A stretch of 35,460 nt of DNA, taken from the NCBI GenBank assembly GCA_025450395.1, contig JANWHK010000076.1:1-35460 (forward strand). Reading direction: 5' to 3'. The position numbers were made by a program, and so were the translations under genes. Positions 1 to 35,460 of this stretch are shown piece by piece. Source of the stretch: Bacteroidia bacterium (GTDB taxonomy: Bacteria; Bacteroidota; Bacteroidia; NS11-12g; UBA955). How positions within the stretch are numbered: position 1 is the stretch's first letter; each line of letters opens with the position of its first letter. Under the pieces are notes generated by a model. The model was not told the DNA's origin. It saw only the letters and a program-made list of their open reading frames with translations, and made no database searches.

Positions 1-6
1 ATAAAC

Positions 7-37
7 AAAAAAAGGGCAACTTTTCAGTCGCCCTTTT
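7..37 (-). terminator. Intrinsic terminator of rpsA
   Basis: Minus-strand stem AAAAGGGCGAC / GTTGCCCTTTT (one G-U wobble in RNA) followed by a T-run, just past the rpsA stop. Confidence 0.85.
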
Positions 38-55
38 CCTAATGAATATTATATA

Positions 56-2263
56 TTAAGCTTTTAAAGCTTTAGCCTCTTCTATCCAGGTATGCCATTG
101 TTCAAGACTGGTCATGCTGTCTTTCTCTTCAAGCTCAGCAATCTTTTCGTCTGTCAGGGAGATCAAATCATCAAAGGTAATGACACCCAATGCATGTAAT
201 CTCTTTTCAAAAGCAGGTCCTATACCGCCTATCTTTTTCAGGTCGTCGCCTTTAGGGGTTTTTGTTTTGGCAGGAGCTTTCTCGGCAGGTGCTTCTGTTA
301 CTTCAGATACTTCAGCTTCATTTGAAACTTCCGCTACGTTTGAAACTTCCGCTACTTCCTCTTTTACTTTTTTCTCTGCTTTAGGTTTCTCCTCCTTGGC
401 TTCCTTAGTACCGGCACTGTCAAACATGGCTTTCAGGTCGCTGAACGCATCCAGTTCACCAAGTGTTGATTTGTCGTTGGTCTTATTAAGGTTCTTAGGG
501 GTTTTTGAAGTTTTGTCCCTGCTGCTGCTTTCCTCGGCGTGCTTGGCCTTCTCTTCAGCTTTCCAGGTGTTTGTATGTGATAAAACAATACTCTTGTTTT
601 CCTTGTTGAACTCTATCACTTCAAAAGTCAATACCTCAGAATCCTTCACTTTACCGCCATTCTCTTTTACAAGGTGACGTTTAGGCGCGAATCCTTCAAT
701 ACCGTATTGCAACTGTATGCTTGCACCTTTATCGTTCACTCCTACAACTGTTCCTTCATGTTTGCTGTTCACAAAGAAGATGGTTTCGAAAGTATCCCAT
801 GGATTTTCTTCCAGTTGTTTGTGGCCTAAGGATAACCTGCGGTTTTCTGAATCCACTTCCAATACCACTACATCAATCTTCTCATCTTTCTTAATGAATT
901 CTGATGGGTGCTTGATCTTTTTGGTCCATGACAGGTCAGAAACGTGAACCAATCCGTCAACTCCTTCTTCCAGTTCTATGAATAAACCATAGCTGGTAAG
1001 GTTCTTAACGACTCCGGTATGTTTGCTTCCCACTTTATATTTTTCAACAATTGTAGACCATGGATCCGGTGTTAATTGTTTAATGCCCAGGGACATTTTA
1101 TGCTCATCTTTTTCAAGTGCGGTAATCACTGCTTCCACTTCATCACCTGCCTTCAGGAAATCATGTGGACTTCTCAAATGGCTGCTCCAGCTCATTTCAG
1201 ATACGTGAACAAGACCTTCAACTCCAGGCGTGATTTCAACGAATGCACCGTAATCGGTCACGGTTACAACCCTGCCTTTTACTTTAGCACCCACTACGAA
1301 AGTTTCGCCCAAAGCATCCCAGGGATGTTCAGACAATTGTTTCATGCCGAGTGATATACGTTTCTTGTCTTCGTCAAATTCCAGAACTACCACAGTAATC
1401 TTCTGTTCAAGCTGAAGTAATTCTTCAGGGTGATTGATCCTGCCCCATGACATATCTGTAATGTGCAGCAATCCATCAATACCACCCAGGTCGACAAATG
1501 CACCGAATGGCGCAATGTTCTTGACGATACCTTCAAGTACCTGTCCTTTTTCCAGTTTGGAAAGTATATCTGATTTCTGTGCTTCTATATCATCCTCGAT
1601 CAGTGCCTTGTGCGAAATCACTACGTTCTTGAATACTTCGTTCACTTTTACAATCTTGAACTCCATATCCTTGCCAACGTACTGGTCGTAATCCTTGATA
1701 GGTTTCACATCGATCTGTGAACCCGGCAGGAACGCATCAATACCCATCACATCCACCACTAAACCACCTTTGGTCCTTGTTTTAACCAAGCCGGTCAAAA
1801 TTGTACCTTCTTCCATCGCTTTCAGGATAAAATCCCATGCTTTTTCCTGTACAGCGCGCTTGCGGGAAATGATCAGTTGTCCATCCTGGTCTTCAACATT
1901 TTCAAGATAAACCTCCACTTTGTCACCTACCTTTAAATCCGGCAGATCCTTGAATTCATTCCTGGAAATGATGCCATCAGATTTGAAACCTACATTTACC
2001 ACTACTTCTCTTTCACTAATTGACACGACATGTCCCGTGATCAATTCATTTTGTGTAAGGCTTTTCAGCGAATTGGAATAAAGATTCACCAATTCCTGGT
2101 GCTGCGCAGAATTGTAATTGCCAAATCCTGCATTGTCCATGCTCCAGTCAAATTCTTCCGCAGCCGGAGCATTTTCCTTAGGTTGGGTGCGGGTTTTTGG
2201 GGTTTCTGTGGCGGTATCAACTCCTGTTGTTACGTTGCCTTCTTGTAATTGTTCTTCTGTCAA
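56..2263 (-). CDS. rpsA: 30S ribosomal protein S1 with C-terminal acidic/repetitive linker and helix-hairpin-helix-like tail
   Basis: Repeated S1 motifs (e.g. GIVKNIAPFGAFVDLGGIDGLLHITDMSWGRINHPEE); C-terminal LKKIGGIGPAFEKRLHALGVITFDDL resembles an HhH-type domain. Confidence 0.97.
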   Translation of the reverse strand: MTEEQLQEGNVTTGVDTATETPKTRTQPKENAPAAEEFDWSMDNAGFGNYNSAQHQELVNLYSNSLKSLTQNELITGHVVSISEREVVVNVGFKSDGIISRNEFKDLPDLKVGDKVEVYLENVEDQDGQLIISRKRAVQEKAWDFILKAMEEGTILTGLVKTRTKGGLVVDVMGIDAFLPGSQIDVKPIKDYDQYVGKDMEFKIVKVNEVFKNVVISHKALIEDDIEAQKSDILSKLEKGQVLEGIVKNIAPFGAFVDLGGIDGLLHITDMSWGRINHPEELLQLEQKITVVVLEFDEDKKRISLGMKQLSEHPWDALGETFVVGAKVKGRVVTVTDYGAFVEITPGVEGLVHVSEMSWSSHLRSPHDFLKAGDEVEAVITALEKDEHKMSLGIKQLTPDPWSTIVEKYKVGSKHTGVVKNLTSYGLFIELEEGVDGLVHVSDLSWTKKIKHPSEFIKKDEKIDVVVLEVDSENRRLSLGHKQLEENPWDTFETIFFVNSKHEGTVVGVNDKGASIQLQYGIEGFAPKRHLVKENGGKVKDSEVLTFEVIEFNKENKSIVLSHTNTWKAEEKAKHAEESSSRDKTSKTPKNLNKTNDKSTLGELDAFSDLKAMFDSAGTKEAKEEKPKAEKKVKEEVAEVSNVAEVSNEAEVSEVTEAPAEKAPAKTKTPKGDDLKKIGGIGPAFEKRLHALGVITFDDLISLTDEKIAELEEKDSMTSLEQWHTWIEEAKALKA
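321..356. repeat. 18-bp in-frame tandem duplication in the rpsA linker
   Basis: TTTGAAACTTCCGCTAC at 321-337 and 339-355; encodes EVSNVA/EVSNEA, followed by a diverged EVSEVT. Confidence 0.9.
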
Positions 2264-2290
2264 ATTTTATTTCCTCCTTTGTTGGGGGCG

Positions 2291-2298
2291 CAAATTTA
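2291..2298 (-). promoter_or_regulatory. -7 box of rpsA (TAAATTTG)
   Basis: Matches Bacteroidota TAnnTTTG about 27 nt upstream of the ATG. Confidence 0.6.
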
Positions 2299-2340
2299 CG
2301 ACAGAACATTTAATTTTCCTACTATTTTATCAAGAGGTAT

Positions 2341-2673
2341 TTAAAATTTTTTAACAATAAAAAAAACGCTTAAAAAAAGGAAAATAAAGCCAACGATATG
2401 ATTCCATTTAAGAGGCTCCTTCAGTATAAATACCGCAAATACGATGAATATAATGATAGTAATGACTTCCTGTATCATCTTGAGTTGGTAAGCACTCATG
2501 CCCTCTAACTTGCCTATTCTGTTTGCAGGAACCATAAAAGCGTATTCGATAAATGCGATTAACCAACTGATAATGATGACTTTCCATAATGGTACATTTT
2601 CGAACTTTAAATGGCCATACCATGCGATGGTCATGAATACATTGGAGATGATAAGCAGAATAACTGTTTTCAT
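2341..2673 (-). CDS. DMT-family/DUF486-like small membrane protein
   Basis: Starting at the internal ATG: MKTVILLIISNVFMTIAWYGHLKF...FMVPANRIG; four hydrophobic segments. Confidence 0.85.
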   Translation of the reverse strand: MKTVILLIISNVFMTIAWYGHLKFENVPLWKVIIISWLIAFIEYAFMVPANRIGKLEGMSAYQLKMIQEVITIIIFIVFAVFILKEPLKWNHIVGFIFLFLSVFFIVKKF

Positions 2674-2677
2674 GACT

Positions 2678-3169
2678 TTATTTTTGTAATTCCAGGGATT
2701 TTTTGTCGGCAAAACCCGCATTGATATCGCTTTTTATCCTTGCTATCTCCAGCCTGGTCCTTATATCAGGTGTCTCCGGATTTGAAATTTCCTGTTCGTG
2801 CAGCTCCATTTTATAAAATAAGTTTTTGAAAAATTCTGTATAGCGCTCGTCGGTCGAGTCCCTGTAACTGTTGAAGGTCTTTTGGAAATTGGTGTAAGCG
2901 CTTAATAACCTGTCATTTCCCAAAGCGCTGAAGTCATACAGTTTTTTTGTCTTGACATCTTTTAATACCATCTTGAATATCTTCAATTGCGTTTCTTCAT
3001 CCAGGGGGCTGTTGATCACGGGGAAATCTTCGTATGCCGGAATGGTATCATCCTTGAATGTATCCACAAAGGTGTTTGCAGCGGTTTTTGAAACCTCCGC
3101 CGGCGATGAAGCATTGTTACAGGCGGTCAACAGGAAGGTTATACAGTTTAGCAGGTATAGGATTCGCAT
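2678..3169 (-). CDS. Hypothetical lipoprotein
   Basis: Signal peptide with lipobox LLTAC; no family recognised. Confidence 0.75.
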   Translation of the reverse strand: MRILYLLNCITFLLTACNNASSPAEVSKTAANTFVDTFKDDTIPAYEDFPVINSPLDEETQLKIFKMVLKDVKTKKLYDFSALGNDRLLSAYTNFQKTFNSYRDSTDERYTEFFKNLFYKMELHEQEISNPETPDIRTRLEIARIKSDINAGFADKKSLELQK

Positions 3170-3196
3170 GAAAGGGGCAAAAATATAAAATGTTGC

Positions 3197-4786
3197 TTAT
3201 TCTTTTATAAAATTTGCCTTCACCAGCCGCCCGGCATCCACAACGACTACCTGGTAAAGCCCGGCAGGAAGATCAGAAACGTCCAGTTCCTGCCTTCCAG
3301 ATACGGCGATAAACGAGTACACAATGCGGCCGTCCGAAGCGTATATATCAACCCGGGCCTTGTCCTCTGAAGGAGCGAGGCTGAAATGAATGATCCCTGT
3401 GCCTGGATTGGGGTATACCTGCAGGCTTTGCTCAGCCATCAAGGGCTGTAATCCCACCGCCTGCCGGTTCTGGCACAGGATGTTCCGGGTCAGTATAATG
3501 CCCCTGTCATAATATGATTGTATCGAGTCAGTATACCTTTTCAGTGTCGGCACGCTCCGGGCAGCTGGCCCGTTCACGCCCCTGTCAAATGCGGTGACGA
3601 AGGCAACGTCGAGGCATACCGATTCATTGGGGAGCAGTGTATAGGGACCTGCAGATCCAACGCCGCGTATGTCATCCGGGGACTTGCCTGCATTGAGGGC
3701 ATTGTATTGGCCTTGTTCTCCAACATTTCCATAAAATGAGTAATTGGTCGGGACATTGGCATTATCCAGGACCTTTGAGCCGTTCAGGTTCAATCCCGAC
3801 ATTATCCTGTAAAATTCAAGTGCGGTAGAGGGATTGCCATGAACCGGATCCAGGCTATTGTCATATGAGTGAAAACTGTTCATTTCCTGGTTCAGGAAAA
3901 CCAGTCCCTGTGCCGGCGGATTAAAGCCATACCCGCCTACAGATTCATCCTGGCTGTCGCCATTATATCCAAAAAACAGGTTGCGGGTGGTATCACAGCC
4001 TGCATAATCATCTGCATAATTCCCGATGTCAAAATCCACCCATAGCGCAATGAAGAATTTTTTATAGGTGTGCTTGGAGCGGTTTGTGATCGCATAGTTT
4101 ACGAAAAGGGTATTGTTGAGGGCGGTATCAGTTGAGCCAAAACCGTAAAACATGACTTCCACATCCACTTCAAGGGGCAGGCCCAGGGTTTCCTCATGTG
4201 GGCCCTTATCGTTAAATACCATGTATAGCGCCTTCTGTCCGTTGATCAGCGGATAATCCCCGTTATACGGATCATAGTTGCCATCCTTGTTCTTGTCATA
4301 GAAAGGCGCCAGGGGTCTTGACGGAAGAAAGATGTTATTAACGGGCCAGGCTTTTATATTGTTCGAAACATTGGTGAAGCCGGACTGCTTTTGCTGCAAT
4401 ACCTCATCGTAGCCCAAGGGAAATATTGCGTCATAATACTGGGTGGAACCGGTGGAATCAATGTTGACAGGACCCGGATAATAATCAATTCCACGTTGCC
4501 TGTAGGTCATGGCAGCCATGTGCAGTTCATTGTTTTCATCATATGCCCCTATCCATATCGCTGCGGCGCCCATCGTGCCGCGACTGGGTGATAAATCAAT
4601 GACCCTCGGGATCTCAAATCCCGATGTGTTTGAATAGGTGGAGAACATGTCCCCTCCATTCCATATGCGTGCCATATAGCCGGGCAGTGTAAGATCCGAG
4701 AATTGGCTTGGCTTGTACAACTGGGCATATGACTGCCCGCATGCCAGTATGAGGCTGATGAGGGCCAGGTATTTCTGAGTGTACAT
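3197..4786 (-). CDS. Secreted protein with type IX secretion C-terminal sorting domain
   Basis: Signal peptide MYTQKYLALISLILACGQSYAQ; C-terminus LQVYPNPGTGIIHFSL...DLPAGLYQVVVVDAGRLVKANFIKE. Start moved from 4852 to the ATG at 4786. Confidence 0.88.
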   Translation of the reverse strand: MYTQKYLALISLILACGQSYAQLYKPSQFSDLTLPGYMARIWNGGDMFSTYSNTSGFEIPRVIDLSPSRGTMGAAAIWIGAYDENNELHMAAMTYRQRGIDYYPGPVNIDSTGSTQYYDAIFPLGYDEVLQQKQSGFTNVSNNIKAWPVNNIFLPSRPLAPFYDKNKDGNYDPYNGDYPLINGQKALYMVFNDKGPHEETLGLPLEVDVEVMFYGFGSTDTALNNTLFVNYAITNRSKHTYKKFFIALWVDFDIGNYADDYAGCDTTRNLFFGYNGDSQDESVGGYGFNPPAQGLVFLNQEMNSFHSYDNSLDPVHGNPSTALEFYRIMSGLNLNGSKVLDNANVPTNYSFYGNVGEQGQYNALNAGKSPDDIRGVGSAGPYTLLPNESVCLDVAFVTAFDRGVNGPAARSVPTLKRYTDSIQSYYDRGIILTRNILCQNRQAVGLQPLMAEQSLQVYPNPGTGIIHFSLAPSEDKARVDIYASDGRIVYSFIAVSGRQELDVSDLPAGLYQVVVVDAGRLVKANFIKE

Positions 4787-4801
4787 AATTAGTTTTTTTG
4801 A

Positions 4802-4809
4802 CAAAGGTA
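4802..4809 (-). promoter_or_regulatory. -7 box TACCTTTG upstream of the T9SS-cargo gene
   Basis: TAnnTTTG match 15 nt before the ATG at 4786. Confidence 0.5.
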
Positions 4810-4823
4810 AAATAATTAAGCAC

Positions 4824-4857
4824 AAAAAAAAGTTGAGTTTATTAAAACTCAACTTTT
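4824..4857 (-). terminator. Strong intrinsic terminator of the 4892..5290 gene
   Basis: Perfect 13-bp inverted repeat AAAAGTTGAGTTT (4828-4840) / AAACTCAACTTTT (4845-4857), 4-nt loop, then T-run on the minus strand. Confidence 0.9.
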
Positions 4858-4891
4858 CAAAGTATTTCGAAGTTAAATTACTTTTAACGTC

Positions 4892-5290
4892 TTATTTTTT
4901 AGGTTCTACTGCAGGAGCCATAGCTTCTGGAGATACTTTAGTTGAATCGGTTGCCATGGCAGCAGCTTTTGCAGCTTCTTCCTTAGCTTTCATCATGCCA
5001 TTGCTGTACGCAGTACCGGTTTCAGCCCATTTAGCTTTGGTTTCAGCCAATGTAGCTTTAGTAGCTTCGTCCAGGTCAGCTTCAACAATACCGTTAACTA
5101 CATTGTTGTAGTCAGCATCCCAAGTAGCCCAGGTAGCAGAGTCATAAGTAGTAGTCGCAGCAGCAAGACCAGATACTGAATCTACCCAAGTTTTCAAACC
5201 AGCAACTTTAGTAGTGGATTCGTTGGCAGCTTTGTTGCCACAGGCAGCAAAAAACGCTGCGATGAGTGTTACGATGATTAATTTTTTCAT
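4892..5290 (-). CDS. Small Ala-rich lipoprotein, unknown function
   Basis: Start at internal ATG: MKKLIIVTLIAAFFAACGNKAANE; lipobox FAAC, Ala/Lys/Glu-rich body. Confidence 0.8.
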   Translation of the reverse strand: MKKLIIVTLIAAFFAACGNKAANESTTKVAGLKTWVDSVSGLAAATTTYDSATWATWDADYNNVVNGIVEADLDEATKATLAETKAKWAETGTAYSNGMMKAKEEAAKAAAMATDSTKVSPEAMAPAVEPKK

Positions 5291-5316
5291 TCTATTATTT
5301 ATTTTTAAAATTTGCG

Positions 5317-5347
5317 CAAATCTAAATTTTAATTTGAATATTGCAAA
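5317..5347 (-). promoter_or_regulatory. Near-ideal Bacteroidota promoter TTTG-N19-TAGATTTG
   Basis: CAAATCTA 5317-5324 and CAAA 5344-5347 on the plus strand, exactly 19 nt apart. Confidence 0.75.
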
Positions 5348-5365
5348 ACATTTTTTTGAACTATT

Positions 5366-7471
5366 GTGAGCCGGGAGTATTTGCACACCAGTATAGAGTA
5401 CCTGAAAGGGGTAGGCCCTCAAAAGGCCGAGATACTAAAATCCGAATTGAATATTTTTATATACAAGGACCTGATACAGCTCTATCCTTTCAAGTACATA
5501 GACAAGTCAAAAATCACCGGTATCAGGGATATTGAAGTCGATAGCCCGAATGTGCAACTCAGGGGCAGACTGACCGATATAAAGGCCATAGGCGCCAAAC
5601 AGGCCAAAAGGTTATCCGCAATTTTAATTGACGAAACCGGTGCTCTTGAACTCATTTGGTTCAAGAATTACCAGTATATTTTCAAGAGCCTTAAGGAAGG
5701 TGGAATCTATACCGTGTATGGAAAGGTCACTGAATTTAATGGAAAATTGAATATTTCGCACCCGGAAATTAAATTATATGAACCTGCGGATGACAGCAAG
5801 GGGCTGGTTTTCGAGCCTGTTTACCCCCTGACGGAAAAGCTGAAATCGCGTTTCATGGATTCCCGGTATATCCTTTCATTGGTAAACCAGGTAATGAAAA
5901 GCCCCCAATTCGATGTGGAGGAGTATATTCCTGAATCAGTGACCAAACCACTCAAGCTCATCAACAGGAAAGCTGCAATATACCATATTCACTTGCCTTC
6001 AAGTGAAAAGGCCCAACAGGCTGCCGTTAGACGAATAAAGTTTGATGAAATGTTTACACTGGCCATGCGTTCCGAAAAAAGCAGGGTTGTGCGGCTGCTG
6101 GAAAAAAAAGGGATATTGATGGGCCAGCCGGGCAAACTCTTTAACCGATTTTTTCACGAACATTTGAAATTTGAGTTGACGGATGCCCAGAAACGCGTTA
6201 TCAGGGAGATAAAAGAAGATGTAAAAAGCGGCAAGCAGATGAACAGGCTGTTGCAGGGAGATGTCGGTAGCGGCAAGACCATTGTTGCCCTGTTCTGCAT
6301 GCTGATGAGTATCGACAATGGTTACCAGGCCTGTATGATGGCCCCGACAGAGATATTGGCCACCCAGCATTACCTGACATTAAAGGACCTCATGGAAGGA
6401 CTTCCGGTCAACCTGGAATTGCTTACAGGCTCGACTTCGAAAAAAAAGAGGGTGGAGATACTGGAGGCGTTAAAGGAAGGCACCATCCATATCCTGATAG
6501 GCACCCATGCCCTGATAGAAGGGGATGTGGAGTTCAGGTCGCTCGGGCTTTCCGTGATAGATGAACAGCATCGGTTCGGCGTGGCTCAGAGGGCCAAGTT
6601 GTGGAACAAGACAGAACACAAGAAACCGCATGTGCTTGTAATGACTGCCACCCCAATACCACGTACCCTTGCCATGACCATACACGGTGAACTGGACGTA
6701 TCGGTGATAGATGAATTGCCAAAGGACAGGAAACCGGTGAAAACCGTTCACAGGGTGGAGCGTTTAAGGGCCGAAGTCATGGAATTTTTGCGTCAGCAGG
6801 TAACGCTTGGACGACAGGTTTATATTGTTTATCCACTCATTGAGGAATCAAAAAAACTGGAATTAAATGACCTGATGAACGGTTATGATACGGTCACTGA
6901 TTTTTTTCCGGTGCCAAAATACCAGATCAGCCTTCTGCATGGCAGATTAAAACCGGATATCAAGGATTTCGAGATGAAGAGGTTCAAGAATGGCATTACC
7001 AATATCATGATCTCAACCACCGTCATAGAAGTAGGGGTCAATGTGCCCAACGCTTCGGTCATGCTGATAGAGAATGCCAACCGATTCGGCTTGTCACAGT
7101 TGCACCAGTTAAGGGGCAGGGTGGGTAGGGGAGCCGAGCAAAGTTATTGCATCCTGATGACCAGGGATGAAATGAATTTTGCATCAAAAAAACGTATCAG
7201 GACCATGTGCAAGACCAATAACGGGTTTGAGATATCACAGGCCGACCTTGAATTGAGGGGCCCCGGCGATGTATTAGGCACACGGCAGAGCGGCTTGCCC
7301 GATTTTAAGTTGCTGGACCTGGTTACTGATGACGAGATCATTGACCTTGCAAAGCGTGCCGCGGCATTCATACTTAAAAATGATCCAAACCTCGCGCTTC
7401 CGGAAAACCAGGCCTTGTTAAATTACCTCAAACAACACCAGGAAGACCATTTCTGGGGAAACGTTTCTTAG
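5366..7471 (+). CDS. recG: ATP-dependent DNA helicase RecG (GTG start)
   Basis: Motifs LLQGDVGSGKTIVA, MAPTEILA, DEQHRFGVAQR, MTATPIPRTL, QLRGRVGRG. Confidence 0.97.
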   Translation: MSREYLHTSIEYLKGVGPQKAEILKSELNIFIYKDLIQLYPFKYIDKSKITGIRDIEVDSPNVQLRGRLTDIKAIGAKQAKRLSAILIDETGALELIWFKNYQYIFKSLKEGGIYTVYGKVTEFNGKLNISHPEIKLYEPADDSKGLVFEPVYPLTEKLKSRFMDSRYILSLVNQVMKSPQFDVEEYIPESVTKPLKLINRKAAIYHIHLPSSEKAQQAAVRRIKFDEMFTLAMRSEKSRVVRLLEKKGILMGQPGKLFNRFFHEHLKFELTDAQKRVIREIKEDVKSGKQMNRLLQGDVGSGKTIVALFCMLMSIDNGYQACMMAPTEILATQHYLTLKDLMEGLPVNLELLTGSTSKKKRVEILEALKEGTIHILIGTHALIEGDVEFRSLGLSVIDEQHRFGVAQRAKLWNKTEHKKPHVLVMTATPIPRTLAMTIHGELDVSVIDELPKDRKPVKTVHRVERLRAEVMEFLRQQVTLGRQVYIVYPLIEESKKLELNDLMNGYDTVTDFFPVPKYQISLLHGRLKPDIKDFEMKRFKNGITNIMISTTVIEVGVNVPNASVMLIENANRFGLSQLHQLRGRVGRGAEQSYCILMTRDEMNFASKKRIRTMCKTNNGFEISQADLELRGPGDVLGTRQSGLPDFKLLDLVTDDEIIDLAKRAAAFILKNDPNLALPENQALLNYLKQHQEDHFWGNVS

Positions 7472-7474
7472 AAC

Positions 7475-7502
7475 ATTCATAATTTATAATTCATAATTTA
7501 AA
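7475..7502. repeat. Heptad array A: ATTCATA ATTTATA ATTCATA ATTTAAA
   Basis: Four consecutive 7-nt units between the recG stop and the nusB promoter. Confidence 0.75.
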
Positions 7503-7512
7503 AACTTCCCCT

Positions 7513-7520
7513 TATCTTTG
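7513..7520 (+). promoter_or_regulatory. -7 box TATCTTTG upstream of nusB
   Basis: TAnnTTTG match 25 nt before the ATG. Confidence 0.55.
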
Positions 7521-7545
7521 CGGCCCAATTTACGTTCATTAGTAT

Positions 7546-8490
7546 ATGTTATCTCGCAGGAATATCCGGATCAAAGTTCTTCAACAGTTATACGCCTTTC
7601 AACAACAAGACGCACCTTCTGTCCCTGCATTTCTCAAGATCCTGGATAAACAATTCAATGACCTCTACAAGTTTTATTATTTTTCTTTGCAGTTCCTCGT
7701 GGATTTTAACACCTTCCTGGAAAGTGAAAGAGAGATAGAAGTTGAAAAATATTTCCCGAACAAGACCCATATCCGCAACACGGAAGTACTAAACCGCATC
7801 GATTTTTTCAAATCCCTGTCGACAGACCAGAACTTTGAGGCCTTGTGCGGTAAATTGCCTTATGACTGGCGCAGGCATGGAGACCTTTTTAACCATATCT
7901 TCATCGACATGGTGCAGTATGATTTTTTTACTGATTTCATGGTTTTTGATGAACCAAACAATGACATGCAGCGCGATTTCCTGATCAACCTGTATGAATT
8001 CCTCTTCAATGAATTTGAATTGTTCGATCATGCCATGGAAACTGAATACCTGTATTGGGAGGATGATAGTGCAGATGTGTTAAAAGCTGTTGTACATGCC
8101 ATTCAGACGTTTTATGATAAACAGAAACTGAAGATTGAGAGCATAGGCGAGAAACAACGTGAGGACATGGTGTTTGGAACACAATTGTTCGAAAACTGCA
8201 TGGTCAACAAGGAATACCTTGATGAGCTGATAATGAAAAATACATCCAACTGGGATTCAGAACGGCTCACGCTTACGGATGTGGTCATGTTGAGAATGGC
8301 CTTGTCGGAGTTCCTTTATTTTGAAACCATTCCACCGAAGGTGAGCATCAACGAATACCTCGATATTGCCAAGTCATACAGCACGCCTAAAAGTCACCTG
8401 TTCCTGAACGGAGTGCTTGACAAGATAAGGATTACACTGCTGGAAACAGGGGAAATAAATAAATCAGGCAGGGGATTGAAAAATGAATAA
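7546..8490 (+). CDS. nusB: Transcription antitermination factor NusB (long Bacteroidota form)
   Basis: MLSRRNIRIKVLQQLYAF and C-terminal RLTLTDVVMLRMALSEFLYFETIPPKVSINEYLDIAKSYSTPKSHLFLNGVLDKI. Confidence 0.93.
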   Translation: MLSRRNIRIKVLQQLYAFQQQDAPSVPAFLKILDKQFNDLYKFYYFSLQFLVDFNTFLESEREIEVEKYFPNKTHIRNTEVLNRIDFFKSLSTDQNFEALCGKLPYDWRRHGDLFNHIFIDMVQYDFFTDFMVFDEPNNDMQRDFLINLYEFLFNEFELFDHAMETEYLYWEDDSADVLKAVVHAIQTFYDKQKLKIESIGEKQREDMVFGTQLFENCMVNKEYLDELIMKNTSNWDSERLTLTDVVMLRMALSEFLYFETIPPKVSINEYLDIAKSYSTPKSHLFLNGVLDKIRITLLETGEINKSGRGLKNE

Positions 8491-8535
8491 TAGGTTTTAT
8501 TTTTGCATCCTAAATTCGAATCACGATTTAAAACA

Positions 8536-9042
8536 ATGAGAAATATTATCATCTTATCAGTCATCGCAGTATTATGTTCCTGCAACCAGGCCTCGTCGTC
8601 CCAGGACTCCGGGTCTGACACCAATGCCACAACAACTGACAATGCCTCGGATGTTCCGGTGGAAATGATAGAGAATCCATCTACCGCTGCAGATCCAAAG
8701 GCGTTACCGGGAGAGATGCCGGAAATGACCTTTAAAACCAAGGATCACGATTTCGGTGATATTGTAGAGAACCAGGATGTTGAAACCACGTATGAATTTA
8801 CAAATACAGGAAAAGCGGATTTGCTGATCAGTGATTGCAGGGCTTCCTGTGGCTGTACAGTGCCTGACTGGCCAAAAACACCTATTAAACCCGGACAAAA
8901 AGGGGTGATTAAGGTAAGGTTTAACAGTGCTGGAAAGGCAGGTGTCAACAACAAGATAGTGACAGTTGTATCCAATACAAAAGAAGGAAATACCGAACTG
9001 AAATTCAGGGCTAATGTTCAGGCGGCTAAACCACAAGAATAA
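8536..9042 (+). CDS. DUF1573 lipoprotein
   Basis: MRNIIILSVIAVLCSCNQ lipobox; FKTKDHDFGDIVENQDVETTYEFTNTGKADLLISDCRASCGCTVPDWPKTPIKPGQ typical of DUF1573. Start moved to the ATG at 8536. Confidence 0.92.
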   Translation: MRNIIILSVIAVLCSCNQASSSQDSGSDTNATTTDNASDVPVEMIENPSTAADPKALPGEMPEMTFKTKDHDFGDIVENQDVETTYEFTNTGKADLLISDCRASCGCTVPDWPKTPIKPGQKGVIKVRFNSAGKAGVNNKIVTVVSNTKEGNTELKFRANVQAAKPQE

Positions 9043-9044
9043 CA

Positions 9045-9374
9045 ATGAATAACTTAAATATAATTTTACAGGCAGCTGGAGGATCAGGTGGTTCTTCACA
9101 GTTCCTGATCATGATGGGCTTAATGTTGGTAGTCATGTACTTTTTTATGATACGCCCACAGCAAAAAAAGGTGAAGTCACAAAAACTGTTTATCGAAGGA
9201 TTGAAAAAAGGAGACTTGATAATCACCACAGGTGGTATTCATGGTAAGGTTGTCAATTTAGATGGCACTACCATCGTAATAGATTCAGAAGGTACAAGGT
9301 TGAAGATTGAAAAATCTGCAGTATCTTCAGAATTGAGTGCTCCACTGAACAAGGCTGCTGAAGCAACTAAGTAA
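9045..9374 (+). CDS. yajC: Preprotein translocase subunit YajC
   Basis: MMGLMLVVMYFFMIRPQQKKVK...GDLIITTGGIHGKV. Confidence 0.95.
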   Translation: MNNLNIILQAAGGSGGSSQFLIMMGLMLVVMYFFMIRPQQKKVKSQKLFIEGLKKGDLIITTGGIHGKVVNLDGTTIVIDSEGTRLKIEKSAVSSELSAPLNKAAEATK

Positions 9375-9380
9375 ATACTT

Positions 9381-9977
9381 ATGCTCAAACTGGGTATAAC
9401 CGGTGGTATAGGCAGTGGAAAATCTACTGTTTGTGGGATATTTGCGCGCATGGGAGTGCCGGTTTATAACGCGGATGAAAGGGCAAAATGGCTGGTGGAT
9501 CACCACCCGTCCATGCAACAAGCCATCAGTGATGTCTTTGGTGAAAAGTCTTTTGAAAATGGTAAATACAATCGGGAGTATATCGCTTCCATCGTTTTTA
9601 AGGACAAAACCATGCTGGAGAAACTTAACAGTATCATTCATCCTGTAGTATTACAGGACTGGGAGGAGTTCTGCATTGAACACAAGTCTGATACCTATGT
9701 AATCAAGGAAGCGGCCATCATGCTGGAGGCAGGTGGCAGGGATACAATTGATAAAATTGTACTTGTACATTCACCTGCGGAATTGCGGATACAAAGGTTG
9801 ATGGAACGGGATCAACTGGACCGGAAAGCCATTGAATTAAGAATGAACAGCCAGATGCCCGAAGAGGAAAAGATGAAACTCGCGGATTATATCATTTACA
9901 ATGACAATGAACATTCACTCATCGAGCAGGTGCAGAATTTACATCAATTGATGGTAAGTAGTGCATGGATGTCGTGA
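9381..9977 (+). CDS. coaE: Dephospho-CoA kinase
   Basis: LKLGITGGIGSGKSTVCGIFARMGVPVYNADERAKWL. Confidence 0.95.
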   Translation: MLKLGITGGIGSGKSTVCGIFARMGVPVYNADERAKWLVDHHPSMQQAISDVFGEKSFENGKYNREYIASIVFKDKTMLEKLNSIIHPVVLQDWEEFCIEHKSDTYVIKEAAIMLEAGGRDTIDKIVLVHSPAELRIQRLMERDQLDRKAIELRMNSQMPEEEKMKLADYIIYNDNEHSLIEQVQNLHQLMVSSAWMS

Positions 9978-9984
9978 GGAATTT

Positions 9985-10012
9985 ACGACATACGACATAC
10001 GATTTACGATGT
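9985..10012. repeat. Heptad array B: ACGACAT ACGACAT ACGATTT ACGATGT
   Basis: Four consecutive 7-nt units right after the coaE stop; 9990-10012 is the exact reverse complement of 33622-33644. Confidence 0.85.
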
Positions 10013-10068
10013 GGGGAAAATGATAGGTAGAGTGAGCTCTGCCAAAATCCAAATTAAAAACATCTGCC

Positions 10069-10093
10069 CTTGTTGAGTCTCCTGACCAACAAG
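10069..10093. other. Hairpin between convergent coaE and pdxJ
   Basis: CTTGTTG (10069-10075) / CAACAAG (10087-10093); no T-run, so terminator role uncertain. Confidence 0.35.
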
Positions 10094-10117
10094 TCACGGA
10101 TAATTATATCAAACAAA

Positions 10118-10145
10118 CCGATTACTGATTACCGTTTACTGATTA
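10118..10145. repeat. Heptad array C: CCGATTA CTGATTA CCGTTTA CTGATTA
   Basis: Four 7-nt units; array extends into the 3' end of pdxJ. Confidence 0.8.
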
Positions 10146-10876
10146 CTTGTTCCCAACTGGTTCAAATACATCCTCACCGTATTAGCCATTCCAAACTCCA
10201 ATGCGTCACAAATCAAGGCATGTCCGATGCTGACTTCCAGCAAACCTGCAATATGTTCCTGAAAATATCTCAGGTTTTTTAAGTCAAGGTCATGGCCGGC
10301 ATTTAAGACCAGGCCCGCTTCAACAGCTTCCCTTGCAGTTTCAATGTATGGCCTGATGGCATTTTCCCTATCCTTATCGAAACCGGATGCATAACTTTCA
10401 GTGTACAGTTCTATGCGGTCGGTACCCGTAAGTACTGCGGATGCTATCATTCTTGGGTCCGGATTCAGGAAAATGCTGGTCCTGATATTCTGGCTTTTCA
10501 ACTCTGCAATAATATCTTTCAGGAATGGAAGTTGTTGCATCGTATCCCATCCATTGTTACTGGTCAGTACATCGGGGGCATCAGGTACAAGCGTCACCTG
10601 CTGCGGACGGATATCCAACACAAGATCCATAAACTCCCTGCTTGGATAACCCTCTATATTGAATTCAGTCTTGACTGTTTTCTTGAGGAGATACAGGTCT
10701 TCAAAACGGACATGCCGCTGGTCGGGACGCGGATGAACCGTGATGCCATCAGCACCATAACTTTCTATTTTTCTTGCATAATCTACGATGTCGGGATTAT
10801 TGCCACCCCTGGCATTCCTAATGGTAGCCAGTTTGTTGATGTTGACGCTTAGTTTTGTTCGGTTCAGAGAGCCCAT
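10136..10876 (-). CDS. pdxJ: Pyridoxine 5'-phosphate synthase
   Basis: LSVNINKLATIRNARGGNNPDIV...GADGITVHPRPDQRHV...LNAGHDLDLKNL...SIGHALICDAL. Confidence 0.96.
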   Translation of the reverse strand: MGSLNRTKLSVNINKLATIRNARGGNNPDIVDYARKIESYGADGITVHPRPDQRHVRFEDLYLLKKTVKTEFNIEGYPSREFMDLVLDIRPQQVTLVPDAPDVLTSNNGWDTMQQLPFLKDIIAELKSQNIRTSIFLNPDPRMIASAVLTGTDRIELYTESYASGFDKDRENAIRPYIETAREAVEAGLVLNAGHDLDLKNLRYFQEHIAGLLEVSIGHALICDALEFGMANTVRMYLNQLGTSNQ

Positions 10877-12903
10877 AAAAGTTGTATGCTGGTATCTGTT
10901 GTCTTGTTTGAATTGATCTTGTCCTGTCCGCTCCCTGAACTTTCTGTGTTTTCGTAGGAAGTGCGCGCAAATCTAAAACATAAATGAATATTTTTATTCA
11001 TTTTATATTTAACCAAAAGATAAAACCTCGTTCCCCTGTTCTGGAATGCAGGAACAGAAAAGGAATACATCACATCGTTTTCAAATGCGTACACACGACT
11101 GTTATAATCCTCCACATCAAAAAACATCAGACGACTTAGCAGTTTTACATTTTTAAACACCTGTACCTGCAGGTCCTGCAACATCAGCATGCCATTCAAG
11201 GTCTTGCCGAATTGCCGCTGATACCATACATGTTCGATACGGCTTTTAAGGGTCATTGAGGTGTTGATTTTTATTTCGAGGTGGAATCTCAGCAATTGCC
11301 TCCTGTTTAGTTCAAGCCGGTTTATAATCTGTGTACCGGCCTCGTTTTTCTGTTTTTGTTCATTCCGGTACCTGACATACCAGCTGAAAAGCCTGCGTTT
11401 TGTAAACTGCAATTCAAGCATCATGTCGCTGCCGCGTGAGGGTGCATCTACCTGGTATCGCAACCAATTGAAATGGTATATATCCGCATAGGCATTGAGT
11501 TTGTAATTTTTAATTGGCGTGAATGAACAGGCCATATACAGGCCTTTTTCATTGTGGTTGTCCTGTGTTTCACCAAAGGCATTGGTAATGGAAGGAATAT
11601 AATACATGCTATAGTTCCTGTATAATAAACTAATGTCAAAATTTTTATCAAGAGAAGCGATGACCCCGTTGATAAAAGAAAAACTCTTGAGGTCCTGGTT
11701 CATGGCTGCTTCGCCAAAGAAAAGCAGGTTTTTGTGAAAAAGCTTATAGTCTGTTCCATAGTTTTGTATCGCCGATACATGGTTGTTGTATAACTGGTAT
11801 GACTTCTTTTCGTCCAATGATTGTTCACTCCCGTATTTTGTGTGTACCATGGTAAGTCCTATTTGTAATTTTCCTGATTTGAACTCTATGTTTGAGCCTG
11901 CAATGCGGCGTTTTAATATTCCTTTTTTTGACAATTCGGGGAGGTTCCTGTAATTCCCCGTATTCAAAAGACCGGTGAATCTACTTTCATTCATACTGTC
12001 TTCACTGGTCGTGGCGTCAATTTTTTTAAGTGAGTAAAACGCTGTAAGGTGTATACCTGCTGAGATTTTATAAATGAAACCTCCACCTCTGAGGAACTCA
12101 TTTTCATTCATTGCCCTATTCGGTCTCAAACCATTCTGCCGACGCATGACGTCCAATACAAAGGCTGATTTCCCAAAAGTGAGACCACTGCCAAAACACA
12201 GACCCTGGCCGAAAGCTGCCTGGAAATCGCCGATCAATAATTGCCTGATTTTTCCCGTAGACAAGAATTGCAGGTAAGATGAAAAAAAGGAATTCCTCAG
12301 ATTTTCGCCATCATCTTTTTCTGTATTAAAACCGAAAGACAAGTTCTTGCCCATTGAGGCTTTATAACGTACCACATGGCGGTATGGACTTCCGCGGAAG
12401 GCATTCCTGTCGGAGTCCGGCAACTTATAGCCTACTGACTTTTCCAGTCTTCTTTGGGACAAATATGCGACTTCATGATGGTAATTTTTCCTGAATGATT
12501 GATAGTTCAGGTCGGATAATTCCAGGTTTTCAAGTATATTGATATAGGGTTTGATTGTCAGAATAAAATCAGGCTCAAATCCCGCAATGACCTGGAGTTC
12601 ATAAATAGAGGTGAGCTTGCCGTATAATTGCCGGTGCAGCAAGAGGGCCTGTATATGTTCAGGGGTCAGTTGTGATATTCTTGAAAGTTCTTCCTGTACT
12701 GCCATGTTCAGGTTTATTGGGTGCCTGACCAGGTATTCCAACTGCTCGGAGAGGTCGGTGTAATCCGAATTGCTTTCAGTATTTTCAACATATTTTTCGA
12801 GGGTTTCCTTGGCTATTTCAAGTTCACTGTCCTGCGCCGTGACTGCCATAGGACCCATCAATAAATACAGGCATATTATCAGGGCCCTATTTGCCGATCT
12901 CAT
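10864..12903 (-). CDS. Exported helix-hairpin-helix protein with large C-terminal region resembling an outer-membrane beta-barrel
   Basis: Signal peptide MRSANRALIICLYLLMGPMAVTAQ; HhH-like HPINLNMAVQEELSRISQLTPEHIQALLLHRQLYGKLTSIYELQVIAGF; many alternating strands later. Start moved from 13122 to the ATG at 12903. Confidence 0.8.
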   Translation of the reverse strand: MRSANRALIICLYLLMGPMAVTAQDSELEIAKETLEKYVENTESNSDYTDLSEQLEYLVRHPINLNMAVQEELSRISQLTPEHIQALLLHRQLYGKLTSIYELQVIAGFEPDFILTIKPYINILENLELSDLNYQSFRKNYHHEVAYLSQRRLEKSVGYKLPDSDRNAFRGSPYRHVVRYKASMGKNLSFGFNTEKDDGENLRNSFFSSYLQFLSTGKIRQLLIGDFQAAFGQGLCFGSGLTFGKSAFVLDVMRRQNGLRPNRAMNENEFLRGGGFIYKISAGIHLTAFYSLKKIDATTSEDSMNESRFTGLLNTGNYRNLPELSKKGILKRRIAGSNIEFKSGKLQIGLTMVHTKYGSEQSLDEKKSYQLYNNHVSAIQNYGTDYKLFHKNLLFFGEAAMNQDLKSFSFINGVIASLDKNFDISLLYRNYSMYYIPSITNAFGETQDNHNEKGLYMACSFTPIKNYKLNAYADIYHFNWLRYQVDAPSRGSDMMLELQFTKRRLFSWYVRYRNEQKQKNEAGTQIINRLELNRRQLLRFHLEIKINTSMTLKSRIEHVWYQRQFGKTLNGMLMLQDLQVQVFKNVKLLSRLMFFDVEDYNSRVYAFENDVMYSFSVPAFQNRGTRFYLLVKYKMNKNIHLCFRFARTSYENTESSGSGQDKINSNKTTDTSIQLLWAL

Positions 12904-13699
12904 ATATAAATGACAGGTTATTGGAGCTGCCAGCGGCCTGCATAAGTGAAGAAGCATAAGCGATGGTATAGTGCTTATGTTTAAAACCAATACCAAAAGT
13001 ACACTGTGGCTGCAGGCTTGAAAAGCCGATGCAAAAATGAAATTTTGGGTTGAGTTGGTACTGGCAGGCGAGTTTGATATTGGTCCTGAATGTACGGCTC
13101 TTCTCAGCCTCACAAACGACACTTATTTTCTTGTTGATTTTGTAAAGTAAACCCATGCGGAAAGTCCTTTGTAAATGTTCACCAGGGCAATCCTTGAATC
13201 TGGCCGCAAATGGATTGAAGACAAAAAAAGATGAACTCAATTTATTGGTGATATTGGCTACAAGTGAAAATTCAATGGTGATAACAGAGGCTCTGCCATA
13301 AGTGCGGATATTGTAATGATGGTAATTGGCGCCTATTCCAAAACCGGATTGTTTACTTGTAGCATGCGCAAAACTGAAGCCAATGGTCCGGTCACTCAGT
13401 ATATTGTTGCCATCTGAAAGCAGCTTGAAGCCATATGCTATTTTTTTAAAAGGTAAAACTGCGCATATTGCTACCTGGTTGACATCCTTCAGGGCATAGC
13501 GATTGGTAAAGGAAAATCCTATGCCTGGTTTTTTCATCTCCGTCATCAGTGCACAATTATTTGCCGGACTGAATACATCTGCAAGCATCAATCCGGAGCC
13601 ACCCATGGATAAAGCCCTTGCCCCGGCCGGCGGATAATAGCCGATACCGAACACTTGACTGATTGAGAGGCACACGCATATCAACACTTTTTTCTTCAT
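12887..13699 (-). CDS. Outer-membrane protein of the PorV/PorQ-like (UPF0164) type
   Basis: Signal peptide then GYYPPAGARALSMGGSGLMLADVFSPANNCALMTEMKKPGIGFSFTNRY. Confidence 0.65.
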   Translation of the reverse strand: MKKKVLICVCLSISQVFGIGYYPPAGARALSMGGSGLMLADVFSPANNCALMTEMKKPGIGFSFTNRYALKDVNQVAICAVLPFKKIAYGFKLLSDGNNILSDRTIGFSFAHATSKQSGFGIGANYHHYNIRTYGRASVITIEFSLVANITNKLSSSFFVFNPFAARFKDCPGEHLQRTFRMGLLYKINKKISVVCEAEKSRTFRTNIKLACQYQLNPKFHFCIGFSSLQPQCTFGIGFKHKHYTIAYASSLMQAAGSSNNLSFIYEIGK

Positions 13700-13857
13700 G
13701 GAGGTTTGCGTACAATGTTAATATGCATTGCATTTCACAGCCGGGTCCGATTGATAGTTGGTACAGGTTGTTTAACAAATGGTATGGTTTAGTAAGCGCG
13801 AACTATAGTCAGGGATTAAATAATTTATAATTATGTTGCAAAATACCATAAACCATT

Positions 13858-13865
13858 TAATTTTG
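13858..13865 (+). promoter_or_regulatory. -7 box TAATTTTG immediately upstream of trkA-like gene
   Basis: TAnnTTTG match with 5 nt to the ATG at 13871. Confidence 0.55.
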
Positions 13866-13870
13866 CCTCA

Positions 13871-14566
13871 ATGATAAAAGCAAAGTTTGCAGTGATAGGC
13901 CTGGGCCGATTTGGTGGTAAAATCGCACGGCAGTTGGCCAGGCGTGGTGCTGAAGTGGTAGCGATAGATGACAATGAGGATAAGGTGGAATTGTTGAAGG
14001 AAGATGTAGCGATGGCGATTACAATGGATGCCACTGAAATGAATGCACTTAAAAGTTTTAAGATTGAGGAGATGGATGCGGTGGTGGTGGCCATAGGCGA
14101 GAATTTTGAAGCGCTGATGCTCACGGTCGTCAACCTGCTTGACCTCAAGATCAAGCGTATCATTGCCAGGGCTGGGTCGCCGCACCAGAAAATGATTCTT
14201 GAGAAACTTGGCGTTACCGAAATACTGTCCCCGGAGGAAGAGGTAGGTATCATCGTTGCGGAAAGGCTGGTCCATCCAAGTGTGAAAACCTTCCTGCAGT
14301 TACCCGATGGTTATGAGATTGCTGAAATTGAGGCACCAAAGGGCATTATCAACATGACCATTGACAAGATCGAATTCGATGTCAAGTACAATTTAACCCT
14401 GATCACCATCAAGCGCTTATATGAAGTGGATAAAAGGGGAACTGTGGAGTATGAGAGGCATTTGTTAGGTGTGGTGCAATCCAATACTGTTATCTATGTG
14501 AATGACGAGATTATTATCATGGGCAAGGAGATTGATATTGAACGTTTTATTGAGTTGAACAAATAA
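13871..14566 (+). CDS. TrkA/KtrA-type RCK potassium channel regulatory protein
   Basis: KFAVIGLGRFGGKIARQLARRGAEVVAIDDNEDKVELL...ALKSFKIEEMDAVVVAIGENFEALMLTVVNL. Confidence 0.92.
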   Translation: MIKAKFAVIGLGRFGGKIARQLARRGAEVVAIDDNEDKVELLKEDVAMAITMDATEMNALKSFKIEEMDAVVVAIGENFEALMLTVVNLLDLKIKRIIARAGSPHQKMILEKLGVTEILSPEEEVGIIVAERLVHPSVKTFLQLPDGYEIAEIEAPKGIINMTIDKIEFDVKYNLTLITIKRLYEVDKRGTVEYERHLLGVVQSNTVIYVNDEIIIMGKEIDIERFIELNK

Positions 14567-14632
14567 CAGGAAATTCCCCTTCCCGCCCAATTTACTGATA
14601 CCTATTACTTTTTTATTTCACGCATTTTGTCA

Positions 14633-14640
14633 TATATTTG
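14633..14640 (+). promoter_or_regulatory. -7 box TATATTTG upstream of lon
   Basis: TAnnTTTG match 40 nt before the lon ATG. Confidence 0.5.
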
Positions 14641-14680
14641 TCTCGTGGTACACCAATTGATTATTTGAAAGTGTTATAGT

Positions 14681-17152
14681 ATGAATTTTAATAAAAAAAT
14701 ATTTGGGAGCCATATAGAGTCTGAAGATTCTGAAGGGGGGGACCTGTTCCCGCTTTTCTCGCAGCAGGAAGAAAAAGAAAGCAACCGTCAAATGGTGCCG
14801 GACAGTCTGCCAATATTACCGATTCGGAATACAGTCTTATTTCCCGGCGTTGTATTTCCAATCACGGTAGGCAGGGATAAGTCTATCAAGCTGATAAAAG
14901 ATGCCAACAAGGGTGATAAGATCATTGGTGTATTTGCACAGATCAATCCTGAAACAGAGGAGCCAACCATCACCGATCTTAATTCCATTGGAACCATGGC
15001 ACAGATCATCAAGATTCTGCGCATGCCCGATGGTAACACCACTGCCATTATACAGGGTAAACGCAAGATAAGACTGGGGGATGAGATATTTTCAGAACCA
15101 TATTTGCGGGCCAATGTGAAGGCCATAGAGATGGAGGATGAAAAACCTGACAAGGAATTAAAAGCCCTCATCAGCAGTATCAAGGATACCGCTACAGAGA
15201 ACATTGAACTGTCCCCGAATATTCCGTCTGAGGCTAACTTTGCCTTAAGGAATATAGACAGTGATAATTTCCTTGTGAGTTTTATTGCTTCCAACCTGAA
15301 TATCTCGCTGGTCGAAAAACAGGATATACTGAATTCAAATACGCTGAAAGAGCGTGCCGGACTTGTGTTTGAACACCTTATACGTGAAAACCAGATGCTG
15401 AAGCTGAAGGACCAGATACAGAGCAAGGTGAAGGTGGATATTGATAAACAACAGAAGGAATATTTCCTGCAACAGCAGATCAGGGCCATACAGGAAGAAC
15501 TGGGCCATGAAAGTCCTGACAGGGAAATACAAAGCCTTAGGGAAAGGGGAGCAACGAAAAAATGGTCGAAGGAAACAGGAGAAGCCTTTAACAAGGAGCT
15601 GGATAAGCTTTTGAGGATCAATCCTGCCAGCCCGGATTATTCGGTCAGCCTTAATTATGCGCAAACGCTTCTGGAATTGCCATGGAACGATTTTACAAAG
15701 GATAATCTCGATATTGTAAAAGCACAGAAAGTGCTTGATGCAGACCATTTCGGTCTTGAAAAGGTAAAACAGCGCATTCTTGAATACCTCGCGGTAATCA
15801 AATTAAAGGGAGACCTGAAAAGTCCGATTATATGTCTTTATGGCCCTCCCGGTGTAGGCAAGACTTCCCTTGGCAAAAGTATAGCCAGGGCGCTCGGCAG
15901 GAAATATGTGAGGGTTTCCCTCGGCGGACTGCACGATGAGTCGGAGATCAGGGGACACCGTAAAACCTATATAGGCGCTATGCCCGGAAGGATTATCCAG
16001 AACCTGAAAAAGGTAAAATCCGGCAACCCGGTATTTGTATTGGATGAAATAGATAAGGTAGGTAATGATTTCAGGGGCGACCCTTCGTCCGCCTTGCTGG
16101 AAGTGCTGGATCCCGAACAGAATACAACATTTCACGACAATTACCTGGAACTGGATTACGATCTGAGCAAGGTAATGTTCATTGCCACCGCCAATTCCCT
16201 TGACAGCATACAGCCAGCCCTGCTTGACAGGATGGAAGTCATCGAACTGAGCGGTTATACAGTGGAAGAAAAAATCCAGATAGCACAGAAATACCTGGTG
16301 CCTAAACAGCGCAGCATGCATGGTCTGAAGGCCAGCCAGTTCAAGTTAAAGGACAAGGTACTGGAAACTATTGTCGAAGAGTATACAAGGGAGAGCGGAG
16401 TCAGGAACCTGGAAAAGAAAATTGCTTCACTGGTAAGGCACAATGCCATGCTAACTGCAAAGGAAACCAATACTACTCCGTCACTCAGCAAGGAGGATGT
16501 GCAGAAGATACTCGGCGTGGACAAGATGGATAAGGAAATCTACCAGGATAACGATACTGCGGGCGTTGTAACGGGCCTTGCATGGAGTCCGGTAGGTGGA
16601 AGTATATTGTTTGTCGAAAGTACACTCACAAGGGGCAAGGGTAATTTAACCCTGACCGGTAAACTGGGTGATGTAATGAAGGAAAGCGCTACTACGGCCA
16701 TGACCTTCCTGAAAGCGAATGCCGATTACCTGGAAATTGATTACAGGACCTTCAACAATTGGGATGCACATATTCACTTTCCTGCGGGAGCAATTCCAAA
16801 GGATGGCCCAAGTGCGGGAATCACGATCTTGACTTCACTGGCTTCACTTTATACACAGCGCAAGGTAAAACCTTACCTGGCCATGACCGGTGAAATCACC
16901 CTGAGGGGAAGGGTATTGCCTGTAGGTGGAATCAAGGAAAAAATACTCGCAGCCAAGAGGTCGGGTATCAAGGAGGTTATCATGTGCCATGAAAACAAGA
17001 AGGATGTTGAAGATATTCCACAGCAATATTTGAAAGGTGTAAGTTTTCATTACGTGAAACACATGTTGGAGGTGCTGGATTTCGCCTTAATGGACGAGAA
17101 AGTAGCCAAACCTCTCAATTTAAAAATAGAAGAAGTCAAATCTCTTATATGA
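14681..17152 (+). CDS. lon: Endopeptidase La (Lon protease)
   Basis: [32 protein letters not shown]; catalytic [32 protein letters not shown]. Confidence 0.98.
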
Positions 17153-17532
17153 AAAACATAATTAAATTGGGCATAGTAGCCTGCACGGCCTTGGTATTTG
17201 TAAACGGTTGCAAGGCTAAAAAGACGCCAACGCAGATTGCTGAAATAAAGCCTAAATCTGTATGTGACCTGATGACGGTAGGGTATGCTTCACATGTCAA
17301 ATCCATTATTGACAAGGAATGTGCAAGTGGATGCCACAGTGCGAAGAACGCAGCGGGCGGGCTTGATTTGACAACGTATGAAAATGTAATGTATGAAGCC
17401 GGAAAGCCAAGGTTCCTGGGAGCCTTGAATCATGAAGCTCCTTTTTCACCCATGCCTAAAAAACACCCGAAATTGGCAGACAGTACCATTCAGGTTATTA
17501 CCTGTTGGATTGAAAACGGAAGGGCGTTGTAA
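17149..17532 (+). CDS. Small lipoprotein with cytochrome c-like CX3CH motif
   Basis: Lipobox VNGC; IIDKECASGCHSAKNAAGGLDLTTYENV; start overlaps the lon stop (ATGA). Confidence 0.75.
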   Translation: MKNIIKLGIVACTALVFVNGCKAKKTPTQIAEIKPKSVCDLMTVGYASHVKSIIDKECASGCHSAKNAAGGLDLTTYENVMYEAGKPRFLGALNHEAPFSPMPKKHPKLADSTIQVITCWIENGRAL

Positions 17533-17535
17533 TAT

Positions 17536-17958
17536 TTATTCCAGGTAGATTTCCAATTCACCTACGGCCCCGTTGAGTTCCACCCAAGCCACCATATTAA
17601 GCCCAAGGTCAAGGAACATCACAGGCCTGTCTGCGCCTGTATTCTTGTCCATCAATGTTTTCAGGCTTATGATCCTGAATTTTTTGCCGGCATATTCACA
17701 GGGGAGGCTCTGGACATCATGTTCGCCATCGAGGAAGAAATATTCATAAAAATCGTCGCCGGTTTCCTTGTTATAGGTAGCGTTGGGATTCGGAATGAGC
17801 GTTTTCCGGAAATACTGTATATACCTGAATCCTTTTCCGGGACATATGCCGATGAATACTGAATCTCCTGCCTGTACCGTCCTGCTACTGTCGTTTGTTT
17901 CAGCCATGGTGCTGAGCGTTAAAGACATAAAAAAACATAAAAGGAATATTGTTCTCAT
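17536..17958 (-). CDS. Hypothetical secreted protein
   Basis: N-terminal signal peptide MRTIFLLCFFMSLTLSTMAE; no family recognised. Confidence 0.7.
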   Translation of the reverse strand: MRTIFLLCFFMSLTLSTMAETNDSSRTVQAGDSVFIGICPGKGFRYIQYFRKTLIPNPNATYNKETGDDFYEYFFLDGEHDVQSLPCEYAGKKFRIISLKTLMDKNTGADRPVMFLDLGLNMVAWVELNGAVGELEIYLE

Positions 17959-18052
17959 GTAAAATGTGATACTACAATTTTACAGCCAAAATAAGAAAAA
18001 TTTTTTGAATTTAAAAAAAAGATGTTATTTAGCGGAAAATTAAACTAACGCA

Positions 18053-18364
18053 ATGGAAGACTTTAGGGATAAGAACAGTATTTTTTCTAAGAGGGTGAAA
18101 GCTGGCAAAAGGACTTACTTTTTTGATGTAAGAAGCACAAAATCAAATGATTACTTTCTGACCATTACTGAAAGCACAAAGAAGTTCGACGACGGGAATT
18201 ATGTTAAATCTAAAATATTCCTGTACAAGGAAGATTTCAATAAATTCTCTGAAGCCCTGAATGAAACGATTAAACACGTTAAAAGTGAGCTACTTCCTGA
18301 ATATAATTTTGATGAATTCTCCAGGAAGGATTATGACCCTGAAACGGCTGCTCCGGCGAATTAA
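18053..18364 (+). CDS. DUF3276 / PUR-alpha-like nucleic-acid-binding protein
   Basis: FSKRVKAGKRTYFFDVRSTKSNDYFLTITESTKKFDDGNYVKSKIFLYKEDFNKF. Confidence 0.9.
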   Translation: MEDFRDKNSIFSKRVKAGKRTYFFDVRSTKSNDYFLTITESTKKFDDGNYVKSKIFLYKEDFNKFSEALNETIKHVKSELLPEYNFDEFSRKDYDPETAAPAN

Positions 18365-18417
18365 GAATTACCGGGTTTTCGGTTAGTTTGCCAGCAATTT
18401 AATACTTCAACTTTCCT

Positions 18418-19452
18418 TTATTTCTTTTTGTAGAACTCACCAAGGTTCATCAACAGGCTGAATTGGTTACTGCTGAATCCCGGGAAGAAGGCTGCGCTGC
18501 CATAACTGATGTGGAACTTGCTGATACGGAATCCCAGACCCCAGCTAAACCCACTGGTGCCTTTTTTCTGTTCCTGTGTAAGCTCCTTTCGTCTCATGTG
18601 GTTATAACCAAACCGTAACACAAAATTCTTTGAGATATTAAGTTCACCTCCAAGTGTCAGATGCCTCAGTATATTGTCGCCCATGGTCATTTTCCTGATC
18701 CTGTCATTCCCGTTTTCATCCTTCTCGCCTGTATTTGCGATTGAATAACGCATGTCAGGTTTTTGCAGGTCGTGAAGCACCAGGTTATACCTGAAAGGAA
18801 GATGTTCAAGTTTCTTTGAAAAACTCACAGCCAATTCAAAAGGCAGGTTTTGTCTCGAGGTATTTCCATAAGGAATGGCCTGGAAACCGATATTGCGTGC
18901 AAAGGCAGTAATAGTCAACTGTTTTGCAGTGTCGTGGTATATGCCTGAAAGGTCTGCTGATATGCCGTTGCTGACAAATGATTCATAGATGGAATAAACA
19001 TATTTGAGAGAGGCCCCATACCTGAACTTCTCTTTCCATTGCCGGCCCCATGAAAGCTGGAAACACTGATCCTTGACAGTAAACGTGCCGGTGCTGATAC
19101 CGTTGGGGGAATATCCATCAAATTTACCATAATCCAGGTACATGATGCCCATGCTGAATGTACCGAGTTTTTTGTAATCCCTTCCATATGCAAAATAACC
19201 TGAGTTGATATCCGATACATAGTTGTTATAGGTTGCAAAGGCATGGTTGTGCATTTTAGGGTTTAAGGCTGCAGGATTATTCCAGGCCAGGCTTATATCA
19301 TTGTCGACCACTGATATGAAATTGCTTCCCAGAGCCACCTGTCTTGACGATGCAGGCATGTTCAGGAAGGCGTAAACACCTTTGCCGCCGATCTGGGCAT
19401 CCATGTGAAGGAAAGAAATTAAAAATAAGGATAATACAGGTATGGATTTCAT
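18418..19452 (-). CDS. porQ: Type IX secretion system protein PorQ
   Basis: GGKGVYAFLNMPASSRQVALGSNFISVVDNDISLAWNNPAALNPKMHNHAFATYNNYVSDINSGYFAYG. Start moved from TTG 19467 to ATG 19452. Confidence 0.9.
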   Translation of the reverse strand: MKSIPVLSLFLISFLHMDAQIGGKGVYAFLNMPASSRQVALGSNFISVVDNDISLAWNNPAALNPKMHNHAFATYNNYVSDINSGYFAYGRDYKKLGTFSMGIMYLDYGKFDGYSPNGISTGTFTVKDQCFQLSWGRQWKEKFRYGASLKYVYSIYESFVSNGISADLSGIYHDTAKQLTITAFARNIGFQAIPYGNTSRQNLPFELAVSFSKKLEHLPFRYNLVLHDLQKPDMRYSIANTGEKDENGNDRIRKMTMGDNILRHLTLGGELNISKNFVLRFGYNHMRRKELTQEQKKGTSGFSWGLGFRISKFHISYGSAAFFPGFSSNQFSLLMNLGEFYKKK

Positions 19453-19537
19453 GCTTTTTCGCAACAATTTTAGTTAGTTAATGCAAAATCGGTGGTTTTA
19501 TTGTGATGTTTTAATTTAAAGATAATTTAATGACAGT

Positions 19538-20401
19538 TTAGTAGATGGTATCCCTGGAATTGCAGACACCGCCAACCATTCCAAGCCCATTGATGACATT
19601 TGTCTTTAATATGATAGGGTCATTGCTCAGGCCGTTGCCATCCTGGTTATAGGTATCTGTCTGCCTGAGGTAATTGAAATAATCTTCCGAAAAACACTTG
19701 ATTGATATCTCGAATTTAGGCGTGCCCATAGCCAGCCCTTCAGGGACTGTAAACACCAAAACCTTGGTTTTTCCTGCAAAGGTCCTGTCACTGAAGAGAT
19801 AACTTCCATCATTCAATTTCTCATTATTCAGGAACAGGATGTCATTGGATGTGAAATTGTACGGCGTCCAGGTCAGGATACCGGCATTATAATACTGGAT
19901 CAGGAGGCGGTAGTAATTTTTTACGCCCGGTTCATCCGTCAAGCTGAGTGTAATCTGCCCGACCTTGAAACCATCATTATCAAGGCCAATGGAATCGATA
20001 TATGAAGTAGTGGTGACAATGGCTTTTGGCATTGAAAACTCAGCAGTGGCTGGTGTATAAGCTCCTGCAGCCACATCCACTGTGTAACTCTTGCCTGCCT
20101 TTGGTTTATAGTTCAGGCGATAATATCCACCCTGGTATATGGCGGGGCCAATGAGGGAATCTCCTTCTTTTACAATGACACTGGCATTCTGCAGGAGATA
20201 TCCGCTGGAATCATTGGCTATCATGATCGGGATGCTTCTGCTCACCTGGAAAGAAAACGTATTTTCAGTATTGGCTTCTCCATTTACTACAATCTTGCTG
20301 GAATAAGGGGCTTGCTTGAGCTTAATGGGTTTGGGTTTAAGGCAAGCAACAAATGATATTGCGATAACAGATATAAGAAAGATGCGATTTTTGAGTTTCA
20401 T
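19538..20401 (-). CDS. DUF4249 family lipoprotein
   Basis: Lipobox FVAC; YSSKIVVNGEANTENTFSFQVSRSIPI; directly downstream of a TonB-dependent receptor. Confidence 0.85.
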   Translation of the reverse strand: MKLKNRIFLISVIAISFVACLKPKPIKLKQAPYSSKIVVNGEANTENTFSFQVSRSIPIMIANDSSGYLLQNASVIVKEGDSLIGPAIYQGGYYRLNYKPKAGKSYTVDVAAGAYTPATAEFSMPKAIVTTTSYIDSIGLDNDGFKVGQITLSLTDEPGVKNYYRLLIQYYNAGILTWTPYNFTSNDILFLNNEKLNDGSYLFSDRTFAGKTKVLVFTVPEGLAMGTPKFEISIKCFSEDYFNYLRQTDTYNQDGNGLSNDPIILKTNVINGLGMVGGVCNSRDTIY

Positions 20402-20407
20402 GCTGGT

Positions 20408-22897
20408 TTAAAATTTAATGTAATAAGTGATGCCGGGAATAAAGCCTAAAAAACCTCTTTGATAGGCTTGAGGCTGGTTGCTTGAATTGTCTACAACATA
20501 GACATAAGCGGGATTATTGCGCGCAAGCACATTGTAAATGGAGATCCTGTAACCGCTTTCAGCACCGGATGAACGATCGCGTACCTTGTTGAATCCAACA
20601 TCTATCCTGAAGGTATTGGCAAGCCTGTAATTGTTCTTTTCAGGGTAATCATACACGACATGCCCGTTAATGTCAAGATATTTGCCAATAGGTACCGACT
20701 GGACATTGCCTGTTGAAAATACAACATTAAATGACAGTGTATGTTTTTCGCTTATTCTTGTCTGTGCTACAATGTTCACATAATGTCTTCTGTCAAACTG
20801 GAAATAATAGGTCTGGTCCCTGTTCACGCCGGGTGTATTCCTTTTGGCCCAGGATAAGGCATAACTGATCCAACCGGTGGTTTCTCCCCTGCGTTTGTGC
20901 AGGAAAGTTTCAATACCATAATTCCAGCCTTTCCCGTAAAGTACTTTTGACTCCCATTCATTGCTGGTCAGCAGGCCACCGTTGATATCCGCACCCTCCT
21001 TGATCTCCAGCAGGTTGGTGAACCATTTATAATAAGCTTCCACTGACAATTCAAGGTCTTCCTTATAGGGTTTGGATATGCCCAGGGTTACCTGTTGAGC
21101 TCTTTGTGGCCTTGCCAGGTCGGTGGCGGGCACCCACCTGTCAAAATTCAGCGCGATGATGTTGGAATTGATATTGTCAGCCAGCAGGTGCAGGGTCTGG
21201 TTCATCAGGGTATAACTGCCCTTTAATGCATATTCGTTATTTATTTTTGCATTGAAGGATACTCTTGGTTCCGGCAACAGGTAGGTATTCTTTTTGTAAA
21301 AATATGAAACAAAACGTCCGCCTAAAGTCATCTTGAAATCCTTGCTCAACCTGATCTCATCCTCAAGATAAACGGCTATCTCCTTAGTCACTACAGCTTT
21401 TTTAAGTCCGAAGAATGTGTCATTGGAAACAATACCGTTATTATTATATTTGGTAGATGTGGTCCCGGGCAGGAATCCCTTCATGGAAAAAGCGGCTCCG
21501 AAACGCAGTGTATGCCGTTTGCTGGCTATAAAATCGTAATCGAGCCTGGTATTGAAATCGCGGATAAAATTAATATACTTGAAATTGATGTTTGACGTAT
21601 TGTTGACATTCACGCTGTCGAAAGAAGACTCAAACATCTGTCCTATGACACTTTTGTATTGGCTGTAACTCAGCGTGAGATTCGAAAAAAGACGGTTGCT
21701 GATCACCTTGTTCCATTTGAACGATCCGAGAAAATTGCCCCATTTGATCTCAAAATCCTCCTTGGTCTGGAGCAGGTTGTTGTTCTGTGTATCGTTTGTG
21801 CTTAAGAAGGTGTGCATCCTGTCCCTGCCGGAGTATATACTGAAGAAAAGTTTGTTTTTTTCATCGAGGCGATGGCATACTTTTACATTCAGGTCATAAA
21901 AAGTATAGGTGAATTTATTTGAATCTGTGCTGATAGGCCTCAGGAATAATAAGTCCCAGTGGGAACGCCTTCCTGAAATGGCGAATGTAGTCCTCCCGTC
22001 ACGCGACAAGGGGCCGTTAAGTTCTAATGTGAAAGCCAGCAGACTGTTCAGGAAGATGCCGTGAATGCCCGTGGAATTACCTTCTTTCATCACCACATCG
22101 GTGATGGCGGATAACCTGCCGCCGTTCTTTGCGGAGTACCCGCTCTTGGTCAGGTTGATGCTGTTAATGGCTTCGGAATTGAATACAGAATAAAAACCAA
22201 AAACGTGATTCATGTTATAGAGTGGCACTCCGTCCAGCAAGACCAGGTTCTGGTCCTGTCCACCACCTCTCACATACATGCCGTTGGTGAGTTCTGTTCC
22301 CGGCATTACACCCGGTAAATGCTTGATAGCTCTTCCTACGTCAATTTCCCCGCCAAGAGAAGGCATACGGCTGATCTGAAATCCCGGAACTTCTACAAAA
22401 CCGTTTTCTATCCTGTCTATGATCTTGAAGTTCCTTTCCAGGACATAACGAATAAGGTTATTCACCTCCTCTTTATTTCGTATTGTGACCTTTTTTGGCG
22501 CTTCTGAAGTGTCATTTTCTTCAGTATCATCTTCTTCTGTTTCTATAGGTGCATTCTGAAAAGGATCAGTTTGGGCCTGGTCTTCATACATCTGCCTCAG
22601 GCTGACATTCACATGCTTGTTTTTATTGATTGAGTTTGTATCAATCTTTGCGAGGTATCCCTCGTTCATGTAAAGAATATTTTTCGTTCCGTATGGAATG
22701 CTTAAGGCGTAATAGCCGTAGTTATTGGTAACGGAGCCGGAGCCGGTCTGGGGACAAAATACGTAGGCACCGATCAGTACTTCGCCTGTTTCACTGTCGG
22801 TGACGAATCCTGATATTGAAAAACTCTGGGAAGACAGTCGCAAAGCAAAAAACATAAATACACTTAAAGTAAGAACAAATTTCAGTCTGGCAAACAT
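20408..22897 (-). CDS. TonB-dependent receptor with N-terminal carboxypeptidase-regulatory-like domain
   Basis: SISGFVTDSETGEVLIGAYVF; plug IKHLPGVMPGTELTNGMYVRGGGQDQNLVLLDGVPLYNMNHVFGFYSVFNSEAI. Confidence 0.93.
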   Translation of the reverse strand: MFARLKFVLTLSVFMFFALRLSSQSFSISGFVTDSETGEVLIGAYVFCPQTGSGSVTNNYGYYALSIPYGTKNILYMNEGYLAKIDTNSINKNKHVNVSLRQMYEDQAQTDPFQNAPIETEEDDTEENDTSEAPKKVTIRNKEEVNNLIRYVLERNFKIIDRIENGFVEVPGFQISRMPSLGGEIDVGRAIKHLPGVMPGTELTNGMYVRGGGQDQNLVLLDGVPLYNMNHVFGFYSVFNSEAINSINLTKSGYSAKNGGRLSAITDVVMKEGNSTGIHGIFLNSLLAFTLELNGPLSRDGRTTFAISGRRSHWDLLFLRPISTDSNKFTYTFYDLNVKVCHRLDEKNKLFFSIYSGRDRMHTFLSTNDTQNNNLLQTKEDFEIKWGNFLGSFKWNKVISNRLFSNLTLSYSQYKSVIGQMFESSFDSVNVNNTSNINFKYINFIRDFNTRLDYDFIASKRHTLRFGAAFSMKGFLPGTTSTKYNNNGIVSNDTFFGLKKAVVTKEIAVYLEDEIRLSKDFKMTLGGRFVSYFYKKNTYLLPEPRVSFNAKINNEYALKGSYTLMNQTLHLLADNINSNIIALNFDRWVPATDLARPQRAQQVTLGISKPYKEDLELSVEAYYKWFTNLLEIKEGADINGGLLTSNEWESKVLYGKGWNYGIETFLHKRRGETTGWISYALSWAKRNTPGVNRDQTYYFQFDRRHYVNIVAQTRISEKHTLSFNVVFSTGNVQSVPIGKYLDINGHVVYDYPEKNNYRLANTFRIDVGFNKVRDRSSGAESGYRISIYNVLARNNPAYVYVVDNSSNQPQAYQRGFLGFIPGITYYIKF

Positions 22898-22916
22898 ATA
22901 TATGAAATAAAAAATT

Positions 22917-22946
22917 CAAATTTATAAAAAATTAATTCATTAATCA
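22917..22946 (-). promoter_or_regulatory. Promoter of the TBDR-DUF4249 pair: TTG-N19-TAAATTTG
   Basis: Plus-strand CAAATTTA 22917-22924 and CAA 22944-22946, 19 nt apart. Confidence 0.7.
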
Positions 22947-23022
22947 AGGATTAAATTCATGATTAAATCCTGCCTTTACGTGCAAAATACGCGTTAATCG
23001 CAGGTTTTGAATGAATCAAGTA

Positions 23023-23066
23023 TGTGCCTCATTACCAAGTTCCTGTGTTGTAGAGGCACAGTTTTT
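23023..23066. other. Orphan hairpin followed by T-run in divergent intergenic region
   Basis: Perfect 8-bp arms TGTGCCTC (23023-23030) / GAGGCACA (23053-23060) followed by GTTTTT. Confidence 0.4.
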
Positions 23067-23131
23067 GCAGATATTGAGGTATAACTTGTGGAAAATCCCA
23101 AAACCTTATACTTTATCTTTGAATTAATAAT

Positions 23132-23674
23132 TTGAAAATAATCCGGTATATTTTCATATCGATTCTGTTCATTCATACCTTAGATTGTAAAGCTGCTTCA
23201 CACAGTGATACTGCGATCAGGAACATCGACACTGTTGATGTTTTAAGGGGTCTTGATCTTAAACGGGTGCCTGCTTTGGATACTTTGCATAGAGTAGCTA
23301 AAAAGTACTTGGGTAAGTGGGCATACCTATTCCTTGCCATCAAGATAGAGGAAAGCGGTAACAACAATCATTACAGCTGGCTTTCCGTCAATCATTTCAA
23401 TTTAGTAGGCATGCGGTTTCCAAGGGCCAGGAGGACTTATGCCACGGGTTCCACAAATACCAATTATGCCATCTACCGAAACTGGTTCGAATGTATGCTT
23501 GATTTCAAGATCTACCTTGAAATAGTCGAAAGGAAGTATATCGAGAAAAACAAGAAGACACCAAAGACCGACCTCGAGATGCTCAATTTCATGTATAATT
23601 CCTTCAACCATTTCGCGAAGTGGAAAAAGGATATGTTGATATTGATCAAGTACGTGAGGAAGAAGTATAAATAG
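23132..23674 (+). CDS. Exported glucosaminidase-like protein (probable TTG start)
   Basis: Signal-like N-terminus; AIKIEESGNNNHYSWLSVNHFNLVGMRFPRARRTYATG...YAIYRNWFECMLDFKIY resembles the glucosaminidase/lysozyme-like fold; TATCTTTG box at 23114-23121. Confidence 0.6.
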   Translation: MKIIRYIFISILFIHTLDCKAASHSDTAIRNIDTVDVLRGLDLKRVPALDTLHRVAKKYLGKWAYLFLAIKIEESGNNNHYSWLSVNHFNLVGMRFPRARRTYATGSTNTNYAIYRNWFECMLDFKIYLEIVERKYIEKNKKTPKTDLEMLNFMYNSFNHFAKWKKDMLILIKYVRKKYK

Positions 23675-23794
23675 CCAGTTGGTTCTCGTTTTATTAGAAA
23701 CGTATTCGTATTTATACTAAATTTTGCTATTCTTTAATTAAATCTGAAAAACTAGCCGGAAAGACCGCAGCGGAATCAATTTTTACTTTTAATT

Positions 23795-23836
23795 ATTAAT
23801 TGTTAATTATCCATTGTCAATTATCAATTGTCCATT
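23795..23836. repeat. Heptad array D: ATTAATT GTTAATT ATCCATT GTCAATT ATCAATT GTCCATT
   Basis: Six consecutive 7-nt units with the first base alternating A/G (14-nt higher-order period). Confidence 0.9.
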
Positions 23837-23843
23837 ATTTTCG
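23836..23843 (+). promoter_or_regulatory. -7 box TATTTTCG of the glycosyltransferase-like gene
   Basis: Near match to TAnnTTTG; TTG at 23814-23816 lies 19 nt upstream inside array D; ATG is 5 nt downstream. Confidence 0.45.
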
Positions 23844-23848
23844 CGGCA

Positions 23849-24721
23849 ATGTTTGTTTCCGGATTTACCATTGCCCGCAATGTGCTGAAGGCTGATTACC
23901 CGATCAGGGAAGCGGTTTATTCCATTCTGCCACTCTGTGATGAAATGGTCATAGCAGTGGGTAAGAGCGATGACAATACACTGGAGTATATACGGAGTTT
24001 CGATTCACCTAAAATAAGGGTCATTGAAACCACATGGGATGATACCCTGAGGGAAGGCGGAAAGGTGTTGGCGGTAGAGACCAACAAGGCCTTGGATGCG
24101 ATAGACCCAAGGGCGGACTGGTGTTTTTATATTCAGGCCGATGAATGCCTGCATGAAATGTACATCGATGATATCCATTCATCCATGATGAAGTACAAGG
24201 ACGATAAAAGTACAGAAGGATTTTTGTTTGATTATGTGCATTTTTATGGCAGTTATGATTATGTGGCAGATAGCCGGAACTGGTACAGGAAAGAGATCAG
24301 GATTATCAGGAATGACCCGCGGATAAGATCTTACAAGGATGCACAGGGTTTCAGGCTGGACAATCGGAAATTAAATGTCAGGCCGCCAGATGCCGCCATC
24401 TTTCATTACGGCTGGGTCAAGCACCCGAAACAGCAGTTGGAAAAACTGAAACAGGCGCGCAGGTTCTGGCATAGCGATGAGTTCCTGGAAAAGGAATATG
24501 CCGATGCAGAAGCATTTGATTTCAGTATCGTCGATTCACTTCAGAAATTTAAGGGCACACATCCCGCAGTGATGCAGGAACGCATCAGGTTGCAGAACTG
24601 GGTTTTTGAACATGATATTTCGATAAAAAACCTGAACTTTAAAAAACGCTTGTTGTATATTATAGAAAAACTGAGCGGATGGCGGGTAGGGGAGAACAGG
24701 AATTACAAAGTCATAAAATGA
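23849..24721 (+). CDS. Glycosyltransferase family 2-like protein
   Basis: MFVSGFTIARNVLKADYPIREAVYSILPLCDEMVIAVGKSDDNTLEYI...WCFYIQADECLHE. ATG at 23849 preferred over TTG 23828, which lies in the repeat array. Confidence 0.8.
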   Translation: MFVSGFTIARNVLKADYPIREAVYSILPLCDEMVIAVGKSDDNTLEYIRSFDSPKIRVIETTWDDTLREGGKVLAVETNKALDAIDPRADWCFYIQADECLHEMYIDDIHSSMMKYKDDKSTEGFLFDYVHFYGSYDYVADSRNWYRKEIRIIRNDPRIRSYKDAQGFRLDNRKLNVRPPDAAIFHYGWVKHPKQQLEKLKQARRFWHSDEFLEKEYADAEAFDFSIVDSLQKFKGTHPAVMQERIRLQNWVFEHDISIKNLNFKKRLLYIIEKLSGWRVGENRNYKVIK

Positions 24722-24762
24722 CGTTACTGCAAAAGTACGGATTAGGGTTTTTAACCTGATTA

Positions 24763-24805
24763 CCGGTTCCCACCGGCTGCCCACTGGCTGTCCACCAGTT
24801 CCCGC
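24763..24805. repeat. Array F, ~11-nt period: CCGGTTCCCA CCGGCTGCCCA CTGGCTGTCCA CCAGTTCCCGC
   Basis: Degenerate tandem units abutting the stop codon of the ABC permease. Confidence 0.65.
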
Positions 24806-25873
24806 TTACTGCAAATGGATATCCAATGCATCCCGTAAAGCAATCCCCAGGAAATTAAAAGCCATCACCAATAACATGATTGCCAATCCCGGAACAATGG
24901 CGAGGTAAGCGCTGTCGAACATGATATACCCGAAATTCTCCTTGATCATCATACCCCAGCTCGGGGCTGGCGGTGCAATGCCAAGGCCGAGGAAACTCAG
25001 TCCTGATTCCAGCAGTATGGCAGAACCAAAAATGGAAACCGCAAGTACGATCAACGAGCTCTTCAGGTTGGGCAGGATATGCCTGAACATGATGCGGGAA
25101 GAGCTAAAACCCAGGACTTTTGCGGCCTGTATATATTCCTTTTCACGTATACTGAATACCTGACCCCTCACAACCCTGGCGACTTCCACCCAACTGCTTA
25201 GACCGATGGCGATAAAGATCTGCCAGAAACCCTTGCCAAGCGCGAAACTGATCGCCACCACCAATAACATGGTAGGCAGGCTCCATATCACATTGATGAA
25301 CCATGAAATGACTGTATCGGTCCTGCCCCTGAAATATCCTGACATCAAACCCAGTGTTGTGCCTATCAATAATGAAATGAGTACGGCTACCAAACCAACG
25401 GAAAGTGATACCCTGGTACCCATGATGATGCGGCTCAGGACATCCCTGCCAAAACCATCAGTGCCCAGGAGAAAGGTTTTGTTGACTATATGGTATGTTT
25501 TCTTGTCACCGCTAAGGACAATCTTTTCAAGGATCACCTTTTTTTCCGGGTGATACAAGGTTAATATGGCAGTATCCTTATCAATTTTGCAGGATTGTAT
25601 GGCGATACTTTTCAATGGTTCGTATTTTCCGTTCCACCATATACCGGCCATGTTTTGTTGTTTTCCGGAAGGAATCTCAAAAAAGGTCACACGGCTTAAA
25701 GGTTTTAAAAGTGCAACCGGTAAATTGATCTGGTTCGCATTTTTTGTTTTGTCGAGGGTGATGATATTGCCCAAAAAACTGATGATAACGGCTATGGCAA
25801 TGATGACTGCACCAAACAGGCCAAGCTGGTGCCTGAATATTTTTCTCAAGATATGCTGTTGTGGTCCCGCCAA
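24806..25873 (-). CDS. ABC transporter permease, OppC/DppC type (TTG start)
   Basis: LLGTDGFGRDVLSRIIMGTRVSLSVGLVAVLISLLIGTTLGLMSGYFRGRTD; EYIQAAKVLGFSSSRIMFRHILPN; TAAATTTG box (25885-25892) upstream. Confidence 0.93.
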   Translation of the reverse strand: MAGPQQHILRKIFRHQLGLFGAVIIAIAVIISFLGNIITLDKTKNANQINLPVALLKPLSRVTFFEIPSGKQQNMAGIWWNGKYEPLKSIAIQSCKIDKDTAILTLYHPEKKVILEKIVLSGDKKTYHIVNKTFLLGTDGFGRDVLSRIIMGTRVSLSVGLVAVLISLLIGTTLGLMSGYFRGRTDTVISWFINVIWSLPTMLLVVAISFALGKGFWQIFIAIGLSSWVEVARVVRGQVFSIREKEYIQAAKVLGFSSSRIMFRHILPNLKSSLIVLAVSIFGSAILLESGLSFLGLGIAPPAPSWGMMIKENFGYIMFDSAYLAIVPGLAIMLLVMAFNFLGIALRDALDIHLQ

Positions 25874-25930
25874 TGTATTGCGGGCAAATTTAAGGATTTG
25901 AAACCAGAAGAATGAAATGAATTAAAAACA

Positions 25931-25938
25931 TATATTTG
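25931..25938 (+). promoter_or_regulatory. -7 box TATATTTG upstream of the lipoprotein gene
   Basis: TAnnTTTG match 26 nt before the ATG at 25965. Confidence 0.5.
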
Positions 25939-25964
25939 CAGATGTTGCTTTAAGCGGCATATAT

Positions 25965-26747
25965 ATGAAAATGCGTTTCTTTTACCTTTTTTTTATGGTA
26001 TTTATAGTTGCCTGTAGCAATATGGGGAATACACCTGCTGAAGGTTCACGCAATGATTACTTAGATCATCAACAGATCATCAGGGAGCGAATAGATGGTC
26101 CGGCCAATGTGCAATCCAACCCCGGCGGTGAAATATTGTTCACGCTTGATGACAATATCCCTGTGGAAATCAGCCTGGCTAAGAACGGATGGCACCAGAT
26201 CCTGGTCTATGCAGAGGTCGATAGCACTGAATTTGACATGGATTCCATAAAGGCAGGTCGTGATATCATCATTGATGGAAAAAAATCAGGCAAGGTGCTG
26301 AAAACACATCGGGTAGGCATTTCCCGTTCGAAGCAAACATGGGCAATGTTGTATGGGTATATCCATAAAAATAGTATCAGGCGGGAAACAGTGATTGAAA
26401 CCTGGCTATTGGAAAAACTGCGGAAATCAGGTCGCGGACTCAAGGATTGGCAGGATTTTATCTATTGGTTCGACCTTCAAACAGATTCCGTCCAGTTTGC
26501 TCCGTTCACAGGGTATTATAATTATGAAAATGGAGTGGATGATCCTTCGCCGGGTTTCAGGGTGATGTTGCTATTTGAAGGTGAAAAGCTACAAGGCGTA
26601 CTGCATTCACGGAGCCTGCCCCTGGATGATATGTCAACCAGGTGGACAGACAGGGGACTTAAGGTTTCATTTTACAAGGATTACCCCGTGGACAAACAGG
26701 AAAAGTTCATGGAGGAACTTGAAAACTGGTTACTGACGGTGGATTAA
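25965..26747 (+). CDS. Hypothetical lipoprotein
   Basis: MKMRFFYLFFMVFIVACSN lipobox; stop overlaps the convergent ATPase stop (TTAA). Confidence 0.8.
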   Translation: MKMRFFYLFFMVFIVACSNMGNTPAEGSRNDYLDHQQIIRERIDGPANVQSNPGGEILFTLDDNIPVEISLAKNGWHQILVYAEVDSTEFDMDSIKAGRDIIIDGKKSGKVLKTHRVGISRSKQTWAMLYGYIHKNSIRRETVIETWLLEKLRKSGRGLKDWQDFIYWFDLQTDSVQFAPFTGYYNYENGVDDPSPGFRVMLLFEGEKLQGVLHSRSLPLDDMSTRWTDRGLKVSFYKDYPVDKQEKFMEELENWLLTVD

Positions 26748-27883
26748 ACTTTTTTTTCCAGCCATCGCGCGAGGAAACAATCATAAACCCTGTAATAAAA
26801 ACCCTGCTCATCTTTTTGTTTGTACACCATTTCCTTATTTAAAAGCGCTTCGAGGCTGCGTTGTACATTGGCAGGAGTGCCAAGCTGGTATTTCTGCATA
26901 AAGTATGTAGCGGAAGGTTGATAGACTTTGTCTTCGCCCGCTATGGCCTTTAACAGTTGCCATTGGTTGCCGGTCAAAAGGGTTCGGTACTGAAAAAAAA
27001 TGGGTTCGTTTTCCTGCAGCAGTTCGGCGGCGACCTGCTGGGCAATCTGTAGTGTGATCTTTTTATAGGCGCTTGCGAACAGCTTATTGCAGAGCGCCTG
27101 TGTATAATAGGTATGCATGCGGGTCCATTCCAGGATAAAGGCAATGGCATCGGGTGCGATATTGCGTTTGCGTTCCAGGAATTTCAGGGAGATGAAGCTG
27201 CTGTATTTTTCTGCTTTTATGGGTCCGAGGTACAGGGATTGGGTACTCGAGAAAAAAGGCCTTTTGGTATTGCCGAACATATCCGACAAAAGGTGCTGGC
27301 TGCTGCCGCTGAAGATGAAATGCACGTGTTTTAATTGTTGGATATGGCTGCGCAGCAATGCCTCAATGTTTTTTTCAGGGTAAAACGTGATTTGCTGGAA
27401 TTCATCAATGGCAATGATAATGGGCGTATTTTGTTTTTCAAGAAAATTGAACAGGCCGCCGAGGCTTTGTTCATATTGCTTGACCTGGGCAAAATCAAAA
27501 CTCACTTCGGGTGCGCCGCTCAATGGATCGAAACTCAGCGTGGGCCGGAAGGATTTCAGCAGCAGCAGGAATTTTTTGCCTATGCTGTTTTTTTCCGGGT
27601 AGATTTTCAATATGGCTGTTGCCACCTGGTTTGTAAAATCCCTGAGGGATTGCGTGGCATAGATATCTATATAGATGCCTTGTGCCTTTTTTTTCCGGAG
27701 GGCAGTGAATACGTGTTGTATCAGTCCGGTTTTTCCCATGCGTCTTTCCGACAGCAGGGTTGTGTTCACGCCGTTCATGGCGTTGCTGACCAATAGCTTG
27801 GTTTCTGTCTCACGGTCGCAGAACGTTGAAGGACCATGGTAACCGCTCACCGGAAAAGGATTGAGTTTGTCATCTATACCCAT
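26744..27883 (-). CDS. AAA ATPase (archaeal ATPase-like) with winged-helix-like C-terminus
   Basis: Walker A-like LLSERRMGKTGLIQHV; Walker B-like PIIIAIDEFQQI; HFIFSGSSQHLLSDMF; C-terminal NQWQLLKAIAGEDKVYQPSATYFMQKYQLGTPANVQRSLEALLNKEMVYK. ATG at 27883 preferred over 27901. Confidence 0.9.
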   Translation of the reverse strand: MGIDDKLNPFPVSGYHGPSTFCDRETETKLLVSNAMNGVNTTLLSERRMGKTGLIQHVFTALRKKKAQGIYIDIYATQSLRDFTNQVATAILKIYPEKNSIGKKFLLLLKSFRPTLSFDPLSGAPEVSFDFAQVKQYEQSLGGLFNFLEKQNTPIIIAIDEFQQITFYPEKNIEALLRSHIQQLKHVHFIFSGSSQHLLSDMFGNTKRPFFSSTQSLYLGPIKAEKYSSFISLKFLERKRNIAPDAIAFILEWTRMHTYYTQALCNKLFASAYKKITLQIAQQVAAELLQENEPIFFQYRTLLTGNQWQLLKAIAGEDKVYQPSATYFMQKYQLGTPANVQRSLEALLNKEMVYKQKDEQGFYYRVYDCFLARWLEKKV

Positions 27884-27887
27884 CCCA

Positions 27888-27895
27888 CAAATATA
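27888..27895 (-). promoter_or_regulatory. -7 box TATATTTG of the ATPase gene, overlapped by the palindrome
   Basis: Plus-strand CAAATATA; 4 nt before the ATG at 27883. Confidence 0.6.
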
Positions 27896-27971
27896 CAACA
27901 TTTTGCATTATACAAAATGTTGTATTGAAAAAATTAATTATACAAAATGTATTATGCAAAATGTTGTATTG
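27893..27971. repeat. Multi-copy palindromic/direct-repeat element, candidate operator
   Basis: ATACAACATTTTG (27893-27905) inverted to CAAAATGTTGTAT (27913-27925), repeated at 27957-27969, partial CAAAATGT at 27943-27950. Confidence 0.9.
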
Positions 27972-27992
27972 GGATTTATCCCTTTGGCAACA

Positions 27993-28820
27993 TCACATCC
28001 TGTGCCTGATCCAGGTCATCTGCCTTTTGGCATAATTGCGGGAATGTTGCTTGATCTTGTCCGTTACTTCCTCTTTTGAGGCCAGGCCTTCAAAATAAGG
28101 CCACCACTCGTTGTAACCAACAGACTGCAAGGCATTCAGGTGCCTGTGTGCCGACAGTCCGCGGACCTCCTCCTCCAGCCCGGCTTCTACCATCTGGTCT
28201 ACCCGGCGGTTGATGCGTTCATACAGGATGTCCCGCTCACAATCCATCTTGATGATCTCGGTCTCGAACAGGTACTTGAAATCCGGCAAGCTTGGCTGAA
28301 CCTGGAAAGGTGTTTTCCCGATCTCTATGGCCCTTATCAGCCTTTGCGGGTTTTGTAGGTCGATTGTATTATACTTATGGATATTGAGCTCCTTCAACTC
28401 CTGCTGTAAGGCCTCAATTCCCTGCTCTTCCAGCATAAGGCCCAGCTCAGCCCTTAATTCATCGTTACGGCCGGGCAGAGGGTCCAGTCCCTTCAAGAGT
28501 GCCTGTATATAAAGACCCGTGCCGCCACAAACAACCAGGTGCTCATGCTTTTCAAACAGTTTATTGACCAACTGCCTGCCTTCTTCAGCATAGCGGCCGG
28601 CATTATAGGGTGCGTGAATGCTGACATGTCCTATGAAATAATGTTGTACGGCAGCGAGCTGTTCCTCGCTTGGCCTTGCCACACCTATGTTCAGCTCTTT
28701 ATAGACCTGCCGGGAATCCGCTGACAGTATCGGGCATGACAGTTCCTGTGCCAGCCGGATGGCCTCATCAGTTTTACCGACAGCAGTCGGCCCTGTAATG
28801 ACGATTATTTTTTTTGGCAT
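27993..28820 (-). CDS. miaA: tRNA dimethylallyltransferase
   Basis: MPKKIIVITGPTAVGKTDEAIRLAQELSCPILSADSRQVYKELNIGVARPS. ATG at 28820 preferred; TATCTTTG box at 28830-28837. Confidence 0.96.
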   Translation of the reverse strand: MPKKIIVITGPTAVGKTDEAIRLAQELSCPILSADSRQVYKELNIGVARPSEEQLAAVQHYFIGHVSIHAPYNAGRYAEEGRQLVNKLFEKHEHLVVCGGTGLYIQALLKGLDPLPGRNDELRAELGLMLEEQGIEALQQELKELNIHKYNTIDLQNPQRLIRAIEIGKTPFQVQPSLPDFKYLFETEIIKMDCERDILYERINRRVDQMVEAGLEEEVRGLSAHRHLNALQSVGYNEWWPYFEGLASKEEVTDKIKQHSRNYAKRQMTWIRHRM

Positions 28821-28865
28821 GAGACACCGCAAAGATACTATTTTCACCGATAAGGCATATGCCTA

Positions 28866-29753
28866 TCACTCACCCAGGAGCTCTTCCCTGGCCGTTACCA
28901 ACAGCTTTTTTTCTTCAGGGCTCAGTTTGGGATAACTCAGGTTCAGTGATTCCAGTGTTTCCACGAGTATTTCCCCTAAAATAGCCCTGCTGATCCACTG
29001 GTCATCAGCGGGTACCACGTACCAGGGCGCATGACTGGTGGAGGTTTCGCGAATCATGTCTTCATATGCTTCCTGGTATTTGCTCCACAATTTTCTTTCC
29101 TGCAGGTCGGCATAACTGAATTTCCACTGTTTTTTCGGGTTGTCAATGCGTTCTATAAAGCGATTTTTCTGCTCATCCTTGCTGAGGTTCAGGAATATCT
29201 TGATAATGATGGTCCCGTTCTTTACAAGATGTCTTTCCATTTCATTGATGGCCCTGTACCGGTTTTCCCAAAACTTCTTGTCTATAGCCTTTATACTATC
29301 AATTCCGGGGATATGCTGGCCGGGTATCAATTCCCTGTGCACCTTGGTGATCAGGACTTCTTCGTAATAGGAGCGGTTGAACACGCCGATCTTGCCTCGC
29401 TCAGGAAGGTTTTTGTAGGTTCTCCAGATAAAATCATGGTCGAGTTCCTCCTTGCTTGGCTGCTTGAAACTCACCACATGACATCCCTGGGGATTGACCC
29501 CGCTTAACACATGTTTGATGCAACTATCCTTGCCGGCACTATCAATGGCCTGCAGGATGACTAAAATCGAATACCTGTCCTGGGCAAAAAGTTTTTCCTG
29601 CAGTCCTGATATCTTGTCTTTATATCCGGTCAGCTCTTCCTTGATCTGGGTCTCTCCCTTTAACCCATTCCTGTAATCTGGCTTAAAATCCTTTAACCTG
29701 AAGTTTTTTGCGCTGGAAACGCAGATGTTTTTGTTGTTTAAAATGTTTTTCAT
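28866..29753 (-). CDS. PPK2-family polyphosphate:nucleotide phosphotransferase
   Basis: AIDSAGKDSCIKHVLSGVNPQGCHVVSFKQPSKEELDHDFIWRTYKNLPERGKIGVFNRSYYEEVLI. Confidence 0.94.
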   Translation of the reverse strand: MKNILNNKNICVSSAKNFRLKDFKPDYRNGLKGETQIKEELTGYKDKISGLQEKLFAQDRYSILVILQAIDSAGKDSCIKHVLSGVNPQGCHVVSFKQPSKEELDHDFIWRTYKNLPERGKIGVFNRSYYEEVLITKVHRELIPGQHIPGIDSIKAIDKKFWENRYRAINEMERHLVKNGTIIIKIFLNLSKDEQKNRFIERIDNPKKQWKFSYADLQERKLWSKYQEAYEDMIRETSTSHAPWYVVPADDQWISRAILGEILVETLESLNLSYPKLSPEEKKLLVTAREELLGE

Positions 29754-29761
29754 AATGAGGG

Positions 29762-30274
29762 TTAAAAGGCATACCCAATGCGTATCATATATGGTGCACC
29801 ATAAATATTGTTGTTAGGGGGATAAAGCAGGAGGTAATAGGCGGATATATATACACCTCCGCCTCCGGGCCTGTAACCTCCGCCTATCATGGCATAATGA
29901 CCAATGGTATTGCTGTAGGTCAGTATTTGGTACTCTGCCTGTGCGAATAGTTCGGGTATGATGGTGTATCTTGTAAAAGCATTGCCTCCATATACGATGA
30001 ACTGGTTATTCCCTGTAAACCTGTTATCCCTGTAATAAATGAAGTTTCCTCCAATCCCCTGGATAAGCTTGGGGGTGACCCTGTAACCGACCTGTGGCAT
30101 CAACTGGATATTGGTGATGGTGCCGAATGTAAAACCTCCCCCGATATTGTAAACCAGCCTTTCCTTAAACTTTAATTTCGACAGGTCTTCTTTTTCAGGT
30201 TCTTCATTTTGTGGGAGCGCAATGGGCGCTGTGTATAAAAAAACACAAAAAATTAAAATGTTTTTAAAATTCAT
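29762..30274 (-). CDS. Small outer-membrane beta-barrel-like protein
   Basis: Signal peptide; GGGFTFGTITNIQLMPQVGYRVTPKLIQGIGGNFIYY...MIRIGYAF ending in an aromatic residue. Confidence 0.65.
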   Translation of the reverse strand: MNFKNILIFCVFLYTAPIALPQNEEPEKEDLSKLKFKERLVYNIGGGFTFGTITNIQLMPQVGYRVTPKLIQGIGGNFIYYRDNRFTGNNQFIVYGGNAFTRYTIIPELFAQAEYQILTYSNTIGHYAMIGGGYRPGGGGVYISAYYLLLYPPNNNIYGAPYMIRIGYAF

Positions 30275-30327
30275 TGCCTTACTTTTTCAATATTAGTTTA
30301 ATTTCGCGACATTAAAAAATAATTTAA

Positions 30328-31386
30328 ATGTCAAAAGTTCATAATTTTTCAGCCGGACCCTCCATACTACCTAAGGAAGTTATCGATGCATGTGTGGAAG
30401 GAATCCAGAATTTTTCGGGTACCGGCCTTTCAGTTTTAGAAGTCTCTCACAGGGGTAAGGAATTTATAGCAGTTGTAGAAGAAGCACAGGCAACTTTGAA
30501 AGAGTTGATGGGTATACCTGAAGGATATGAAATCCTCTTTTTAGGCGGAGGCGCCAGCATGCAGTTCCTGATGGTCGCGTATAATTTACTGGAAACAAAG
30601 GGTGCTTACCTGAAAACAGGTGTATGGGCTTCCAATGCCATCAAGGAGGCGAAATATATCGGCAATGTGGAAGTGGTGGCAAGTTCAGAGGATAAGAATT
30701 TTTCTTACATCCCTAAAAATTATACAATTCCTTCTGATGCGGATTATTTTCATTGTGCAAGCAACAATACCATTTATGGCAGCCAGATGCAATCATTCCC
30801 TGATAGCCCGGTCACCATGGTGTGTGACATGAGTTCAGACATATTGAGCAAACGTGTGGATGTGTCAAAATTTGGCCTGATATATGCCGGCGCGCAGAAA
30901 AACATGGGTCCTGCCGGAGTTACCGTCGTGATTGTAAGAAAGGATATACTTGGTAAGGTAAGCCGCCAGATCCCCAGCATGATGAATTACAAGGTGCATA
31001 TCGACAAGGAGACCATGTTCAATACCCCGCCTGTATTCCCGATTTTTGCCATGTTGCAGAACCTGAAATGGGTGAAAAAAGTGGGTGGTGTGGCTGAGAT
31101 GCAAAAAAGGGCAGCTGCAAGGGCCAATCTTTTATATGACGAAATTGATAATAATCCACTGTTCCAGGGAACTGTTGAAACCGGGGATCGTTCACAGATG
31201 AACGCCTGTTTCCTGCTAAAGGACACTGCACTGGAGGAAAAATTCAATGCTGCATGGAAAGCCGCGGGTATTTCCGGGATTAAGGGTCACCGTTTAGTTG
31301 GCGGATACAGGGCCAGCATGTACAACGCACTGCCTATAGAAAGTGTAGAAGCGCTGGTGAATGTGATGCGGAATTTTAACAAATAA
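30328..31386 (+). CDS. serC: Phosphoserine aminotransferase
   Basis: [15 protein letters not shown]...[19 protein letters not shown]...[24 protein letters not shown]. Confidence 0.97.
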
Positions 31387-31413
31387 TATAATAAATTTAC
31401 ACAATAATTTTAA

Positions 31414-32367
31414 ATGAGAATATTAGCGAATGATGGTATAGACCAATCGGCAAAAACAGCCTTGGAAGCCAAGGGCTTTTCAATTGATACCAATAATATC
31501 CCCCAGGCTGATTTGCCTTCACGCATCAATGATTATGACGTATTGCTGGTGAGAAGCGCCACTAAAGTCACGAGGGAGATCCTGGATGCTGCACCCAACC
31601 TGAAACTGGTAGGCAGGGCCGGAGTGGGACTTGATAATATTGATACAGGTTACGCAAGGGAAAAAGGGGTTGCGGTTGTGAATACACCAGCGGCAAGTAG
31701 TACCAGTGTTGCAGAGTTGGTATTCGCCCACTTGTTCTCAGTCTGCAGGATGCTGCAATATACCAACAGGGAAATGCCTGAAAATGGTATTGCGGATTTT
31801 AATGCCTTGAAGAAAACGGCTTCGGCAGGTATTGAGTTAAAAGGTAAAACTTTGGGACTGATAGGTTTTGGCAGGATAGGCAGGGAAGCTGCACGTATGG
31901 CTTTTGGCCTTGGCATGAATGTGATCGCGTTTGACCCGATGATAACAGAAGCGGAAGTGGAGATCACCTTTCACAAGGACTCTGGATTGCCAACCATCAA
32001 AAAAATGATACAGACGATTTCCAAGGAAGAGGTATTGAAAAATGCTGATTTTGTAAGTCTGCACATTCCCGGCGGCCAGGGTTATGTCATTGCCGAGGCT
32101 GAACTGAACATGATGAAAAAAGGCTCCGGCCTTATCAATTGCGCCAGGGGAGGAGTAGTGAGTGAACATGACCTGGTGAATGCGTTGAACAGTGGTCATC
32201 TTGCTTATGCAGGCGTGGATGTATTCGAGAAAGAACCCCCGGTATTCGATGGCATATTGAAATTAAGGAATGTGTCCCTGACACCCCATATTGGTGCGAG
32301 TACAGCCGAGGCCCAAAAAAGGATCGGTGACGAAATGGCGGAGCAGATTATTGATTTTTTTAAATAA
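31414..32367 (+). CDS. serA: D-3-phosphoglycerate dehydrogenase-like
   Basis: NLKLVGRAGVGLDNIDTGYAREKGVAVVNTPAAS; GKTLGLIGFGRIGREAARMAFGLGM; NCARGGVVSEHDL. Confidence 0.93.
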   Translation: MRILANDGIDQSAKTALEAKGFSIDTNNIPQADLPSRINDYDVLLVRSATKVTREILDAAPNLKLVGRAGVGLDNIDTGYAREKGVAVVNTPAASSTSVAELVFAHLFSVCRMLQYTNREMPENGIADFNALKKTASAGIELKGKTLGLIGFGRIGREAARMAFGLGMNVIAFDPMITEAEVEITFHKDSGLPTIKKMIQTISKEEVLKNADFVSLHIPGGQGYVIAEAELNMMKKGSGLINCARGGVVSEHDLVNALNSGHLAYAGVDVFEKEPPVFDGILKLRNVSLTPHIGASTAEAQKRIGDEMAEQIIDFFK

Positions 32368-32375
32368 GACGACCT

Positions 32376-33587
32376 TTGCCTCAAGTATTTCCCTTTAGGG
32401 CTTTATTGCCCTCGCCAGGGCTGGAAATGGAAGTTTCCGCCAGTACCCATGTTGACAGCGTGGAAAAGCAACTGCATATTGTGCAGAGCAATCCGCGTAC
32501 ATACCTGCATGTGGTAAAGCCGCACCTGAAATTCAACGAACCGAAAAATCCTGAAAAACATTTTCCTTATTCCGGGCAGGTGATAGAGAAGTTCATCGCG
32601 GAAAAGATCATGGTTCAGGATAACAAGGATTCCTTGTATGTGTATTGCCAGGTCAACCTGGAGAGCAATGAACAGTACCTCGGCCTTATCTGTAATGTAG
32701 CGGCTAAAGACTATTATGGAGGAAAGATCAAGGTACATGAAAATACACTGACTGAAAAAGAAAACCAGTTGATCGACCATATCAAGGCCTGTGGTGCAAT
32801 TGGTGAACCCGTATTGTTAACCCACTTTAAAGACAAGCGCATTGATGCCTTGCTGGAAGAAACTTTCAACAAGCAAAATCCGGATATTGATTTCACGGAT
32901 GAGATCAACCGCCGGCACCTCATCTTCAAGGTGAGCAGTGCTTCGCGTATCAGTGTTTTCCAGAATGCCTACAGCCGTTTAAAGGATTTTTACATTGCCG
33001 ACGGTCATCACAGAAGTGCGGCTTCTGCAGGTTATTATAAGCGGGAAGGCAATGAGAATGGCCATTATCTGGCTTTCCTGGTACCGGCCAACCATTTGCA
33101 TATAGATAGTTTTTACAGGGCATTTAAATCCGATACATCATTTAATGAATATGCCTTTATTGAACAGTTGAAATCAGATTTTGATGTGGTGGCATCAAAA
33201 AAGGCGGTTGTGCCCAAAAAAGCCAAACAGTTCGGTTTATATACCTCTGAAGGCTGGTACCGCTTGAAATTCAAGAAGAAGTTAAAACAAGCCAATGCCG
33301 TGCAGGAACTGGATGTTTCCATACTCGAGGATTATGTGTTCGATTCCATATTGCATGTAAAGGATTCAAAGACCGACACGCAACTGGCCTATATCAAGGG
33401 TGGCGTACCCATTTCAGTGATAGAAACTGCTGTAAAGAAAGGTGTTCATGACCTTGTGTTTACGGTTTATCCATGTGATATCGAACAGGTGTTCAGGATA
33501 GCGGATGAAGGGCTTATCATGCCTCCCAAATCCACCTATATAGAACCTAAGCTAAGGACCGGCCTGACAGTGCAATTGGTTGGATAG
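32376..33587 (+). CDS. DUF1015 family protein (TTG start)
   Basis: PQVFPFRALLPSPGL N-terminus, FYIADGHHRSAASAGYYKREGNENGHYLAFLVPANHLHI; no upstream in-frame ATG. Confidence 0.88.
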   Translation: MPQVFPFRALLPSPGLEMEVSASTHVDSVEKQLHIVQSNPRTYLHVVKPHLKFNEPKNPEKHFPYSGQVIEKFIAEKIMVQDNKDSLYVYCQVNLESNEQYLGLICNVAAKDYYGGKIKVHENTLTEKENQLIDHIKACGAIGEPVLLTHFKDKRIDALLEETFNKQNPDIDFTDEINRRHLIFKVSSASRISVFQNAYSRLKDFYIADGHHRSAASAGYYKREGNENGHYLAFLVPANHLHIDSFYRAFKSDTSFNEYAFIEQLKSDFDVVASKKAVVPKKAKQFGLYTSEGWYRLKFKKKLKQANAVQELDVSILEDYVFDSILHVKDSKTDTQLAYIKGGVPISVIETAVKKGVHDLVFTVYPCDIEQVFRIADEGLIMPPKSTYIEPKLRTGLTVQLVG

Positions 33588-33595
33588 CTCTATAT

Positions 33596-33656
33596 ACATC
33601 GTACATCGTATGTCGTACATCACATCGTAAATCGTATGTCGTATATCGTACATCAT
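33596..33656. repeat. Heptad array E: ACATCGT ACATCGT ATGTCGT ACATC ACATCGT AAATCGT ATGTCGT ATATCGT ACATCAT
   Basis: Eight 7-nt units plus one 5-nt unit, filling the convergent DUF1015/DUF1456 gap. Confidence 0.92.
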
Positions 33657-33898
33657 TCCCCCTCCTTCGCCTCCCGTCCTTCCATGGGTCCACGTTTGTG
33701 GATGATTAGCCCATTCAGGAAGTTTCGCAATATCTGGTCACCGCAGGCCTGGTAATTGGGATGGTCTTCACTGCGGAACAAGGCGCTTAGTTCATTGGTG
33801 CTGATATTGAAATTGACCAGTTTCAGTATTTCTATGATTTCATCATTTCTAAGATGCAGTGCCACGCGCAGTTTTTTAAGTATATCGTTGTTTGTCAT
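33653..33898 (-). CDS. Single-domain DUF1456 protein
   Basis: MTNNDILKKLRVALHLRNDEIIEILKLVNFNISTNELSALFRSEDHPNYQACGDQILRNFLNGLI. Confidence 0.85.
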   Translation of the reverse strand: MTNNDILKKLRVALHLRNDEIIEILKLVNFNISTNELSALFRSEDHPNYQACGDQILRNFLNGLIIHKRGPMEGREAKEGE

Positions 33899-33924
33899 GA
33901 GGGATTGATTTATTTTTGTGGATA

Positions 33925-33932
33925 CAAAAGTA
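33925..33932 (-). promoter_or_regulatory. -7 box TACTTTTG upstream of DUF1456 gene
   Basis: TAnnTTTG match 26 nt before the ATG. Confidence 0.5.
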
Positions 33933-34098
33933 CAAAAAAGGCTGAAACAAACAGATTAATATCAGGTGTGGTCTTAACGATGCACATACTGACTTTAAGT
34001 TTCGAGAAAAATATTTTTTTATAAAATGCAACAAACGCATGATTTTAACTGTCTATTGGTAAGTATGAAGTCATGTTTTGGGATGTGGTTAAATAATA

Positions 34099-34683
34099 AT
34101 GCCTATTGAAGAAAAGCAGCGCAATAATAAGCATGAAGAAGCATTGATAAGGGCTTGCCAGCGTCACGAGCGCCTGGCCCAATCAGAATTTTTTCGCTTG
34201 TACTCCGGAAAATTCCTGGGTATTGCCTATCGTTTTGCCGGAGATTATGACACGGCCAACGATCTTTTACAGGAAGGTTTTATCAGGATTTTCAATCATA
34301 TTTCAGATTATAAGTTCCAGGGTTCCTTTGAAGGATGGATGAGGCGGATCATTATCAATACCTCCATCAATTATATCAAGCAACATGGCAAAATCATATT
34401 TGAGGAGATGGACCCGGAGCGTGATACCTTGTTTTCGGAGCCGGCTCCTGCACTAGAACAAATGAACTGTGAAGAGATCATCGAAGAGATAAACCGCTTG
34501 CCGAATGGGTTCAGGACCATAATCAACCTGTATGCCATTGACGGTTATTCTTATTCAGAGATTGCGGAAATGCTGGACATAAAAGAAGTAACGGTAAGGA
34601 CACAATATTTAAGGGCTAAGCAAAAACTGGCTTCGGCCCTTGAAAAAAAAAATATAATACACTATGCCTCAAAAATCATTTGA
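34099..34683 (+). CDS. ECF-type RNA polymerase sigma factor
   Basis: GIAYRFAGDYDTANDLLQEGFIRIFNHISDYKFQGSFEGWMRRIIINTSINYIK; EINRLPNGFRTIINLYAIDGYSYSEIAEMLDIKEVTVRTQYLRAKQKL. Confidence 0.95.
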   Translation: MPIEEKQRNNKHEEALIRACQRHERLAQSEFFRLYSGKFLGIAYRFAGDYDTANDLLQEGFIRIFNHISDYKFQGSFEGWMRRIIINTSINYIKQHGKIIFEEMDPERDTLFSEPAPALEQMNCEEIIEEINRLPNGFRTIINLYAIDGYSYSEIAEMLDIKEVTVRTQYLRAKQKLASALEKKNIIHYASKII

Positions 34684-35460
34684 AGAGCAATTAAGAGATA
34701 AGACAAAAGGTTTTTCTCCTGAGCCAAAACAAGGCTTATGGCAGGGGATTGAATCGCAACTCCTTCCGGAGAAAAAAGAAAAGCGCCGCGGCCTTCTGGT
34801 GCCGCTTGTATGTGGTATACTTGGAATTGCATGTCTTGTTTATGTTTTCAGGGATAAGACAGGTCCATCAGGTGAAATGACCTCGAAAGAGGTTCTGACT
34901 TTGGATAAAAACAATACTGCACCACATGAGCCAGGAAAACTCCAATCATCACCAAATCCGGATAAAGAGGAGCAAATTGCATCAGTACCTTCCAAGGGAA
35001 TTACTTCCCCTGAACATGATGTTTTGAAAATTCAGCGACAGGATGCAAAAAGTGAAGTTTCGCCAAAGTCAAAAACATTTATTGCCAGCAGGGATTTAAA
35101 AGTTAAAGCGAAAGCGCGTTCGGAGAAGACAGTATTGGATATCAGCGAAGATTTACCTGCTGTTGAGAATAAAACGGTCAATCCTACTCAAAGTCCTGAA
35201 GAAGTGCCCATTGCTGTGGAAGGCGCTCCTGTTGAAAATAAGGCAGCTGGAGAAAAAGAAACTTCAATTACTGTGGCCCCGGTATCAATCGATAGCCCGG
35301 TATCAATCGATAGCGGAGCGATTGCCGATCAAACGCAAAAACATGCAGACAGCGTTATGAAAATAGTGAAAACCAATACCATGAAGGAATATTTCGCACA
35401 ACCGATTCATAAGGTGAAATATATTGAACTGACATTGATTCCTGCATTTTCAGGATCCCG
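34664..35460 (+). CDS. Single-TM membrane protein overlapping the sigma gene, putative anti-sigma/envelope partner (3' truncated by window)
   Basis: Open frame from ATG 34664 to the window end: MPQKSFEEQLRDKTKGFSPEPKQGLWQGIESQL...RRGLLVPLVCGILGIACLVYVF. Not in the supplied ORF track because it runs off the end. Confidence 0.8.
   Translation, partial: MPQKSFEEQLRDKTKGFSPEPKQGLWQGIESQLLPEKKEKRRGLLVPLVCGILGIACLVYVFRDKTGPSGEMTSKEVLTLDKNNTAPHEPGKLQSSPNPDKEEQIASVPSKGITSPEHDVLKIQRQDAKSEVSPKSKTFIASRDLKVKAKARSEKTVLDISEDLPAVENKTVNPTQSPEEVPIAVEGAPVENKAAGEKETSITVAPVSIDSPVSIDSGAIADQTQKHADSVMKIVKTNTMKEYFAQPIHKVKYIELTLIPAFSGS
35279..35314 (+). repeat. Perfect 18-bp tandem duplication CCGGTATCAATCGATAGC x2
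   Basis: 35279-35296 and 35297-35314 identical; encodes PVSIDS-PVSIDS. Confidence 0.92.

Follow-up and report, generated by a model that had tools for sequence, protein, structure and literature searches.

A putative palindromic operator array at the promoter of an Orc1/Cdc6-like AAA+/winged-helix ATPase gene in a Bacteroidia bacterium

The stretch of DNA analysed here (the window, 35,460 nt in full) carries on its minus strand, at 26744-27883, a gene for a 379-aa ATPase of Pfam family PF01637 (ATPase_2, an AAA+/archaeal-type ATPase) with a C-terminal winged helix. The gene lies directly behind miaA (27993-28829), which is on the same strand, and its 3' end abuts a convergent plus-strand gene of unknown family (25965-26747); the start codon is an ATG at 27883-27881. 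The protein scores 39.4 bits against the ATPase_2 model, passing the cut-off of 33.2, and is also above the Pfam cut-off for AAA_14. Its best sequence matches, with E-values of 2.5e-21 and 1.1e-17, are the archaeal PF01637 proteins SSO1545 (PDB 2FNA) and PABY2304 (PDB 2QEN), in which an AAA+ domain and a winged helix follow in the same order. The same two proteins are the best fold matches among solved structures (Foldseek; 2QEN and 2FNA, E-values of 1e-14 and 1e-13), and the window ATPase is a member of the PF01637/SSO1545 family by both sequence and fold. The function of the two archaeal proteins is, however, unknown, and to our knowledge neither has a reported operator or DNA site.

The ATPase domain appears intact. 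The Walker A region, SERRMGKT (residues 45-52, 27728-27751, minus strand), includes the invariant R47, R48, G50 and K51, and the Walker B motif, DEFQ (residues 160-163, 27395-27406, minus strand), is invariant as well. Across 54-58 aligned family members the Walker A (RRxGK) and Walker B motifs do not vary. R178 and G193-S194 are invariant too, so the window ATPase is expected to be catalytically active. The AlphaFold model of the protein, made from an alignment without rows from plasmid and phage records, has a mean pLDDT of 94.7 and a pTM of 0.90. In it, helices at residues 305-317, 326-331 and 337-349 are followed by a two-strand wing, which together form a winged helix at residues 303-366 (26786-26977, minus strand), as an initial annotation of the sequence had surmised. 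The recognition helix is the third of these (residues 337-349, 26837-26875, minus strand), and includes R342 (codon 26858-26860). Next in rank after the archaeal PF01637 proteins, the third and fourth solved-structure matches are Orc1/Cdc6 proteins bound to origin DNA (2QBY and 2V1U; for 2QBY, E 9e-12 and TM 0.53). Neither a Pfam scan nor the AlphaFold model revealed a further domain in the 379 residues, and a STAND-type sensor or superhelical domain is absent. Searches with the PADLOC anti-phage models gave weak matches only (PDC-S01, E 6e-6; PDC-S27, E 7e-5). Among neighbouring ORFs of at least 80 aa, none is shared by more than 5 of the 149 family loci, and within that size range there is no conserved small partner gene of the toxin-antitoxin kind.

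Upstream of the gene, a -7 promoter box, TATATTTG (27888-27895, minus strand), lies 4 nt before the ATG and matches TAnnTTTG, the Bacteroidota -7 consensus (PMC7366714). The mRNA is predicted to be near-leaderless. A TTTG at 27913-27916 (minus strand), 17 nt upstream of the -7 box, is a candidate -33 element on the basis of sequence only. The initial annotation took as its unit a palindrome spanning 27893-27925, with no strand assigned, and all of its coordinates proved exact: the perfect 13-bp arms (27893-27905 and 27913-27925) are exact complements separated by a 7-nt spacer, the -7 box overlaps one arm by 3 nt, the TTTG stands where it was placed, ATTATACAAAATGT occurs at 27907-27920 and again at 27937-27950, and the 20-mers at 27908-27927 and 27952-27971 differ by one base. 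These repeats, which lie at 27893-27971, exceed chance expectation. In the 110 nt upstream of the gene, inverted repeats score 15 (the shuffles average 7.7, with a maximum of 13) and direct repeats score 18 (average 7.2, maximum 15), and none of 1000 dinucleotide shuffles reached either score. The exact word TACAACATTTTG has three copies in the 2.46-Mb draft genome, all of them at the ATPase promoter. Judged by the relatives described below, the functional unit would be an 11-bp palindrome, TGTAT-N-ATACA, and not the 33-bp palindrome. With mismatches counted against this 11-bp unit, the minus strand carries putative operator unit 1, TGTATAATGCA (27904-27914, centre 27909, 1 mismatch), unit 2, TGTATAATTAA (27934-27944, centre 27939, 2 mismatches), and unit 3, TGCATAATACA (27948-27958, centre 27953, 1 mismatch), which is 14 bp from unit 2. 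A weak operator-like unit, TTTTCAATACA (27921-27931, centre 27926), has 3 mismatches and is doubtful.

How general is this arrangement? We gathered family members from related genomes, from samples of the phylum and of the class, and from plasmids and phages. The family is patchy, being present in 25 of 147 relatives, 55 of 393 genomes of the phylum sample and 75 of 395 of the class sample, in searches that differ in query and threshold. The initial annotation had held that its reading would fall if homologues lacked upstream palindromes. It survives this test: significant repeats (p<=0.01) occur in the 100 nt upstream of 102 of 149 non-redundant members, including members only 24-30% identical to the window protein; for 100-nt stretches of coding sequence from these same members, the figure is just 1 of 149. 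The first batch had significant repeats in 45 of 77 members, compared with 2 of 53 neighbouring genes, and the second in 58 of 72 members. Some relatives lack a clear array (for example, L022, L069 and L109). A search for CAAAATGTTGTAT-type palindromes in homologues had also been proposed, and here the architecture proved to be conserved, with the sequence itself conserved in close relatives only. Array sequences vary by subfamily (GGTATAATACC, TGTAAGTTACA, TGCGTTACGCA, TACGTTACGTA, TGTGTCACACA, TGTTTCAAACA and others), while the layout stays constant: 11-bp palindromes, mostly 1-4 to an array, at regular spacing. In the 78 members with a perfect 11-bp palindrome from which to define the half-site, 92 of 108 intervals between neighbouring sites measure 14 or 15 bp. 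Of the 149 members, 43 have a TAnnTTTG box that ends less than 7 nt before the ATG (at 3-6 nt, most often 4 nt); shuffling leads one to expect 1.6. With the -7 box so near the ATG, a family of leaderless or nearly leaderless mRNAs is predicted in Bacteroidota; such mRNAs are rare in Bacteroides, in which approximately 3.7% of 5' UTRs are shorter than 10 nt (PMC7366714). Forty-four arrays are accompanied by a -7 box, and in 31 of them the end of the last site falls in the interval from 3 bp inside the box to 12 bp upstream of it.

Evidence on what binds these arrays comes from the recognition helix. We defined half-sites from perfect 11-bp palindromes, which are available in 78 members only, and extracted them blind to the protein sequence. 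Residue 342 tracks the half-site: arginine goes with TGnnn and lysine with GGnnn or AGnnn, and where the residue is uncharged there is mostly no G at -4. TG at -5/-4 is found in 23 of 30 members with R342 and in 1 of 48 others (p=1e-12), and GG or AG in 16 of 20 members with K342 and in 0 of 58 others. Because the idea for this rule came from the first batch, the second batch, which had no part in finding it, was tested alone, and the association held (p=4e-7 for R342 and 1e-6 for K342). Nor did any of 2000 simulated trait evolutions on a tree of residues 1-300 reach the observed association at 342, and among representatives less than 40% identical, a basic residue still goes with G at -4 (p=6e-4). 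In an unbiased mutual-information scan of 352 columns, residue 338 took first place, while 342 came fourth, 339 twelfth and 341 twenty-second; several columns outside the helix also ranked high, indicating that relatedness was not fully removed. Rules tying residues 337 and 339 to the inner bases are suggestive only, as they are weak against the tree null (matched in 79 and 174 of 2000 simulations, respectively). With a crude measure of operator similarity, an earlier scan ranked R342 first among alignment columns, and partial Mantel tests gave weak signals of 0.09 (winged helix) and 0.12 (recognition helix), which is why the half-site method was adopted. The pattern is visible by eye when members are sorted by helix sequence. 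The window protein (TPANVQRSL, with R342, and half-site TGTAT) and an 84%-identical congener obey the code, though the window protein's own sites are imperfect, with 1-2 mismatches. This covariation argues that the ATPase is itself the binder, in line with the proposal in the initial annotation that it acts on its own promoter, for which there are no binding data.

Paralogues offer a view of the same relationship within single genomes. Several genomes have 2-4 paralogues, and the arrays within a genome are mostly unlike one another. In one such genome (L173, L201, L202, L203), the helix sequence TPRNVTK accompanies GGTAT, SSANVKR accompanies TGTTA and ALSTVRQ accompanies CATAA. A 14-mer shared at 13 or more positions was found in 1 of 37 within-genome pairs. 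Between genomes it was found in 6.2% of pairs, and the gap is too narrow to support a claim of active divergence. The idea of a wider regulon was rejected: outside the ATPase promoters, ten genomes contain exact GGTATWATACC sites about as often as a reversed-pattern control, which points to operators that serve only their own gene. Gene and array also travel together. We located miaA in 16 genomes of the genus: the ATPase lies behind it only in the window genome and one other, the remaining 14 congeners have neither an ATPase gene nor an array behind miaA, and the array was found exactly where the gene is. This joint presence and absence implies that the operator comes and goes with the gene, and the empty site in the 14 congeners fits the suggestion in the initial annotation of a self-contained module. 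In four congeners without the ATPase behind miaA (L041, L042, L043 and L044), a TAGTCAACTTGGTTGACTA-type palindrome directly follows the miaA stop codon, occupying the place that the array has in the window genome; a terminator is one possibility, an unrelated operator another.

Computation gives us the array, its conserved architecture, the fold, the covariation of helix and operator, and a repeat word that the genome has nowhere else. The explanation that we consider probable is direct autoregulation, most likely repression, by an Orc1/Cdc6-like AAA+/winged-helix protein. Two winged helices would bind one 11-bp palindrome, here TGTAT-N-ATACA, with R342 and neighbouring residues reading the half-site TGTAT, and several dimers would sit in a row over the core promoter at intervals of 14-15 bp. 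The array spans what would be the -33/-7 region of a promoter with its predicted transcription start at or beside the ATG, a position at which binding should block RNA polymerase. The outcome would be negative autoregulation, and whether the protein carries ATP or ADP would presumably modulate it. Binding itself, dimerisation, repression and nucleotide control are all inferred, without binding or expression data: repression is deduced from the position of the sites and ATP control from the invariant ATPase residues, and the sensing of a signal by the ATPase, which the initial annotation raised alongside repression, is likewise inference.

The array could also activate the promoter as a positive feedback switch instead of repressing it, as binding would be inferred equally in either case. 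MalT is a STAND-type ATPase that acts as an activator, and there are others, such as IniR (PMC5760070). We nevertheless consider activation unlikely, given that in 31 of 44 cases the sites overlap the -7 box or lie within 12 bp of it, a position typical of repression. A different question is whether the ATPase binds at all, or is only the regulated gene of a separate host regulator. Palindromic operators usually serve dedicated repressors, and direct evidence of protein-DNA contact is lacking. However, even among distant relatives the operator changes in step with the recognition helix of the ATPase itself, paralogues in the same genome carry different operators, and the window genome has no TACAACATTTTG copy away from this promoter, all of which leave a separate regulator with little to recommend it.

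The regular 14-15 bp spacing beside the gene resembles iterons or origin recognition boxes, and with the fold matches to Orc1/Cdc6 on origin DNA and the presence of some members on plasmid or phage records, it brings to mind an origin-like site, on which an Orc1/Cdc6-like initiator or DNA-loading factor assembles. Against this, the members are single chromosomal genes in unrelated locations with no recurrent replication neighbour, the sites sit on the core promoter, and the sequence likeness to Cdc6 is marginal, so that we give this reading very little weight. It is also conceivable that the repeats act in RNA, through hairpins or attenuation, since palindromes could fold as RNA, or that they are a landed mobile palindromic repeat (REP/MITE). 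Both seem extremely improbable: there is no Rfam match, the predicted transcript does not include the repeats, as they are upstream of the -7 box, the genome has no further TACAACATTTTG copies, and relatives share the architecture with unrelated sequences.

The window ATPase and its array have partial parallels in known systems. Archaeal and eukaryotic Orc1/Cdc6 initiators share the AAA+ domain with a C-terminal winged helix, and it is their DNA-bound forms that match the window protein. Orc1/Cdc6 proteins have multiple binding sites, often beside their own gene. The operator of the window family differs from these in varying from copy to copy and in sitting on the core promoter, and no family-level sequence match to Orc1/Cdc6 was found (the best Cdc6 profile gave E 0.13 over 69 residues). 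The STAND regulators IniR of Mycobacterium and MalT likewise couple an ATPase to a DNA-binding domain, and IniR, the ATPase of which has been modelled on SSO1545, binds the iniBAC promoter (PMC5760070). However, IniR and MalT have large ligand-sensing domains and control other operons, whereas the window ATPase has no such extra domain and appears to address its own promoter only. On the proposed reading, the protein would resemble Orc1/Cdc6 in form but act as an autoregulated winged-helix repressor does, its own DNA-binding domain recognising sites in its own promoter; this is inferred from the strong helix-operator covariation, without a binding experiment. We found no prior description of these operators in the open papers searched; subscription papers were outside the search.

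The AAA_14-DUF4143 ATPases (PF13173/PF13635) are likewise expanded, solitary ATPases of the same bacteria with upstream repeats. We had tried them as a negative control and rejected them when they turned out to be positive, with a palindrome type of their own; the neighbouring genes and coding DNA remain the valid controls. Of 29 such genes (within L217-L246), 18 have upstream DNA with a significant repeat, which differs from the 11-bp tandem array in usually being one long bipartite palindrome (for example, TTTACAAATTnGGAATT..ATTCCnAATTTGTAAA), and the C-terminal domain is a different one. The -7 box is often 4-5 nt before the ATG, and there are up to 16 copies of the gene per genome. This is apparently a second ATPase family with predicted self-operators.

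ATPases of the PF01637 type are a common group of unknown role. The residue-level link from helix to own promoter gives the family a concrete, testable activity, and its many natural helix-operator pairs, several per genome, are a ready test bed for specificity. A more ambitious picture is possible, though we hold it only tentatively and doubt it as a whole: in a widespread Orc1/Cdc6-like AAA+ family, a recognition code at residue 342 would set the outer operator bases, paralogues would be insulated by private operators, an ATP-controlled oligomer would assemble with a 14-15 bp pitch, and the unit would serve as a plug-in switch before other genes, such as type II CRISPR cas1-cas2. The patchy distribution of the family, together with TIR-NACHT fusions and insertions into cas operons, hints at conflict with mobile DNA; the fusions, the cas1 loci and phage-like contigs point towards such a role without proving it.

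In five type II CRISPR loci (L212, L213, L214, L215 and L216), the ATPase gene lies between a Cas9-sized gene and cas1, co-directional with cas1 and 4-47 nt before it, so that the promoter under the ATPase's own control may also drive cas1-cas2. The Cas9-sized gene was confirmed as cas9 in L214, L215 and L216, and L214, with its ATPase at L214:8073-9206, also has cas2 and a CRISPR array. In one genus (L071, L073, L076-L080), the ATPase and winged helix belong to a longer protein of 871-877 aa that also carries TIR and NACHT domains, on the basis of domain scans of L073 and L076; added domains of this kind occur only in the 872-877-aa members, and ATAAT-type palindromes lie upstream of some of the fusions. 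Members also occur on virus-classified contigs (L207-L211, from IMG/VR) and in a phage record (L112). Judged by eye, some of these phage-like contig members have upstream repeats, and in L208 and L211 a tandem TTAGTAAGAAAG repeat lies upstream of the gene.
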